Source of the DNA: Nitrosospira multiformis | Lineage (GTDB): Bacteria > Pseudomonadota > Gammaproteobacteria > Burkholderiales > Nitrosomonadaceae | Direction: 5' to 3' | NCBI RefSeq assembly: GCF_900103165.1 | Contig: NZ_FNKY01000001.1 | Span: 62,001-126,000, forward strand | Length of the DNA: 64,000 nucleotides | Shown: piece by piece, positions 1 to 64,000 of the stretch | Layout: every line of letters starts with the position of its first letter | How positions within the stretch are numbered: position 1 is the stretch's first letter | Translations under genes and position numbers: made by a program | The notes under the pieces: generated by a model | Databases searched by the model: none | What the model saw: only the letters and a program-made list of their open reading frames with translations | What the model was told of the DNA's origin: nothing

Positions 1-409
1 TCTCTATATCCAGCGGCAAACTGCCGCCTTTGCCAAAGCGTGCGTACAAAAAGCGTTTTGAAACAGGGCCGGGATTTTCGCCTTGTGGTTCACGTATAGG
101 CTGTTTAAGTGCCTGCACCAACACCGCATTGCCCGTGGTATTACCGGGTATCGCAAAGTAACCATTCTCGCGGATGGGTTTGACGGGATTTTCCTTGCCT
201 GCCGCGTCAATCACCGTCGCCGCAGGCTCGACGATACCGTCGAGCCTGCCGGGTGAAGTTTCACGCAGATTCTCGCTATATTCCCCGAAATAAAGCTTGA
301 TGGCTTTGGCATCGTTCTCCAGCCACAGTGCATGAGCCGAGGCATTGAGACTGAACAGACCGCTAACGATAGCAGCAGTGGCGGCAAGTATGATGTGCTT
401 GGACCTCAT
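1..409 (-). CDS. DUF4198-like periplasmic protein (5' part, cut by window edge)
   Basis: The reading frame opens at the ATG whose complement is at 407-409 and runs without a stop through the left edge, giving 136 residues of the N-terminal part. An AAGGA-type ribosome binding site lies just upstream. Residues 1-25 form a clear Sec signal peptide ending NASA, and the mature protein would begin HALWLE. This start resembles DUF4198 proteins (predicted periplasmic proteins often linked to nickel or copper handling); that is family resemblance, not proof. The mature N-terminal histidine could serve as a metal ligand, an inference. The next gene on the same strand upstream is a multicopper oxidase, so a role in periplasmic metal handling is plausible. 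The C-terminal part is not visible. Confidence 0.6.
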   Translation of the reverse strand, partial: MRSKHIILAATAAIVSGLFSLNASAHALWLENDAKAIKLYFGEYSENLRETSPGRLDGIVEPAATVIDAAGKENPVKPIRENGYFAIPGNTTGNAVLVQALKQPIREPQGENPGPVSKRFLYARFGKGGSLPLDIE

Positions 410-434
410 AAATATTTTCCTTTTTGGTGAGTTT

Positions 435-468
435 TGATGGGTTACGCTATGCTCCACCCATCCTACGT
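435..468 (-). repeat. Dispersed dyad repeat (GGATGGG...CCCATC type), copy 1
   Basis: A short imperfect palindrome in which GATGGGTTACGC is followed by GCTCCACCCATCC. Related copies occur at 546-577, 1822-1855, 3394-3427, 23123-23157, 28027-28060 and 28165-28198, always between genes. This copy is in the inverse orientation to copy 2. Confidence 0.8.
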
Positions 469-545
469 GAGCCTTTTCTATATGCTTTCTTTCTCTATTT
501 CATGAAGTCTTGAGGCATTTTTTACATTCCCTCCATACGATTGTT

Positions 546-577
546 AGTAGGATGGGAAGCGTAGCGCAACCCATCAT
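546..577 (+). repeat. Dispersed dyad repeat, copy 2
   Basis: Same family as copy 1: GTAGGATGGG followed by AGCGTAGCGCAACCCATCA. It lies 78 bases from copy 1 in opposite orientation, so the two could pair as a larger hairpin. Confidence 0.8.
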
Positions 578-602
578 TCGGCCCATTCCACCCCCCAGCA
601 GT

Positions 603-682
603 TGTAGGTTGGGGTGAGGCACGAACCCCAACATATCGTGGTATTGGAAATAAACCTTGGGGTTCGTCACCCCAATCTACCC
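603..682. repeat. Inverted pair of a second dyad repeat (GTAGGTTGGGGTGA type)
   Basis: An arm at 603-632 (GTAGGTTGGGGTGAGGC then ACGAACCCCAAC) is repeated inverted at 657-682 (TTGGGGTTCGTCACCCC then AATCTAC). Each arm is itself partly palindromic. A related single copy is at 23207-23252. It sits directly downstream of the multicopper oxidase stop codon and could act as a 3' mRNA structure. Confidence 0.7.
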
Positions 683-711
683 GAAGGAGGGAATGCATGA
701 ATACGCGTCTT

Positions 712-1695
712 TTACGGCAGGACGCGCCAGCGAGTGGACATGCCTGCCATCATGTGGTCGTCAACGTGGCAGTGAAAGAGCCAGTTGCCGGGAGAACGGG
801 GAACCATGTCGACCGAAGTCATGCTGGCTGGCAGAACTTCAACCACATCGGTCCGGCGTCCGTGATCGAGTACCGTCTGTCCGTGCCAGTGGACGGTATG
901 ATTATCCGTTTCGTTACCCAACGCGACGACGTGCCAGCGAACACGCTTGCCAAGCCGGGTTTCATAGCCATCCAGATTGCCAAAAATGCGGCCGTTAATC
1001 GTATGTTTCATGCCGCTTTCTTTCCCTTCTTCTTCATTAAAAATCATGTAGAGAGCGGTAAATTCCTGATCCACATCGCGCGGCGCAGGATCGGAGCCGG
1101 AACGCGCCATCCCTTTGCGCGTGATGACAATAGTGCCTATCAGGCCGAGATTCGGTTCCTCCTCTTCCATTACATGGGAATGATAAAGCCAGACGATTGA
1201 TGAGGGATCAGCAGGTCCAGGGCCTGCATCCTTGTCCGCAATCCAGGTGTAAGTGTGGGACTTACCCGGCGGAACACTTGCTCCCGCACCGCCCCCGTCC
1301 GCTCCTTCGCTGTTTTTGTCATAAAGCATCCCGTGCGGATGCATGGAAAGCGGTCTGTCTGTCTTGTTCAGAAAATGAACCCTGAGGGTATCCCCCACCA
1401 CGGCCCGAAGCTGCGGCCCCAGAATCCCCATCCATGCAGGCTGTGCCAGCGGCTTGGCATAGCTGCCATCCGTATAGCCTATATAGCGGTACTTAGTGTA
1501 AGCCGGCGTTTCCCCCCATACGCCGAGCCCGGCTTCGGGCTTGATCAGGTTTCGTCCCGAAGGCGCGTAATTCCATGCTGTCTTTTCAGCGGCTATCCAA
1601 TATTCCCTCACCACCGCCTGTGCCGGAAACGACATCCAGCAGCCCATAACAAAAGCTATCAGCCCGGTGATCCTGCCTGCGTAATTGAAATTCAT
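712..1695 (-). CDS. Two-domain multicopper oxidase, periplasmic
   Basis: The product is 327 residues from the ATG at 1693-1695, which has a GGTAGGAG ribosome binding site; the open frame extends upstream but lacks a comparable site. Residues 1-27 are a signal peptide ending PAQA. Copper ligand motifs are complete: HPHG (H119, H121), YHSH (H172, H174), HTVHWHG (H266, H269, H271) and HCHVDDHMMAGM (H308, C309, H310, H314, M319). This gives eight trinuclear-cluster histidines and a type 1 site with an axial methionine only in the second domain, the arrangement of compact two-domain (laccase-like) oxidases, one of which is known from Nitrosomonas europaea. The likely activity is oxidation of a phenolic or metal substrate (for example Cu(I) or Fe(II)) with reduction of oxygen; the natural substrate is unknown. 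No nirK is next to it here. Confidence 0.9.
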   Translation of the reverse strand: MNFNYAGRITGLIAFVMGCWMSFPAQAVVREYWIAAEKTAWNYAPSGRNLIKPEAGLGVWGETPAYTKYRYIGYTDGSYAKPLAQPAWMGILGPQLRAVVGDTLRVHFLNKTDRPLSMHPHGMLYDKNSEGADGGGAGASVPPGKSHTYTWIADKDAGPGPADPSSIVWLYHSHVMEEEEPNLGLIGTIVITRKGMARSGSDPAPRDVDQEFTALYMIFNEEEGKESGMKHTINGRIFGNLDGYETRLGKRVRWHVVALGNETDNHTVHWHGQTVLDHGRRTDVVEVLPASMTSVDMVPRSPGNWLFHCHVDDHMMAGMSTRWRVLP

Positions 1696-2133
1696 GCTCC
1701 TACCTCGATTAACTCTCTCGTTTCCACAATAACTTATTACTGTACGGGTTTGTTGGACGAACACAACGACCCAAATCAATATGCCTATGAACTATTTGCA
1801 ACCTGACACCTGCAACAGCTTACGTAGGATGGGTAAAGCGTAGCGTAACCCATCAAAATCCCGTGCCGGACCGTATTAACAGCGTCACGTAGCAACTCAG
1901 GTAGCGGGTGAGTGGGCATGTCTTTCATGCCATGAAGACAAGCGAGCGGAATTCCGTCGGCGAGAGATGCGACTGCGATCAGGAAGGGAGCGGTAACGCC
2001 TGAGAAAAAAATTTCAAACTGCCTCACAGCCCGTATTCCCTGGCAAGTCGGATAAAAAAAGCTGGCTTGCCCAGAATGGGCTGGCTGGCAAAATACCGCC
2101 GGATTCAGGAGAACCGGGCGGCAACGGATAAAT
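1696..2133. other. Gene-free interval with one dyad repeat
   Basis: Between the multicopper oxidase start and the bfr stop. Open frames here overlap the dyad repeat at 1822-1855 and show no recognisable protein. The promoter of the oxidase must lie in its 1696-1800 part, but I see no convincing -35/-10 pair. Confidence 0.5.
1822..1855 (+). repeat. Dispersed dyad repeat, copy 3
   Basis: GTAGGATGGG followed by TAAAGCGTAGCGTAACCCATCA; same family as copies 1 and 2. Confidence 0.75.
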
Positions 2134-2598
2134 TTACATCTGGCTCTGCAGCCAGTTCTGGATACCCACTTTCTGCAACACATCCAACTGCGTCTCCAGC
2201 CAGTCGATATGCTCTTCGGTATCTACCAAAATGTCCTCGAAAATCTCCCGCGACACATAATCCTTGGCAGTTTCGCACGCAGCAATGGCGGCGATCAAAG
2301 TCTCGCGGGAAATTACCTCAAGCTTGAGGTCGCAAGCCACGCATTCTTCCGCCTTTTCACCAATCATGAGCTTGCCGAGTTCTTGCAGATTAGGCAGCCC
2401 TTCCAGAAACAGGATCCGCTCGATCAATGCGTCGGCGTGTTTCATTTCCTCGATGGATTCTTCGTATTCATGCTTGCCCAGGCTGCTGAAGCCCCAGCTT
2501 TTATACATGCGGGCATGGAGGAAGTACTGATTGATGGCTGTCAACTCATGTTGCAGTTGACGGTTTAGCCACTGAATAATATCCGCGTTGCTTTTCAT
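2134..2598 (-). CDS. bfr: Bacterioferritin
   Basis: 154 residues, the usual length of bacterioferritin subunits, which assemble into 24-mers that oxidise and store iron. The haem-ligating methionine is present (M52 in the segment EEMKHAD), as are ferroxidase-centre residues E18, E51, H54, E94 and H130. The sixth ligand of the E. coli-type centre, a glutamate at position 127, is a threonine here (D126-T127-E128-E129-H130), checked from the DNA. Whether E128 can substitute, or this is a haem-binding subunit with altered ferroxidase activity, is not clear. It is the last gene of a minus-strand unit hemP-bfd-bfr, and lies 40 bases after bfd. The family identity is secure. Confidence 0.95.
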   Translation of the reverse strand: MKSNADIIQWLNRQLQHELTAINQYFLHARMYKSWGFSSLGKHEYEESIEEMKHADALIERILFLEGLPNLQELGKLMIGEKAEECVACDLKLEVISRETLIAAIAACETAKDYVSREIFEDILVDTEEHIDWLETQLDVLQKVGIQNWLQSQM

Positions 2599-2638
2599 GT
2601 TTGCCTCCTCAGGCGAGATCTCGCATAGGCGAGTGGGT

Positions 2639-2833
2639 TTATGTGGGCTGGTATTGCGCCAGCGTTTTCTGCATCAGTGTTTGTTCCAACACCTCTTTCG
2701 CGTGGCAGGCACATATCCCGCATTGCCCGCTCACACCCAGACAGGTTTTCAAATCCCGCATCCGGTCAGCGCCGTTGTGGACAGCCTCACGGATTGCGCT
2801 ATCGGTTACACCTTTGCAGACACAAATATACAT
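2639..2833 (-). CDS. bfd: Bacterioferritin-associated ferredoxin
   Basis: 64 residues, the usual size. Cysteines C4, C6, C38 and C41 match the four ligands of the [2Fe-2S] cluster of Bfd (CxC ... CxxC). Bfd binds bacterioferritin and passes electrons to release stored iron, so its place directly before bfr fits. A further cysteine pair (C31, C43) is present. The gene lies 19 bases after the hemP stop and would be co-transcribed and iron-repressed with it. Confidence 0.93.
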   Translation of the reverse strand: MYICVCKGVTDSAIREAVHNGADRMRDLKTCLGVSGQCGICACHAKEVLEQTLMQKTLAQYQPT

Positions 2834-2852
2834 GATAAGCGACCCAAGTCTA

Positions 2853-3038
2853 CTACTTAGTTAAAATCAGTTTGCCGTTACGTGTGCGGCGCAAGCGGTA
2901 TTGCTCGCCCTGATGTTGAATAAACACTTCATCGCCATGCTGAAACAAGGTATCGCTGTATATCCGCTCGTTCTGCTCCAGCAAGGCAAAATTTCTTTTA
3001 TTAACATCCACTTCCGGAACTACGCTTGACTTTTCCAT
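2853..3038 (-). CDS. hemP: Hemin uptake protein HemP
   Basis: 61 residues ending in the characteristic HemP tail (YRLRRTRNGKLILTK). HemP proteins are small iron-regulated proteins associated with haem acquisition in proteobacteria; their molecular role is poorly defined. Here the gene leads a unit with bfd and bfr, and a Fur-box-like sequence lies 23 bases upstream of the start codon. No TonB-dependent haem receptor is adjacent in this window, so its partner must be elsewhere. Confidence 0.85.
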   Translation of the reverse strand: MEKSSVVPEVDVNKRNFALLEQNERIYSDTLFQHGDEVFIQHQGEQYRLRRTRNGKLILTK

Positions 3039-3060
3039 ATAGTGCTCCTTCAGCGATTAT

Positions 3061-3082
3061 TAATGAGAATGATTCGTAATTA
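3061..3082 (-). promoter_or_regulatory. Fur-box-like operator upstream of hemP
   Basis: The sequence AATGAGAATGATTCGTAAT matches most positions of the 19-bp Fur consensus (GATAATGATAATCATTATC). It is in the upstream region of hemP-bfd-bfr, where iron repression would be expected for an iron storage/release unit. Confidence 0.7.
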
Positions 3083-3140
3083 TATTCACTTCTAAGGGAA
3101 ATGCAATACTTAACAAAAAGATTTTAAAAATTACCAAGAA

Positions 3141-3419
3141 ATGGCATCCAAGCAGATAGAAGACGATTTATCCGAAATAACCATCAAGGGGAAACGAATG
3201 CACCCTAAGCGAAAGCACGCTGATCCTAGCGCTGAGCTAAAAATGAGCGGTCAATTGCCGAATTTAAGTTTATGTTATGATGTGCCACACAATGTGACAG
3301 AAATAGCAACTGCTGGCATATGCCCAGATGATGAATTTCATCATCCGGAGCTTGACTCGGAATCCAGCCCTAACAAGTTTGCACTCCAGCGTTTACGTAG
3401 AATGGGTAAAGCAGCATAA
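3141..3419 (+). CDS. Hypothetical protein, doubtful
   Basis: A 92-residue frame opposite in direction to hemP and running into a dyad repeat, which supplies its last residues. The sequence is polar, has no signal peptide, no membrane segment and no motif I recognise. The ribosome binding site is poor. It may be non-coding; it is listed because no other gene occupies the interval. Confidence 0.2.
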   Translation: MASKQIEDDLSEITIKGKRMHPKRKHADPSAELKMSGQLPNLSLCYDVPHNVTEIATAGICPDDEFHHPELDSESSPNKFALQRLRRMGKAA

Positions 3420-3427
3420 CCCATCAA
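3394..3427 (+). repeat. Dispersed dyad repeat, degenerate copy 4
   Basis: GTAGAATGGG followed by TAAAGCAGCATAACCCATCA; a diverged member of the family listed at 435-468. Confidence 0.65.
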
Positions 3428-4056
3428 ACCACACACAACACAACACAATCAACCATGACCGGTGCTGGCGAGTTTGCGGTTGGGCGAGGCATGAAAATTT
3501 CCAATGATGGATTACGCCTCCCTCCACCCATTCATTGAAAACCGTATAGAAATATAATGTTCTTTGAACCCGGATAATCCATTAGGACGCGAGATAATGG
3601 CGAAGCAGGTTGCGAGACAGTTTTGCCGGCTGGGAGAAGTCCATAGCTTGGTCTATGGACGTTGAGCCAGCGGCGAAAATGGCCGCAACTGACCGCCAGC
3701 ACTCGGGTAGGCTCGGAGAGTCGATTAATGGATTATCTGAGTTGAGGCGCCCAACCCTTCTGCCATTGCCTGGCAGAGCACTCATGGATAGCATCCATTC
3801 GAGAAAACCCCCTAATGTCGGCTCGCAGGACCGCTCAGCTTTCTCACTATTTATTCCAGGATTGATTCTTTTTATCCTGAACACCTTATGGGACAAGCTG
3901 TGGGCATTCTATCAGCAAGGTTTCGAGGCCTCCGCCACTTATGTCGCAGATCAATTGTTATCGCATGGGAAGCGAAACAGAATGGACTGAAGGTTATGAG
4001 ACTCGTGGCTTACCTGACGGTCCCGTTATCAAACAGAATCTTTCTCTGTTAATCGC
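3428..4056. other. Leader region of the polysaccharide export genes, no confident gene
   Basis: About 630 bases. A 126-codon frame at 3610-3990 (plus) and a 104-codon frame on the minus strand overlap almost completely; neither gives a recognisable protein. One hydrophobic stretch around codons 80-100 of the plus frame is the only protein-like feature. The promoter for the export genes should lie here, but I cannot place it. Confidence 0.4.
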
Positions 4057-4878
4057 ATGCAAAAGTTTTCCATATCACCGCGCGAAATGACGGCCAGCCT
4101 CTGGCGTAATCGAGGCCTGATCACCGCTTTAGTTAAACGCGAGGTCATCGGACGCTACCGCGGCTCCATCATGGGCATCGCATGGTCATTCTTTAACCCT
4201 CTGCTCATGCTCGTGATCTATACCTTTGTGTTTTCTGTTGTATTCAAAGCACGTTGGGGTGTGGGCGGGGAAGAAAGTAAAACTGATTTCGCTATTATTC
4301 TCTTCGTCGGTATGATCGTGCATGGGCTGTTTGCCGAGTGTGTTAACCGCGCCCCGGCATTGATTCTCTCTAACGTCAATTACGTAAAGAAGGTGATTTT
4401 CCCTCTTGAAATACTTCCCTGGGTTGCTTTTGGTTCGGCACTATTCCATACCACCATCAGCATCGGCGTGCTGCTTATCGCGCAGCTTATCCTGAGCCAC
4501 CAGATTCCGTGGACCGCTATTCTCTTCCCTTTTGTTCTGCTTCCGCTAGTTTTTACGGCGATGGGCTTTGCATGGTTTCTTGCCGCTTTTGGCGTATTTG
4601 TGCGTGATGTCGGACAAACCACCGGAATGTTTACCACGGTATTGCTGTTTATTTCCCCCGTGTTCTATCCTTTAAGTATCTTGCCGGTCAAATATCAGGT
4701 TTGGCTACAACTCAACCCGCTCGCTTTTATCATCGAAGAAGGGCGAAAGGTACTAGTCTTTGGGCAACTGCCGGATATTGGACGGTGGAGCATCATGATG
4801 GCAGCAGGAATGCTAGTCGCTTGGGCGGGCTTTGCCTGGTTTCAGAAGACACGCAGGGGATTTGCCGATGTTCTCTGA
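4057..4878 (+). CDS. ABC-2 type polysaccharide exporter permease (Wzm-like)
   Basis: 273 residues with six predicted membrane segments after a cytoplasmic N-terminus containing VKREVIGRYRGSIMG, typical of the ABC-2 permeases of O-antigen and capsule exporters. It would form, with the ATPase encoded next, the channel that moves an undecaprenyl-linked glycan across the inner membrane. The following ATPase gene begins inside its last codons (11-base overlap), consistent with translational coupling. Downstream genes for methyltransferases, aminotransferases and glycosyltransferases support a surface-glycan role. Confidence 0.9.
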   Translation: MQKFSISPREMTASLWRNRGLITALVKREVIGRYRGSIMGIAWSFFNPLLMLVIYTFVFSVVFKARWGVGGEESKTDFAIILFVGMIVHGLFAECVNRAPALILSNVNYVKKVIFPLEILPWVAFGSALFHTTISIGVLLIAQLILSHQIPWTAILFPFVLLPLVFTAMGFAWFLAAFGVFVRDVGQTTGMFTTVLLFISPVFYPLSILPVKYQVWLQLNPLAFIIEEGRKVLVFGQLPDIGRWSIMMAAGMLVAWAGFAWFQKTRRGFADVL

Positions 4879-6334
4879 AACCAAAAATATCGAGAAATCT
4901 GTTGTTTCATTACCTTTTGAACAAAAGGACCGGGATGAGGAGAAAAGCCATAAAGGCAAAAGTGCAATGACTAACACTAACGACAGCGATATCGCCATCC
5001 GCGTCCAAAACCTTTCCAAGTGTTACCAAATTTACAATAAACCGCATGACCGCCTAAAGCAATCACTCTATCCGCGACTGCAAAGATTCATTGGTCAGCC
5101 AGCCAAACAATACCATCGGGAGTTCTGGGCACTTCAGGACGTTTCGTTTGAAGTCAAAAGAGGCGAAACCGTAGGCATTATTGGGCGCAATGGCTCTGGG
5201 AAATCCACGTTGCTGCAAATCATCTGCGGTACGCTGGCGCCTACAGGCGGCAGCGTGGAAACCAAAGGCCGTATCGCAGCCTTGCTTGAGCTGGGCTCTG
5301 GCTTTAACCCAGAATTTAGCGGGCGCGAGAATGTCTACATGAACGGAGCCGTGCTGGGACTGAGCAAGGAAGAAGTGGATGAGCGGTTTGACAACATCGC
5401 CGCCTTCGCTGACATTGGTCAGTTCATCGAGCAACCGGTGAAGACCTACTCCAGCGGGATGTTTGTAAGGCTGGCCTTCGCCGTGAACGTAATGTCATCG
5501 CCGGAAATCATGATCGTCGACGAAGCCCTTGCCGTAGGGGATATGAATTTCCAAGCCAAGTGTATGACTGCGCTCACCCGGATACAAGATGGCGGAGCCA
5601 CGGTGTTGTTTGTTAGTCACGACATTGGTGCGCTAAAAAGTTTGTGTTCGCGGGGTGTTTATCTTGAGCACGGGGAAATTGGGATGATCGGTGCTGGTGG
5701 TGATGTCGCGGATTGCTATACTCGAAAAATGCGTGAAGAAATGAATGCAGAGTACACTTCCGCAATGCCCTCCACAAGCACGAAGGCAGCGGCAGCCATC
5801 CCCTTGAAAAGTCAGCCGCCAGTAGATGCTGACGAATTTAAGGTTTCCACAGAGTTCGAGAAGCAGGTCGCATATGCCCGATATGGAGAAGGCGGCGCAA
5901 GAATTACATTTGCGGAATTGCTTGATGAGCACATGCGCGTGATAAATAATATTGAATTCAATCAAACTGTCTTCGTAAGAATATATTTCGAAACCGCAAT
6001 TGATGATGAAGTTTCTTGCAACTACTATGTTCTGGACGATAAGAGAAATCTCATCCTTGGCGCAGGACTGACCCTTGCCAATCAACCTTTGATGCGTGTT
6101 AAGAACGGGGGTAGATATATTGTGACATATAAAACCCGTTTGCCTCTTCAAGAAGGGAATCACAGTGTTCAGTTGCAGATTACAAAGCGGGTCGTAAAAG
6201 ATCATGCGGCGAAATTTCTTGATGTGATAGACGATGCACTCGTTTTCGCGATGGCTCGCCGAGAAGGCGCTCGTATATGGACAAAAGCTTTTATTGAAAA
6301 TGAGGTGGAGGTCAAATCGTGCTGTCAAGATTGA
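4868..6334 (+). CDS. ABC exporter ATPase with C-terminal glycan-binding domain (Wzt-like)
   Basis: 488 residues from the ATG at 4868; a second possible start is the ATG at 4967. The nucleotide-binding domain has Walker A GRNGSGKST (about 106-114), the signature YSSGM and Walker B IMIVDEALAVGD. After about residue 300 there is an extra beta-rich domain of about 150 residues resembling the Wzt C-terminal domain, which in characterised O-antigen exporters recognises the modified non-reducing end of the chain. That suggests a capped polymer is exported. The neighbouring methyltransferase genes could supply such a cap, an inference. The start of the next gene overlaps its 3' end. Confidence 0.9.
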   Translation: MFSETKNIEKSVVSLPFEQKDRDEEKSHKGKSAMTNTNDSDIAIRVQNLSKCYQIYNKPHDRLKQSLYPRLQRFIGQPAKQYHREFWALQDVSFEVKRGETVGIIGRNGSGKSTLLQIICGTLAPTGGSVETKGRIAALLELGSGFNPEFSGRENVYMNGAVLGLSKEEVDERFDNIAAFADIGQFIEQPVKTYSSGMFVRLAFAVNVMSSPEIMIVDEALAVGDMNFQAKCMTALTRIQDGGATVLFVSHDIGALKSLCSRGVYLEHGEIGMIGAGGDVADCYTRKMREEMNAEYTSAMPSTSTKAAAAIPLKSQPPVDADEFKVSTEFEKQVAYARYGEGGARITFAELLDEHMRVINNIEFNQTVFVRIYFETAIDDEVSCNYYVLDDKRNLILGAGLTLANQPLMRVKNGGRYIVTYKTRLPLQEGNHSVQLQITKRVVKDHAAKFLDVIDDALVFAMARREGARIWTKAFIENEVEVKSCCQD

Positions 6335-7083
6335 CTCGAGGTCTTCTGGGTGTATTGAAGCCTATCCAGTGGTGTGCTGTATGCGGTAGCAAGCAGACCG
6401 CATTCTCACCCCTTCCGGAATTCTATCGTGAAAGCGCGCACAAACATGGCTTTGTCCATTTTGGGAAAGGGGAGATGACTTCACACGAGACTTATGCATG
6501 CACCAACTGCGGCGCATCTGATCGTGAGCGCCTATATGCATTATGGATTGATCAACAAATCGAGAAGAACTTTTTCCCTAAGAGCACGCACACGATTCAC
6601 ATTGCGCCTGAGGCAGTCTTGTCGGGCAAACTTAAAAGCCTGGACTTATTCGACTATAAAACCGCTGATTTGTTAATGGGTGCTGTCGACTATAAAGTTG
6701 ACATGATGAACATGCCATTTGATGACGAAAGTTTCGACTTCTTCATATGTAGTCATGTACTGGAGCATGTGGAAAATGATAGCCAAGCCATTAAAGAGTT
6801 ATACAGAATTACCAAGCCGGGTGGCTGCGGAATTCTCATGGCACCCATTATTGTGGGCTTGGAAAAAACGGTGGAAGACCCAAGCGTAAAGGATGAAGCA
6901 GGCCGTTGGAGACTTTATGGGCAAAACGATCATGTTAGACTCTATGCTCACGACGATTACGTCCATAAAATCCAAAGTAACGGTTTCCATGTTGAGGAGC
7001 TTGGGGAAAGTTATTTTGGAAAGAAAGTTTTCCATTCGCTTGGGCTCAAGCGCACAAGCATTCTTTATGTGGTGAGCAGATGA
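6319..7083 (+). CDS. SAM-dependent methyltransferase with N-terminal zinc-ribbon-like segment
   Basis: 254 residues from a GTG at 6319 that overlaps the ATPase gene by 16 bases. An N-terminal segment has CAVC (about 19-22) and CTNC (about 61-64) pairs, as in small metal-binding ribbons. The second half is a class I methyltransferase core of the type 11 family: a DMMNMPFDDESFDFF segment, the HVLEHVEND motif and PGG in the strand-4/5 region. The target is unknown; its position suggests it methylates a sugar of the exported glycan, perhaps as a chain terminator recognised by the Wzt-like ATPase. Confidence 0.75.
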   Translation: MLSRLTRGLLGVLKPIQWCAVCGSKQTAFSPLPEFYRESAHKHGFVHFGKGEMTSHETYACTNCGASDRERLYALWIDQQIEKNFFPKSTHTIHIAPEAVLSGKLKSLDLFDYKTADLLMGAVDYKVDMMNMPFDDESFDFFICSHVLEHVENDSQAIKELYRITKPGGCGILMAPIIVGLEKTVEDPSVKDEAGRWRLYGQNDHVRLYAHDDYVHKIQSNGFHVEELGESYFGKKVFHSLGLKRTSILYVVSR

Positions 7084-7422
7084 TCTCAGTTACGAAGTCG
7101 TATATTTGGAGTCGTGTATTTGTTTTTAGATCCCTGCCTCTTACCTCGAAATGGTCTAGCAAACGACTGTTTACCGATAACGGCCCACTATGCCTATGGT
7201 TGTCCGACCATATCGAGTTCTTAGAAGCGTTGGTGTCAAGATGAAACTTCTGTAATGCAGCTCTACTCTTACATGTCAGCGACTACTATTGGCAATTGAT
7301 TGTTAACCGTGAATGTTTCTGCGGTCTATAGGATGTTCGCGGCCAGCGATGAGTAATATCCTGCCTTCATAATATAATCGGTCCCCTTGCACTTGGTTGG
7401 AGCGACTAAACAGGACGTACAT
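7084..7422. other. Gene-free interval inside the glycan region
   Basis: About 340 bases between two methyltransferase genes. No frame longer than a few dozen codons looks protein-like. It could hold an internal promoter; none is obvious. Confidence 0.5.
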
Positions 7423-8127
7423 ATGCCAAACGAAAACAACTTCTACCCAAAATTCGATCACGACGAATATGCTAAAACCCGCGCACCGGATGATTTTTGG
7501 GGACAAATTCGCCGAACAGTTCAAGGCAAGCCCGTATCGAGTGACCAGATAAACATGATTGTTGATGCAATCAATTCCGCCCTCAGGATGAGGCCCGATG
7601 ACACACTCTTAGATCTGGCATGTGGCAATGGAGCACTCTCCCATCTTTTTTTCAATTCGTGCGCAGAATATTTAGGCGTTGATTTATCCGAATACTTGAT
7701 CTGGATCGCAAAGAAAAACTTCGAAGTGTTGCCGCGCTACCGGTTTGTGGTCCAAGGGGCCTCGGAGTATGTTCTTCAAGAGAACCAACCTGAAAGATTT
7801 TCAAAAGTGCTCTGCTATGGAAGTTTTTCATACTTTTCTACCATCGATGCTACCAAGGTTCTTCACACGTTGTTTGAGAAATTCAGTAACGTCCAGACAA
7901 TTTTCATAGGTAATCTTCCAGACAAAGATCGGGCAGCAGAATTTTATAAGGCAAAGCAACCCAGCACAGAAGAATTATCAGACTGCTCTTCCCAGATAGG
8001 CATTTGGCGCACACGGAGTGAATTTGCGCAACTTGCTGGCAATACAGGATGGAATGTAAAGTTTTCAACCATGCCCGCTGAATTTTACGCTTCATATTAT
8101 CGCTATGATGTATTGCTTAGTCGTTAG
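7423..8127 (+). CDS. Class I SAM-dependent methyltransferase
   Basis: 234 residues from the ATG at 7423, chosen over an upstream TTG at 7387 because it has an AGGA element nearby and a normal N-terminus. The motif I region reads LLDLACGNGALSHLF and is followed by GVDLSEYLIWIAKKN, the SAM-binding signature. The C-terminal part is typical of small-molecule methyltransferases without further diagnostic residues. It lies 11 bases before an aminotransferase gene, so it is probably part of the same operon and acts on a nucleotide sugar or glycan. Confidence 0.8.
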   Translation: MPNENNFYPKFDHDEYAKTRAPDDFWGQIRRTVQGKPVSSDQINMIVDAINSALRMRPDDTLLDLACGNGALSHLFFNSCAEYLGVDLSEYLIWIAKKNFEVLPRYRFVVQGASEYVLQENQPERFSKVLCYGSFSYFSTIDATKVLHTLFEKFSNVQTIFIGNLPDKDRAAEFYKAKQPSTEELSDCSSQIGIWRTRSEFAQLAGNTGWNVKFSTMPAEFYASYYRYDVLLSR

Positions 8128-8138
8128 AGGCGGAGTGG

Positions 8139-9356
8139 ATGTACATGGTTAAGAAAAGCAAGGCCGAAGAATTAGCAATCTTTGGCGGAGAAAGCTTATT
8201 TGCGACACCGAAATCAACATCAAATTTAGTGCGGCCTGATTTTGAAAAATTTCTGAGCTACTCGAAATTATTTTTTGATCAGCGTCAATATACAAATAAT
8301 GGTCCGCTCGTAAGACTTCTTGAGCAACGACTGGCAAATTTTCATCAGACCGAATTCTGTATTACGTTCTGCAGCGGATTCTGGGCATTAACTCTTGCAA
8401 TCTCTGCGCTTGCGACCAAAGGCAGGAGCGAGATTGTGATGCCCTCGCTGACCTATCGCCGCATGGCGGATATCGCTGCGTGGGTAAATCTGAAGCCCCA
8501 TTTTTGTGAGGTCGAGCCAACATCGCTCGCCGTCAGTGCCGCAACAGTAAGCTCTTGCATCAACGCAAATACTGCGTTAATTCTGGGAGTTCATCCTATT
8601 GTGAACTCCTGCGATATCGATGGATTGGTTGGTCTTGCGAAAGAAAAAAATATCCCACTCCTGTTTGATTCCGTTGAATCCGTTTACGAATCATCTGATA
8701 GCGGCAAAGTGGGATGTTTCGGCGCTGCTGAGGTTTTTTCGTTGCACGCTAGCAAGTTGTTAAATGGATTCGAAGGCGGCTACCTCACAACTAATGATGC
8801 GTACCTGGCAGAGCGGTTGGCACTGACCCGTGGCTTTGGTTTCAAGGGAGTAGACCACATTGTAGTATCTGGGGGGATGAACACTAAGCTCAATGAGATA
8901 CATGCGGCCATGGCACTTGCAAGCTTGGATGATCTTGAGGATCAGGTTTTTCGTAATCGCCAACGCTACTACACCTATAAGCGTTTGCTAGCTTCTATCC
9001 CCGGAATACGGTTACTTGAATTTGAAGAAAGCCACCAAACAGGCTATAAGAATATCGTGGTTGAGCTTCTTGAGAGATGGACATTGACTCGTGTGGATAC
9101 CCTCAGAATATTGAACGCAGAAAATATTCTTGCGCGGGCCTATTATTCCCCGCCGTTACATCGTAAACGAATGGCATATGACCATGTACCTGTGGATTTG
9201 CCAGCGACTGATATTCTTGCTGAAAGATTTATGCTCCTTCCATGCGGGCATCTCGTCAGCAACGATGATGTTGACGAGACTGTCAGGCTATTAAGCTTTC
9301 TCTCCACAAACGCAAATTTGATCATTAATCATTTGCAGAATAATGGTGTGAAATAA
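8139..9356 (+). CDS. DegT/DnrJ/EryC1-type PLP-dependent enzyme (first of two)
   Basis: 405 residues. The fold-type I pattern of sugar aminotransferases is seen: TNNGPLVRLLEQRLA near the N-terminus, FCSGFWALTLAI, LLFDSVES, and FSLHASKLLNGFEGGYL with K206 as the probable PLP lysine. Members transfer an amino group to a keto-sugar nucleotide; some catalyse dehydration instead. A second, diverged paralogue begins at the base after its stop codon. Tandem DegT genes could act on two different sugars or form a heteromer; the sequence does not decide. Confidence 0.85.
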   Translation: MYMVKKSKAEELAIFGGESLFATPKSTSNLVRPDFEKFLSYSKLFFDQRQYTNNGPLVRLLEQRLANFHQTEFCITFCSGFWALTLAISALATKGRSEIVMPSLTYRRMADIAAWVNLKPHFCEVEPTSLAVSAATVSSCINANTALILGVHPIVNSCDIDGLVGLAKEKNIPLLFDSVESVYESSDSGKVGCFGAAEVFSLHASKLLNGFEGGYLTTNDAYLAERLALTRGFGFKGVDHIVVSGGMNTKLNEIHAAMALASLDDLEDQVFRNRQRYYTYKRLLASIPGIRLLEFEESHQTGYKNIVVELLERWTLTRVDTLRILNAENILARAYYSPPLHRKRMAYDHVPVDLPATDILAERFMLLPCGHLVSNDDVDETVRLLSFLSTNANLIINHLQNNGVK

Positions 9357-10547
9357 ATGAAGGCAAATAGCTTTGCACTTTTTGGCGCAGAACCAGAGTT
9401 TGACAAGCATCTTCCCATTGGACAACTCTACTTTCCCTCATGGGAGCGTTACGAATTATCGTTTCGAGGAATCTTTGAACGGCAGTACTATACAAATCAA
9501 GGACCATTGACCGAAGAACTTGAGGAGAAACTTCAACAATTCTTGGGTGTTAAGCATGCGATCTGCGTGACCAATGCCACCATTGGTCTCATGATTGCAG
9601 CAGAAGCTATGGAGCTTTCAGGAAAAGTAATTCTTCCTGCTTTTACCTTTATAGCTTCAGCGCAGTCGCTGACTTGGACAGACCTCGAGCCTGTTTTCTG
9701 CGACATTGATTTGGACACCCATCAAATCGCAATTGACCAGATTAGTGCACTAATCGACCGTGACGTGAGTGCGATTATGGGCGTAAATCTTTGGGGGGGC
9801 TCGTGCAACCCGAAGGCACTCTCTAAATTAGCAGATGCTCATGATGTTCAATTGTATTTTGACTCTGCACATTCCTTTGGCTGTACTGTTGATGACACTG
9901 CGATTGGGAATTTTGGGCGTGCTGAGGTGTTTTCCTTTCACGCAACAAAAGTAGTGAGCGCGACCGAAGGCGGTTGTATCTGTACCAATGACGATGACTT
10001 GGCGGCGCGTCTACGGAATATCCGGAGTAGCTACGGTGCGCGCAAGCTGGTCAATGTTGTTAAGACTGCAAATGGAAGAATGTCGGAAGCACAGGCTGCG
10101 ATCGGGCTTCTGAGCCTTGAGGATTTCCCTGTCAACCAAAAAAATAACGAGTTGCTATATCGGTATTATGAGACGCAATTGGATGCAATTCCTGGTCTTC
10201 ATCTTGTAAGGCCAACAGGCGTCAGCTTCTCAAATTACCAATACGTTGTATGCAGCGTTGACGAGCGCGAATTCGGACTTTCTCGGGATTTATTAATTGA
10301 AGTGCTCAAAGCAGAAAATGTAAATGCCCGCCGCTATTTTTATCCCGGTTTGCATCGCAGCCTTCCATATGTTCAAGAACAGGCGCATTACCTGGATCGA
10401 TTACCTAATACGGATATCCTTTGCGCATCATGTATCCAGTTTCCGATTGGAGCATTTGTTTCAACTCAAATCGTTGAGCGTATCTGTAAGATTCTCATTA
10501 AGGCACACTATGCTTCGGCGGTAATCCGTTCGCAGTATGACCGATAA
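9357..10547 (+). CDS. DegT/DnrJ/EryC1-type PLP-dependent enzyme (second of two)
   Basis: 396 residues, starting immediately after the stop of its paralogue. Motifs: YYTNQGPLTEELEEKL, ICVTNATIGLMIA, LYFDSAHSFG and FSFHATKVVSATEGGCI, with K198 as the predicted Schiff-base lysine. It keeps the substrate-side segment ARRYFYPGLH common in sugar aminotransferases. It is closer to the canonical family pattern than the first copy. Its stop overlaps the start of the WbqC-family gene by 11 bases. Confidence 0.87.
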   Translation: MKANSFALFGAEPEFDKHLPIGQLYFPSWERYELSFRGIFERQYYTNQGPLTEELEEKLQQFLGVKHAICVTNATIGLMIAAEAMELSGKVILPAFTFIASAQSLTWTDLEPVFCDIDLDTHQIAIDQISALIDRDVSAIMGVNLWGGSCNPKALSKLADAHDVQLYFDSAHSFGCTVDDTAIGNFGRAEVFSFHATKVVSATEGGCICTNDDDLAARLRNIRSSYGARKLVNVVKTANGRMSEAQAAIGLLSLEDFPVNQKNNELLYRYYETQLDAIPGLHLVRPTGVSFSNYQYVVCSVDEREFGLSRDLLIEVLKAENVNARRYFYPGLHRSLPYVQEQAHYLDRLPNTDILCASCIQFPIGAFVSTQIVERICKILIKAHYASAVIRSQYDR

Positions 10548-11289
10548 ATTGAGCCTTGGGATCATGCAGCCCTATTTCTTTCCATATTTGGGACACTTTT
10601 CTTTGATTGCGGCTGTCGACGAATGGATCGTATTTGACATTACGCAATACACACCAAGAACGTGGATGAACCGGAACCGCATCCTCCATCCAAGTACAGG
10701 ATGGCAATATATTACTGTGCCCCTATCAAACTCGTCGATTTCGATCAAAACATCTGAAGCGAGGGTGTTAAATCTCTCCGAAGCAAAAACCTGTATTATT
10801 GGAAAACTAAGTCATTATAAGAAAAAGGCACCTTACTTTGAGGCTGTCAATGCAATAGTTCATGAGGTATTTGATACAGCCACAGACGATTCACTTGTTC
10901 AACTCAATGTGGGTGGTCTTAATGCTGTATGTTGTTATTTGGGTATCCCATTTAACTATCGAATCTGCTCTGACCTAAACTTATCATTGCCAGAAAATTT
11001 GCGACCGGGTGAGTGGGCACCAGAAATATGCAGCATGCTAGGTGCCACCAGTTACGTTAATCCGGCCAGCGGCCAAAATATTTTTGATCCGACAGATTTT
11101 GCTCGTCGCGATATCTCCCTACATCTCGCACAGTCTCCGCAGTTTGTTTATAACACCGCGCCCTACCCATACGAGCCAAACCTATCTATTTTAGACGTTT
11201 TGATGTGGAGTTCACCTACCGTTGTTGCTGAGGCGATTCGCAATGGTGTGGTTATAAATGAGAAAATTTCACCAAAGTTCAGCGAATAA
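10537..11289 (+). CDS. WbqC-like family protein
   Basis: 250 residues. The N-terminus GIMQPYFFPYLGHFSLI and the segment WMNRNRIL match the WbqC family, which is found in O-antigen and other glycan clusters and has been suggested to act with aminotransferases or acyl/peptidyl transfer in sugar modification; no firm reaction is established. The 11-base overlap with the aminotransferase gene suggests coupled translation. The operon is interrupted about 120 bases downstream by an IS30 element. Confidence 0.85.
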   Translation: MTDKLSLGIMQPYFFPYLGHFSLIAAVDEWIVFDITQYTPRTWMNRNRILHPSTGWQYITVPLSNSSISIKTSEARVLNLSEAKTCIIGKLSHYKKKAPYFEAVNAIVHEVFDTATDDSLVQLNVGGLNAVCCYLGIPFNYRICSDLNLSLPENLRPGEWAPEICSMLGATSYVNPASGQNIFDPTDFARRDISLHLAQSPQFVYNTAPYPYEPNLSILDVLMWSSPTVVAEAIRNGVVINEKISPKFSE

Positions 11290-11407
11290 ATTGAGATTTA
11301 GTAAGAGCAACAAAAAAATTCAGGCCGAAACAATCCAGGTTAATGCAGTTTTACTGATTTACCGGACCGAGCAATGATTAAAAAAATCCTTGTGGAGTTT
11401 TAGATAG

Positions 11408-12531
11408 GGCGCGCTCAAAAAGCAAGTGCAACATTTTTGGGAGAAAATGTTGCATGGGAAAAATCTACTAGTAGTTGAGTATTGAAGAGCGCACGATGAT
11501 CCAAACACAACTGGAGATGGGAGTCAAACCGGCGGCGATTGCCTTGGGGTTAAATCGTTCGGCATCGACGCTTTCTCGCGAACTCCGTCGAAACGGTTGG
11601 GCTCGCCCGACGGCACGCCGTTACCCTGGACGTCCTCCGGTGGCAGGCGGCTACCGTGCCCAAACTGCCCATAAGCGCGCCCATGCCTGCACGGTCAGAG
11701 CGCGCGTTGCGCGTCGCCTGCGGCCGGGAACCGAATCGTGGGATCAGGTCATCCACTACCTGAAAGCGGGCTACTCGCCCGAGCAGATTGCTGGCACACT
11801 GATGCTTGTAAATGCTGAAACGCCTACGTTGCAGGTTTCTCACGAAACCATCTACACCACGATCTACGCCATGCCGCGTGGCGAACTGCGCACGGAAGTG
11901 ATTGGCTGGTTGCGCTTCGGTCATGCCAAGCGCCACCCACGTGCGCGCGGCGAAGACCGGCAGGGACAGATTCCAGACAGGGTCAGCATTCATGACCTCC
12001 CGCCTGAAATTGAAGAGCGATTGGTGCCAGGGCACTGGGAGGGTGATCTCATCAAGGGAGCGCATAACCGCTCGGCCGTCGGTACGCTGGTGGAGCGCAC
12101 CACCTTGTTCACGGTGCTGTCCAGAATGGACAATGCCAGTGCCGACGCAGCTCTGAGCGGATTCAGTCATGTGCTCAATCGTATCGAGGCGCAACAACGT
12201 CTTTCGCTGACTTACGATCAGGGCCGGGAAATGGCGGCGCATCAGCGGCTGACTGAAGCTACCGGAGTGAAGGTATACTTTGCCGATCCGCACAGTCCCT
12301 GGCAGCGGGGAATCAACGAAAACACCAACGGCCTGTTGCGGCAGCACCTGCCCAAGGGCAGCGACTTGAGCGGCTTCATCCAGGAAAAGCTGGATGCAAT
12401 TGCCTGGAAACTGAACACCTGGCCACGAAAGTCGCTGGGCTTCAGGTGTCCCGCAGAGTTGTTTACCCCTGACGCTTTCAATTTCAGGCAGCATCATGCT
12501 GCGCTTTTTGCACTTGGTCATTGAAACCGCC
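11408..12531 (+). mobile_element. IS30-family insertion sequence, apparently complete
   Basis: Ends form an imperfect 24-bp inverted repeat: 11408-11431 begins GGCGCGCTCAA and continues through GCAAGTGCAA, and the complement of 12508-12531 begins GGCGGTTTCAA and continues through CCAAGTGCAA (18 of 24 positions agree). Both sides are flanked by TAG (11405-11407 and 12532-12534), a 3-bp target duplication as expected for IS30. The single gene fills the element. It separates the WbqC gene from the large glycosyltransferase gene. Confidence 0.85.
11475..12524 (+). CDS. IS30-family transposase
   Basis: 349 residues from a TTG; an in-frame ATG lies at 11496. The N-terminus has a helix-turn-helix (GLNRSASTLSRELRRNGW). 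The catalytic core has GHWEGDLIKG, the segment around TYDQGREM for the second acidic residue, and NENTNGLLRQHLPKG with the final glutamate, the DDE pattern of IS30. The last codons overlap the right inverted repeat. No frameshift or stop is seen, so the gene looks functional. Confidence 0.93.
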   Translation: MSIEERTMIQTQLEMGVKPAAIALGLNRSASTLSRELRRNGWARPTARRYPGRPPVAGGYRAQTAHKRAHACTVRARVARRLRPGTESWDQVIHYLKAGYSPEQIAGTLMLVNAETPTLQVSHETIYTTIYAMPRGELRTEVIGWLRFGHAKRHPRARGEDRQGQIPDRVSIHDLPPEIEERLVPGHWEGDLIKGAHNRSAVGTLVERTTLFTVLSRMDNASADAALSGFSHVLNRIEAQQRLSLTYDQGREMAAHQRLTEATGVKVYFADPHSPWQRGINENTNGLLRQHLPKGSDLSGFIQEKLDAIAWKLNTWPRKSLGFRCPAELFTPDAFNFRQHHAALFALGH

Positions 12532-12581
12532 TAGAGTAATCGAACCGAATCTTCTGAAAATATATCGGAGAAAAAGTAGAC

Positions 12582-15500
12582 GTGCCTAAAGTTTCTGTAA
12601 TCCTGACATCATTTAATCATGAGAAACACATCCAAGAAGCGATTAATACCGTCCTCAATCAGTCTTTTACCGATTTCGAGCTGATTATTTGGGATGATGC
12701 CTCCGCTGATAACTCATGGTATTTAATTAACCAATATTCTGACCCTCGCATCAGGGCATTTCGTAATGAGGTACAAAAAAAAGGTGGATGGGGCATAAAC
12801 AAAGCCATCTCCGAGGTGGCCTCGGGCAAGTACATCGCAATCCATCATTCTGACGATGCGTGGGAACCGGATAAACTGCAAAAACAGGTTGCAGTTCTGG
12901 ATGATCATCCCGAAATTGGCGCAGTCTTTACATGGTCGCAAATAATCAATGAATACGGTGTTAAGTTGGAAAACAGTTGGTTTATTCAGGAAAATAAGAC
13001 CCAATGGCAGTGGCTCAATCAGCTTTTTCTCGAGGAAAATCATCTAAACCACCCTAGCGTATTGATTAGAAAACAGTGCTACCAAGATGTGGGGGTATAT
13101 TCCTACGGCCTGGCACAGACGGGTGATGCAGAAATGTGGAGCAGAGTTTTAATAAAATTTCCCATACATGTTATTCAGGAGAGACTAACAAAACATCGGT
13201 TCTTTTCGGATGAATCGAACTCCAGTGGTCCCAGAATTGAGGTTGCGATCAGGGCTAACAGCGAATGGAATATTCTAAGGGAGAATTATCTTTCGATTGC
13301 TAACTTTGAAGATATTGTCGCGACATTCCCCGGTCTCGAACGTTTTAGAAACCCAGAAGGTTTTGATAATAAGTTCTTATTAGCTATGGCGTGCTTAGAA
13401 TGTAAACAGCGTAATGCCTGGCAATTGGGGCTAAAGTGGTTGTTCGATTTGCTTAATGATGAAACCAGATACAGAAAGATAAAAGAACTCTACTCCTTCA
13501 CTCATCTGGATTTCATTAGAATGACAGCGGAATTTGATGTTTATTGTATCGAGCGGGACAAACAGATGGCCGAACGCGACAAGCAGATGGCCGAACACGA
13601 CAAGCAGATCGCCGAACGCGACAAGCAGATTACCAGCCTTAATCAGATATTATCTGAGCGAAATATGCAGATAGCTGGCCTTTATAATTCGAACAGCTGG
13701 CGAATCACGTGGCCATTACGTACGACGGCACATCACCTAAAACGAGTCAGACACGCAGCCACACCGGTCGTCAGACGTGCGGCAAGCTACTTGGTAAAGC
13801 AATATCTCTCCAGCCCGAGAATTCGTGGCTGGTATGCCTCAGCTAAAAATATTTCAAGCAAGGCTATATATCCAATATCTCCAAAATTACATGAACTACT
13901 TTTTGTTAAGCTGAAGCTATATTTGAGAAGACACTACTTAAACCGGGATCGTTCCTCTTCCATTTTTGCTTCTGAACGTCTTTATCGAACTATGAAATCT
14001 GTTCCTGTAGATTTCCGTCCTAAAGTATCTGTAATTGTGCCCAGCTATAACCATGCCCGTTTTCTTCGGCAGCGGCTTGATTCAATTTACCAGCAGACAT
14101 ATTCAAATTTTGAGGTCATTCTTCTGGATGACGCTTCAACGGATGAGAGTCAAATTATTCTTGAAGAATATCGACGGCGCTATCCACAGATAACTCAGTG
14201 TTCGTTTAATGAAAAAAATTCTGGGGAAGTGTTTAATCAATGGCAGCACGGCTTTGAGATAGCATCTGGAGATTTAATATGGATAGCCGAAAGTGATGAT
14301 TATTGCTCTGAGAATCTAGTGGCCGATCTCGTGAAATATTTCGTGGATGACGCTGTGATGCTCGCTTATTGTCAAACAACATTTGTTGAGAGAGAGTCTA
14401 CTGAACCGATCTGGAGTTTAGAGGAATATTTAGTTGAACTGGATCCAGATTTATGGCGTGCTTCCTTTGTTATGTCGGCGCACCACCTAGTAAATAAGGT
14501 ATGGGCGATTAAAAACATCATACCGAATGTTAGCAGCGCAATCTTTCGTCATCCGAGGAAACTGGAGTTACTGAAGAACAAAAAATGGAAACGGATGAGA
14601 ATATGTGGAGACTGGGTATTTTATTTGCATCTTATACGAGGCGGGCTAGTAGCTTACACACCGAACGCCACTAATTATTACCGACTCCACCAAAATAACA
14701 CCTCAAGAAACACATATAGTAAGGATATTTACTATCAGGAGCATGAGCAGGTCGCAAAACAAGTACTCACATTGTATCGGGTAGAGAATGGAGTATTTGA
14801 ACGACAACGGCATATTCTCGAACTACATTGGCGTTCTTTTCGTACGGATTACTCGGAGGATTCATTAAAAAAATGCTATGACTATGAGCGAATTCGACAT
14901 TATTCGGCGCAGAGAAAACCAAACTTATTGATGGCCTCTTTTGCATTAATAGCAGGAGGTGGAGAAACTTTCCCTATTAAGCTCGCCAATATATTGAAGG
15001 CGGCCGGTTACGGTATAACATTTCTCAATTGTCATGAAGCAGCTACCGAGATCGGCGTAAGACGAATGTTGCGGGAAGACATACCACTGCTGGAACTAGA
15101 TACCCTTGAGAAGCTAAGTGCCGTAGTTGATGATATGGGTATAGAGCTTGTGCACTCACATCATGGATGGGTTGATGTAAGTGTTTGCAATTTTTTGGAA
15201 CAAAATTCTAATAGTCAATTGATCGTCACCCTTCACGGAATGTACGAGACAATTCCTCCAATCGAGCTGCCTCATATCTTACCCTTGCTGAAAAAGAGAG
15301 TAGATAAATTTGTTTATACTGCGGACAAAAATTTGACGGTATTCGATACTAATCACTTTGATATTAATCGCTTCGTCAGGATTGATAACGCCCTGGATAT
15401 AATACCAATAACTCCAGTCCCGCGCTTCCAACTGGGCATTTCGGAAAATGCTTTCCTAATCTGCTTAGTCAGTCGCGCCATTCCGGAAAAAGGCTGGCAG

Positions 15501-16022
15501 GAGGCAATTGAGGCTGTAAAATTGGCTAGAGAGATTCACCAAAAAGACATTCATCTGCTGCTAATCGGTGAAGGGCCAGAATATGACCGATTAAAGCCCA
15601 TTATTAAAGATGAATTTATTCATTTCCTGGGGTTCCGCGCAAATATTCGCGATTATTTTGCAACATCTGACCTGGGTTTCCTGCCTTCGCGCTTTCTGGG
15701 AGAAAGTTTTCCGCTTGTATTGATTGATTGCCTTCACTCCAACCGCCCGATGTTAGCGAGTAATGTCGGAGAAATTAAAAGAATGATGTCAACCAGCAGT
15801 GGTCCAGCCGGAACAGTATTCGACTTGGAAAATTGGAATATCCCAATTACCAATGTTGCTGAAATCATTGCTACATATGCGGAAGAAAAAAACTTGTACC
15901 TTGATCACCTGCATCGAGTTCCCGTAGCGGCAGCTAAATTTGACCCGGCAATCTTACTGAAGAATTATGAAGCGGTTTATCTTGAGTTATGTAGAAAGAA
16001 AACTGGTAAAACTCTGAGCTAA
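12582..16022 (+). CDS. Large glycosyltransferase with two GT2 domains, a heptad coiled coil and a GT4 domain
   Basis: 1146 residues from a GTG with a GGAG site 12 bases upstream. Domains in order: GT2 (about 1-230; VSVILTSFNHEKHI, WDDAS, HHSDD), a coiled coil of ERDKQMA-type heptads (about 323-352), a basic linker with NSWRITWPLR, a second GT2 (about 478-700; VSVIVPSYNHARFL, DDASTDES, ESDDY), and a GT4-type domain (about 775-1130; VSRAIPEKGW, LLIGEGPEYDRL, ESFPLVLIDCL). It could therefore add three sugars, or polymerise. There is no signal peptide or membrane segment, so it acts on the cytoplasmic face. The IS30 element directly upstream may alter its expression. Confidence 0.85.
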   Translation: MPKVSVILTSFNHEKHIQEAINTVLNQSFTDFELIIWDDASADNSWYLINQYSDPRIRAFRNEVQKKGGWGINKAISEVASGKYIAIHHSDDAWEPDKLQKQVAVLDDHPEIGAVFTWSQIINEYGVKLENSWFIQENKTQWQWLNQLFLEENHLNHPSVLIRKQCYQDVGVYSYGLAQTGDAEMWSRVLIKFPIHVIQERLTKHRFFSDESNSSGPRIEVAIRANSEWNILRENYLSIANFEDIVATFPGLERFRNPEGFDNKFLLAMACLECKQRNAWQLGLKWLFDLLNDETRYRKIKELYSFTHLDFIRMTAEFDVYCIERDKQMAERDKQMAEHDKQIAERDKQITSLNQILSERNMQIAGLYNSNSWRITWPLRTTAHHLKRVRHAATPVVRRAASYLVKQYLSSPRIRGWYASAKNISSKAIYPISPKLHELLFVKLKLYLRRHYLNRDRSSSIFASERLYRTMKSVPVDFRPKVSVIVPSYNHARFLRQRLDSIYQQTYSNFEVILLDDASTDESQIILEEYRRRYPQITQCSFNEKNSGEVFNQWQHGFEIASGDLIWIAESDDYCSENLVADLVKYFVDDAVMLAYCQTTFVERESTEPIWSLEEYLVELDPDLWRASFVMSAHHLVNKVWAIKNIIPNVSSAIFRHPRKLELLKNKKWKRMRICGDWVFYLHLIRGGLVAYTPNATNYYRLHQNNTSRNTYSKDIYYQEHEQVAKQVLTLYRVENGVFERQRHILELHWRSFRTDYSEDSLKKCYDYERIRHYSAQRKPNLLMASFALIAGGGETFPIKLANILKAAGYGITFLNCHEAATEIGVRRMLREDIPLLELDTLEKLSAVVDDMGIELVHSHHGWVDVSVCNFLEQNSNSQLIVTLHGMYETIPPIELPHILPLLKKRVDKFVYTADKNLTVFDTNHFDINRFVRIDNALDIIPITPVPRFQLGISENAFLICLVSRAIPEKGWQEAIEAVKLAREIHQKDIHLLLIGEGPEYDRLKPIIKDEFIHFLGFRANIRDYFATSDLGFLPSRFLGESFPLVLIDCLHSNRPMLASNVGEIKRMMSTSSGPAGTVFDLENWNIPITNVAEIIATYAEEKNLYLDHLHRVPVAAAKFDPAILLKNYEAVYLELCRKKTGKTLS
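13551..13634 (+). repeat. 21-bp tandem repeat, four units, coding heptads
   Basis: Four consecutive 21-base units encode ERDKQMA, ERDKQMA, EHDKQIA and ERDKQIT inside the large glycosyltransferase. Units 2-4 differ at only a few bases, so the array could change length by slippage without breaking the frame. Confidence 0.85.
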
Positions 16023-16213
16023 TTGCCAACGTAGCAGATACTGAATACCGGAAGTGGTATTGGAATCGGGCACCTAAGTTATCCTTTGGCATCCATAAGG
16101 CCAACCGGTTGAGTTTTAGATGGACTATCTCTCCTTGCCCATATTTTTTAATCAATACACCATATTTCTGCAACTGACTCCACACAAGCCAGGCCGAACA
16201 AAGGAACTCTTTA
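16023..16213. other. Short spacer between glycan genes
   Basis: 190 bases with no recognisable coding content; it precedes the epimerase start at 16214. Confidence 0.4.
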
Positions 16214-17155
16214 ATGAAATGCGTATTATTTGGTGGTGGTGGCTTTATCGGTTCGGCGGTTGCAGATCGCTTGCTACTAGATGGTCATTTCTTGCGTATT
16301 TTCGAACGGCCCAGAGTAGAACCTTATCGGAAATTCGAGACATACGAGTATGTGGAATGGATGACGGGCGACCTGCTCAGCGCCCACGATGTGAGTGATG
16401 CCATTGATGGCGTAGACGTGGTGTTGCATCTGGTATCTACTACCCTGCCTAAAAGTTCCAACGATGACCCAATCTATGACGTACAGAGTAACCTGGTAGC
16501 CACTTTGCAGTTACTTAATACTATGGTTGAAAAAAAGATTCCAAAAATTGTTTTCATCTCATCGGGCGGCACGGTGTACGGTACACCTGTCTATCTGCCA
16601 ATTGATGAGCGCCATCCGACCGATCCTCTGGTTTCCTATGGAATTACGAAGCTGGCTATAGAGAAATACCTCCTGATGTTTGAGCGGATTCATGGCATTA
16701 AATCCATAATACTCCGGGTGGCCAACCCCTTTGGCGAGCGACAGCGAATTGAAACAGCCCAAGGCGCTATAGGTGTATTCCTAAATCGCGCTTTGTGTCA
16801 CCAGCCCATAGACATTTGGGGGAATGGAAGCATAACTAGAGATTACATTTATATTAGCGACGTAGCGGATGCATTTGCGTGTGCACTGTCTTATTCCGGA
16901 CAGAAGAGCGTCTTTAATATTAGCTCTGGAAAGGGTACCAGTATCCATACATTGATAGCATTGATTGAGGACGTGTTGAATCAGCCAATCGAGTACCGAC
17001 ACCTGCCAGAAAGACCGTTTGATGTACCCATCAGCATCCTGAGCAACGAATTAGCACGACAAGAATTGGGCTGGGCTCCTAATGTTCAAATTCGTGAGGG
17101 AATTGTCCGCACCGCAGCATGGATAAAGAAAACATTGCCAAATCGTGTTACTTGA
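16214..17155 (+). CDS. NAD-dependent nucleotide-sugar epimerase/dehydratase (extended SDR)
   Basis: 313 residues. The N-terminal dinucleotide motif GGGGFIGS (7-14), the catalytic SSGGTVYG serine segment and the YxxxK pair (Y142, K146 in SYGITK) are all present, as in UDP-glucose 4-epimerase-like enzymes. RVANPFGERQ and the RDYIYISDVADA segment fit the sugar-binding half. It probably epimerises or dehydrates a nucleotide sugar for the exported glycan; the exact substrate cannot be read. Downstream lies a truncated glycosyltransferase paralogue. Confidence 0.88.
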   Translation: MKCVLFGGGGFIGSAVADRLLLDGHFLRIFERPRVEPYRKFETYEYVEWMTGDLLSAHDVSDAIDGVDVVLHLVSTTLPKSSNDDPIYDVQSNLVATLQLLNTMVEKKIPKIVFISSGGTVYGTPVYLPIDERHPTDPLVSYGITKLAIEKYLLMFERIHGIKSIILRVANPFGERQRIETAQGAIGVFLNRALCHQPIDIWGNGSITRDYIYISDVADAFACALSYSGQKSVFNISSGKGTSIHTLIALIEDVLNQPIEYRHLPERPFDVPISILSNELARQELGWAPNVQIREGIVRTAAWIKKTLPNRVT

Positions 17156-17240
17156 TGTCAGTTACTGTCATTATCGTTAACCGAAATGACGACACTTTGC
17201 CAAATGAGCATCTGGCGTGTCCGATATAACCATTATTCCC

Positions 17241-17275
17241 GCAGCTCGCATACCGGTTACATGCTGCGGGATTTC
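17241..17275 (+). terminator. Possible hairpin after the epimerase gene
   Basis: CCCGCAGC and GCTGCGGG form an 8-bp stem around a 17-base loop, about 90 bases after the epimerase stop. No T-run follows, so intrinsic termination is doubtful. Confidence 0.3.
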
Positions 17276-17322
17276 TCGCTTTCGCCGAGACTATTTTTGA
17301 TTAGCCCCAGAGAACCGCCGAA

Positions 17323-17424
17323 ATGAGCCTTGCCAAGATTAGATCGCTGCGCGTTTTGAGTGGGTTGGTGCGAAAGGCGCGGATTGAATTTTCTCGCATG
17401 GCGGCGGCTGTGAAATATTTTAAG
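17323..17424 (+). pseudogene. Truncated 5' copy of the glycosyltransferase gene at 19160
   Basis: Thirty-four codons beginning MSLAKIRSLRVLSGLVRKAR match the first 34 codons of the intact gene at 19160 (MSLAKTRSLRILGGLVRKVR) at about 25 of 34 positions. The match ends exactly where the IS remnant begins at 17425. This is the stump of a paralogous gene cut by the insertion. Confidence 0.85.
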
Positions 17425-17815
17425 TGTAGTAGTCACGACTTCATCTGACAGTTACCCGATTTGACTGGTGCAATTGTCAGATCAGATTCAGCTGTTCAGT
17501 AATGTGATTTTAGTTGGGTTTCCTCCGGTTGGCATCAATCAGGGCATCGACACCACCTGACGCCATGGCCGATTGGTAGCGATGAAACGTATCGCGCGAG
17601 AAAAGCCCATTACCTTGCAGGCGCGGGATACATTACCAAGCTCGGCTGCCAGATCAAGCAAGCCTACCTTGTTTGATAATATTTTGCTGAACACTACTCA
17701 TGGGGTTACTCCTTTGCGCTTGAGCGCTCAATTGATAAAGATTCGCACCTCTATCAAACCGGGTAACCCCACCTTTGGCAAGGCCCTACTGTCAGATTAA
17801 ATCGCAGCTACTACA
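17425..17815 (-). mobile_element. Internally deleted IS481-like element with both ends
   Basis: The complement of 17815 reads TGTAGTAGCTGCGATTTAAT..., and the other end at 17425 reads TGTAGTAGTCACGACTTCAT..., both followed by CTGACAGT, so both terminal inverted repeats are kept. On the minus strand a start at 17699-17701 behind AAGGAG opens MSSVQQNIIK, then after a frameshift continues LLDLAAELGNVSRACKVMG and ASGGVDALIDANRRKPN, the N-terminal helix-turn-helix part of IS481-type transposases. The rest of the gene is missing and the 3' end follows directly. At 391 bp it is MITE-like. Confidence 0.8.
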
Positions 17816-17817
17816 CA

Positions 17818-18558
17818 TTAGAGTAAATTGTACGTTCTTCCCCTGCGGGCTTGCGTGGCAAACACTTGACCAGCGACCAAATTAGAACGGCGAATTTTTA
17901 TGAGTTCTCGCGCAATTTGAATATCTAAGATCAGATCACCGCGAGTCATATCTTCCATCAATTCAATCATCAAATTTGCCGGGGAGGCGACGGAGTTCCA
18001 AGGATTGTCAGGGTCTTGGAAGACATCCTGAAACGACCAGCCCCAGTCTTCGATAATGTACAGTCCGCCTGGGCGAACTAAGGGAAAGAGCGTCTTGAAT
18101 GATGTTTTAGTCTGTTCGTAAAAATGCGATGCATCATCTACGACTAGATCCAACTCTCCGCCAAAATCAGTGTTGACGATCGCTCTTAGTTTTTCGGCAT
18201 CATCTTGCGATGTTCCGTAATAAAGTCTTGCCCGATCCTTATTGGCTGCGACATACTTATCCAACGCCGGCAGGGGGGTGGTTGATAACTCAATGGCTGA
18301 AATTTTTTCCGGTTGCAGGAGTTGATCCAAGAAAACAAACGAACCCCCTTGATAAACGCCAAGTTCAAGAACTCTTCTATATTCTTTGGGATCTAAAGAC
18401 GTATAGTGCTTCAGGAAATTCTCGGCCTTCATTAGAAGGAATTTATTATCTTTAGAGATTATTTTACTACCACCATGCTCATAATTCATGGTTAACGTAT
18501 ATCCGCCTATTTCAAAATCGGTGTTATTTTTCCAATTCAATGAAAGTGTCTTTTCCAT
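17818..18558 (-). CDS. Class I SAM-dependent methyltransferase
   Basis: 246 residues from an ATG with an AGGAAAG site. The core shows VLELGVYQGGSFVFLDQ (motif I), AIELSTTP, LDLVVDDASHFYEQTKTSFKTLF and a PGGLYIIEDWGW segment, the pattern of the methyltransferase/cephalosporin-hydroxylase-like group often found in glycan clusters. The acidic DDASH segment suggests a metal-dependent O-methyltransferase-like site. It is the only complete minus-strand gene in this part of the glycan region, and it sits between two IS481-like remnants in inverted orientation; its stop codon is two bases from the left remnant. It may have arrived with the IS. Confidence 0.8.
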   Translation of the reverse strand: MEKTLSLNWKNNTDFEIGGYTLTMNYEHGGSKIISKDNKFLLMKAENFLKHYTSLDPKEYRRVLELGVYQGGSFVFLDQLLQPEKISAIELSTTPLPALDKYVAANKDRARLYYGTSQDDAEKLRAIVNTDFGGELDLVVDDASHFYEQTKTSFKTLFPLVRPGGLYIIEDWGWSFQDVFQDPDNPWNSVASPANLMIELMEDMTRGDLILDIQIARELIKIRRSNLVAGQVFATQARRGRTYNLL

Positions 18559-18754
18559 GGCTTTCTTTCCTAAAGGTTTTTCCTAAACAAGGTGGATTCA
18601 AGGTCACATCCATCCCTAAAATCGTTTCCGCATCTGGGATCTTACCATTAGTATAATCAAAGTGTTGTCGAGCGCCTCGAAGTATGTGGTTTGGACGATT
18701 GCCAGCATATGGGTTGGGACGGTACTCATCCCATTTTTAGCTGCGGCAGCTACT

Positions 18755-19012
18755 TTCAGGGGGATTACCGTTCCAGCACAAGATATACCGGTCAGTTGAG
18801 GAGTTGCAAATCGATCTGGATGACTGGCTGCATTACTATAATCATGACCGAACCCATCAGGGCAAGATGTGTTGCGGGCGTACACCCATACAAACATTAA
18901 TTGACGGAAAGGAGGTCTGGCACGATAAAATCACATTGCTGAACAATTGAATCTGATCTACAACCGCACCAGTCAAATCGGGTAACTGTCAGATGAAGTC
19001 GCGGCTACTACA
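18755..19012 (+). mobile_element. 3' remnant of an IS481-like element
   Basis: In frame from about 18791 the DNA encodes KIYRSVEELQIDLDDWLHYY, then HDRTHQGKMCCGRTP and ends DKITLLNN, the C-terminus of IS481-type transposases. The terminal repeat follows (CTGTCAGATGAAGTC ... GGCTACTACA, ending 19012), the mirror of the left remnant's end at 17425. The 5' part of the element is gone and the frame is broken upstream of 18790. The start is approximate. Confidence 0.8.
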
Positions 19013-19159
19013 GGTCATAACCCGGACTTTGCTGAAATACCCTTGGCACTATTACCGGGACACATCGATGCGTCAAACTATGTTCCGATCATGCTGATAC
19101 GATTCAGGATTTCTGTTCTTTGCTGAATCCGTTTTTATCGTACTCCAAGACCTGACGAA

Positions 19160-20965
19160 ATGAGCCTTGCCAAGACTAGATCACTACGCATTTTGGGTGG
19201 ATTGGTGCGAAAGGTGCGAATTGAGTTTTCTCGTAAGATTGCGACAATAAAATACTTTCTGAAACACCCTGAAATTCTGCGCGGATACGCCTTATACGCA
19301 CGAAAATTGGGTGTACTGAACTCTTTACGTCGCACAATCGAAATTGTTAAGCGGGGCGGCCTGCGCCAACCGCTTGCACCTACCGCCACACCAGCCAAAC
19401 TCCTCTTGCGATCGACATCAAGACAATCGGTCATCATTCTTACTACTCCTCACTGTCTTTATCTGGCCCATGCCATCTCGGCCGCCTTGTCTCGAATTGG
19501 AATCGAAACCCAAATCATCAACGAGCGACCTGGTCATGGCTACAGCAATAACCTCCACTTTGTCATTTGCCCCCAAATGTTTGCACTGCTACCACCCTTC
19601 TACATCGCATTACAGATGGAGCAATCGGTCAGCTCACGCTGGTTTACCGATAAGTATCTGCGCATTTTAGAAAATTCGGTTGCTATACTCGATTACTCAA
19701 CGATCAATATCAGCTTCCTCACGCTTAAGGGCCTGAGTCCGCGCCAAATCTACTATCTTCCGATAGGGTACATCGCTAATTATGAGCCCGAGCCTGATCT
19801 TACTTTGGAAGATTGTGATGTAATTTTTTATGGGGATGTAAAAAACAAGCGGCGACAGGGATTTCTGAAAGAGCTTAAGAAACATTGTCGCGTGAAAATT
19901 ATTAATGACCTCTTTGGGGCACCCCTTCATGCTGCCTTGGCGCGCGCCCGCTTAGTTGTGAACATTCACTATTATGCCGGAGCACTGCTAGAAACCACCC
20001 GAATTTGGGAATGCCTATCGTTGAATAAGCTTGTTATCTCGGAACGTTCCAGCGACATGGATCAGCACAATGAACTGCTGCAGGTTATTGATTTCGTGGA
20101 TATCGATGATATCTCGGGTATGGTTGGACGTGTGCGCTATTGGCTAGACAACGATGGCTTGCGTCGGCAGCGTATCTCTGAGAATCGCCTGTTGCTCCAA
20201 GAGCAGCCAAATCGATTCGATTACTTTTTCTACAGATTTCTATTGGCAACAGACAACATTACCTTTGAAGATTTTTGGCACCAGGCTGGTCACAAAGTTA
20301 AATTACCTAGTGACAAAATTTGCCTCACATTGCCCGAGTATGTTGAACGCAAGAATGAATTCAACAAAGATAATCACTTCGGTTTCTCATGCTTCCCAGG
20401 ACTGCGGCACACTCAAAGTTGGCTGGGCTGCGCGATGAGTTATAAGTTGATGATCATGCTCGCACGCCAGCAGTGCTTGCCGCAAGTAACCATCTGCGAG
20501 GATGATGTCGATTTTCCTCCCGATTTTGCCTCGCGGTGGCAAGACATACAGCATCACTTGAACGATCAGAATTTGAATTGGGACATTTTCTCGGGGCTAA
20601 TGGCCGATCTCAACAAGGATGTGCGTATCCTGGAAACTCACATCTATCAAGGTCACCACTTTGCCACTATCGATAAGTTAATCAGTACAGTTTTCGACGT
20701 CTACCACCAACGCGTATTCGACACTATCGCACAGTGGGATGAAACCAACCATGATGTAACAACCAACACTATTGATCGCTATCTTGAAAGACACGGATCC
20801 ATAAAAGTATTGACCATTGAGCCCTTTCTGGTGGGACATAAGGAATCTCAACAATCCACCATCTGGGGCGTTGAAAACAGCCACTATACGGATCTGATCT
20901 TTGCCAGTAGTGAGTTATTAAGAGAAAAGATGCGGGCGTACAATACAGATACAAAATCTCCGTGA
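19160..20965 (+). CDS. Two-domain glycosyltransferase (GT4-like plus GT25-like)
   Basis: 601 residues. The first half (about 90-360) resembles GT-B spore/glycan transferases: VIILTTPHCLYLAHAI, VIFYGDVKNKRRQGFL, and GALLETTRIWECLSLNKLVIS, a donor-binding segment. From about residue 380 there is a GT25-like domain with LTLPEYVERKNEF, GCAMSYKLMI and ICEDDVDFPPDF, where EDD is the metal-binding motif of LPS glycosyltransferase family 25. No signal peptide or membrane segment is seen. A second gene of this type once existed upstream, now only a 34-codon stump at 17323. Confidence 0.8.
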   Translation: MSLAKTRSLRILGGLVRKVRIEFSRKIATIKYFLKHPEILRGYALYARKLGVLNSLRRTIEIVKRGGLRQPLAPTATPAKLLLRSTSRQSVIILTTPHCLYLAHAISAALSRIGIETQIINERPGHGYSNNLHFVICPQMFALLPPFYIALQMEQSVSSRWFTDKYLRILENSVAILDYSTINISFLTLKGLSPRQIYYLPIGYIANYEPEPDLTLEDCDVIFYGDVKNKRRQGFLKELKKHCRVKIINDLFGAPLHAALARARLVVNIHYYAGALLETTRIWECLSLNKLVISERSSDMDQHNELLQVIDFVDIDDISGMVGRVRYWLDNDGLRRQRISENRLLLQEQPNRFDYFFYRFLLATDNITFEDFWHQAGHKVKLPSDKICLTLPEYVERKNEFNKDNHFGFSCFPGLRHTQSWLGCAMSYKLMIMLARQQCLPQVTICEDDVDFPPDFASRWQDIQHHLNDQNLNWDIFSGLMADLNKDVRILETHIYQGHHFATIDKLISTVFDVYHQRVFDTIAQWDETNHDVTTNTIDRYLERHGSIKVLTIEPFLVGHKESQQSTIWGVENSHYTDLIFASSELLREKMRAYNTDTKSP

Positions 20966-21201
20966 TAATTTCGCTGAAATGCGGCGATAAACCAATTCCG
21001 CAGCCGGCGCTTTATTCAAGCGCCTACTTGTGGAATGTGGCATGCTGATCGCTCAGCCATCGTGCAAATAACTTGATGGCACTGGATGGCCGGGATTTTC
21101 AGGCTCGGCGCGTGAAGCATGAGCCGCTACGATACTGAAAATTGCGGTTGCTGGACAAGTGCCTGCTTCCTCGTAAAAAGAATCGCAAAGACAGATGAAA
21201 G
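20966..21201. other. Spacer without recognisable features
   Basis: 236 bases between two glycosyltransferase genes; I see no coding frame, repeat or terminator. Confidence 0.4.
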
Positions 21202-22128
21202 ATGCCAATGGTTATTGAGGTAGGTACTCACTCAGATAAATCCTCAGTCTCCGTCGTCATCGTAAATTACAACGCTGGGCAATTCCTGACAGCATGTATC
21301 GATTCAGCATTGGCACAGGTGTCACAGGTAAGTGAGGTGCTGGTGGTGGATAATGCCTCCACAGACTTGAGTCTTGAGCTTTGCACGGAACATTTTCCTG
21401 AGGAGCCGAAACTCAAGATTATTCGCAACACAACCAATTTCGGCTTTGCCGCGGCCTGCAATATCGGTATTGCCCGGGCCGCTGGCGCTTATGTGCTGTT
21501 CCTGAATCCTGACTGTGTTTTGAGTGCGGGTTCGTTACAACGCATGGTGCAAGTGCTGGAGACTAATCCGGACGCCGGGATGGTAGGCGGATTATTGATC
21601 AATGAGGATGGCACCGAGCAGGCGGGAGGGCGCCGTGCGGTTCCTACCCCTTGGCGTTCATTTGTTCGTGCCTTTGGGTTGTATCGGTTTGCGGAATATT
21701 GGCCCCGCGTGTTTTTTGATTTTCATCTGCATAAGCAGGCCTTGCCGCATCACCCGATCGAGGTGGAGGCGATTTCCGGCGCGCTGATGTTGGTGCGGCG
21801 GGAGGCAATCGAGGATGTTGGCCTTTGGGATGAGGGTTATTTTTTGCATTGTGAGGATTTTGACTGGTGCATGCGCTTTCGGCAGAAAGGGTGGAAAATC
21901 CTTTTCGTACCGGATGCTCCGGTTATGCACCATAAGGGAGTATGCAGCCGGTCTCGCCCCATCTTTGTGGAGTGGCACAAGCACAAGGGGATGATGCGGT
22001 TCTATCGCAAATTCTTCCGGCATCAGTATCCCGGCGTTTTGATGTGGCTGGTGGCGCTGGGGGTATGGTTGCGCTTTGCGGCTGTGGCCACCTATTACTT
22101 CACCCGCCGCATTGCAGGATCCGGGTAA
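21202..22128 (+). CDS. GT2 glycosyltransferase, rhamnosyltransferase-like
   Basis: 308 residues. The GT-A fold motifs are VSVVIVNYNAGQFL, VLVVDNASTDLSLE, NFGFAAACNIGIA and FLNPDCVLS, followed by ISGALMLVRREA and WDEGYFLHCEDFDWCMR, the usual set of rhamnosyltransferase-type GT2 enzymes. A C-terminal hydrophobic stretch (about 280-300) could anchor it to the inner membrane. Two ATG codons (21202 and 21208) are possible starts. The SDR gene follows after 79 bases. It would add a deoxyhexose or similar sugar to the glycan. Confidence 0.87.
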   Translation: MPMVIEVGTHSDKSSVSVVIVNYNAGQFLTACIDSALAQVSQVSEVLVVDNASTDLSLELCTEHFPEEPKLKIIRNTTNFGFAAACNIGIARAAGAYVLFLNPDCVLSAGSLQRMVQVLETNPDAGMVGGLLINEDGTEQAGGRRAVPTPWRSFVRAFGLYRFAEYWPRVFFDFHLHKQALPHHPIEVEAISGALMLVRREAIEDVGLWDEGYFLHCEDFDWCMRFRQKGWKILFVPDAPVMHHKGVCSRSRPIFVEWHKHKGMMRFYRKFFRHQYPGVLMWLVALGVWLRFAAVATYYFTRRIAGSG

Positions 22129-22207
22129 AAATAATCGGCACTTTCTGTCTTCCTGGCCACTATAGGCGGACTGACTTTCTCAACTCAACCCTGACGTTTA
22201 GCGCTCA

Positions 22208-23098
22208 ATGTCTGATCCTGCCTCTCCTCCCAAAGTTATCGTCACCGGGGCGACCAGTATCATTGGCCATTTCTTGTTGCCCCGGCTGGTGAATGCGGGT
22301 TACGAAGTGCATGCCATCAGCCGCAATTGCCGTGAGAATCCAGGCGCAACTGATAAGAAGGTATTCTGGCACCCGGTGGATATGACTCATCCGGAGCAAT
22401 TACCCAGGGTCAACGCGCAGGCGCTCATTCATCTCGCCCCCCTTTGGCTGCTGCCACCGTTACTACCGGTTTTGAGTTCGCTTCAGATCAAGCGGGTAAT
22501 CGGTTTCGGTTCAACCAGCCTGTTTAGCAAGGCTAGTTCTGCCGATGCGGGTGAACAACAGTTGGTAGCGCGCTTTGTTGCGGCGGAAGAAGCCATTACG
22601 CGTCTAGGCAGCGCTCTGGAAATGAATTGGACAGTATTTCGTCCAACGCTGGTTTACGATTGTGTGCACGATAAGAATATCGCAGTGATCGCACGCTTTA
22701 TTCAGAACTATAGTTTTTTTCCATTATTGGGGGAAGCCTCGGGATTACGGCAACCGGTACATGCCGATGATCTGGCGGAGGCGTGCATCATGGCGCTTAA
22801 TCAGCCGGTTACGTTCTGTAGGGCATATAACGTGAGCGGTGGTGAGACGTTAAGTTACCGTCAGATGGTCGAAAGAATTTTTAGTTCACTTGGTAAGCCT
22901 GCACGTTTTCTGATTATCCCCGCATGGCTGTTTCGTGGTGCGATACGTGTCATCATGCTGCTGCCCGGCAAGCGGAACATGACACCGGAAATGGCGATGC
23001 GCATGAATATCGATCTGTGTTTTGATCACGCTGATGCGACACGGGATTTCGGGTTTTTACCGAGGCTGTTTTTGCCGTATTGTGAAGATCCAAAGTAA
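22208..23098 (+). CDS. Atypical NAD(P)-binding SDR protein (epimerase-like)
   Basis: 296 residues. The Rossmann motif GATSIIGHFL starts near residue 13, and HADDLAEACIMAL and YNVSGGETLSYRQMVER fit the epimerase/dehydratase group. I do not find the YxxxK catalytic pair in the usual place: the expected tyrosine region reads ARFVAAEEAI. It may therefore be an atypical SDR with a reductase or binding role. It closes the glycan gene series; a dyad repeat follows. Confidence 0.75.
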   Translation: MSDPASPPKVIVTGATSIIGHFLLPRLVNAGYEVHAISRNCRENPGATDKKVFWHPVDMTHPEQLPRVNAQALIHLAPLWLLPPLLPVLSSLQIKRVIGFGSTSLFSKASSADAGEQQLVARFVAAEEAITRLGSALEMNWTVFRPTLVYDCVHDKNIAVIARFIQNYSFFPLLGEASGLRQPVHADDLAEACIMALNQPVTFCRAYNVSGGETLSYRQMVERIFSSLGKPARFLIIPAWLFRGAIRVIMLLPGKRNMTPEMAMRMNIDLCFDHADATRDFGFLPRLFLPYCEDPK

Positions 23099-23122
23099 TG
23101 ATCTAGCCAGGGCTGCGAGCCG

Positions 23123-23157
23123 AATGATGGGTTGCGCTGCGCTCCACCCATCCTACA
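23123..23157 (-). repeat. Dispersed dyad repeat, copy 5
   Basis: GATGGGTTGCGCTGC followed by GCTCCACCCATCCTAC, inverse orientation; family as at 435-468. It marks the end of the glycan gene series. Confidence 0.8.
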
Positions 23158-23206
23158 AGAAACGGTATGGAGGCATAATTGCAAACATATATAAGCACCT
23201 AAGGTA

Positions 23207-23252
23207 GCAGGTGTAGATTGAGGGTCCGCGCTTCACCCCAACCTACACCTGC
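23207..23252. repeat. Dyad repeat of the GTAGGTTGGGGTGA type
   Basis: GCAGGTGTAG (23207-23216) pairs with CTACACCTGC (23243-23252); the interior resembles the arms at 603-682. It lies between the SDR gene and arfB. Confidence 0.7.
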
Positions 23253-23287
23253 CGCAGATTACCGGAAAGTAGCGGGAAAAACTCTAT

Positions 23288-23707
23288 ATGGATATTATCA
23301 TCCCCGAAAACGAGATCGAGATAACTGCGATTCGGGCGCAGGGATCTGGCGGGCAAAATGTAAACAAGGTATCGAGCGCGATTCATCTGCGCTTTGATAT
23401 CGGCATGTCATCGCTGCCCGAGATTTACAAAGAGCGGTTGCTGAAACTGAGTGACCAGCGCATTACTAAGGAAGGCGTTATCGTTATCAAGGCACAGCGG
23501 TACCGTAGCCAGGAGAAAAACCGCGAGGAGGCACTGGGGCGTCTATATGAGCTTATCGATAGCGCAACCAAGGTACCCCGGATACGTAAACCGACCAAAC
23601 CGACTCGTAGTTCGCAAGCAAAGAGGCTCGACAGCAAAATACAGCGGGGGCAGCTTAAGACTACGAGAAAAAAATTACTGACCGAACTTGGTCCGGATAG
23701 GTCGTGA
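23288..23707 (+). CDS. arfB: Peptidyl-tRNA hydrolase ArfB (alternative ribosome rescue)
   Basis: 139 residues, the usual length. The GGQ catalytic motif is at 21-23 ([13 protein letters not shown]), as in class I release factors, and the C-terminal third is a basic tail ([14 protein letters not shown]...) that in the family enters the mRNA channel of stalled ribosomes. It hydrolyses peptidyl-tRNA on non-stop ribosomes. It appears monocistronic; the next gene is convergent. Confidence 0.93.
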
Positions 23708-23765
23708 CGGCAAGCAGGCAATTTACCCCGCGAATGAGCGAGTAGGCCTCTACGAACATCCGCCT

Positions 23766-25283
23766 TTAACCGGTTGGCTCCAGCGACCCCGCCTGCGAGT
23801 TTGCCGGATGTGCAACCGGACTCCCAGGTTTTTGTACGCTCTTTTCCGCAACCGATGCGCTTTTCGCACCCTGAAAGACAACGGAAAAGGCTGTTCCCAT
23901 GTTGGGTTCGCTGGAAATCTTGATTTGCAGTTTGTTATTTTCCGCAACGGTTTTTACGATCGACAATCCTATCCCGCTGGATGTTCTATTGTGGAGCACG
24001 GCTCTGGGCGTATAAAAATATTCATCAAAAATATGCGGCAAGTCTTTTTCTCCGATTCCAATCCCATGATCGGTGACCGTTACCACAGTGGATAAGCTTT
24101 GCCTGTCGACAACCGATGTGATCTCTACCGACGCCCCATCGTATGAATAAGCGATGGCATTTGAAATGATATTCTCGAAGAGAATTTCAAGCTGATTGCG
24201 AATACCTTCGACTACGAAATCCTCAATCGATACTTTGATGTCGATGTGCCGTGAACTGGCGATGGGATTCAATTTGTCGATGCACTTGCAGATTACCGCC
24301 TCTATATTGACATGCTCCCGCGCATTTTCACTCCGGGCCGCTGCTTTCAATCGTTCAAGTTTGAGTACATCCAGAATCAGGCCTGCCATACCGGAAGCAC
24401 GATTATCTATTTTTAGTATGACGTCTTTTATTTCAGGCGAAACTTCTCCGCAATAATCGCCCTTTATCAAATTAATTTTACTGCGAATCGCATCGAGTGG
24501 CGCCTTGAGCTGATGTGTCATCAGAACCGCGTACCGGTCCTTCTCAACCTGAGCCCGGCTGATCTGTTCGTAAGCATCCAGGAGCTGGCGTTCGCGTGTC
24601 CGCACAACGATAGCGAGCCGTGAAACCACATACCAGACAATGACAAGCAGCACATCAAGGGTAAACATCCATGAAAGGACATCGATTTTGTGGAGATTTA
24701 TGCCGGATGTGCCGGATGTGCCGGGACCGATCAGTACGGATTGGGGGGAGAGAAAAAGAAGGGGGGTTTCTATCACTAAAACGATTGCATACATGACGCA
24801 AACCAGAATCGCCACGATCAGACTTTCCATTGCCGAGAAAAAAATACACGATAAGGCAATGTGCAGCACATAAAAAAATGGGGCTGGTGTTGCGATACTG
24901 CCAACAAAATGCACGACAACCGAGAGGCACAGAAGATCGATAATAATCTGCGCCCAGATATTTATCGACGGAGAGTTATACTTGGATTGCCGGCGGGAAT
25001 CTAAAGCATAGATGCAAACAATGTTGGCAATGCATAATACCAAAGTGATAGCGAGCGGCCATCCTTGTTGATGAGTGATGCCTGCTTCGGTAAGCGTATC
25101 TGAAGCAATAACGGCTACTATCTGAAAAAGGATGAGAATGCCAATCACACCCCATCGAAAAATAATAAACCATCGGGCGTTGCCGATTAATACTTCATCG
25201 CTAAGCTTCGAGCCCGTCACCCCGATATTGGAGAACGCGAAGCGATTCCTGGATGTATCCCAGGAAAATTCGGCAAGAGCCAT
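23766..25283 (-). CDS. Membrane sensor histidine kinase
   Basis: 505 residues. About six membrane segments occupy residues 38-230 with no large periplasmic loop, suggesting a membrane-embedded sensor. The dimerisation domain has MTHQLKAPLDAIRSKI with the phosphorylated histidine near residue 257. The ATPase domain shows the N box (LFENIISNAIAYS), G1 (DHGIGIGEKDLPHIFDEYF) and G2 (SSGIGLSIVKTV). The response-regulator gene is 27 bases upstream on the same strand, so they are a pair. The signal is unknown. Confidence 0.92.
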   Translation of the reverse strand: MALAEFSWDTSRNRFAFSNIGVTGSKLSDEVLIGNARWFIIFRWGVIGILILFQIVAVIASDTLTEAGITHQQGWPLAITLVLCIANIVCIYALDSRRQSKYNSPSINIWAQIIIDLLCLSVVVHFVGSIATPAPFFYVLHIALSCIFFSAMESLIVAILVCVMYAIVLVIETPLLFLSPQSVLIGPGTSGTSGINLHKIDVLSWMFTLDVLLVIVWYVVSRLAIVVRTRERQLLDAYEQISRAQVEKDRYAVLMTHQLKAPLDAIRSKINLIKGDYCGEVSPEIKDVILKIDNRASGMAGLILDVLKLERLKAAARSENAREHVNIEAVICKCIDKLNPIASSRHIDIKVSIEDFVVEGIRNQLEILFENIISNAIAYSYDGASVEITSVVDRQSLSTVVTVTDHGIGIGEKDLPHIFDEYFYTPRAVLHNRTSSGIGLSIVKTVAENNKLQIKISSEPNMGTAFSVVFQGAKSASVAEKSVQKPGSPVAHPANSQAGSLEPTG

Positions 25284-25310
25284 GGTTAAATTCTCGAGGA
25301 AGTATCCACT

Positions 25311-25784
25311 TTAAACCTTTGCGTTATTTGCATTGTCCAGACGGCTGCGAATAATCGATAAGAAACTAGCCGGTTCAACTGGCTTTTCCACGATCAAAAT
25401 CCATTCGTCGGATACACCTGTAAAATAAGGACGGATCTCTTCCCCGAGAGAAGTCATGAATATCATGTGAAGTTGTGGAAGGCGTTTCCGGATTTCGACA
25501 AAAGCCTCCAAACCGGCATCCATGGTTTCCACCATCACATCGAGAATTGCCAGATCCGGGGGATTTTCCGATTCCCGCAGGGATTCCAAAAAATCTCCCA
25601 TTGTCTGGTAGCTATCAACTATATATCCATTGGCACTCAGGATACGCTTGACCGTATCCCGGATATCCGGATCGTCATCGACATGGGCAATCCGTTGTTT
25701 CGCACAATCTTCTTTTGCGAGTACGGAATTCGACTGCTGACCCGCCAGTTTGCCTGGTTCTGGATGTTGGATAGTTGCATGCAT
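25311..25784 (-). CDS. Single-domain response regulator
   Basis: 157 residues from the ATG at 25782-25784, chosen for its GGAGAAG site; the frame stays open 17 codons upstream. It has a receiver domain only, after a 30-residue extension: acidic pocket D36-D38 (HVDDDPD), phospho-acceptor D82 (LAILDVMV), T111 and K134 (VEKPVEP). No DNA-binding or enzymatic output domain follows, so it signals through a protein partner, or hands phosphate on as in FixJ/CheY-like relays. It is co-transcribed with the histidine kinase. Confidence 0.88.
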   Translation of the reverse strand: MHATIQHPEPGKLAGQQSNSVLAKEDCAKQRIAHVDDDPDIRDTVKRILSANGYIVDSYQTMGDFLESLRESENPPDLAILDVMVETMDAGLEAFVEIRKRLPQLHMIFMTSLGEEIRPYFTGVSDEWILIVEKPVEPASFLSIIRSRLDNANNAKV

Positions 25785-25978
25785 TTTAGTCTTCTCCGTT
25801 TCTGTTATATACATATAGAAATACCCTATCATCAACAGGGTAATATAGTATGTGTGATGACAATGTCAGGCGCAAGTTAAGAATTCGTCAAGATTGCGGC
25901 CAGTCAAGAATTAAATGATGCCAGAAGCCGCGCCATATATCGTGTTGCGACCCTTTTCAGCGTACCGGCGAGCAAACC

Positions 25979-26083
25979 GTAGGGCAATGAAATGGACTCC
26001 TCCTTCTGTTGACTGTTTGTCGAAATTACAGTCTGGCACACTTCGATGCCGCCAGGAGGGAGGAGTCCATTTCATTGCCCTAC
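25979..26083. mobile_element. MITE-like 105-bp palindrome
   Basis: A perfect 25-bp inverted repeat: 25979-26003 begins GTAGGGCAATGAAATGGACT and 26059-26083 is its exact complement. The 55-base centre has no gene. The structure is that of a small non-autonomous element. It ends 20 bases from the 3' end of the carboxylesterase gene and could also act as a hairpin for its mRNA. Confidence 0.7.
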
Positions 26084-26102
26084 ATACCAATTTTCCGTGG
26101 CG

Positions 26103-26789
26103 CTATGTCAAAATACGTTTCAGCCAATCACCGATATCGGCTATTTCGTCTGCACAAACAGAATGCGCCATCGGATATTCGTGCCACTCCATGGCGTAGC
26201 CTGATTCGTGCAGTTGCCGACTTGCAGCCGCCGCCAGTGTCATGGGTACGACGTTGTCGGCACTGCCGTGTGCCATGAAAATTGATATGCCGGCATTGGC
26301 TCGATGCGCCTCCGCTGCGAGCATTTGTGACGCCGGCAAATAACACGATAGCGCCATGATGCCGGCGAGTTCTTCCGGATAGCGCAGACCGGTATGCAGC
26401 GCCATGGCTCCGCCTTGGGAAAAGCCCGCCAGGACGACATTTCCCGGCTCGATACCGCGGTGCAGTTCGCGGTCAATCAGCGCTTCGATTGCCCGTTGAG
26501 AATCGCGCAAACTTGTCATCTCTTCACGAACACCGGAATGTGGATCGACTACGTCATAGTCGTGCCATGCGCGCATCACTAAGCCCCGGTTAATGCTCAC
26601 CGGCCGCATGGGCGCGTGCGGGAACAAAAAGCGAATGTGGAGACTGGAAGGCAACCCGAGTTCGTCCACGATGGGAACAAAATCGTTGCCATCGGCTCCG
26701 AGACCATGCATCCATAAGATGGTGTGGGTGGGGTGAACTCCGGTTTCGAGTTCGATGGCGGGAAGCAGCTCGGCGGAAAGAGTAGTCAT
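26103..26789 (-). CDS. Carboxylesterase/phospholipase-type alpha/beta hydrolase
   Basis: 228 residues, as usual for the carboxylesterase II/acyl-protein thioesterase family. The catalytic triad is readable: S124 in GFSQGG, D178 in HGSADNVVP and H209 in PMAHSVC. WMHGLGADGNDF near residue 26 gives the oxyanion-hole segment. It has no signal peptide and should act in the cytoplasm on short acyl esters or thioesters. It is transcribed away from the transglutaminase-like gene, with about 115 bases between starts. Confidence 0.92.
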   Translation of the reverse strand: MTTLSAELLPAIELETGVHPTHTILWMHGLGADGNDFVPIVDELGLPSSLHIRFLFPHAPMRPVSINRGLVMRAWHDYDVVDPHSGVREEMTSLRDSQRAIEALIDRELHRGIEPGNVVLAGFSQGGAMALHTGLRYPEELAGIMALSCYLPASQMLAAEAHRANAGISIFMAHGSADNVVPMTLAAAASRQLHESGYAMEWHEYPMAHSVCADEIADIGDWLKRILT

Positions 26790-26904
26790 TGATAAAAAAG
26801 GGATTTGAAATAAGAGTTGAAAATGTGGGTTGACTTAGCCGAAAGGCAGGATTAGATTCGCGCTTTCGATTGTTAAGATTGCACCAGAATTGCGGGGAAA
26901 GGTC

Positions 26905-28011
26905 ATGAAGCGTAGGGATTTTATCAAACTAGCAGGGGTCGGTGGGGTGAGCGCCGCATTATTTCCTATTTCGTCATCCGTATTCGGTCAGCAAGCTGTT
27001 CGGCCGCGATCGCGCAGTTACCGTCTGACCTATAAAGTCGACCTTCCTAATGAGGGAAAAAAGGCGCGTCTATGGCTGCCGCTACCGGATACCAATGACA
27101 CCGCCCATCAGTTTTCCCAAGGTAGCGTATGGAGCGGTAATGCGGACATCGCCAGGTTTGACAATATTCCGGGAACGACGTCGCCCATGTTTTATGCTGA
27201 GTGGCGCGGCACTGGTCCGCGCAATGTTTCGGTAAGCAGCGTTATAAAGACTACTGATCGGGTTGTCGATTTGCGTCACTATACCGAAAGTGGCACGGCC
27301 AGCGTCCCGGCGGAAGTGAAGCGTTATCTGCAACCGACCAAGCATATTCCGCTGGATGGTATCGTGCGTAAGACCGCCTTATCCATCGTCAAAGAGGCCA
27401 ATGCCCAAACGCCGCTGAAGAAAGCGCAGGCGGTATACGATTGGGTGGTGGAGAACTCCTATCGTGATCCGGCAACGCGGGGCTGTGGGCGGGGCGACAT
27501 CAAATCCATGCTGGAATCCGGCAATCTGGGCGGAAAATGCGCCGACCTCAATGCTCTGTTTGTTGGACTCACGCGGGCTGCCGGTGTTCCCGCCCGGGAT
27601 AACTATGGAATTCGCATCGATGAGTCCGCAACGCATAAAACGCTTGGCCAATCAGGCGATGTCTCCACCGCTCAGCACTGCCGTCCCGAATTTTATCTTG
27701 CCGGTCTGGGATGGGTGCCCGTGGACCCCGCTGATGTGCGCCAACTGGCGCTGGATGAAGATTTACCCATTACCAATCCGCGCGTGGCCGCGCTGCGTGA
27801 GAAATTGTTTGGTGCCTGGGAAATGAATTGGGTGGCGTTTAATCATGGCAGAGATATCACCCTGGCGAAAGATAGTATATTGGGCGAACTCCCGTTTTTC
27901 ATGTACCCCCAGGCCGAGGTTGCCGGTCATCTACAGGATAGCCTCGAGCCGGCGGCATTCGTTTACAAGATTGTTTCGTCGGAATTGGTCGGCACCGGCG
28001 TCAAATTCTAG
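26905..28011 (+). CDS. Tat-exported transglutaminase-like protein
   Basis: 368 residues from the ATG at 26905, which has a GGGGAAAGG site; a TTG at 26890 is in frame upstream. The N-terminus MKRRDFIKLAG with a following hydrophobic stretch is a twin-arginine signal, so the protein is exported folded, possibly with a cofactor or metal. A transglutaminase-like core follows, with the papain-type triad C212 (GGKCADLNALF), H258 (AQHC) and D274 (VDPADV). Such proteins are often proteases or peptide-modifying enzymes; the substrate is unknown. It seems to be a single-gene unit, followed by two dyad repeats. Confidence 0.85.
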   Translation: MKRRDFIKLAGVGGVSAALFPISSSVFGQQAVRPRSRSYRLTYKVDLPNEGKKARLWLPLPDTNDTAHQFSQGSVWSGNADIARFDNIPGTTSPMFYAEWRGTGPRNVSVSSVIKTTDRVVDLRHYTESGTASVPAEVKRYLQPTKHIPLDGIVRKTALSIVKEANAQTPLKKAQAVYDWVVENSYRDPATRGCGRGDIKSMLESGNLGGKCADLNALFVGLTRAAGVPARDNYGIRIDESATHKTLGQSGDVSTAQHCRPEFYLAGLGWVPVDPADVRQLALDEDLPITNPRVAALREKLFGAWEMNWVAFNHGRDITLAKDSILGELPFFMYPQAEVAGHLQDSLEPAAFVYKIVSSELVGTGVKF

Positions 28012-28026
28012 CCATTGGATAGCCAG

Positions 28027-28060
28027 GTAGGATGGGTGGAGCGTAGCGCAACCCATCATT
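28027..28060 (+). repeat. Dispersed dyad repeat, copy 6
   Basis: GTAGGATGGGTGGAGCGTAG then CGCAACCCATCATT; closest to the apparent consensus. It starts 16 bases after the stop of the transglutaminase-like gene. Confidence 0.85.
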
Positions 28061-28164
28061 TGGCTTTTTATTCCATACCACCGGGATTGTAATCCGGTAA
28101 ATCGCGTGAAAATGGTGTCTTGATGCGCCAGTGGCCGGAGTACCGGCAGCGCATTATCGGGTTT

Positions 28165-28198
28165 TGATGGGTTACGCTGGGCTCCACTCATCCTACGT
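28165..28198 (-). repeat. Dispersed dyad repeat, copy 7
   Basis: GATGGGTTACGCTGG followed by GCTCCACTCATCCTACG; inverse orientation to copy 6, about 105 bases away, so the pair could fold together at the convergent gene ends. Confidence 0.8.
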
Positions 28199-28264
28199 TA
28201 GTCACAACGGTGTTTCCGGGCAGGATACAAGACGTAACGGATATAGCGATCCCTCAAACACCCG

Positions 28265-28828
28265 TTATTCATTTGCTACCACGTCGTCTATATCGATCTT
28301 TCCGGATTCTTCCGGAATAATTTTCTGCAACTCTTGAAATAGCGCACGAAAACTCCTGGGCGGCTTATTCGCGAGTTTTTCCTTGTGGGCGTTGCGCGCA
28401 AGAGCGCGCAGATGCTGCAAGTCAGCGTCAGGATACTTTCGTGCAAGCTCGGCGAAAACCTGCTCATCCGCGAGCAGCCGGTTTCGCCAGCGTTCCAGCA
28501 GGTGAAGCCGTGCGGTATGTTGCAGGGTTACGCCGCTCCATAAATCAAACTTTTCTAAAATTGGAGCAGCATCAACGTCACGCATCAATTTGCCGATATA
28601 TTGCATCTGCCGGCGGCGGGCTTCATGTTTATGTATCCGTCTGGCCTCGAGTATGGCGTCTGTTAGCGTTTCCGGCAAGGCGAGTTCGGTCAGCCGCTTG
28701 AGATCGAGCTGCACCAATTGTTCGCCAATGTCCTGCAGGGCATGCATTTCTTGCTTGCGGCGGGTCTTGCTGGGCAAGAGATCCGGCTCGGAATTCTGCC
28801 CGGAATCCTTGATTGGATTTTTTTGCAT
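28265..28828 (-). CDS. darP: Dual-action ribosomal maturation protein DarP (DUF615)
   Basis: 187 residues from the ATG at 28826-28828; the frame is open further, with another ATG 12 codons upstream, so the start is uncertain. Segments KTRRKQEMHALQDIGEQLV, ARRIHKHEARRRQMQYIGKL and NKPPRSFRALFQEL match the DarP/YjgA family, which binds pre-50S ribosomal particles. Its divergent placement next to pmbA is the same as in many proteobacteria, which strengthens the call. Confidence 0.9.
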   Translation of the reverse strand: MQKNPIKDSGQNSEPDLLPSKTRRKQEMHALQDIGEQLVQLDLKRLTELALPETLTDAILEARRIHKHEARRRQMQYIGKLMRDVDAAPILEKFDLWSGVTLQHTARLHLLERWRNRLLADEQVFAELARKYPDADLQHLRALARNAHKEKLANKPPRSFRALFQELQKIIPEESGKIDIDDVVANE

Positions 28829-29083
28829 AGCGGTAATGTGGCAATCAGAAACTGCTATCATAGCGTCATTCAACGCATTATCCTAAGTCCGGCAGGTGGA
28901 CAGGGTGGAGTGTATGGTTTTTTGGGTGCGGGGCAAGGCGCCACGACGCGGAATGCTCGGTCCATTCCAGGGAGTTGCAGCGTAGCCATGTGCCGCAAAA
29001 AAATCCTGTCGAACTTGTTTCTTGCCCGGAAAATTATGTGCCGCTCGATAATCAATCCGATATTACTTCCGTGAAGCTCCGCC

Positions 29084-30442
29084 ATGAATGAGAATACCAA
29101 ATCTTCGCCACATTTTTCCTATCCTTTTACCATGCTCCAGAATATTGCACGTGATGTGCTGGATCATGCCAGGAAGGGCGGCGCTACCGCCTGCGAAACC
29201 GATGTCTCGGATGGATTCGGCCAGAATGTCACAGTACGCCGGGGTGAGGTGGAAACCATTGAATACAACCGGGATAAAGGGTTGTCGGTAACGGTTTATA
29301 TTGGCCAGAAACGTGGTCATGCGAGTACATCAGATTTTTCACCCCAGGCTGTAAACGACACCGTGGCGGCGGCGCTGTCCATCGCGGGGCACACCGCGGC
29401 GGATGATTGCGCTGGATTGGCCGATGCCGATTTATTGGCGCGGGAGTTTCCTGATCTCGATTTGTATTTCCCATGGGAATTGCCGGTGGAGCAGGCAATC
29501 CAGCTCGCTCAGGCCTGTGAAGCCGCAGCCTTTGCGGTTGACAAGCGTATCACCAACTCCGAAGGAGCGAGTGTTTCATTGAATGAATCGCAGTTTGTCC
29601 ATGCGAATAGTCTCGGTTTCATGGGCGGTTATCCTTCCTCTCGCCATAGTATCAGTTGTGCGGTCATCGCAAGTCAGGATGAAGCCATGCAGCGCGATTA
29701 TTGGTATAGCACGGTGCGTGACGCCGCCGATCTGGAGCAGGCCGATAGTGTCGGCAAAAAAGCCGGGATGCGCAGTGTCGCGCGCCTGGGTGCAAGGAAG
29801 ATCGCCACCTGTGAAGTACCTGTGCTGTTCGAAGCGCCGATTGCCTCCAGTCTGATAGGACATTTTGTTGGCGCCGTGAGCGGTGGCAGCCTTTACCGGA
29901 AGTCGTCGTTCCTGCTGGAGAGCGTTGGCAAACAGGTATTTGCGCCGGATATACAGATCCGCGAATTGCCCCATTTGAAAAAAGGGTTGGCGAGCGGAGC
30001 GTTCGATGATGAGGGTGTTGCCACCCATGAACGTAAGCTGATAGAAAATGGTGTGGTACAAGGCTATTTTCTCAGCAGCTATTCCGCTCGCAAGCTTGGG
30101 TTACGCACCACGGGTAATGCGGGTGGCAATCATAATCTGATTCTCGATAATGGCGCTGCCCTGGAATTTTCCGCGTTACTCAAGAAAATGGGAAGAGGAC
30201 TGCTGGTGACCGAATTGCTTGGCCATGGCGTGAACCCTGTTACTGGAGACTATTCCCGTGGAGCCGCCGGCTATTGGGTAGAAGGGGGGGAAATCTGCTA
30301 TGCGGTTGAGGAAATCACGATCGCCGGTAACCTCAAAGATATGCTGCTTGGCATTTCCGCAGTAGGTAACGATGTGATAGTACGGGGTTCCAAGCAGTGC
30401 GGATCGCTGCTGGTAGACAGGATGACAGTGGCGGGCGGCTAA
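29084..30442 (+). CDS. pmbA: Metalloprotease PmbA (TldE)
   Basis: 452 residues, the usual length. The family pattern is seen in RRGEVETIEYNRDKGLSVTVY, FGA-type SLNESQFVHANSLGFMGGY, SSYSARKLGLRTTGNAGG and GVNPVTGDYSRGAAGYWVEGG. PmbA forms a heterodimer with TldD; the zinc site is on TldD, and PmbA itself lacks the zinc motif, as here. The complex degrades or matures peptides such as microcins. tldD is not in this window. A second start at codon 17 is possible. Confidence 0.94.
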   Translation: MNENTKSSPHFSYPFTMLQNIARDVLDHARKGGATACETDVSDGFGQNVTVRRGEVETIEYNRDKGLSVTVYIGQKRGHASTSDFSPQAVNDTVAAALSIAGHTAADDCAGLADADLLAREFPDLDLYFPWELPVEQAIQLAQACEAAAFAVDKRITNSEGASVSLNESQFVHANSLGFMGGYPSSRHSISCAVIASQDEAMQRDYWYSTVRDAADLEQADSVGKKAGMRSVARLGARKIATCEVPVLFEAPIASSLIGHFVGAVSGGSLYRKSSFLLESVGKQVFAPDIQIRELPHLKKGLASGAFDDEGVATHERKLIENGVVQGYFLSSYSARKLGLRTTGNAGGNHNLILDNGAALEFSALLKKMGRGLLVTELLGHGVNPVTGDYSRGAAGYWVEGGEICYAVEEITIAGNLKDMLLGISAVGNDVIVRGSKQCGSLLVDRMTVAGG

Positions 30443-30598
30443 AAAGGCTCGGTACAGGACGCCGCCATTCTCCCCGAATTGAATTTCGCGCATATCGCCA
30501 CTGTTCTCTCGTCAGGGTTTTCGCGTTGATCCGGCAGCGCCCATTATCAGAACTTCGCTCCGCTTTCGTGCTTCACCTCGTCCAATAGCGGATTCAGG

Positions 30599-31645
30599 AT
30601 GATCCAAAATCTACATTTGCTTGTTCCTTCCCTCTTCTGGCCAGATACGTCGCTGCCCGAAATTTACCGCGATTTACCGTTGCCCGGGCTGGAAAATCTG
30701 CTGGCAAAGAGTTTGTGCACTGAGGATCAGCCCCAGGAAATCGAGGCGTGGCTTTGCCGCGCTTTCGGCGTGTCAAAACAGCGGGATTGGCCGGTGGCGC
30801 CCATTACCCTGGAAGGCGATGGTGCGGGAAGCTTAAAAGCCAGAAGCGATTACTGGATTCGTGCCGATCCCGTGCATCTGCGCATCGAACGTGATCAAAT
30901 CCTGCTGGCTGACAGCCGCGTGTTTCGTATTTCTACGGAAGAAGCGGATCAACTCACCCGTTTACTTAACCGGCATTTTGAAGAAAATGGTCAGGAGATG
31001 GTATTTGTGCCGCTACAGCCTGATCGCTGGTATTTGCGATTAACGGCAACACCACCGGCAGAAACGCATTTGCTCAGCGAGGTCGCTAATAAAGGGCTCG
31101 GCGAGCTATTGCCATTCGGCACGAACAATACAGTCTGGCGCGGACTTTTCAACGAAATTCAGATGCTGCTGCATGAGCATCCGCTCAACCAGTCACGCGA
31201 GGCGCGCGGCGAACCGGCCATTAACGGCACCTGGTTCTGGGGCGGCGGAATCATGCCGCAATCAATGGCCAGCCCCTATACTCATGTATGGAGCAATGAT
31301 GTGCTTGCCGCTTCCCTCGCAATGACGTCCGGCGCTAACCAAATACGGCTGTCGCCGGATGCGGCAACGTGGCATCAATCCGCCATGCCCGGCAATCATC
31401 TGGTCGTACTCGACTCCCTGCATGGGAAAGCCCAGTATGCGGATGCCTACGGTTGGCGTGAGAGTTTAAAAGAACTGGAGCGCAGCTGGTTCGCACCCTT
31501 ATGGACAATGTGCGGGCAAGGCAAATTCGATCAGTTGACACTCACAGACACCGGTGGCCGCAATACACAAAATTTTGCCCTGAAACGGGGTGATCCGAGA
31601 AAATTCTGGCGTAGAACGAAGCCACTTTCCAGTTATGTTCGATGA
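30599..31645 (+). CDS. RpfE-type regulatory protein (phosphoglycerate-mutase-like)
   Basis: 348 residues matching proteins annotated as RpfE-type or phosphoglycerate-mutase-like in beta- and gammaproteobacteria: LLVPSLFWPD at the N-terminus, SDYWIRADPVHLRIERDQI, the NGTWFWGGGIMP segment and PLWTMCGQGKFDQLTL. Despite the mutase label I cannot see a complete set of metal ligands of the alkaline-phosphatase-like mutases, so catalysis is unproven. In many genomes this gene is next to recJ; here the following gene is a LuxR-type regulator 400 bases away. Confidence 0.75.
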   Translation: MIQNLHLLVPSLFWPDTSLPEIYRDLPLPGLENLLAKSLCTEDQPQEIEAWLCRAFGVSKQRDWPVAPITLEGDGAGSLKARSDYWIRADPVHLRIERDQILLADSRVFRISTEEADQLTRLLNRHFEENGQEMVFVPLQPDRWYLRLTATPPAETHLLSEVANKGLGELLPFGTNNTVWRGLFNEIQMLLHEHPLNQSREARGEPAINGTWFWGGGIMPQSMASPYTHVWSNDVLAASLAMTSGANQIRLSPDAATWHQSAMPGNHLVVLDSLHGKAQYADAYGWRESLKELERSWFAPLWTMCGQGKFDQLTLTDTGGRNTQNFALKRGDPRKFWRRTKPLSSYVR

Positions 31646-32046
31646 GGTTGGCAAGCCGGAAGAAAGTAAGACTCTCCATCAGCCCCGCGTCCCTGCCTCT
31701 TACCCGCCTCCTCACCCCATCCTGACCAACTACCAGACTTGGGTTAAAAGATTTCCCCATCATTCATAAAAATCTCTTGCCACCCTGTATAAATCCTTGC
31801 CACAGTATATACTTTGCGTAAATAGCTATTTTGGTCTATTCATTCGGACGAATAGTCATTTTATGGACGCGCTGAATCGGGGTATGATCCACTAACAGAT
31901 GGTTAAAAATTATTGGGATTTCTGTAACAGGCCTGTAATTAACATCTTGTATGATGGGAAGTTTTGATAGAATTCCCCGATTGATGAAATGGTTTGATGG
32001 GGTTCTCTAGGGGACATGGGAGAATAAATCATGAAAGGGAAGCATC
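31646..32046. other. Upstream region of the LuxR-type gene
   Basis: 400 bases with no coding frame of interest. It is AT-rich and holds two palindromes (31820-31831 and 31836-31855) described separately. Confidence 0.5.
31820..31855. promoter_or_regulatory. Two adjacent palindromes, possible LuxR-type operator
   Basis: 31820-31831 is the perfect 12-bp palindrome AAATAGCTATTT. 31836-31855 is a 20-bp site, CTATTCATTCGGACGAATAG, whose outer six bases on each side are complementary. Twenty bases with outer dyad symmetry is the size of lux-box operators, and the next gene is a LuxR-type regulator, but the bases do not match the classic lux box. Confidence 0.4.
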
Positions 32047-32784
32047 ATGACTGATATAAGCCTGTTCGAATCGTTGCTAAACTGCAGCACAGTGGAAGAA
32101 TTGCATACCAATACGACGGCCATCATCGGCCAGATGGGATTTGAACATTTTCTTTACGGGGTACAGGTGAACACTTCGCTCACTCGTCCCTATCGATTCA
32201 TCCTCAGTTGTTATCCGGAAGCATGGCGTAAGCATTATGATGATGAGGAGGGCTATGCCAGTATCGACCCGACCGTATCGCACTGCGCCAGAACCGCCAT
32301 TCCCGTTATCTGGAAGAACGAGGTTTTCAAGGGACGCAAGGAAGCCAGGGTAAGGAGCGAAGCCAAGGATTCCGGTCTGGTGAGCGGCGCCAGCTTCTCT
32401 GTCCATGGGGGGCGCGGTGAAGCCGCGATGCTGAGCCTTGCCACCTCACGGGAATCCCGCGAAGCGCAGGATGACATTGTGGCGATGATGGGCAAGGCTC
32501 AACTGTTAACCTGTTATCTGCACGAGGCGGTACAGCGTATTGTACTTAGCCAGGGTCCCCTGCCCCTGAAGCAAATCACGCTGACGGAACGGGAAAGGGA
32601 ATGCTTGTTATGGGCGGCGGAAGGCAAAACGGGCTGGGAGATCGCCAACATCGTCAGCATCTCGGAGCGTACAGTGACTTTTCATCTCCAGAACGCGGCG
32701 CAGAAAATGGGCGTGGTCAACCGTCAGCAAGCAATCTCGCGTGCACTCTCGATGGGACTTATCGCACCCTGTACTATTGCATGA
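32047..32784 (+). CDS. LuxR-family autoinducer-binding regulator
   Basis: 245 residues, typical for quorum-sensing regulators. The N-terminal autoinducer domain keeps the conserved set W60, Y64, D74, P75, W89 and a glycine at 114, equivalent to TraR W57, Y61, D70, P71, W85 and G113. The C-terminal domain (about 175-240) has LTEREREC, AEGKTGWEIANIVSISERTV and FHLQNAAQKMGV, a LuxR helix-turn-helix. A GGGAAG site precedes the ATG. There is no luxI-type synthase anywhere in the window, so it may be a solo receptor or its synthase is distant. Confidence 0.9.
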   Translation: MTDISLFESLLNCSTVEELHTNTTAIIGQMGFEHFLYGVQVNTSLTRPYRFILSCYPEAWRKHYDDEEGYASIDPTVSHCARTAIPVIWKNEVFKGRKEARVRSEAKDSGLVSGASFSVHGGRGEAAMLSLATSRESREAQDDIVAMMGKAQLLTCYLHEAVQRIVLSQGPLPLKQITLTERERECLLWAAEGKTGWEIANIVSISERTVTFHLQNAAQKMGVVNRQQAISRALSMGLIAPCTIA

Positions 32785-32830
32785 AGCCGCACTGGCCGCG
32801 AACAACGGCTGGTACAAATAAACGATAGCA

Positions 32831-33625
32831 TTACTGCTCCACCTTAAGCTCCAACGGCTCTGTCCTCAGTTCCACCATTACCGGAGCATGATCGGAAGGC
32901 CGCTCAAGCTTGCGCGTTATCTTATCGATGACGCATGCGGTGCATAGTTCCGCAAGCGCATCACTCAACAGAATATGGTCTATTCGCAGGCCCATATTAC
33001 GGCGAAAGGCCATCATGCGATAATCCCACCATGTGTATGATTTTTCCGGCTGGTCGAACAAACGGAAGCTGTCCAGAAGGCCCAGGTTAAGTATTTCGCG
33101 AAACGCCTCGCGCTCCGGCAGACTGAACAGAACTTGTCCTTCCCATAATTTCGGGTCATGCACATCGCAGTCTTCCGGCGCGATGTTGAAGTCACCCAAC
33201 AGCACCAGTTTCTGGTGTTTGTTCAACATATCCCTTAACCAGCCATTGAGGGCGGCCAGCCATTTCAACTTGTACTGATACTTTTCCGACTCGATGCTTT
33301 CCCCATTGGGGACATAAATGCAAATGACTCGTATATCCCCGTAAATCGCCGATAGAACGCGTTTCTGAGGGTCATCGAAACCGGGCATGGCTGTGATAAC
33401 TTCAGTGCCCGGTTGCTTACTGAGCAAGGCGACGCCGTTGTATGTTTTTTGACCGGTATAGACTGTCTGATATCCTGCCGCCGCAATGGCCGTCGTTGGA
33501 AAATTCTCATCCTGCAGCTTGGTTTCCTGCAGACACAATACATCGGGCTGATTTATCGCCAGCCAATCAAGAACCTGGGGAAGGCGAACTTTAAGGGAGT
33601 TGACATTCCATGTGGCAATTTTCAT
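32831..33625 (-). CDS. xth: Exodeoxyribonuclease III
   Basis: 264 residues from the ATG at 33623-33625 (MKIATWNVNSLKVRLPQVL), the family's usual start; eleven further in-frame codons upstream are ignored. Active-site motifs: CLQETKLQD (glutamate), LLGDFNIAPED (Asp/Asn), RIDHILLSD and SDHAPVMVEL (terminal Asp-His). It cleaves DNA at abasic sites and trims 3' blocked ends in base-excision repair. It is convergent with the LuxR-type gene; the 3' ends are 46 bases apart. Confidence 0.95.
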   Translation of the reverse strand: MKIATWNVNSLKVRLPQVLDWLAINQPDVLCLQETKLQDENFPTTAIAAAGYQTVYTGQKTYNGVALLSKQPGTEVITAMPGFDDPQKRVLSAIYGDIRVICIYVPNGESIESEKYQYKLKWLAALNGWLRDMLNKHQKLVLLGDFNIAPEDCDVHDPKLWEGQVLFSLPEREAFREILNLGLLDSFRLFDQPEKSYTWWDYRMMAFRRNMGLRIDHILLSDALAELCTACVIDKITRKLERPSDHAPVMVELRTEPLELKVEQ

Positions 33626-34258
33626 ATTGTCTGTAATTTCTTCGCTGGATCGATGCAAACTGCTTACGCTTGACTCGCTCGCTGAGACTACCGCTAACGG
33701 CCATCAGGACTTCGCTCAAGATATTAATCTCGGAGGCCATTCTCCCATGGGGTGGATGCTTATTTCAAGGGCTCAGGAAGTTGGGAGGATTCCTTTTGCA
33801 AAGATTTGGCAAGCACCTGCCAATTCATTCCGGCAAAACGTGCTTTAAAAAATAATTTAACATCAATAATTTATACAAGATGCAGGCATTTATATGCCGG
33901 ATAATATTATCCAGGCACTGAAAGCAATAAGGAAGAACCTGATCTCATAGCCTCAGAAGCTCCATGTGTCTTTCTCCGCCGGCGACGCTATTACGTTTGA
34001 ACCAGGTGAATACGATAGTAAGCACCAATACTGAATAGTTACACATTTATGTTGTGCTATTATGGACATGGATGTGTCGCAAAATGCTTCCCTCTTCTCA
34101 AGGAGGAAAGGGGGGTTCATATCCAGCCGCCGCTGTTAATCACTTGCGTAGCTCCCACCTGCACCTGAAACATGCCGAACCGGCACGGGTGCCGATGCGA
34201 GTAAGTGCTCTGTCGATACTTTGGACAATCTTTATATCTGAACAAAGGCATAGTTACA
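33626..34258. other. Gene-free interval before folE
   Basis: About 630 bases between divergent xth and folE. Short frames show no recognisable protein. A purine-rich stretch AGGAGGAAAGGGGGG near 34100 is not followed by a start codon at a usable distance. Confidence 0.45.
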
Positions 34259-34828
34259 ATGACCACTCCACGCGATTCAGAATTTGGCATAGCCGACTGG
34301 CAACGACTTTTGCGCTCGATTGGCGAAGATCCTGAACGCCAGGGCCTGAGCGAAACACCAAATCGGGTTGCCCGCGCCTGGGCGCATTGGATGCGGGGTT
34401 ATAAGCAAGACCCGGCCACGATTCTCAAGACATTCGCCGATGGGGGTGAATGCTACGATGAACTGATTGTTGTCAGGCAGATACCGGTTTACTCGCATTG
34501 TGAGCACCATTTGGCACCCTTCTTCGGTCATGCAACCGTTGGCTATCTTCCGAGCGGGCATATTGTTGGGCTATCGAAATTGACGCGGCTGGTCAACTGC
34601 TTTGCCGCACGGCTACAGGTGCAGGAACGCCTGACCCAACAGATTGCGCAGTCCCTGCTTGAGCATCTGCAACCTAAGGCAGTCGGTGTGATAATCCGGT
34701 GTCGTCACATGTGCATGGAGTCGCGAGGGATCGCAGTTGCAGGCGAAGAAACGGTCACGTCTTCGATGCTGGGTGATCTAAAGACGAACGCCGCTCAGAG
34801 AGCGGAGTTTTTAGCATTGGCAGAATAA
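34259..34828 (+). CDS. folE: GTP cyclohydrolase I
   Basis: 189 residues from the ATG at 34259; the frame extends 18 codons upstream but the start MTTPRDSEF gives the normal length. Zinc ligands C81 and H84 (YSHCEHH) and C152 (RCRHMCMESRG) are present, with VGLSKLTRLV and the RGIAVAG segment of the active site. It makes dihydroneopterin triphosphate from GTP, the first step of tetrahydrofolate and of biopterin-type cofactors. Being of the zinc-dependent IA type, it is not the zinc-independent variant. The next plus-strand gene is a predicted di-iron protein. Confidence 0.95.
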   Translation: MTTPRDSEFGIADWQRLLRSIGEDPERQGLSETPNRVARAWAHWMRGYKQDPATILKTFADGGECYDELIVVRQIPVYSHCEHHLAPFFGHATVGYLPSGHIVGLSKLTRLVNCFAARLQVQERLTQQIAQSLLEHLQPKAVGVIIRCRHMCMESRGIAVAGEETVTSSMLGDLKTNAAQRAEFLALAE

Positions 34829-35075
34829 CAAACAGTCCGCTGGCTACCCAATAACCACTTGTTAAGCCTCTTTACCTGACATTCCTTTGCAATAATATAT
34901 AAGTACACTTGCTCATATATTTTTGGCTTATATCCAGCATAAAGATTGAATATGCAGAATCGATGCCTGGTTCTCATAATACCATACGCATACTTGTCAA
35001 CCATAATTCCTCTCGTTCGTTTTACTATCAGATGAAGTGTGTAAATTAAATTACTAACACCATCGAAAGGCATCT

Positions 35076-35969
35076 ATGAAGTTAGGCAAATATCGCTCTA
35101 TTTTTTCTCCTGCGACAAAGCAGCAAAGAAAAGAAAATTTTGAAAATTACTGGGAATTCACTCAGCATCATGGCGGTGAGCTTTTTGAAGATGATAAAGA
35201 TCTGGCCAAGAAACGCGCCCGCCTTCAGCACTTTCAAGATAATCCGATAAGATTGCGGCAGCCACTGCCCGATCCCGAAAATTTTTATCGAAATTATGTT
35301 GAAATGCAGGATGACCCCGGCTCCCTTGATCGCATGACGTTGATGTTGACGGGAATGTACAAATTCGCCAGACACGAGTGGGTGGGAATAAAAGGCGCGT
35401 GGGATTCGGTACCCGATATGGCAAATTCGTACCGGGTGGAGGATAAAATCAGCCGTGTGCATTTGGCCGAAGAATTCTGTCACGTACGCCTGTTCAACGA
35501 AATGCTTGTGACATGTGGTCTGGACAGGGTGGAATGGGTGCCCTTGGGACCCATCAAGGAAAAAATCTACGAGCAATTTCCTAAATTTCCGGGGTTTCTA
35601 AAGGACTCACCCGCTTTTGTAACTGAATTAATGGGTGTCACTTACTATTGCCATCTAAACCGCCTGTTTGACGATATATTGAGTGATGAACCGGAAGTTC
35701 GTGGCCGTTTAAAAGAACTTCTGGATGAAATTACCATTGATGAAGTCGCCCATGTGGGACAACGAAGGAATTTCATCGGCCCGCTGGGTATGAAAATTTC
35801 AAAAGCGCTGGTCAAGCCCTTTTATACACTGTTCTTCAATGATATTCCCGAAATCAAACAATTGTTCAATGTAGGACAGATGATTGAAGATGGCATCGCT
35901 TTCGACTTTAATAAACTGCCTGATCATATGATTGAACGCAGCTGGATTCCTTCTTACTGCAAAGCCTGA
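35076..35969 (+). CDS. Ferritin-like di-iron protein of unknown function
   Basis: 297 residues, soluble, without signal peptide. Six residues fit a carboxylate di-iron site at correct spacing: E101 (RHEW), E133 and H136 (EEFCH), E184 (VTEL), E223 and H226 (DEVAH), i.e. E...ExxH...E...ExxH in two helix pairs, as in ferritin-like oxygenases and oxidases. I do not recognise the subfamily; the 100 N-terminal residues before the first ligand are unlike ribonucleotide reductase, rubrerythrin or COQ7. It follows folE by 247 bases, and recN is convergent. A hydroxylase, N-oxygenase or desaturase role is possible; nothing in the sequence names the substrate. Confidence 0.75.
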   Translation: MKLGKYRSIFSPATKQQRKENFENYWEFTQHHGGELFEDDKDLAKKRARLQHFQDNPIRLRQPLPDPENFYRNYVEMQDDPGSLDRMTLMLTGMYKFARHEWVGIKGAWDSVPDMANSYRVEDKISRVHLAEEFCHVRLFNEMLVTCGLDRVEWVPLGPIKEKIYEQFPKFPGFLKDSPAFVTELMGVTYYCHLNRLFDDILSDEPEVRGRLKELLDEITIDEVAHVGQRRNFIGPLGMKISKALVKPFYTLFFNDIPEIKQLFNVGQMIEDGIAFDFNKLPDHMIERSWIPSYCKA

Positions 35970-36011
35970 GAAGCATTCCATAACGAATAGGAATCCACGT
36001 TTCCCGGCCTG

Positions 36012-37706
36012 CTATATCGCCAACCCGGTATCCCGCCCGCCCCGCAACATTTCAGCCGCATGTTTGCGCGTAGTTTCGGTGATCTTCTCGCCGCCCAGCA
36101 TGCGGGCAATCTCTTCGACCCGCTCCTGTTTTTCAAGCACGGTAATGCGGCTCGACACCTTTCCTCCGTTAGCCGGATCAACCGATTTGGTGACTTGCCA
36201 TTGGTGGTCTCCCGCAGATGCGACTTGTGCCAGATGAGTGATGCACATAACTTGACGTTCGGTACCTAATTTTTTCAGCAACCCCCCCACGATCTCCGCC
36301 ACGCGCCCGCCTATGCCTGCGTCCACTTCATCAAATATGAGTGTGGGTGCCGCACCGAGCTTGCTGGTGATGACCTGTATCGCCAGGCTGATCCGCGATA
36401 ACTCGCCGCCGGACGCGACTTTTGCCAAAGGCCGAAGGGGCAGCCCCTGGTGAGCTGAAACCTGAAACTCGATTTGTTCCATGCCATGTGCATTACCTTG
36501 TTCAAGCGGGGTTAAAGCCACCGAAAACTCCCCACCCGCCATCGCCAGGGTTTGCATTGCGGCGGTAACCTGCTGCGAAAGCGTTTTGGCCGCTTTTTCT
36601 CTTGCCTCACTCAGTTTTTTTGCAAGCCTGAAATATTCATCCCGGACTGCCGTCTCTTCCCTCGCCAATGTCTCACCGTCATCCCCCTGATAGAGTTCGT
36701 TCAGCCGGTCGGCCGCTGTTCTCAACAGATCCGGCAATTCGGCAGGGGTAATACGATATTTCCTGGCGGTGGCGTGAATCGCCGATAATCGTTCTTCCAT
36801 TTCCTGCAAACGCTGAGGGTCAAGATCGAGGCGCTGCTGATAACGTTCCAGTTCGTACACGCCTTCCTGCAACTGAATCTGCGCCGATTCCAGTAAATCC
36901 AGCACAATTTTAAGATCGACGTCGCGATCAAGCAGGTTATGCAGACGCGAAATAACCGAGTTGATTTGCGCGAGCGCGGCCGATTCTCCTTCCGATAGAC
37001 CTTCCAGCCCCATCTGCGCCGCTTCGAGCAAGCTTGCCGCATGCGACAGACGGCTGTGATCGGCTTGTAGCGTTTGCCATTCATCCAGTGAGAAATTCAA
37101 TGTGGTGATTTCATTGACTTGCCACTCCAGTTGCTCGCGCTCTTGCATGAAAACGGCGGCATTCTGCTCCCAGGCCAGGCGCTGCTGCTGCAAGCTCTGC
37201 CAACGGCGATAGACCTCCGCCGTACTTCGATGCAACTCATAGCTGCCTGAAAATGCGTCAAGCAAATCACGTTGCGCATCGTTGCGCAACATGGATTGAT
37301 GCGCATGCTGACCATGGATATCCACCAGCTTCTCTCCCGCTGCGCGTAGTTGCTGCAAGGTAGCGGAATATCCATTGATAAAACCGCGTGACCGCCCGCC
37401 AATATCCACCACCCTGCGCATCAGACATATGCCTCCATCATCATCAGTTTCAAATCCATTCTCGCGCAACCAGTCACCCAACTCGGGTAATTTTCTAACG
37501 TCGAACTCCGCGCTGATTTCTGCGCGCTCGCAGCCATTTCGCACCTCACCCGGGTCGCCACGTTCTCCCAGAACGAGCGAAAGCGCATCAATCAGAATGG
37601 ATTTTCCCGCCCCGGTTTCGCCCGTAAGTACCGTAAAACCGGGTACAAACTCGAGCTCCATCCGGTCGACAATGACAAAATCCCGAATGGTCAAAAACTT
37701 CAGCAT
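36012..37706 (-). CDS. recN: DNA repair protein RecN
   Basis: 564 residues from the ATG at 37704-37706 (MLKFLTIRDFVIVDRMELEF); an upstream extension of the frame is rejected because it overlaps nadK. Walker A GETGAGKS near residue 30, long coiled-coil arms in the middle, and the C-terminal LASGGELSRISLA signature and TLIFDEVDAGIGG Walker B are those of this SMC-like ATPase. RecN helps hold broken DNA ends for recombination. It follows nadK by 10 bases, an arrangement common in betaproteobacteria. Confidence 0.95.
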   Translation of the reverse strand: MLKFLTIRDFVIVDRMELEFVPGFTVLTGETGAGKSILIDALSLVLGERGDPGEVRNGCERAEISAEFDVRKLPELGDWLRENGFETDDDGGICLMRRVVDIGGRSRGFINGYSATLQQLRAAGEKLVDIHGQHAHQSMLRNDAQRDLLDAFSGSYELHRSTAEVYRRWQSLQQQRLAWEQNAAVFMQEREQLEWQVNEITTLNFSLDEWQTLQADHSRLSHAASLLEAAQMGLEGLSEGESAALAQINSVISRLHNLLDRDVDLKIVLDLLESAQIQLQEGVYELERYQQRLDLDPQRLQEMEERLSAIHATARKYRITPAELPDLLRTAADRLNELYQGDDGETLAREETAVRDEYFRLAKKLSEAREKAAKTLSQQVTAAMQTLAMAGGEFSVALTPLEQGNAHGMEQIEFQVSAHQGLPLRPLAKVASGGELSRISLAIQVITSKLGAAPTLIFDEVDAGIGGRVAEIVGGLLKKLGTERQVMCITHLAQVASAGDHQWQVTKSVDPANGGKVSSRITVLEKQERVEEIARMLGGEKITETTRKHAAEMLRGGRDTGLAI

Positions 37707-37716
37707 GATAAGGGGT

Positions 37717-38601
37717 TCATACCGGATTTCTCGGTAGCCCGCTCCAGCCCAGCTTCTCGCGCAGCATGCGATAGTAGCTATGGTCGGAAGAATGCAACAA
37801 CGTTGCCTCGTGGGGGGAACGCCGCACCACAACGCTGTCATGTTCCCGCAGATCGAAATGGGAATGGCTGTCGGAGTGGACACGAGCAACCGCGGTGCGA
37901 TGCATCAGGATTTCCACGATGGCATCAGGTTCCACCACGATAGGGCGATTGCTCAACGTATGTGGACTGACAGGCACCAGCGCGATCAAATCCAGGCTGG
38001 GATGAAGAATCGGACCGCCCGCCGACAATGCATAAGCGGTAGAGCCGGTAGGGGTGGCCACAATCAGGCCGTCGGAACGCAGCGAGTAGACGTATTCACC
38101 ATTAATACGTACCTCGAACTCAATCATGTTGCCGCCCACTCCCCGATTCACCGCCACATCGTTTAACGCCATGGCGCTGAATACGCTGGCGTCATGGCGC
38201 ATGACCTCAACATATAGCAGCATGCGCCGCTCCATGACATACCGGCCATCCAGCATGGCGCCAAGCGTCTCCACCATGGAATCAATGGAAAGATCCGTAA
38301 GGAATCCGAGCCTGCCCTGATTGATACCCACCAATGGCACGTTGAATGGCGCAAGCTTGCGTGCAATATTGAGCATGGTGCCGTCTCCGCCCAGCACGAT
38401 GGCCAAATCAGCGCGTACGCCGATCTCCTCCATCGTCACGGCGGGATATGCTTTCCCGGCCACATTGGCGGCGGTAAGGCAATCCAGCAAAACTTCCACA
38501 TCGCGGCTTACCAGATATTGGCCAAGGTGCAACAACGGAGTCGTGATTTCCGGATTCTTGTGCTTGCCGATCAGCGCTATCGTTTTGAATGGGGAACTCA
38601 T
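37717..38601 (-). CDS. nadK: NAD kinase
   Basis: 294 residues. The ATP/diphosphate motif GGDGT is at 71-75, NQGRLGFLTD follows, and the NAD-site segments ALNDVAVNRG and SDGLIVATPTGSTAYALSAGGP are intact. It phosphorylates NAD to NADP. It forms a unit with recN, and hrcA diverges from it 440 bases away, matching the common hrcA/nadK/recN neighbourhood. Confidence 0.96.
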   Translation of the reverse strand: MSSPFKTIALIGKHKNPEITTPLLHLGQYLVSRDVEVLLDCLTAANVAGKAYPAVTMEEIGVRADLAIVLGGDGTMLNIARKLAPFNVPLVGINQGRLGFLTDLSIDSMVETLGAMLDGRYVMERRMLLYVEVMRHDASVFSAMALNDVAVNRGVGGNMIEFEVRINGEYVYSLRSDGLIVATPTGSTAYALSAGGPILHPSLDLIALVPVSPHTLSNRPIVVEPDAIVEILMHRTAVARVHSDSHSHFDLREHDSVVVRRSPHEATLLHSSDHSYYRMLREKLGWSGLPRNPV

Positions 38602-39041
38602 TGATGGATTTAAAATGGGAGACCTGCTATATCGCTGCGAACGACCGGTTATTCAGGAACTTCTGAGTACCCGCCACCAAGGATTTATTCAGAGATTCCC
38701 TGATAATTGTTTTCAAGATTAAACCATATCGGGCGTCGGGTGACAAAAGATTCCAGCAATGGTGCGATAAATATGCACAATATAATTCCTATGGCCCCTA
38801 TAGCCGATTGAAAGAAAAATTTCTGGTGAAAACATAAAGCGGCATTGAAGAATAACCTTGTGAATTGCCGCTTCCGACTGAACAGAATTTTTCGTTAACG
38901 GTCAAATGAAGTGAATGGCTAATTCCAGGCTGACAGTTGCCTTGGTACATGGAATTGCTGCTACCTTAGGCCTTAAACCTCTTTAAGCCGGATAACGTAA
39001 TCCCAGAGCCGGAAAACAGAATCCTGGTGTAAAATAATGCC
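38602..39041. other. Divergent spacer between nadK and hrcA
   Basis: 440 bases, no gene. I looked for a CIRCE operator (TTAGCACTC, nine bases, GAGTGCTAA) and did not find one. Promoters for both genes must lie here. Confidence 0.5.
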
Positions 39042-40061
39042 ATGCTCAATCAACGCGCAAAAATTCTGCTCAAAACCCTGGTCGAACGGTATATCAGCGA
39101 AGGCCAGCCGGTAGGCTCACGCTCGCTTTCCAAGTTTTCGGGCCTGGATCTGAGCGCCGCCACCATACGCAACGTGATGGCTGACCTCGAGGAAATGGGC
39201 TTCGTGGCCAGCCCCCATACTTCAGCCGGACGTGTACCGACCCATCGAGGCTACCGTTTTTTTATCGATACACTACTGGTGGTCAAGCCCCTCGATGTTA
39301 TCGAGATCCACCAGCTTGAAGATCAATTGACCCCGAACCACCCTTCACGGTTGATCAATTCCGCTTCGCAGTTGCTGTCGGAATTGACACGTTTTGCCGG
39401 CGTGGTGGTAACTCCCAAGCGTAGCAGCGCGGTATTCCGCTATATCGAATTCATGGCCTTATCGGAGAAGCGCATTCTGCTGATTATCGTCACGCCGGAA
39501 GGCGATGTTCAGAATCGCGTGCTTTTCACCGACAGACCCTACAGCCAGACGGAGCTAATTGAGGCGGCCAATTTCATTAATCAGAATTATGCCGGTTGCA
39601 CTTTTGATGAAATCCGCATCCGCCTTCAAAGCGAATTGAAGCAATTGCGCCACGACATGACCAATCTCATGACCGCGGCCATTGAACTGGGGAGTGAGGC
39701 AATCCAGGCAAATAGCGAAGCAGTGGTCGTCGCGGGCGAACGCAAGCTGCTTGATGTACATGATTTAGCCAGCAACATGACCAGCCTGAAGAAGCTGTTT
39801 GATCTGTTCGAACGTAAAACCGTATTATTGCAGTTGCTGGAATTCAGCCGCAAGGCGGAAGGTGTACAGATCTTCATTGGCGACGAGTCGGGTGTGTTGA
39901 CGCTGGATGAATTCAGCGTAGTTACCGCACCTTACGAGGTAGACGGAAAAGTCGTGGGGACCGTGGGGGTGGTTGGCCCCACGCGCATGGCTTACGAACG
40001 TATCATTCCGATTGTGGATGCAACCGCCAGACTGCTCTCCAGTGCATTGTCGCAACATTAG
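39042..40061 (+). CDS. hrcA: Heat-inducible transcription repressor HrcA
   Basis: 339 residues. The N-terminus has a winged helix ([20 protein letters not shown] and [19 protein letters not shown]), followed by [18 protein letters not shown], the family hallmark. The GAF-like centre and the C-terminal [22 protein letters not shown] complete the match. HrcA represses dnaK and groE operons by binding CIRCE operators; none is seen in front of this gene, so it may not be autoregulated that way. hemH follows by 160 bases. Confidence 0.95.
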
Positions 40062-40221
40062 TTACTCCATTCCGTCTTGAATCAGCGATCGGCATTCACC
40101 TCCTAAGCTCGCTACCCAATTCTATTTCTTATGAGAAACGCGAACAAGGCAACGGGGGCAGTGCCCGTAGAGTTGGAAATACAGTCAATCCGTTATTGCT
40201 TCTAATGAAGATTGAAATAAC

Positions 40222-41310
40222 TTGATTTCCCCCGAACCTGCTTACGAGCACGGCACCCAAAGCCTGACGGGCATTCTGCTGGTCAATCTTGGCACGCCCG
40301 ATGCTCCTACCGCCCAGGCACTACGGCCTTATCTCAAACAATTTCTGAGCAATCCGCGGGTCATTGAAATATCGCCATGGGCATGGTGGCCGATTCTGAA
40401 CGGCGTCATACTCAACACTCGGCCCAAAAAATCGGCGGAAAAGTATGCACAAGTGTGGATGCCGGAAGGCTCACCGTTGAAAGTCCACACCGAGCGCCAG
40501 ACTCGATTGCTGCGTAATGCCCTGGCGGATCGCGCTCATCCCGCGCCGATGATTGAATATGCGATGAGCATTGGAAATCCTTCCATCGCGGAAGTGCTGG
40601 GGCGAATGAAGCAGCATGGCTGTGAACGCATCCTGGTACTGCCGCTCTACCCCCAATATGCCTCCAGCAGCACCGCCTCAGCCTTCGACGAAGTCTTCGC
40701 GCAGCTGGGAAAGATGCGCAACACGCCTGCCATACGCACCGTAAAGCATTACCACGACCATCCGGGCTATATCGCCGCACTGGCGCAGAATGTGCAAGAT
40801 TACTGGATGACAGCCGGCAAACCCGATAAGCTGGTGATAAGTTTTCACGGCGTGCCGCGCTTCACCCTGGACAAAGGCGATCCCTACCACTGCGAATGCC
40901 AGAAAACGGGGCGATTGCTGGCTGAGGCGCTTGAACTCAAAACGGACGAGTACCAGATTTGTTTCCAGTCAAGATTTGGACGGACGGAATGGCTAAGACC
41001 CTATACCGCGGTAACATTGGAACAACTCGGCAAACAAAATATACGGCGCGTGGACGTCGTCTGCCCCGGCTTCGTTTCCGACTGCCTTGAAACCCTGGAA
41101 GAAATCGCCATGGAAGGCAAGGCCATTTTCATCCAGGCTGGCGGTCACGAGTTTCATTACATTCCCTGCCTCAATGAACGTGACGACTGGATACGGGCCC
41201 TGGCCGACATCGCACTTGCTAATTTGCACGGATGGCTGAGTCTGGAGCATTCAGAAGAGCAATTGGCCCAATCACGGCAGCGGGCGCTGGAAAGGGGAGC
41301 TACGAAATAA
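40222..41310 (+). CDS. hemH: Ferrochelatase
   Basis: 362 residues from a TTG at 40222; the next in-frame methionine is too far inside to be the start. [20 protein letters not shown], the catalytic histidine H209 in SFHGVP, and [15 protein letters not shown] with the conserved glutamate identify the enzyme, which inserts Fe(II) into protoporphyrin IX. The 3' end is odd: the last codons and the TAA lie in a 24-base stretch (41303-41326) nearly identical to the end of the MITE at 63226-63410, so an element insertion seems to have provided the present stop codon. Confidence 0.95.
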
Positions 41311-41326
41311 GGGTTAACAGGCCCTA
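41303..41326 (+). repeat. Solo MITE end overlapping the hemH stop codon
   Basis: CGAAATAAGGGTTAACAGGC plus CCTA matches 63387-63410 at 23 of 24 positions. The other end of the element is not found nearby. The TAA of hemH lies inside it. Confidence 0.75.
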
Positions 41327-41348
41327 GTGCGAGCACTTGCTAGACTTT

Positions 41349-41993
41349 CTAGCCGCGATTGCCGAACCGGCTGCGTATAAATTGAATAATGCCCGGCAGA
41401 ATCGAAATAATAATGATCCCAAAAATGAAAAAGGTCAGGTTATTTTTCACTATCGGTACGTTGCCGAAGAAAAAGCCGCCAAACACAAAGAAACTGATCC
41501 AGAAAACACTGCCGAATGCGCTGTACGCCATAAAATGCGTATAAACCATACGCCCAACACCGGCAACGAAAGGCGCAAAGGTACGCACAATGGGCAGAAA
41601 GCGTGCAAAGATAATGGTCTTGCCGCCATGCTTTTCATAGAATCGTTGAGTTTTTTCCAGATGGGCGCGATTTAATAAACGTGAATCCGCGCGGCTGAAT
41701 ATTTTGGGGCCGAAATAGCGTCCAATCCAGTAATTCGTGTTGTCACCGCAAAATGCGGCCAGCATCAGCAGCGCCGCCAGCCATTGAACGTCCATGGCCC
41801 CGCTTGCGGCAATCGCACCCGCCACGAACAGCAGCGAGTCCCCCGGCAGGAACGGCGTCACCACCAACCCGGTCTCACAAAAGATTATCAGGAACAGAAT
41901 AAGATAAATCCAGTTGCCGTAATTCTGAACCAGCCAGATGAGATGCTTATCCAGATGCAGGATGATATCGATGAAAGTGGCGAGCAGTTCCAA
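41349..41993 (-). CDS. DedA-family membrane protein
   Basis: 214 residues with hydrophobic and re-entrant segments: FCETGLVVTPFLPGDSLLF, a GRYFGPKIF linker, and RFLPIVRTFAPFVAGVGRM, the DedA (SNARE-associated) signature with the conserved arginines and proline. The family is implicated in undecaprenyl-phosphate or phospholipid flipping across the inner membrane and in pH and envelope homeostasis. It is convergent with hemH, whose 3' end is 38 bases away. Confidence 0.92.
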   Translation of the reverse strand: MELLATFIDIILHLDKHLIWLVQNYGNWIYLILFLIIFCETGLVVTPFLPGDSLLFVAGAIAASGAMDVQWLAALLMLAAFCGDNTNYWIGRYFGPKIFSRADSRLLNRAHLEKTQRFYEKHGGKTIIFARFLPIVRTFAPFVAGVGRMVYTHFMAYSAFGSVFWISFFVFGGFFFGNVPIVKNNLTFFIFGIIIISILPGIIQFIRSRFGNRG

Positions 41994-42060
41994 AACGAGC
42001 CTTGGACAAAACTGAGACTAAACTGAGAGTAACGTAGGACGAGGCTGAAAGATCGCTACA

Positions 42061-42996
42061 TCAAGGTACCGCTTCTGCCTCTTCCTTCTTTTTTTCAGGC
42101 TTGACGATGTCCTCACGCGAAACGCCCAGCAACATAAGGAGCGGGCTTGCCACCAGCACCGAGGAATAAATACCAAACAGGATGCCGATAGTAAGCGCCA
42201 AGGCAAAGTAATGCAGTGCCTCGCCGCCGAACAGCAGCATGGAGACCACAACCATCTGGGTACTGCCATGGGTGATGATGGTGCGCGACATGGTGCGGGT
42301 AATCGCATTATCGATGACTTGCGCCACGGGGGCCTTGCGCATCTTGCGGAAGTTTTCCCGTATCCGGTCGAATATCACCACCGATTCATTTACCGAATAG
42401 CCAAGAATCGCCAATATGGCCGCCAGCACGGTGAGCGAGAATTCCCACTGAAAAAAGGCGAAGAAACCGAGAATGATCACGACGTCATGAAGATTGGCGA
42501 TAATTCCCGACACACCGAATTTCCACTCGAAACGTACCGCCAGATAAGCCACGATGCCAAGCGACACGATCAATAACGCCAATGCACCGTTCTCGACCAA
42601 TTCTTTGCCCACCTGCGGGCCGACAAACTCTACGCGGCGTATCTCCGCAGCTGCGTCATCCTGACGCAGGGCGGCAATCACTGTTTCGGACAACTTGGCG
42701 CTGGACATATCCGGCTTGGCGGGCAACCTTATCAACACATCACGGGATGTGCCAAAATTCTGCACGCTGACATCCGGCATTCCAAGTTTTACGAGTATAT
42801 TCCGCACTTTGTTGATGTCCGCCGATTGCGTATAGCCGACTTCCATTACCGTGCCGCCGGTAAAATCCACACCCAGATTCAATCCCTTGGTAAAGAGAAA
42901 AAATACCGACACAACAAAAGTCAGTAACGAAATGGTGGTGGTATATTTCCCCCAGCTCATGAAGGGGATATCGTGCTTGATTCTAAAAAATTCCAT
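42061..42996 (-). CDS. secF: Protein translocase subunit SecF
   Basis: 311 residues with six membrane segments. The first periplasmic domain begins with GLNLGVDFTGGTVMEV, and LGYSVNESVVIFDRIREN is the transmembrane 4-5 signature. With SecD it uses the proton gradient to complete export through SecYEG. An AGGAGA site precedes the ATG. It is the last gene of queA-tgt-yajC-secD-secF. Confidence 0.96.
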   Translation of the reverse strand: MEFFRIKHDIPFMSWGKYTTTISLLTFVVSVFFLFTKGLNLGVDFTGGTVMEVGYTQSADINKVRNILVKLGMPDVSVQNFGTSRDVLIRLPAKPDMSSAKLSETVIAALRQDDAAAEIRRVEFVGPQVGKELVENGALALLIVSLGIVAYLAVRFEWKFGVSGIIANLHDVVIILGFFAFFQWEFSLTVLAAILAILGYSVNESVVIFDRIRENFRKMRKAPVAQVIDNAITRTMSRTIITHGSTQMVVVSMLLFGGEALHYFALALTIGILFGIYSSVLVASPLLMLLGVSREDIVKPEKKKEEAEAVP

Positions 42997-43091
42997 CCGG
43001 CCCTATCTCCTGCTTGTTTTCTGCCTATTCTTCACTCATTTTCACTTATTTTTCAGTCCGGCAGGCCGCTTCGGCCTACTCATTCCCTGCA

Positions 43092-44936
43092 TCAGCGCTT
43101 ATCACTCACCGGCTTCCAAATTTGCCCAATGGAAACCCCATCCAGTTTACGGCGGCTGCCATATGTCAAATTGACTAATCCGCGCGAAACCATTACCGCA
43201 CTGAATACTGAAGTCAGAATACCCAAACACAACACTACAGCAAATCCCTTGATAGGACCGCTACCGAATGCGAATAAAGCAATGCCGGCGATCAGGGTAG
43301 TAACGTTGGAGTCAAGGATGGTGCCAAATGCCCTTTCATATCCCGCATTAATCGCGGCTTGCGGCGATACCCCATTGCGGAGTTCATCGCGAACACGTTC
43401 ATTGATCAGCACATTCGCATCGATTGCCATGCCTATGGTAAGTGCAATCGCCGCCATACCCGGAAGTGTCAGCGTCGCCTGCAAAATCGATAGAAGGCCT
43501 ATCAAAAGCAGCAGATTCACACCCAGCGCCACTACGGAAATGACACCAAACATCAGATAGTAGGCCATCATGAAAATGGCGATCCCCAAAAAGCCATACA
43601 ACGTGGAATTAAATCCGCGTGCAATGTTGTCTGCGCCAAGGCTGGGCCCTACCGTGCGCTCCTCAATGATATCCATCGGCGCGGCCAGCGCCCCGGCACG
43701 TAATAGCAGCGCCACATCCCTCGCTTCCTCGGTACTCATGCGTCCGGTGATCTGTACCCTTCCGCCCCCGATCTCCTCGCGGATAACCGGTGCTGTCACG
43801 ACTTCCGCCTGATTCTTCTCGATCAGCAAAATAGCCATGCGCTTGCCGACATTATCGCGCGTCAACTGTCTGAAAATTCGTGCGCCATTATTGTCGAGGT
43901 TAAGGTGAACCGCGGGCTGATTGTTACTATCGAAACCGGCCTGCGCGTCATTGATACGATCACCCGTCAACACCACTTGCTTTTTGACCAGCAACGGACC
44001 GCCGCCGCGCTCGTTATAAAGCTCGGTTCCGAATGGAACCTGCCCGCGCAGTGCTGCGGCCAGATCACGCTCCTCGTCCACCATGCGCACTTCCAGTGTG
44101 GCGGTGCGTCCCAGAATATCCTTGGCTTTGGCGGTGTCCTGTACGCCGGGCAATTGCACGACCACGCGGTCAGCGCCGGCCTGTTGAATAATAGGTTCTG
44201 CCACACCGAGTTCATTGACACGGTTACGCAGCGTGGTGATGTTCTGCTGCACGGCGGTATCCTGGATAAGTTTCTGTGCTTCCGGCTTGAGGCTAGCAGT
44301 GAGATGAAACTCGTCCCCCACACTGCGCTCGCGCAAGCTTAAATCAGGATATGCCTTCTTGATCTCGGTCTCAGCCTTGGCGCGAGACTCAGGATCACGG
44401 AATTTGACAGTGATCATTGAGCTATCCTTATCAAGCCCGATATACTGGATTTTTTGCTCGCGCAAGCTGCTGCGTATATCGGCGCTGAAGCGGTCGAGCG
44501 CTTTGGAGAGCGCCCCGTGCATATCCACTTGTAACATGAAATGAACGCCGCCACGCAGATCGAGCCCCAGATACATGGGCAACGCGCCGATGCTGGTCAG
44601 CCATTGAGGAGAATTGGGAAGAAGATTCAGCGCTACCATGTAACCGTTACCCAGCACCGACTGAAGCATGTCCTTGGCCTTGATTTGCGTATCGGTGTCG
44701 GTGAAGCGCACCTTGACGCCCCCTGTCTCAAGGAACATTCCGGTAGTGGCAAGATTAGCCTTCTTTAACGCGTCCTCAACCCGTTGCAGCAGCGCGGTAT
44801 CGGCTTTGGCGGCGGTACGTAACGGGGAAATCTGTACTGCGGGCGACTCACCATAAAAATTCGGCAGGGTATAGAGCAGTCCGAGCAGTATCGAAACCGC
44901 GATAATCAGGTATTTCCAGGCAGGGTAGCGGTTCAT
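43092..44936 (-). CDS. secD: Protein translocase subunit SecD
   Basis: 614 residues from the ATG at 44934-44936 (MNRYPAWKYLIIAVSIL); an in-frame upstream codon is ignored. It has the first membrane segment, GLDLRGGVHFML, a large periplasmic P1 domain, and five C-terminal segments with MAAIALTIGMAIDANVLI and NERVRDEL, the proton-path region. It lies about 80 bases after yajC. Confidence 0.96.
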   Translation of the reverse strand: MNRYPAWKYLIIAVSILLGLLYTLPNFYGESPAVQISPLRTAAKADTALLQRVEDALKKANLATTGMFLETGGVKVRFTDTDTQIKAKDMLQSVLGNGYMVALNLLPNSPQWLTSIGALPMYLGLDLRGGVHFMLQVDMHGALSKALDRFSADIRSSLREQKIQYIGLDKDSSMITVKFRDPESRAKAETEIKKAYPDLSLRERSVGDEFHLTASLKPEAQKLIQDTAVQQNITTLRNRVNELGVAEPIIQQAGADRVVVQLPGVQDTAKAKDILGRTATLEVRMVDEERDLAAALRGQVPFGTELYNERGGGPLLVKKQVVLTGDRINDAQAGFDSNNQPAVHLNLDNNGARIFRQLTRDNVGKRMAILLIEKNQAEVVTAPVIREEIGGGRVQITGRMSTEEARDVALLLRAGALAAPMDIIEERTVGPSLGADNIARGFNSTLYGFLGIAIFMMAYYLMFGVISVVALGVNLLLLIGLLSILQATLTLPGMAAIALTIGMAIDANVLINERVRDELRNGVSPQAAINAGYERAFGTILDSNVTTLIAGIALFAFGSGPIKGFAVVLCLGILTSVFSAVMVSRGLVNLTYGSRRKLDGVSIGQIWKPVSDKR

Positions 44937-45017
44937 GGTTTTGGGATGGATACTAAGGAAAAGAAGGTACAAAAAGGACGATGCCGCACCCTCATGTCTT
45001 GCCTTACCGGAATCTGT

Positions 45018-45350
45018 TTATTCCTTCTCGATACTGTTCAACGTCCCCTTGGGGAGCAGGGTCTGAATGGCGGTCTTTTGAATGACGATCTGCACATTTT
45101 CAGCAATCTGGAGAATTACGTAATTACCGCTGACTTTGCTCACACGCCCTAGCTGACCACCTGTGGTCGCCACTTCATCGCCCTTTTGCAGCGCCTCTAT
45201 CATCAGCTTCTGTTCCTTGGCGCGCTTCGCCTGAGGACGAATCAGCAGAAGGTAAAATACGGCGAATATGCCGATCAACGGAAGCAGGCTCATAAAATCA
45301 GCACCGGTTGGGGCAGCAGCGGCCTGGGCGAAAGCTTCACTAATCAGCAT
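45018..45350 (-). CDS. yajC: Sec translocon accessory subunit YajC
   Basis: 110 residues, usual size. One membrane segment (about 22-40), then FYLLLIRPQAKRAKEQK and GDEVATTGGQLGRVSKV, the family signature. A GGAG site precedes the ATG. YajC associates with SecDF. Between its start and tgt is a long hairpin (45375-45436). Confidence 0.95.
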   Translation of the reverse strand: MLISEAFAQAAAAPTGADFMSLLPLIGIFAVFYLLLIRPQAKRAKEQKLMIEALQKGDEVATTGGQLGRVSKVSGNYVILQIAENVQIVIQKTAIQTLLPKGTLNSIEKE

Positions 45351-45374
45351 GACATTCTCCGATGATAGTTAAAA

Positions 45375-45436
45375 CCCAGATAATCCTATTAGGCGGCCCT
45401 CTCCGAGCCTACTCGAGTTCTAATAGATTATCTGGG
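45375..45436 (-). terminator. Long hairpin between tgt and yajC
   Basis: Arms 45375-45392 (CCCAGATAATCCTATTAG) and 45420-45436 (CTAATAGATTATCTGGG) pair with one bulge around a 27-base loop. Read on the minus strand the second arm is followed by TTTTAA, so it looks like an intrinsic terminator for tgt. Only 24 bases separate it from the yajC start, too few for a full promoter, so it is more likely an attenuator with read-through, or an RNA-processing site. Confidence 0.55.
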
Positions 45437-45452
45437 CTGAAAAAACGCGATT

Positions 45453-46568
<1,116 letters not shown>

Positions 46569-46724
46569 TCAAGCAATTGAATAATTTATTCTTATAAGTG
46601 ATATCGGGGAAGTACGTAGTGGGAGCTATTTTACCTGGCGAGATCAACAGCGGCGTACTTTACACGTCGCTGAACACCGGTTCACGCACTGTCCATCCGT
46701 TGGATCATACAAGAGGATTCAGGT

Positions 46725-47759
46725 CTATGATTCCCTTTCAATCAGCATGGCATCACCGTAGCTGAAAAAGCGATAGCGCTCATTTATCGCGTGTTGATAA
46801 GCGCGGCGGATATTCTCCGCTCCGCCAAACGCGGATACAAGCATCAGCAAGGTTGAGCGGGGTAAATGAAAATTGGTCAGCAAACGCTCCACTACCTGCA
46901 AACGATAACCCGGTGTGATAAAAATATCAGTATCGCCATGACCCGATTGCAGTTCGCCCTTACCCGCCGCGGCCGCAGCTTCCAGCGCTCGCAGCGATGT
47001 CGTCCCAACCGCCAGTACCCGGCCGCCACTGGCTTTCGCGCGCTGGATTGATTCGACTGTTTCCTGCGGCACATGAAAAATTTCCCTGTGCATTTTGTGA
47101 TCGGCAATGTCTTCCACCCGGACAGGCTGGAATGTGCCCAACCCGACATGTAGCGTCACATGCGCAATCACCACACCCATTTCGCCTAATGTGCTCAGCA
47201 TGCTTTCATCGAAATGCAGACCCGCCGTGGGTGCCGCCACGGCACCCGCCTGTTTCGCGTAGACTGTCTGGTAGCGCGCTTCATCCGTTTCTGTCACCGT
47301 GCGCGCGATGTATGGCGGCAGTGGCAGACTGCCGTAACGCTCCAATAACTCGATCACGGTCCATTGGTGATCGAAGCGCAAGGTATAAAGGTCCTGCTCG
47401 CGCGCCAATACCGTTACCTCGATTGCATCCGCAAGGAAGAGTTTCGAGCCGGGTTTCGGCGCGTGACTGGCGCGAATGACCGCCCGTACGCACTGTACGT
47501 CCAGCACCCGCTCCACCATCACCTCCACCCTGCCGCCGCTGCCCTTCACCCCAAACAAGCGCGCCTTGATGACGCGGGTGTCGTTGAACACCATTACGTC
47601 GCCAGCCCGAACATATCGGGGCAAATCGGCAAACATCGCATCCCGCAGCACGCCGCTCGACCCCTCCAGATGCAACATGCGGCTGCTGGCGCGCTCCTCG
47701 GCCGGGAACTGCGTAATAAGCCCGGAGGGGAGATTAAAATCGAAATCCTGAACTTTCAT
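46725..47759 (-). CDS. queA: S-adenosylmethionine:tRNA ribosyltransferase-isomerase
   Basis: 344 residues. [19 protein letters not shown] at the N-terminus, [37 protein letters not shown] and [15 protein letters not shown] are the family motifs. QueA transfers the ribosyl moiety of SAM to preQ1-tRNA to make epoxyqueuosine. A TATAAT is only seven bases upstream of the ATG (47767-47772), so a leaderless mRNA is possible. It diverges from the tRNA-Leu gene. Confidence 0.96.
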
Positions 47760-47766
47760 CGCGCGT

Positions 47767-47772
47767 ATTATA
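47767..47772 (-). promoter_or_regulatory. Candidate -10 element close to the queA start
   Basis: TATAAT on the minus strand, seven bases before the ATG. No good -35 is found at 17 bases. If used, transcription would begin at or within the start codon. Confidence 0.35.
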
Positions 47773-47791
47773 CCGATGTGTCCTGCTCAGG

Positions 47792-47820
47792 TTGCCGCGA
47801 CCTGTATTTTCAGTAATAAT
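47792..47820 (+). promoter_or_regulatory. Candidate sigma-70 promoter of tRNA-Leu
   Basis: TTGCCG (47792-47797) and TAATAAT (47814-47820) are about 16-17 bases apart, followed by GC-rich GCCCC, typical of a stringently controlled stable-RNA promoter. The tRNA begins 20 bases downstream. Confidence 0.5.
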
Positions 47821-47840
47821 GCCCCTCCTGAAAAGACATT

Positions 47841-47927
47841 GCCGGGATGGCGGAATTGGTAGACGCACGGGACTCAAAATCCCGCGACTGCGAGGTCATG
47901 GGGGTTCGATTCCCCCTCCCGGCACCA
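47841..47927 (+). tRNA. tRNA-Leu (anticodon CAA)
   Basis: 87 bases including an encoded CCA. The acceptor stem pairs GCCGGGA with TCCCGGC, the D-arm has GGCGGAATTGGTAGACG, the anticodon stem-loop is CGGGA-CTCAAAA-TCCCG with anticodon CAA, a long class II variable arm follows, and the T-arm has GGTTCGATTCC. It reads UUG codons. Confidence 0.96.
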
Positions 47928-48095
47928 CGGATGAGCTAATACATTTAGTTTATTCAATAAGTTACGCAGGACTTGGATTCCGCGTGGTGGTGCTTTTGTG
48001 CATGAAACTACTGCTCGGAAGCATGCTTAACGGAGTGGTGCTACAGTCTTTCGCGACCCGATTCGTTAGAAGAAGTCGCCCCAGTAATCCTGTCC

Positions 48096-48335
48096 CTAAA
48101 TATTCGCCAGGAAGTGCTGACGTGTAATGCCGAAAGAGTGGACCAACATCCCTATTCCCTTTCCCACCAAAGCAACTACGCCTACCATAAAAAAATCCAC
48201 CTATTGCCCACTGAAAATAGTGGATGTAAAGGCTTTAATTATCAATAAATCAACCCCTATTGCGGCTAATCCGAGTGCTATTAACTTGCCGCACGCGGCG
48301 AGGCTAATGGCCGACTCTTGCGGGTTCATATTCAT
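48096..48335 (-). pseudogene. Small two-helix membrane protein interrupted by an amber codon
   Basis: From the ATG at 48333-48335 the frame encodes 44 residues (MNMNPQESAISLAACGKLIA...), meets TAG, and then stays open in the same frame for 34 more residues (VDFFMVGVVALVGKGIGMLV...). Each half contains one strongly hydrophobic helix. The GAGAG upstream could be a ribosome binding site. It may be a one-mutation pseudogene or two tiny genes; I recognise no family. The antisense frame is more polar and looks less like a protein. Confidence 0.35.
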
Positions 48336-48655
48336 GGAATTGCTCTCTATATAGAAATTATTTATAGAGAGTGAGAAATGAAGGGAGTGTCAATGCCGGG
48401 ACAAGCTAACGCATATCCACTTTTTTATTGAAGCCATTCGACAATTACAAATCAGCTGCTATAAATATAATCAAGTTCCTTGGGGGGCGATTGGTGGCTC
48501 CACAAACATATGCGGCAGAATAAGAAAGGCGATGAGTCCTATTTTATTTACCCAAAATACAGCATAGGCAGGACTCATCACACGCATCGTTCTACCTTAC
48601 ATTTTTTTGCAACAGAAGCCTTGTTATTTCGCTATCTACCGCATTGTAAGAAATT
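48336..48655. other. Gene-free interval
   Basis: 320 AT-rich bases between the small membrane frame and the HAD-like gene; I see no further features. Confidence 0.4.
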
Positions 48656-49171
48656 ATGAAATCCACCCATTCGATTGCGAATGCCTCTCGATGGCGGTAC
48701 CGCATTCGTGTGTCGTTCGATCTCGACGACACACTGACCAGCCATTGCCGCAAAGTACCGATTGAAACAAGCCTGTTCCCTACCTTCATTCATCAGTGGC
48801 TGGGCGAACCGTTACGCCGCGGGACCAAAAGGTTATTTCGTGAGTTGCGTCACCGTGATTGCAGCGTCTGGATATATACAAGTTCTGGACGATCGTCCAC
48901 TTACATCCAACGCTGGTTCCTACTTCACGGTATTCGCATCGACGGCGTCGTTAACGGGAACCGTCACCACCGCGCGTTAAACCGGCACTACCTACAGCGC
49001 TTACCTTCGAAGTTTCCACCGGCCTTTGGTATCGACCTTCATGTCGATGACTCGGAGGGCGTGAAGATGGAAGGAGACGAACTCGGCTTCCGGGTTCTCG
49101 TTATCCATCCTCACGACGAGCACTGGATGGAGAAAGTGCTAGATGCTGTTGCCACGCTTAGACATGCCTGA
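48656..49171 (+). CDS. HAD-superfamily hydrolase-like protein
   Basis: 171 residues. The catalytic HAD motif I reads FDLDDTLTSH with D22 (nucleophile) and D24, motif II is WIYTSSGR, and motif IV is LHVDDSEGVKMEGDELGFRVLVI. The short length leaves no room for a cap domain, as in small phosphatases. The substrate is unknown. It has many basic and histidine residues. It is isolated from neighbours on both sides. Confidence 0.7.
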   Translation: MKSTHSIANASRWRYRIRVSFDLDDTLTSHCRKVPIETSLFPTFIHQWLGEPLRRGTKRLFRELRHRDCSVWIYTSSGRSSTYIQRWFLLHGIRIDGVVNGNRHHRALNRHYLQRLPSKFPPAFGIDLHVDDSEGVKMEGDELGFRVLVIHPHDEHWMEKVLDAVATLRHA

Positions 49172-49509
49172 TTTCGAAAGACTTATTGGAGTGCCGAAAA
49201 GGTAGTCAGAGGTAGTCAGGGAAAAATTTCCGGAACAATCATTTTCAGCGAAACTGGGTTGCGCGTGTACTTCGGGTAGCGCTCCCTCGCATGCAGCATA
49301 TTAAAGCCATCTAAAACCATCTAAAACCATCTAAAGCCATCGAATTAGGAAAATATCCCTAGTCAAATTGATGTTTTTGCAAATTGTAATATTTACGTAA
49401 CAAGTTCTGCATAGAATCTAAAAGCTATTGATGTTCTTCCGGAAAATTGGTAGCGGTGAGAACTGGAGGTAGAGTGGCTCCCCAAGACCCCGAGGGGCAA
49501 GGATCAGTG
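49172..49509. other. Interval with a short tandem repeat and IS remnant boundary
   Basis: About 340 bases without a gene; holds the 10-bp tandem repeat at 49312-49351 and leads into the IS3 remnant. Confidence 0.4.
49312..49351 (+). repeat. 10-bp tandem repeat, four units
   Basis: TAAAGCCATC, TAAAACCATC, TAAAACCATC, TAAAGCCATC in a row. Too short and without spacers, so not a CRISPR. Confidence 0.85.
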
Positions 49510-49730
49510 ATGAAGAAATCGAGATTCTCAAAGGAGCAGATCATCAATGCATTGCGGCTGGCCGACAGCGGCAGCCGGCGGTCGATATGTGCCGACAGAT
49601 CAGCGTGTCGGAGGGCCACGTTCTACATGTGGAAGGAGAACTACGCGGACTTGGGTGTGAGCTAGCTACACAAGCTCAAGCAGCAGTGCAAACCACCGAA
49701 GCGGCCTGTCTATCGTTTCAAGCTGTCCGG
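49510..49730 (+). pseudogene. Degenerate IS3-family transposase orfA remnant
   Basis: The frame starts MKKSRFSKEQIINALRLADS, the typical start of IS3-family OrfA. A shifted frame then encodes VDMCRQISVSEG, and the original frame resumes with TFYMWKENYADLGVS before a stop. Two frameshifts and loss of the remainder mean it is dead. It lies directly upstream of pstS and may have supplied part of its promoter region. Confidence 0.7.
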
Positions 49731-49770
49731 TTTTCGGGGAAACGTCACTATCATATATAGGTGAGCATTC

Positions 49771-50793
49771 ATGAAAAAGCCATTTCTATACACTGTTCTT
49801 GTTACCGTTGTTACGTTAACCACATCTTCTCTCTCTTTCGCAGACAGAGTCCGGCTGACTGGTTCCGGCGCGAGCTTCCCTGCGCCGATCTACCTCAGCT
49901 GGTTTAAGAACCTTAACAAAGCAAACCCTAATCTCGTCGTGGATTATCAGTCCAAGGGTAGCGGCGCCGGTGTACAGGACTTCTTAAATAAAACGGTCGA
50001 TTTCGCTGCGAGCGATTCGGCGATGAAAACGGAAGACATGGCCAAGGTTTCTGAAGGGGTGCAACTTCTGCCGATGACCGCAGGAGAAATCATCGTCACC
50101 TACAACCTTCCGGGCAACCCCAAAGGACTAAAGTTGCCACGTGATGTTTATCCCAACATCTTTCTTGGCAAGATCACTAAATGGAATGACCCTAAGATTG
50201 CTGCAGCCAACCCTGGTGTAAAGCTTCCTGACACGCCGATTACCGTCGTAGTACGCGCCGATTCCAGTGGCACGACCGCAGTTTTCACTAAACATCTGTC
50301 GGCCATCAATGCCGAATTCAAGAGCACGCTTGGCGAAGGCAATACTGTGAATTGGCCCGCAACCAACAAATTCATAAAATCGCCCAAGAACGATGGAGTG
50401 ACCGCTACCGTACGCCAGACACCGGGCGCCATCGGCTACATTGAATACAGCTACGCAAAACTAGCCAAGGTCGAGTCTGCACTATTACAGAACAAAGACG
50501 GCAAATTTGTGACCCCGGGTAATAGTGTTGAAACCCTGGCCGCCATCAAGATCCCTGAAGATATGATCGCTTGGGCACCAGATCCCGAGGGTGCGAATTC
50601 TTACCCCATCGTTACCTATACGTGGATGATCTTCCGCAAGAACAACAGCGATGCACAGAAGGCCAAAGCCATGCGCGACATGGTCGAATTTGGGCTCACC
50701 GAAGGACAGAAGATGGCGGATGCGTTGGGCTACATCCCGTTGCCGCAGTCGGTGGTTGAACAGGTTCGCAAGGCTGCTGCCAACATCAAGTAA
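49771..50793 (+). CDS. pstS: Phosphate ABC transporter, substrate-binding protein (first copy)
   Basis: 340 residues, with a signal peptide (1-24, ending LSFA). LTGSGASFPAPIYLSWF, VDYQSKGSGAGVQDFLNKTV, the DFAASDSAM loop and RADSSGTTAVFTKHL form the phosphate-binding site. It captures phosphate in the periplasm for PstCAB. A strong hairpin separates it from pstC, and a second pstS follows pstB. Confidence 0.95.
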   Translation: MKKPFLYTVLVTVVTLTTSSLSFADRVRLTGSGASFPAPIYLSWFKNLNKANPNLVVDYQSKGSGAGVQDFLNKTVDFAASDSAMKTEDMAKVSEGVQLLPMTAGEIIVTYNLPGNPKGLKLPRDVYPNIFLGKITKWNDPKIAAANPGVKLPDTPITVVVRADSSGTTAVFTKHLSAINAEFKSTLGEGNTVNWPATNKFIKSPKNDGVTATVRQTPGAIGYIEYSYAKLAKVESALLQNKDGKFVTPGNSVETLAAIKIPEDMIAWAPDPEGANSYPIVTYTWMIFRKNNSDAQKAKAMRDMVEFGLTEGQKMADALGYIPLPQSVVEQVRKAAANIK

Positions 50794-50805
50794 GCAAAAG
50801 TTCTA

Positions 50806-50841
50806 CGTGGATCCGAGGTCGTGTCATACCTCAGATCCACG
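50806..50841 (+). promoter_or_regulatory. Intercistronic hairpin between pstS and pstC
   Basis: CGTGGATCCGAGGT (50806-50819) pairs with ACCTCAGATCCACG (50828-50841), 13 of 14 pairs, around an 8-base loop, just 13 bases after pstS. No T-run follows. Such hairpins commonly stabilise the upstream mRNA, here favouring the abundant binding protein over the permease. Confidence 0.75.
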
Positions 50842-50905
50842 AACAAGGCTTATAAAGCAAGAGGGTTGCAAAGACCCCTTAGTCCTTCGCCCTTAAATAA
50901 ATTAA

Positions 50906-51886
50906 ATGGGTCGCTTTATGCAAAAGCCCTTTACCTTCAATGTTGACACGGATTCCATCTGCCAGCCCCCCTCGTCGTCCACTCTACTGGTTGATCGGAC
51001 ATTCCGCATACTCGCGCGTCTGGGCGTTATCATCATTCTTGCCCTGGTGGTGGCTATTGTTCTGGAAATCGGTGTTAAGGCGATTCCAGGCATCCAGAAA
51101 TACGGACTGGACATGCTCACCGGTACGGTCTGGGATGTGGGTCAACAACAGTTCGGCATTCTCCCGGCTATCTGGGGAACGCTCTATAGTTCCTTGATTG
51201 CTCTGCTAATCGGTGGCTTTTTCGGAATTAGCATGGCGATTTTCTTGACGCAGGATTTTCTGCCTCCGCGCTTGGCCGCCGTTTTTCGCACTATCGTCGA
51301 GTTGCTTGCAGCGATACCCAGCGTGGTATATGGATTGTGGGGAATTTTCGTCGTGATTCCATTCATCCGCCCGCTAACTGATGTACTGAATGAGTCTCTT
51401 GGCTGGATTCCATTTTTCAGCTCTACGCTGAGTGGCCCTGGCTTACTGCCCGCCGCTTTGGTGCTTGCCATCATGATTCTGCCGACCATTGCTGCCGTGT
51501 CTCAGGATGCTTTGCGTTCAGTTCCCTTAAAGACCAAGCAAGCCGCCTATGGCATGGGGGCGACTCACTGGGAAGCCATTCTCAAGGTCATGGTGCCGAC
51601 GGCGGCTACCGGTATCTTTGGCTCCCTGGTACTGGGTCTAGGCCGGGCGCTGGGTGAAACGATGGCGCTCGCCATGCTAGTAGGCAATTCGAACCAGATT
51701 TCGCTTTCTCTGTTCGCGCCCGCGAATACGCTGGCTGCCCTGCTGGCATTGAATTTCCCCGAAGCAGGGCCAAATGAAATTGGAGTGCTGATGTATGCCG
51801 CCCTGGTTCTAATGCTGATTACTTTGGTGGTCAATATCCTTGGCTCGATGATGATAATGTACGCCCAGCGTGGAACAAAATCATGA
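50906..51886 (+). CDS. pstC: Phosphate ABC transporter permease PstC
   Basis: 326 residues with six or more membrane segments. IWGTLYSSLIALLIGGFFGI, ELLAAIPSVVYGLWGIFV, and AAYGMGATHWEAILKVMVPTA, the EAA-type loop that contacts the ATPase, identify it. Its TGA overlaps the ATG of pstA (ATGA), indicating coupled translation. Confidence 0.95.
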   Translation: MGRFMQKPFTFNVDTDSICQPPSSSTLLVDRTFRILARLGVIIILALVVAIVLEIGVKAIPGIQKYGLDMLTGTVWDVGQQQFGILPAIWGTLYSSLIALLIGGFFGISMAIFLTQDFLPPRLAAVFRTIVELLAAIPSVVYGLWGIFVVIPFIRPLTDVLNESLGWIPFFSSTLSGPGLLPAALVLAIMILPTIAAVSQDALRSVPLKTKQAAYGMGATHWEAILKVMVPTAATGIFGSLVLGLGRALGETMALAMLVGNSNQISLSLFAPANTLAALLALNFPEAGPNEIGVLMYAALVLMLITLVVNILGSMMIMYAQRGTKS

Positions 51887-52779
51887 GTGATACGCTGCTT
51901 CCCCTCTCTGGGCCAACTCCGAGCCTGCAGCGTAAGATCGAAGGCCGGGCATTGCGCAGCATAGTGCTGAGTGGCCTGGTATGGTTCAATGCGATACTGA
52001 TTAGTGTGCCCCTACTTTCCGTGTTGTATATGTTGATTACCCGTGGCGGCGCACGTCTTAATATGGAAGTTTTTACCGAGCTTCCACCGGCCGGTTTCGA
52101 GATGGGTGGGGGCTTCGGTAACGCGCTCGTCGGTACTTTCTTCATGGTGGGTATTGCTGCGCTGATCGCAATCCCGGTAGGCATTCTGGCAGCCATTTTT
52201 CTGGCCGAACTTGGGCCCAGCAGCAAACTTGCTACCGTCGCCCGCTTCTCGGCAAAGACGCTGACCGGCGTGCCCTCGATCCTGGCCGGCGTCTTCGCCT
52301 ACGCGATGGTGGTGATTACCACCGGCACTTACTCAGCGCCCGCTGGCGGTGTAGCGCTGGCGGTATTGATGCTGCCCATTGTCGTTTTGACCGCCGAGGA
52401 AGCCATGAGAATGGTCCCAAAAATCATGAAGGACGCCGCCTATGGTATGGGCTGCACCCATACACAAGTAATCTGGCAGATTGTGTTGCCGACCGGGATG
52501 CCTGCCATTCTTACTGGCGTGATGCTGGCGATTGCACGGGCGGCTGGAGAAACTGCACCCCTGCTTTTTACAGCGCTATTCAGCAACTATTGGTTGCTCC
52601 AGGAAGGCCATCTGGCTGTCATGAGCCCTACGGCCTCAATGGCCGTACTGATTTACAATTTCTCCGGCATGCCCTTCGATAACCAGCTTGAACTCGCTTG
52701 GGCAGGTTCGCTGGTATTAGTGATGATCGTGTTAATCGTTAATGTCGTCAGCCGAATTTTTGGCAAACCTAAATTTTGA
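51883..52779 (+). CDS. pstA: Phosphate ABC transporter permease PstA
   Basis: 298 residues, six membrane segments. [18 protein letters not shown] and [20 protein letters not shown] (EAA loop) match PstA. It overlaps pstC by 4 bases and pstB starts 19 bases after its stop. Forms the heterodimeric channel with PstC. Confidence 0.95.
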
Positions 52780-52798
52780 GTATGGGAGTGACGGAATT

Positions 52799-53614
52799 AT
52801 GAACTCAACAATGCAGCAGGCAGCTCCTGATACCCAGCCAGCTACATTGGTAATGGACTGCAAATTGGACAAGATTTTCTATGGCAACTTCTTGGCCGTA
52901 CGCGACAGCCATGTGCCCATTGAAAAGAATAAAATCACCGGTTTCATTGGACCGTCCGGCTGCGGCAAGAGCACCGTGCTGCGCAGCCTTAACCGAATGA
53001 ACGACCTGGTTGATGGCTTTCGCTTCGACGGACATGTGCTGTTTCTCGGGCAGGATGTCTATGGCAAGGGCGTAGATCCTGTGGTCGTGCGCCGTTACAT
53101 CGGCATGGTGTTCCAGCAGCCCAATCCTTTTTCAATGAGCATTTTCGACAATGTTGCCTTCGGCTTGCGTCTCAATCGCTATAAGGGCGATATTGGCGAC
53201 CGAGTCAAGCAGGCACTGCAGGGGGCGGCATTGTGGGAGGAGGTCAAGGATAAACTCAAGGTCAGCGGCCTGGCACTTTCCGGCGGCCAGCAGCAGCGCC
53301 TGTGCATCGCTCGCGCCATTGCCACCCAACCCCAGGTGCTATTGATGGACGAACCGTGTTCTGCGCTGGACCCAATCGCCACTCGCCGCGTCGAGGAGTT
53401 GATGGTCGAGTTGAAGGAGCATTACACCATCGCCCTGGTGACCCATAACATGCAGCAGGCGACGCGCGTTGCGGATACCACCGCATTCTTCTCCGTTGAT
53501 ATCTCCGGAGGATCCCGGACTGGCTACCTGGTGGAATCTGGGCCCACCGCTCAAATCTTCGAGAACCCACGCGAGAAGCTGACTAAAGACTACATCAGTG
53601 GCCAGTTCAGCTGA
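52799..53614 (+). CDS. pstB: Phosphate ABC transporter ATPase PstB
   Basis: 271 residues from the ATG at 52799 with GGGAG upstream; the open frame extends 19 codons into pstA but that start is unlikely. Walker A GPSGCGKS (51-58), [16 protein letters not shown] signature, Walker [14 protein letters not shown] and the switch histidine in LVTHNMQQA are intact. It powers phosphate import. No phoU follows; a second pstS does, 21 bases after its stop. Confidence 0.96.
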
Positions 53615-53635
53615 GCCTCGGCGAGGAGAAAAGGT

Positions 53636-54685
53636 ATGAAGCTTCATATCGGCGTTGTTAACGCTATCTTGGCAATCGCCTCGTTGGCAGCATCGACAGT
53701 GCAAGCGCAAAGCAACATGGATTCTCTGGTCCTCAACGGCGCGGGGGCGACTTTTCCGGCACCATTGTATAAAACATGGATTGCCGCTTATCACAAGGTT
53801 GAGCCAGGGACGTTAATCAAGTACGCCGAAGTTGGCAGTGGCGAAGGGGTAAAGCGTTTTCTTGCCAATACCGTGGACTTCGGCGCCAGCGATGCCGCCA
53901 TGACGGATGCCCAGATTGCTTCTGCGCAGGATGGGGTGGTAATGGTGCCCGTTACCGCAGGCATGGTGGCGCTCGCTTACAATTTGCCGGGATTGAATGG
54001 TCTGCTGAAGCTGGATCGGAATACCTATACTGCATTATTGATGGGCAAGATCACACGCTGGAACGATGCCCGCATCCAAGCCACCAATCCCGGACTCGAT
54101 CTGCCTAATCGTGAAATCTTACTGGCCGTGCGCCAGGACAGCAGCGGTACGACATTTGTACTGTCCAATCATCTGAGCGCCGCCAGTCCAGAATGGCGCG
54201 ACGGTCCCGGCACCGGCAATCTTGTCAGATGGCCCCGCAATGCGATGTTTGCCCGCGGCAATGAGGGTGTCTCGGCGCTGGTGCAACGCAGCGTGGGATC
54301 GATTGGCTATGTCGAATACAACTTTTCCAAGCGCCTTGACCTGAAGGTAGCGCACCTGGAAAACAAGGAAGGTCATTTCGTTGCGCCGAGTGAGCGTATT
54401 GGCGTTGCAACGCTGGCAGCAAATATCGGACGCATTCCTGCTGACATGCGCGCTTACATACCGGATCCTGCCGGAACCGATTCATACCCTTTGATATCAT
54501 TTACATGGTTGCTGCTTAAGGAGCATTATTCCAACAAATCTAAGGGCGAGGCGCTGAAGCGCTTCATAACATGGAGCCTGCAGGAAGGCCAGAATTTTAG
54601 CGGCGAGTTGGGTTACATCCGCTTGCCCGCTGAAGTCGCGAAACGCAGCAATGAGGCGTTGGCTAGAGTATATACTAGCCCCTAG
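53636..54685 (+). CDS. pstS: Phosphate ABC transporter, substrate-binding protein (second copy)
   Basis: 349 residues with a signal peptide (about 1-24, ending TVQA). LNGAGATFPAPLYKTW, EVGSGEGVKRFLANTVDFGASDAAM and RQDSSGTTFVLSNHLSA mirror the first copy, but the sequence is well diverged, so it is an old duplication or separate acquisition. Two binding proteins for one permease could differ in affinity or in phosphate versus arsenate discrimination; this is inference. It appears to be co-transcribed with pstB. Confidence 0.93.
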   Translation: MKLHIGVVNAILAIASLAASTVQAQSNMDSLVLNGAGATFPAPLYKTWIAAYHKVEPGTLIKYAEVGSGEGVKRFLANTVDFGASDAAMTDAQIASAQDGVVMVPVTAGMVALAYNLPGLNGLLKLDRNTYTALLMGKITRWNDARIQATNPGLDLPNREILLAVRQDSSGTTFVLSNHLSAASPEWRDGPGTGNLVRWPRNAMFARGNEGVSALVQRSVGSIGYVEYNFSKRLDLKVAHLENKEGHFVAPSERIGVATLAANIGRIPADMRAYIPDPAGTDSYPLISFTWLLLKEHYSNKSKGEALKRFITWSLQEGQNFSGELGYIRLPAEVAKRSNEALARVYTSP

Positions 54686-54739
54686 TCACATCTTCAACAG
54701 AGCGAGTCGTGGAACGCGCGACCGTGATCGATATTCCAG

Positions 54740-55459
54740 ATGAAGTTTTCCAATAGCGCTCTTTTCTTGACCGATGCTATGAAATCCTGTCGTATCCTCG
54801 ACCTGGACGCCATCAGGAATTCCCTGGAGGAAGTGCAGGCGCAATTCGAGTTGCTAAACACCCAGCTTGATGAACAGCGTGACCCTCTCGACGATGTCGT
54901 TTGCAGTAATATGCTGCAGGGCTATGCGCTAATTGACCGGCTTATCGTTGAGGGTGTCGATTTGTTCGATCTACAGCAGATCGACTGGATGATCGAGATC
55001 AATACAACGGTATTGTGTGGTGCCGACCCTGAGCAACGCAAGGAATTTTCCCAGCACATAGCCATAACTAGTTCACGGTTCTTTGATAGCCATGAGGGTG
55101 GCGTGCGCGGCCTGCTGGAATGGTACAACTTGCATCGCAACAAATCAGCATGGAAGCGGGCTGCAGGCGTTTTTGTGTACATTCTCAGCAAGCCTCAGCT
55201 GTTTATTGAGGGGAATCACCGTAGCGCTTCGCTCATCGTCAGTTTTCTCTTGATGCGGGACGGTCTACCACCATTCGTATTATCGACCGACAATGTAGTC
55301 GCTTTCTTTAACCCGGCGTCAGTTGTTCGACGCATGCCAAAAAACGGGTTGGTGGCGCTATTCCAACTACCGAAAATCAAGAAAAAATATGCTGCTTTCC
55401 TCGAAGAACAATCATCGTCGGAATTCCTTCTCAAAGACTCTGTTGCAAAAAAAATGTGA
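54740..55459 (+). CDS. Fic-like protein without the catalytic histidine
   Basis: 239 residues. LFIEGNHRSASLIVSFLL (from about 154) matches the Fic/Doc motif HxFxEGNxR-x-A closely, including E157, G158, N159 and R161, but the catalytic histidine position is Q153. The fold therefore looks Fic/Doc-like while AMP-transferase activity by the usual mechanism is unlikely. The N-terminal 150 residues are helical and unfamiliar. It starts 55 bases after the second pstS, in the position where phoU usually occurs. No antitoxin-like small gene is adjacent. Confidence 0.6.
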   Translation: MKFSNSALFLTDAMKSCRILDLDAIRNSLEEVQAQFELLNTQLDEQRDPLDDVVCSNMLQGYALIDRLIVEGVDLFDLQQIDWMIEINTTVLCGADPEQRKEFSQHIAITSSRFFDSHEGGVRGLLEWYNLHRNKSAWKRAAGVFVYILSKPQLFIEGNHRSASLIVSFLLMRDGLPPFVLSTDNVVAFFNPASVVRRMPKNGLVALFQLPKIKKKYAAFLEEQSSSEFLLKDSVAKKM

Positions 55460-55903
55460 AGTAGAACTAAAGCAGAACTTATGCATGTGATGGGTCTTGC
55501 CTATCCGTTGTAGATACCGAATTACCTTTCGATGAAGCGGATCTCCCCTGTGAGACCGTTGCCCAACTTCCACAGGGGAAGGCGACCTGATATTGCGCGT
55601 CGGGGAGAAATAGAAATCAATCGTATGACCTTGTTTATCAGGTTGCTGTAAACCTTTAGAAGAGCCCAAGGCAGTCATATGGCAGTGACGACTGGGTTCG
55701 CTTCTCCCATCATTGCACCTGTAAAATTCTACAGCTGTTCAGAAACCTGAAGGCATGATGTAATAAAACCATGTCATCTTCAGGTTACAAATCTCTGCAA
55801 AGCGCTCGGCAGACCGAGTCCGCACACGCATTTCACTGCCGTGCGGTTTTCCTTCACATTTCAAACCCCTTTCATTGCATTGCAAGGACCAACGTCTGGA
55901 GGC
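55460..55903. other. Gene-free interval
   Basis: About 440 bases between the Fic-like gene and the GGDEF/EAL gene. The 5' end of the latter's open frame reaches back to 55841, so its real start may lie inside. Nothing else stands out. Confidence 0.4.
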
Positions 55904-58711
55904 ATGCTGAGCAAACCCATCAGAAGACCTGAAATGCCGCGCGCTGCAAAGCCTGTCCCAAAGCCAGACTGTCCCCCCCGCGCTTCGCGCCGCAACCCGG
56001 CTGACGACGCTGCACGGGCCTCCAACCTTGTACAAGGTCAATGTCGCGTGCTGGAGATGATCGCAACCGGCGCTCCACTCGGCGAGACGCTCGCAGCACT
56101 CGTGGGCGTGATCGAGGCCGACATAGACGGGACGAGGGCCTCCGTCCTCCTCCTCAATGAATCTGGCAGGTTCCTGCATCACATAGTAGCGCCCGCACTG
56201 CCGGAGGCGCTTCGCCGCCTGATCGACGGCTTTGAAATCGGCCCCGCCGCAGCATCCTGCGGTACGGCGGCATATCGTGGCGAAAGCGTGATCGTCGAGG
56301 ACACCGAGACCGATCCGCTCTGGTCGCCTTACCGCGAGGTGGCGAGGGCGCACGAGCTGCGCGCCTGCTGGTCGACACCCATTTTTGACCGCGATCGTGC
56401 CGTGCTAGGGACATTCGCCATTTATCTGCGCGTTCCCGGCCGCCCGGCACAGCGTCATCTGCACACCATCAAAATGGCCACCCATACCGCTGCCATCGCC
56501 ATTACGCGGAACCGGGAAATACGGACGCTGCGCGATAGCGAACGTTCCATCCGTGGCATCCTTGAAGGCATGATGATCGGCTTTGTCGCACTGGACCACG
56601 ACTGGCGGTTCACCTACGTCAATCCGAAGGCGGCGGAAATCCTCGGCCGCGAGGCGGCATCGCTGGTTGGCCGGAAGTACCTGGAAGCCTTTCCCGAGGC
56701 CGAGGGCTCGCCGTTCGAACTCGCTTACCGAAAAGTAATGGCCGAGCGCGTCACGATGCATACCGAATATTATTTCCCACCCTGGGATCGCTGGTTCGAG
56801 CAGCGCGTCGATCCAACGCTCGACGGCTTCTCAATTTTTTTCCAGGACACTACCGAGCGCAGGCTGCAATTGCAGAAGATTGAGCACCTGGCCCGTGTCT
56901 ACGCGGTATTGAGCGGCATCAACGCCCTCATGGTGCGCGAATGCGACCGTGAATCCCTGTTCCGCGAGGCGTGCCGGATTGCTGTCGAGCAAGGCGGTTT
57001 CCATATGGCCTGGATAGGAATTGTCGATCCGAACGTCATGAAAATTGTCCCGGTTGCGTCGGCAGGCATCGAGGCGCAGCACTTGGCCGGTCTCAAGGAA
57101 CTTTTTTCATCGGACATGGGCACCGTGCTGGGCAACACGATGGTCGCACAGGCGATCAAGGAGAAAAAAGCGATCGTATCCAACGATGTGCAAAACGACC
57201 CCAAAATCCTGCTGCTCAAGAAATATACCGACCCGGGCGTCCGTTCGCTGGCCGTTTTGCCGCTGATCGTCGCGGACGAAACCATAGGCGTGCTCACGCT
57301 GTATGCCAGCCAGATCGAATTCTTCGAAGAGGAAGGGTTGAAGTTGTTGACGGAACTGGCCGGCGACATCTCGTTCGCGATCGATCACATCGCCAAACAG
57401 GCGCAACTCGACTACCTGGCCTACTATGATGTCCTGACAGGACTTGCCAATCGCAGCCTGTTCCTTGAGCGCGTGGCTCAGTACCTGCGCAGCGCTGCCA
57501 GCGGCAACTACAAGGTTGCCGTGGGTCTGATCGATCTGGAGCGGTTCAAGAACATCAATGACAGTCTTGGCCGGACGGCCGGCGACGCGCTTCTGAAGCA
57601 GGTGGCGGAATGGCTGACGCGCAGCCTGGGCGACGCCAACCTGGCAGCGAGGGTGGGCGCAGATCATTTTGCCGTGGTGATCCCGGTAGTGGAAAAGGAA
57701 GGAAGCGTCGTTGCGCTTCTGGACAAGCAAATAGAATCCTTGTTGAATCATCCGCTTCAGTTGAGTGACGGCGTGTTCCGGATAGCCTTCAAGTGCGGGA
57801 TAGCGCTTTATCCCGATGACGGCACCGATGCTGAAGCGCTGCTCAGGAATTCCGAAACCGCACTCAGAAAGGCCAAGGTCACCGGCGACCGGTATCTTCT
57901 CTATACGAAGGCAATGACCGCATCGGTAGCCGACAAGCTGACTCTGGAAAACCAGCTGCGCCGGGCGATCGAAAATGAAGAATTCGTACTCCACTATCAG
58001 CCCAAGATCAACATCGAGAGCGGCAAGCTTGTCAGCGCTGAAGCGCTGATCCGGTGGAATGATCCGCTCACGGGCCTGGTGCCGCCGGGCTGCTTTATTC
58101 CTGTCCTGGAAGAAACCGGATTGATCCATGAAGTCGGACGCTGGGCCTTGCACAAAGCCACCGAGGACTATCTGCGCTGGCGCGCCACGAACCTGTCCGC
58201 CGTGCGCATTGCAGTGAACGTATCGCCACTGCAACTACGCCACCGCGATTTCGTCAATGAAATTGGGCAGGTAATCGGTATAAATACGCATGCGGCAGCC
58301 GGACTGGAACTGGAGATCACCGAAAGCCTGATCATGGAAGATGTCATGCACAGCATCGTCAGCCTGAAGGCGATCCGTGCCATGGGCGTGGGCATAGCCA
58401 TAGACGACTTCGGCACCGGCTTTTCTTCGCTGAGCTACCTCTCCAGGCTGCCCGTGGACACGCTCAAGATTGATCGATCGTTTGTGCTCGATATGACTGT
58501 CTCGCAAGAGGGGCTTGCGCTGGTATCAACCATCATCACCCTCGCCCATGCATTAAAGCTCAAGGTGGTGGCCGAGGGAGTTGAAACCGAGGAGCAATTG
58601 CGTCTGCTGCGAATATTGAACTGCAACGAAATGCAGGGATTTTTATTCAGCAAGCCGCTGCCGAGCGAATCCTTCGAAACGAGATTCCTGGCTTCACCGC
58701 CGGCCGGCTGA
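55904..58711 (+). CDS. GAF-PAS-GAF-GGDEF-EAL signalling protein, probable c-di-GMP phosphodiesterase
   Basis: 935 residues from the ATG at 55904; a GTG at 55841 and an ATG at 55934 are alternatives and no start has an ideal site. Domains in order: GAF (about 45-195), PAS (about 205-315), second GAF (about 330-490), GGDEF (about 500-660), EAL (about 680-930). The GGDEF motif is degenerate, GADHF near residue 584, so cyclase activity is unlikely. The EAL domain keeps EALIRW and DDFGTGFSSLSYL, the metal-binding residues of an active phosphodiesterase. It has no membrane segment, so it senses cytoplasmic ligands. No obvious operon partner. Confidence 0.9.
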   Translation: MLSKPIRRPEMPRAAKPVPKPDCPPRASRRNPADDAARASNLVQGQCRVLEMIATGAPLGETLAALVGVIEADIDGTRASVLLLNESGRFLHHIVAPALPEALRRLIDGFEIGPAAASCGTAAYRGESVIVEDTETDPLWSPYREVARAHELRACWSTPIFDRDRAVLGTFAIYLRVPGRPAQRHLHTIKMATHTAAIAITRNREIRTLRDSERSIRGILEGMMIGFVALDHDWRFTYVNPKAAEILGREAASLVGRKYLEAFPEAEGSPFELAYRKVMAERVTMHTEYYFPPWDRWFEQRVDPTLDGFSIFFQDTTERRLQLQKIEHLARVYAVLSGINALMVRECDRESLFREACRIAVEQGGFHMAWIGIVDPNVMKIVPVASAGIEAQHLAGLKELFSSDMGTVLGNTMVAQAIKEKKAIVSNDVQNDPKILLLKKYTDPGVRSLAVLPLIVADETIGVLTLYASQIEFFEEEGLKLLTELAGDISFAIDHIAKQAQLDYLAYYDVLTGLANRSLFLERVAQYLRSAASGNYKVAVGLIDLERFKNINDSLGRTAGDALLKQVAEWLTRSLGDANLAARVGADHFAVVIPVVEKEGSVVALLDKQIESLLNHPLQLSDGVFRIAFKCGIALYPDDGTDAEALLRNSETALRKAKVTGDRYLLYTKAMTASVADKLTLENQLRRAIENEEFVLHYQPKINIESGKLVSAEALIRWNDPLTGLVPPGCFIPVLEETGLIHEVGRWALHKATEDYLRWRATNLSAVRIAVNVSPLQLRHRDFVNEIGQVIGINTHAAAGLELEITESLIMEDVMHSIVSLKAIRAMGVGIAIDDFGTGFSSLSYLSRLPVDTLKIDRSFVLDMTVSQEGLALVSTIITLAHALKLKVVAEGVETEEQLRLLRILNCNEMQGFLFSKPLPSESFETRFLASPPAG

Positions 58712-58948
58712 ACGACTCTGCTGGCCCACGCCGCGGCTGTCCGTTACGAGTAAAACAATTGTAAATGGAATAAGTGCTGTTTTCATAATCCCCTCGGGTA
58801 GATATATGATAATTGATTCGGCTCGACTACCTGACTGGGCTGGAGGTTAATACAATACGAAAAAATCAGGAAAATTCTACGTTGCCGCTGGCCTTGCGTA
58901 CCGTCAGTTGTTGCACTGAAAACAAGGAGGCTCCTACAATCGTTAACT

Positions 58949-58972
58949 AACCCGCTTCGGCGGGTTTTTTTA
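58949..58972 (+). terminator. Strong intrinsic terminator
   Basis: AACCCGC-TTCG-GCGGGTT followed by a T-run. The UUCG tetraloop makes it very stable. It is 240 bases after the GGDEF/EAL stop, so it either ends that transcript or a small RNA in 58712-58950. Confidence 0.92.
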
Positions 58973-59274
58973 TTCCTAAAAGCCCCCTTGAAACGCACCC
59001 AGAATGCCATGACTTGATTCACGCAATATTGTTGAGAAATAACGGGGAGTTTTTTATTGCCTCTCCCGGGGCAGGTTATGGTTTTTTTTATGTAACGAAG
59101 AGATGGCTTTGCTTTGTAAATATCCAGATACAAGCTCATCAATAAAGGATTAAAAGGCACCTTCCAGACGGCAGCTGGAGCCGCACCGGGCCTCGTCCCG
59201 AGGCAATCCCATCGTGGCCAATCAAAATGACAAACGGATGCATCCGGTCAGGAATGATGGTGCTGACGCATTGC

Positions 59275-59301
59275 CACTTATAACACTTATAACACTTATA
59301 A
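59275..59301 (+). repeat. 9-bp tandem repeat upstream of sbtA
   Basis: CACTTATAA three times in a row, followed by CATTGACAAATTGGTCAC. It lies about 165 bases upstream of the sbtA start. It could be a regulator binding array or slippage-prone DNA. Confidence 0.85.
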
Positions 59302-59466
59302 CATTGACAAATTGGTCACAGTTTCAAAAGCTTTTCTTGACAAGCGGTATGTTAACTTTATTCGCAATTCATTCCGGCTCTAATAATTCCATGTACCCAT
59401 AAAGCTATCTTGCATGGGAAGCCGATAAGTCCAGGTAGCTAATTTTATTATAAGAGGGGTGTAACA

Positions 59467-60447
59467 ATGTCGATCTCCAGTCTTCTCGTACCAGCAATAC
59501 TCTTTTTTGCCCTTGGTATGTTCGCATGCATCATCAAGTCGGATCTGAAGTTTCCACCCGACATGCACAAGATGATCGTTATCTACTTGCTGATCGGGAT
59601 TGGTCTGCATGGCGGCAAAGCGCTCGCCACTTCTAATATGGGTGATGCCCTTCCTGCCGTGTGGGCGGCGCTCGGGTTTGGCGTTGGCCTGCCTATCATT
59701 GCTTATATTATTTTGCGGGGCATCGGAAGGATCGACCCGCTGAACGCCGCAGCCATCTCGGCGCATTACGGTTCCGTGAGCGCGGGTACCTACATGACGG
59801 CGGTGGCATTCCTGGGCGGCATCGGCGTGACCTATGAAGCCTATCCCGTGATCATGCTGGCGATCATGGAATCTCCCGCGATCATGATCGGCCTGGTCCT
59901 GGCTGGCTATTCCCGGAAAATCATGGGGGGGGCGCAAAAGGGCGAAAAGGGAATGATGAAGCACCTGATGATCGAGGCCTTTACCAATGGCAGTATTCTG
60001 CTGCTGTTCGGCTCCATGGCGATCGGGGCGGCAGTGTCGGACACGAGCTACAAAAAAATCGAACCGTTCTTTGAAACAATCTTTATGGGCGCCTTATGCA
60101 TATTCCTGGCCGATATGGGTATGGAAGCCGGGAAAAGGCTGTCGGAATTTAAGAAGGTAGGCGTCTTCCTGGTCGGTTTCGGCGTAGTGATGCCTTTGAT
60201 CGGCGCTTTTTTCGGGATAATGGTAGGTCACTACTACCTCCAATACTCAATCGGCGGTGTCACCCTGGTAACGGTGCTGGCGGCCAGTTGTTCCTATATC
60301 GCGGTACCGCCGGCTATGCGTCTGGCGATACCCGAGGCCAACCCATCTTTCTATCTGACGCTGTCGCTCGGGTGTACTTTTCCGTTCAACGTGGTGATCG
60401 GAATCCCCCTGTATTATGCAGGTGCCCAGTATCTGGCCGGGCAGTAA
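59467..60447 (+). CDS. sbtA: Sodium-dependent bicarbonate transporter, SbtA family
   Basis: 326 residues, about ten membrane segments with an inverted-repeat architecture. The start MSISSLLVPAILFFALGMF, then SAHYGSVSAGTYMTAVAFL, PAIMIGLVLAG and ASCSYIAVPPAMRLAIPEANP match SbtA (DUF897). In cyanobacteria SbtA imports bicarbonate with sodium; in a chemolithoautotroph it would supply carbon dioxide fixation. A ribosome binding site AGAGGGGTGTAAC precedes the ATG. The PII-like partner gene follows by 108 bases, and a broken partial copy of the 5' region is at 62257. Confidence 0.9.
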   Translation: MSISSLLVPAILFFALGMFACIIKSDLKFPPDMHKMIVIYLLIGIGLHGGKALATSNMGDALPAVWAALGFGVGLPIIAYIILRGIGRIDPLNAAAISAHYGSVSAGTYMTAVAFLGGIGVTYEAYPVIMLAIMESPAIMIGLVLAGYSRKIMGGAQKGEKGMMKHLMIEAFTNGSILLLFGSMAIGAAVSDTSYKKIEPFFETIFMGALCIFLADMGMEAGKRLSEFKKVGVFLVGFGVVMPLIGAFFGIMVGHYYLQYSIGGVTLVTVLAASCSYIAVPPAMRLAIPEANPSFYLTLSLGCTFPFNVVIGIPLYYAGAQYLAGQ

Positions 60448-60555
60448 GCAAGTTTCAGGACCATCAGTAATCCATTCAATTGCTAACCTACTCCTGGACC
60501 GGATTGAAGATATTCGGTCCAGGCTATCGCAGATAACCATTATCGAGGAAAGACC

Positions 60556-60885
60556 ATGATTATGAGACCCGAAACGTTAATCTCAATGAACCGGATAGAA
60601 ATTGTCGTAGACGAAGAGTCCCTGAGCGATTTGCTGGAGCTATGCCGGGAAGCTGGGGTGCGCGGCTACACAGTTATCAAGCAGGCGGGCGGACTCGGGT
60701 CGCGCGGTGAGCGGCGCCCCGATGATTATGCCCTGGAGGAAAAGAACGCTGTGGTGATTCTGGCTTGCGAGGAAAAGCAGGCGGAGAGAATTATTATGTC
60801 GCTTCGACCAAAATTGAAAGAGTTCGGCGGAATGTGCCTGATTTCCGATTGCCAGTGGGTCATAGGGCCCGCGGCCTCATACTGA
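60556..60885 (+). CDS. sbtB: PII-like regulator (SbtB type)
   Basis: 109 residues from an ATG with GAGGAAAG upstream; nearby ATGs at 60562 and 60586 are alternatives. The ferredoxin-like fold of PII is seen: IEIVVDEESLSDLLELCREA, VRGYTVIKQAGGLGSRGERR (T-loop region), AVVILACEEKQAERIIMSL, and a C-terminal LISDCQWVIGP. In cyanobacteria SbtB binds adenine nucleotides and blocks SbtA. The cyanobacterial C-terminal redox CGPxGC loop is absent; only one cysteine in that region (SDCQW) remains. Placement after sbtA supports the call. Confidence 0.85.
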   Translation: MIMRPETLISMNRIEIVVDEESLSDLLELCREAGVRGYTVIKQAGGLGSRGERRPDDYALEEKNAVVILACEEKQAERIIMSLRPKLKEFGGMCLISDCQWVIGPAASY

Positions 60886-60979
60886 GCTGCATGATGCATA
60901 GATCAATCCTGGGATCAAACTGAATCCCGGTTCATTCCCGGGGATTATTCAATTATTTAACTCGATTTGGGCATAAAAA

Positions 60980-61492
60980 ATGGCTAGACCTGCTACGGGA
61001 CGAGCGTTCGTCAAGGCTGCGAAGGAGCGAATCGCATCAGCCAAAACGGTTGATGCCCTGCGTGCCGCGCAGGCATTACTCCTTCCACTGGAGTTTGGGC
61101 TCTCGCTGGAACAGACGGCGACGATCATTGGATTATCCAAGAGCCGTACGGGAAAGCTCAGGACGCGTTTCAAGCTTATTGAAACGGGTGCTATACAAAT
61201 CAGGGAAAAGAAAGATCTGCGGAATCACGCCCGGATGAGCCTCGACGAAGAGGCAAAATTCCTGGCACGTTTCGCTAACCAGATCAAGTTCTCAGATGTT
61301 TTTCCCATCGCGCAATTGAAAGCTGAGCTTGAACAATACATAGGCAGGCCCGTATCGGCCTCGACAGTTTATCAATTGCTCCGTCGCCATGGACTGTCAA
61401 AATCTGGCGTGCAACACCCAAGGGCTATCAAAGTCAAGCAAACATGGGAAAGATTGAACCAACAGAATAGGAGCCGCACCGTCAAGGAATGA
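60980..61492 (+). CDS. Helix-turn-helix protein related to the N-terminal part of IS630-type transposases
   Basis: 170 residues. LRAAQALLLPLEFGLSLEQTATIIGLSKS is a helix-turn-helix, and QLKAELEQYIGRPVSASTVYQLLRRHGLSK is a second, winged element as found before the DDE domain of IS630-like transposases. The frame stops at the point where the catalytic domain would begin. It is either a domesticated DNA-binding protein or a decapitated transposase; no DDE residues follow in any frame that I can see. Confidence 0.55.
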   Translation: MARPATGRAFVKAAKERIASAKTVDALRAAQALLLPLEFGLSLEQTATIIGLSKSRTGKLRTRFKLIETGAIQIREKKDLRNHARMSLDEEAKFLARFANQIKFSDVFPIAQLKAELEQYIGRPVSASTVYQLLRRHGLSKSGVQHPRAIKVKQTWERLNQQNRSRTVKE

Positions 61493-61580
61493 CGATGGAA
61501 TATAGCGTCTTTTAACAAGTTCTCAGTAAAGGAGTAGTTGGAGCACTAGTGATCAACAAACTATCCGAAAGGAGCTCATC

Positions 61581-62189
61581 ATGTACAACTTTGCTATTAC
61601 TATCCTGGCGTTTGGCTTAACCTTCTCCAATTCATCTGTTTTGGCACAAACACCTTCGTCCGATAATACGGAGGATAAACCACGGGTTCCACAAAAACTC
61701 GCTGTTGTGGCCCCGACCTCAGAAATTTTTACAATGGGAGGCATTTCCGCAAAAGACAAACCCTCTGTCCCCTCCCCCGCCATGAGAAAAACTATGCCAA
61801 TGCCAACCCTTATTCCACCTGTATGGCGTTGGATCAAATGGAGTTCGTACCAGTGCGATGTTGCATGGAACCAATCCTGCTCGGGCTCGGATACGATAGA
61901 AGCTCCCGCCGGATGGCAGGCTTGCAGGATAATCTATACTTTAGCCTATGAAGGTGGCCATCAAACGAGTAAGGGGTTTTCAGCGGAGAACTGGTATGCC
62001 GATGATCGGCAATCGCCAGATAGATTCCGCATTTACCGCGTTTCTATATCAGCCAGCGGTAGCGGCCTTTCGCATGATCAAACGGGTGCTAAAATTCGTT
62101 TAGAGAATCTAGGCATGGACTTGGTTCCCGCTGATACGGACAACGCTGGGCGATATGCAGCAGGTTGCCATATGCCACCTCATGAGTAA
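61581..62189 (+). CDS. Secreted protein of unknown function
   Basis: 202 residues with a strong GAAAGGAG site and a signal peptide (1-22, ending VLAQ). After a proline-rich linker (about 25-80) comes a compact domain with four cysteines (C93, C100, C115 and C196 or nearby), suggesting disulfides, and a WRWIKWSSYQCDV segment. No family recognised. It lies between the IS630-like gene and the broken sbtA copy, so it is in an accessory stretch. Confidence 0.6.
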   Translation: MYNFAITILAFGLTFSNSSVLAQTPSSDNTEDKPRVPQKLAVVAPTSEIFTMGGISAKDKPSVPSPAMRKTMPMPTLIPPVWRWIKWSSYQCDVAWNQSCSGSDTIEAPAGWQACRIIYTLAYEGGHQTSKGFSAENWYADDRQSPDRFRIYRVSISASGSGLSHDQTGAKIRLENLGMDLVPADTDNAGRYAAGCHMPPHE

Positions 62190-62256
62190 CATCCTCCTAG
62201 GCTTTCGGATTTTATCCAATTTCACGGAACCCGTTTGACAGACGAGATGTGGTGCC

Positions 62257-62478
62257 TTATCCGCAATTCATTCCGGCTTTCCCATGATGCGTCTCGCATG
62301 GGAAAGCCGATGAGCCCATATAGCTAATTTTATTATAAGAGGAGCGTAACAATGTCAATCTCCAATTTTCGCGTACCCGAGTACTTTCTTTGCCCGGTAT
62401 GTTCGCGTGCATCATCGAGTCAGATCTGAAATTTCCGCCCGATATAAACGAGATGATCGTTACCTATTTGCTGATCGG
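62257..62478 (+). pseudogene. sbtA: Broken partial copy of sbtA with its upstream region
   Basis: From 62257 the DNA follows 59360-59600: the leader around GCTAATTTTATTATAAGAGG, the start codon (62352) and then MSISNFRVP. Small deletions shift the frame and a stop comes at about codon 26. Similarity ends at CTGATCGG (about 62478), equivalent to codon 43 of sbtA. The same promoter-like upstream DNA is retained, now in front of the cytochrome gene. Confidence 0.88.
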
Positions 62479-62540
62479 TGTGCGGTCATTGCTGAACGGT
62501 TTCCAATCTCGCAGCATATTTCCCATCTAAGGAGTTGATC

Positions 62541-63176
62541 ATGCTACAACAGCAATTTCCCGAAAAAACTTTGTTTGGCGGTATCGCGTCTGTATTAATG
62601 CTTGGCTTATTAAGCATTCACGCTACTTCAGCGGACGCACTAGATTCCAATTACGCCAAATTCAACAAGAAAGGAGAACTGGTTCGTCCAACTCACTACC
62701 GAGAGTGGATTTTTGTAGGTGCGCCCGTTACACCCAATGACATGAACGACGGTAAGCCGGCATTTCCTGAGTTCCATAATGTCTATATTGATCCTGCCAG
62801 TTGGACGTATTGGAAAAGGACCGGGAAGTTCCGTGAAGGCACTATTTTTGTCCTGGAAATGGTCAGCGTTGGTGCCAAGAAATCAGTAAGTGGAAATGGA
62901 TATTTTCAAGGGGAATTTCAGAGCATTGCGGCAGCGGTGAAGAGCAAAAAGCGCTTCCCCAATAGAACGGAAAATTGGGCCTATTTTGGCTTCGATGATA
63001 AACCAACAGCGGTGGCACAACCTGACGAAGCATGTGCAGCGTGCCACAAGGCGAGTGCTGCCGAAGATATGGTCTTTACTCAGCATTACCCGATATTGCG
63101 TGCGGGTAGGCCGGCGGAGAAATCTAAGACGCGGGGACTCGGTCAGGACAGTATCGATATCCAGCGCGGCAAGTAA
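62541..63176 (+). CDS. Cytochrome P460/c'-beta family protein, lacking the cross-link lysine
   Basis: 211 residues from the ATG at 62541 with a perfect AAGGAG site. A signal peptide (about 1-33, ending TSADA) and a c-type haem motif C165-A-A-C168-H169 show a periplasmic monohaem protein. HYREWIFVGAPVTPNDMNDG, NVYIDPASW, TGKFREGT and GNGYFQGEF match P460. Aligned to the N. europaea protein from memory, the lysine that bonds to the haem in P460 is Leu105 here (FVLEM against VKEL), and the distal glutamate is Ala130. That is the pattern expected of cytochrome c'-beta, which binds NO, rather than a hydroxylamine-oxidising P460. Confidence 0.85.
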   Translation: MLQQQFPEKTLFGGIASVLMLGLLSIHATSADALDSNYAKFNKKGELVRPTHYREWIFVGAPVTPNDMNDGKPAFPEFHNVYIDPASWTYWKRTGKFREGTIFVLEMVSVGAKKSVSGNGYFQGEFQSIAAAVKSKKRFPNRTENWAYFGFDDKPTAVAQPDEACAACHKASAAEDMVFTQHYPILRAGRPAEKSKTRGLGQDSIDIQRGK

Positions 63177-63225
63177 TTGCGGTTGAGGAGACTTCCGTCT
63201 TTTCAAAAGAAGACGACAGACAGAC

Positions 63226-63410
63226 TAGGGCCTGTTAACACTTATTTCGCATCCGCGTTTTTTGTGCGCAACCCGAAGGGACGGGATGGATTTCATCCAG
63301 CCCTTCGTTACTCGCCGCTTACGGAGGCCTGCTCCGCCGCACGGCTCATGCCTCGTGCTGGATGAAGTCCGTCACCGTCGCGGGTGCGAAATAAGTGTTA
63401 ACAGGCCCTA
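63226..63410. mobile_element. 185-bp MITE
   Basis: Terminal repeats of about 32 bp: TAGGGCCTGTTAACACTTAT... at 63226 is repeated inverted at the other end, ...ATAAGTGTTAACAGGCCCTA, with one mismatch. Both ends finish in TA, which may be the duplicated target. The interior holds a second nested palindrome (GGATGGATTTCATCC...GCTGGATGAAGTCC). There is no gene in it. A solo end is found at the hemH stop. Confidence 0.85.
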
Positions 63411-63519
63411 AGTGTTCCCCTTAGAAAAACTGCTTGACTAACCACGGATGAGGCAATCTGTCCGTAAAATGGGGAAAACCCATGCCGCGGGTAATTATTC
63501 TCGCGAAGAGATGGTGAGT
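63411..63519. other. Spacer and likely terminal repeat of the IS30-like element
   Basis: The stretch at 63495-63520 contains GTTCAACCGATCGCTGCAAC, a likely part of the inverted repeat of the adjacent IS30-type element, but the partner end is beyond the window. Confidence 0.35.
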
Positions 63520-64000
63520 TCAACCGATCGCTGCAACACTTTTAGCAAGTTTAACGCTTGGTGTTATAAATCCTAGCATTTTTCTTGGCCGTGTATTGAG
63601 CCTTAAAGCAATCGCATCCAGATCTTGTTGACTGTATCCGCATAAGTCGGTGCCTCTCGGAAAGTACTGGCGAAGCAGGCCGTTGGTATTTTCGTTTGTT
63701 CCCCGTTGCCATGGACTTCGCGGGTCGCAAAAATACATCTCCACATCGGTCGCAATCGTGAATTTCTTGTGCTGAGCCAGTTCACTGCCTCGATCCCATG
63801 TCAGGGAAGACATGACCCCCTCGGGCAGTTGTTTCACTTGCCGTACCAAAGCACCGACCACGCTTGCCGTATCCTTGCCCCCAACCTGGACAAGCATTAC
63901 GAATCGGGAGCTCCGCTCGACCAAGGTGGCAATGTGACTATTTTTCGATCCCGACATCAGATCGCCTTCCCAATGGCCTGGAATAGACCGGTCTTCAACT
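63520..64000 (-). CDS. IS30-family transposase, C-terminal part (cut by window edge)
   Basis: 160 codons visible; the frame continues past the right edge, reading PGHWEGDLMSGSKNSHIATL upstream of an internal methionine. LTWDRGSELAQHKKF and NENTNGLLRQYFPRG give the last two DDE residues. It is a different IS30-family member from the one at 11408 (about half of residues shared by eye). No frameshift in the visible part. Confidence 0.9.
   Translation of the reverse strand, partial: VEDRSIPGHWEGDLMSGSKNSHIATLVERSSRFVMLVQVGGKDTASVVGALVRQVKQLPEGVMSSLTWDRGSELAQHKKFTIATDVEMYFCDPRSPWQRGTNENTNGLLRQYFPRGTDLCGYSQQDLDAIALRLNTRPRKMLGFITPSVKLAKSVAAIG

What the first reader, a model, noticed from the sequence alone, without database searches (positions are those of the whole stretch)
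62541..63176. P460-family cytochrome without the haem cross-linking lysine or distal glutamate
Aligning with the N. europaea P460 sequence from memory, the position of Lys70 (which bonds the haem meso carbon) is Leu105, and Glu96 is Ala130, while the CAACH haem site and general pattern are kept. That predicts a haem without the cross-link and with a hydrophobic distal pocket, as in cytochromes c'-beta, so NO binding rather than hydroxylamine oxidation. The name P460 given by homology alone would be misleading.
Basis: partly seen in the sequence, partly recalled or inferred. Interest (0 to 1): 0.6.

Follow-up and report, generated by a model that had tools for sequence, protein, structure and literature searches.

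The report
Cross-link-free P460 relative in a nitrifier
A haem protein of an ammonia-oxidising bacterium lacks the lysine that normally bonds its haem; a sister protein studied in the laboratory shows the same loss, and the new observation is that the gene belongs with bicarbonate-uptake genes.

Summary
The CDS 62541-63176 encodes a 211-aa c-haem protein (Cytochrome_P460, E 3.5e-29). In an ungapped stretch of the alignment with NsP460 (6amg), Leu105 stands on the cross-linking Lys106 and Ala130 on Ala131; K113/K114 are other columns.

Nitrosospira sp. NpAV has an ortholog of the same length (154/211 identical, Leu105, Ala130). A 2025 review lists "Nitrosospira sp. NpAv cyt c'-beta" without cross-link (Fe(III) Soret 400 nm) and its Leu105Lys mutant with one (442 nm). 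NO binding of it is not in the passages I saw.

Added here: Leu arose once, within an Ala130 clade, in Nitrosospira (4 of 118 rows). Sites 103, 105 and 107 of one predicted strand differ together from Lys/Ala relatives. All four intact Leu genes lie in or beside an inorganic-carbon block (SbtA, P-II, HTH); 0 of 78 Lys-bearing named loci do. The window copy is rearranged behind an sbtA remnant, and decayed copies occur in sister blocks.

Verdict: new member of a known kind.

The parts
62541..63176 (+). CDS of the Leu105/Ala130 cytochrome P460-fold protein (cyt c'-beta by the cross-link definition), 211 aa
62763..62765 (+). Phe75 codon, equivalent to the distal capping Phe76 of NsP460
   Evidence: alignment, codon, role from PMC11928373 Table 2
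62847..62861 (+). codons 103-107, Phe-Val-Leu-Glu-Met where Lys/Ala relatives have Ile-Val-Lys-Glu-Leu; Leu105 (62853-62855) stands at the cross-linking lysine
   Evidence: predicted strand 102-108
62928..62930 (+). Ala130 codon at the distal carboxylate site (NeP460 Glu96, NsP460 Ala131)
63033..63047 (+). CAACH haem c attachment motif, residues 165-169
62292..62478 (+). remnant of the upstream region and 5' end of an sbtA gene, about 84% identical to 59408-59597, upstream of the P460 gene
59467..60447 (+). SbtA-type transporter (Sbt_1, PF05982, Na+-dependent bicarbonate transporter superfamily)
60556..60885 (+). P-II-like protein (PF00543) next to SbtA
60980..61492 (+). HTH protein of the same block (HTH_23; weakly like parts of IS481/IS630 transposases)
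63226..63410 (.). 185-bp element with 32-bp inverted ends (MITE-like) behind the P460 gene
   Evidence: related copy behind the second SbtA-PII pair

Best explanation
The gene encodes a periplasmic c-haem protein of the P460/c'-beta fold that carries an ordinary, un-cross-linked, probably five-coordinate high-spin haem in a hydrophobic Phe-capped pocket. It does not oxidise hydroxylamine; most likely it reversibly binds NO (or CO). It is an ortholog of the characterised Nitrosospira sp. NpAV cyt c'-beta. It arose inside the P460 family in two steps: first the distal Glu gave way to Ala (as in NsP460), then, once in Nitrosospira, the cross-linking Lys became Leu, with Phe at 103 and Met at 107 of the same strand. 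The gene belongs to an inorganic-carbon uptake block (SbtA, P-II, HTH; SulP in some species). Shown by computation: residues, clade, block. Shown by others on the NpAV ortholog: no cross-link. Inferred: gas binding, periplasmic place, co-expression with bicarbonate uptake.
For: Residue equivalences. NpAV ortholog of the same length with the same Leu105 and its reported Fe(III) spectrum and Leu105Lys cross-link. Closest solved proteins are NsP460 and its mutants, including K106L/A131E 6w6n (E 2.9e-66 by sequence; rank 3 among 24 Foldseek matches with E at most 0.001). Leu rows form one clade (4 rows, support 99/95) with one change at site 105 on a tree built without columns 103, 105, 107 and 130. 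Of 8 positions fixed in the Leu rows and rare in 80 Lys/Ala or Lys/Val rows, only 103, 105 and 107 are also fixed in the latter (80, 80 and 79 of 80). dN 0.07-0.14 among the four, and dN/dS 0.037-0.068 in the 3 of 6 pairs where dS could be computed. Block: the Leu gene lies between P-II and HTH in L033, L034 and L035, and near the same genes in the window.
Against: No NO, CO or redox data for this protein or, in the passages seen, for NpCP-beta. Decayed P460 pieces at 5 sister loci (L048 in this genome, L243, L246, L248, L249) suggest that the cassette copy is dispensable. In the window the gene is separated from SbtA-PII by the HTH gene, an unknown ORF and an sbtA remnant, so its expression is uncertain. 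Leu and the block association trace to one clade and count as one event. Met107 alone is not special: 9 of 29 Lys/Glu rows have it. The AF2 model is moderate (mean pLDDT 69.5; rmsd about 6 to NsP460 by Foldseek) and holds no haem.
Confidence: 0.75

Rival explanations
1. Peroxidase-like protein: without the cross-link the high-spin haem is open to H2O2, and the physiological role is peroxide removal rather than NO binding.
For: Review: NeCP-beta and the NeP460 Lys70Ala mutant show a guaiacol peroxidase-like activity that wild-type NeP460 lacks.
Against: NeCP-beta has an Arg cap presumed to help that activity, while this protein has the Phe cap of NsP460 and McCP-beta. The own genome already holds a relative of NeCP-beta (L002, best match 7s5o).
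Confidence: 0.15
2. A decaying P460 gene: Leu is loss of function under relaxed selection, and the protein has no role.
For: Sister cassette copies are broken or reduced to pieces at 5 loci, one of them in this genome; the window copy is rearranged and flanked by mobile-element sequence.
Against: Open frame in 4 genomes; dN 0.07-0.14 with synonymous sites near or at saturation; Phe103, Leu105 and Met107 fixed in all 4; haem motif, Phe cap and His79 kept in window and NpAV.
Confidence: 0.1
3. A cross-linked P460 after all, through another residue (K113 or K114, or a second kind of cross-link).
For: Lysines lie nearby; M. capsulatus P460 is reported with an unusual double cross-link (only title and start of abstract of PMC12352625 seen, in a search listing).
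Against: K113 is conserved together with K105 in relatives and lies eight residues away; the wild-type NpAV protein is listed without cross-link.
Confidence: 0.03

Closest known systems
Nitrosospira sp. NpAV cytochrome c'-beta (NpCP-beta)
   Same: The NpAV genome's protein has the same length, 154/211 residues identical, Leu105, Ala130, Phe75, His79, and the same gene block. That it is the published NpCP-beta is inferred from strain and residue number.
   Different: 27% of residues; in NpAV the gene directly follows P-II, in the window it follows an sbtA remnant.
Nitrosomonas sp. AL212 cytochrome P460 (NsP460, 6amg) and its K106L/A131E mutant 6w6n
   Same: Fold, Phe cap, His, Ala at the carboxylate site; 6w6n has Leu at the lysine site by design
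   Different: NsP460 has Lys106 and the cross-link; the window protein has Leu105 by nature, with Phe103 and Met107
N. europaea cytochrome c'-beta (NeCP-beta, 7s5o)
   Same: Same fold, hydrophobic residue (Met79) in place of Lys, Ala109 at the carboxylate site (review Table 2)
   Different: Distant sequence (13% in the structural alignment), Arg cap; a relative of it (L002) is present in the same genome
M. capsulatus cytochrome c'-beta (6hih)
   Same: Phe cap and hydrophobic distal pocket without cross-link
   Different: 20% identity in the structural alignment; Phe61 at the lysine site, Gly82 at the carboxylate site

Membership tests
Cytochrome P460 (cross-linked enzymes) | P460 fold and CXXCH haem c | tested here: met
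   PF16694 E 3.5e-29; CAACH; 6amg E 6e-69
Cytochrome P460 (cross-linked enzymes) | Lysine at the haem cross-link position (K70/K78/K106) | tested here: not met
   Leu105
Cytochrome P460 (cross-linked enzymes) | Distal carboxylate needed for NH2OH oxidation | tested here: not met
   Ala130; also absent in NsP460
Cytochrome P460 (cross-linked enzymes) | 460-nm ferrous Soret band | not testable with these tools
   needs purified protein
Cytochrome c'-beta | P460 fold without the cross-linking lysine, hydrophobic residue instead | tested here: met
   Leu105; Leu is among the replacements listed by the review
Cytochrome c'-beta | Hydrophobic distal pocket with Phe (or Arg) cap | tested here: met
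   Phe75, Leu105, Ala130 by alignment only; no structure with haem was made
Cytochrome c'-beta | Reversible NO/CO binding | not testable with these tools
   no data for this protein
Cytochrome c'-beta | Descent from the main c'-beta clade | tested here: inconclusive
   It is nested in the P460 rows, sister to Lys/Ala Nitrosospira P460s; the main c'-beta clade was not in the trees: L002 gave no match to the query

The most novel reading that the evidence does not exclude
Nitrosospira turned a hydroxylamine-oxidase-type cytochrome into a gas-binding periplasmic haem protein and wired it to bicarbonate uptake: a c'-beta that arose inside the P460 clade is encoded between P-II and HTH of the SbtA/P-II block, so that NO (or another gas) in the periplasm of an ammonia oxidiser is buffered or sensed together with inorganic-carbon supply.
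Probability: 0.25. Interest if true: 0.6.

Novelty: new member of a known kind. Interest (0 to 1): 0.36.

Why it matters
It is a natural counterpart of the engineered NsP460 K106L variant and gives an order of events (carboxylate lost before the lysine, two strand neighbours changed), which makes the conversion of an enzyme into a gas binder testable with three residues. The tie to bicarbonate-uptake genes, of which I found no mention in the searches made (listings; 57, 68: term searches in two papers), is a first lead to what a cross-link-free P460 does in ammonia oxidisers. It also warns against reading N2O-forming P460 activity from the Pfam name alone: in this genome no intact Lys-bearing member was found.

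Tried and rejected
K113/K114 as a shifted cross-link lysine: rejected. Recent mutation: rejected; four species share Leu, codons CTG, CTG, CTG and CTC against AAG in the four Lys-bearing species compared. Promoter and terminator scans of the block gave about as many sites as shuffles, so co-transcription rests on strand and spacing alone. Plasmids: 10 records, all below 60% identity. NCBIfam: no name for the protein. c'-alpha: 1 of 23 genus genomes had a match, in line with c'-beta filling that role, but weak.

Limits of the counts. The 118 rows left out L045-L048 (pieces or broken genes), duplicates L033-L040 and seven matches; these seven were fetched later: four are Lys/Glu, two are the pieces of one split Lys/Ala gene, one piece does not cover site 105, so no further Leu. 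The five rows scored Lys/Phe (L049-L052, L132) are distant paralogs (25-28% identical) and their residue at 105 is uncertain. The order 'Glu first' depends on rooting: the 50-row tree was rooted on Lys/Glu rows by choice; the 118-row tree, rooted on the distant paralogs, also puts the Ala rows in one clade (98) with Lys/Glu rows outside, but that root branch is very long. One search kept the best 80 of 362 relatives found, and some loci are cut by contig ends.

Relics: 12 P-II to HTH gaps of other blocks plus L048 were tested against 100 shuffles each. L243, L246b, L248, L249 and L048 exceeded the highest shuffle by more than 20%; eight did not (L244, L245, L246a, L247, L250, L251 (tied with its highest shuffle), L253, L254). 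The piece in L246 is short (63 bases), and L243 does not tell Leu type from Lys type (scores 105 and 100). Residue 105 can be read with confidence only in L048 (codon CTC in the matching frame; the automatic readout gave F there because of frame shifts). dN/dS could be computed for 9 of 28 pairs only, the others being saturated.

Full report
What is there. The window lies in a 3.5-Mb ammonia-oxidiser genome (three HAO-type multihaem and three AMO matches). Its genus-mates include Nitrosospira sp. NpAV, Nl5, Nsp2, Nsp14 and Nitrosovibrio tenuis Nv1, recognised by equal contig lengths and coordinates. The CDS 62541-63176 encodes 211 residues with a Sec-type N-terminus (read by eye), a Cytochrome_P460 domain and CAACH at 165-169.

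Check of the two residues. Against 6amg (Nitrosomonas sp. AL212 P460, NsP460) the alignment has no gap between query residues 37 and 153, so Leu105 stands on Lys106 and Ala130 on Ala131. The review PMC11928373 gives these as equivalents of N. europaea Lys70 and Glu96 (Table 2). Phe75 equals the capping Phe76, and His79 equals His80, which PMC6427953 (section 9) counts among the distal-pocket residues of NsP460. K113 and K114 are separate columns and cannot be the missing lysine.

Already known. Of the review I saw the outline, section 4 (part 1 of 2), sections 6, 24 and 25, and passages found by terms. It names 'Nitrosospira sp. [quoted passage not shown] Leu105Lys mutant with cross-link, Soret 442 nm; source Bollmeyer et al. 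2023, not held. The NpAV genome holds a protein of the same length with Leu105 and Ala130, 154 of 211 residues identical to the window's. Of that genome's four matches the other three are two pieces at 52% and a paralog at 29%. I take the 73% protein to be NpCP-beta; this rests on strain and residue number, not on an accession. The engineered NsP460 K106L/A131E (6w6n) is the laboratory analogue.

How it arose. Of 125 family genomes 96 had a match. In 118 aligned rows the pair (site 105, site 130) is Lys/Ala 78, Lys/Glu 29, Lys/Phe 5 (distant paralogs), Leu/Ala 4, Lys/Val 2; seven matches fetched later add four Lys/Glu and one split Lys/Ala gene. On a tree of 50 of these rows without columns 103, 105, 107 and 130, rooted on Lys/Glu rows, the four Leu rows form one clade (99/95), sister to the five Lys/Ala Nitrosospira rows (the pair together 83/81), with one change at site 105 and two at site 130. 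So Leu arose within a clade that already had Ala. In the 23 genus genomes none holds both an intact Lys/Ala and an intact Leu/Ala gene. Of 8 positions fixed in the Leu rows and rare in the 80 Lys/Ala or Lys/Val rows, only 103 (F for I), 105 (L for K) and 107 (M for L) are also fixed in those (80, 80 and 79 of 80); among 29 Lys/Glu rows site 103 is T, L or I and site 107 L or M. The three alternate on predicted strand 102-108, so their side chains should point to one side; that this is the haem side follows from Lys106 in NsP460 and is inference for 103 and 107. dN among the four Leu genes is 0.07-0.14 with synonymous differences of 0.66-0.85 per site.

Surroundings. In NpAV, Nl5 and G096 the Leu gene lies on the same strand between a P-II-like gene and an HTH gene, behind SbtA; in NpAV and G096 the block goes on with SulP and Usp genes and has a NuoM-like gene on the other side. 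None of 5 Lys/Ala Nitrosospira loci has it. Of the 80 best named relatives, with up to 5 kb on each side, the 2 Leu loci have SbtA, P-II and HTH and 0 of 78 Lys loci have any of these. These counts follow one clade and are not independent. In the window the order is SbtA, P-II, HTH, unknown ORF, a 187-bp remnant of an sbtA start, then P460; a second SbtA (99.7% identical) with a P-II gene lies beyond the window at window-equivalent 66632-67996. A further block at G000:C1:1302567-1312836 (L048) holds a broken P460, best matched by the G096 gene and with a Leu codon at site 105. Blocks of other genus-mates hold decayed P460 pieces in the P-II to HTH gap at four loci, L243, L246, L248 and L249; eight further gaps show none above shuffles. 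So a P460 gene in this block probably predates the four Leu species and has been lost repeatedly.

How it most likely works. A periplasmic, un-cross-linked, Phe-capped c-haem; no hydroxylamine oxidation; gas (NO) binding as in c'-beta is the best guess, peroxidase activity the main rival. The tie to inorganic-carbon uptake is by gene order only. The own genome has a second member, L002, nearest to NeCP-beta 7s5o, with VME where the window protein has VLE (matched by eye; the review gives Met79 for NeCP-beta), and no intact Lys-bearing member was found, so this ammonia oxidiser seems to have no cross-linked cytochrome P460.

Structure. The AF2 model (mean pLDDT 69.5) matches NsP460 entries first (Foldseek E 3.4e-19 to 7e-18, rmsd about 6; Z 15.5 to 16.3 by VIA-align, with NeP460 8gar and 2je2 among them), c'-beta and McP460 entries far behind (Z 8.2 to 9.2). 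So by fold as by sequence it is nearer to P460 than to the known c'-betas.

Verdict. The protein kind is known; the strand signature, the order of loss and the carbon-uptake block are the additions. I found no mention of the block in searches (listings only) or in term searches of PMC11928373 and PMC10880623; the library holds only open-licence papers, so this is no proof of absence.

Noticed in passing
L048 4858-5378 (G000:C1 about 1307424-1307944): Second inorganic-carbon block of the same genome with a broken P460 gene of the Leu type between P-II and HTH.
   Followed up: yes
L243, L246, L248, L249 (P-II to HTH gaps): Decayed P460 pieces in carbon-uptake blocks of other genomes of the genus: the cassette P460 seems to have been lost several times.
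   Followed up: partly
window 59311-60441 and window-equivalent 66476-67606 (L242): A 1.1-kb repeat (99.5%) carrying SbtA, each copy followed by a P-II gene (73% identical to each other), with a MITE-like element and a transposase (rve domain) between: rearrangement around P460.
   Followed up: partly
window 63226-63410: MITE-like element with 32-bp inverted ends; a related copy (92%) lies behind the second P-II gene.
   Followed up: no
L041 5557-6114, L042 4394-4951, L043 5623-6153, L044 4358-4945, L045 4418-4948: Lys/Glu P460 genes of the genus are followed directly by a second, very divergent P460-family gene (23-26% identical to the window protein).
   Followed up: no
L246 4977-11000: Two SbtA/P-II/HTH units with different SbtA types stand in tandem (Nitrosovibrio tenuis by contig match), which may explain why the P460 gene occurs beside either SbtA type.
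   Followed up: no
window 61581-62189: 202-aa ORF with a signal-like N-terminus and no Pfam or NCBIfam match, between HTH and the sbtA remnant.
   Followed up: no
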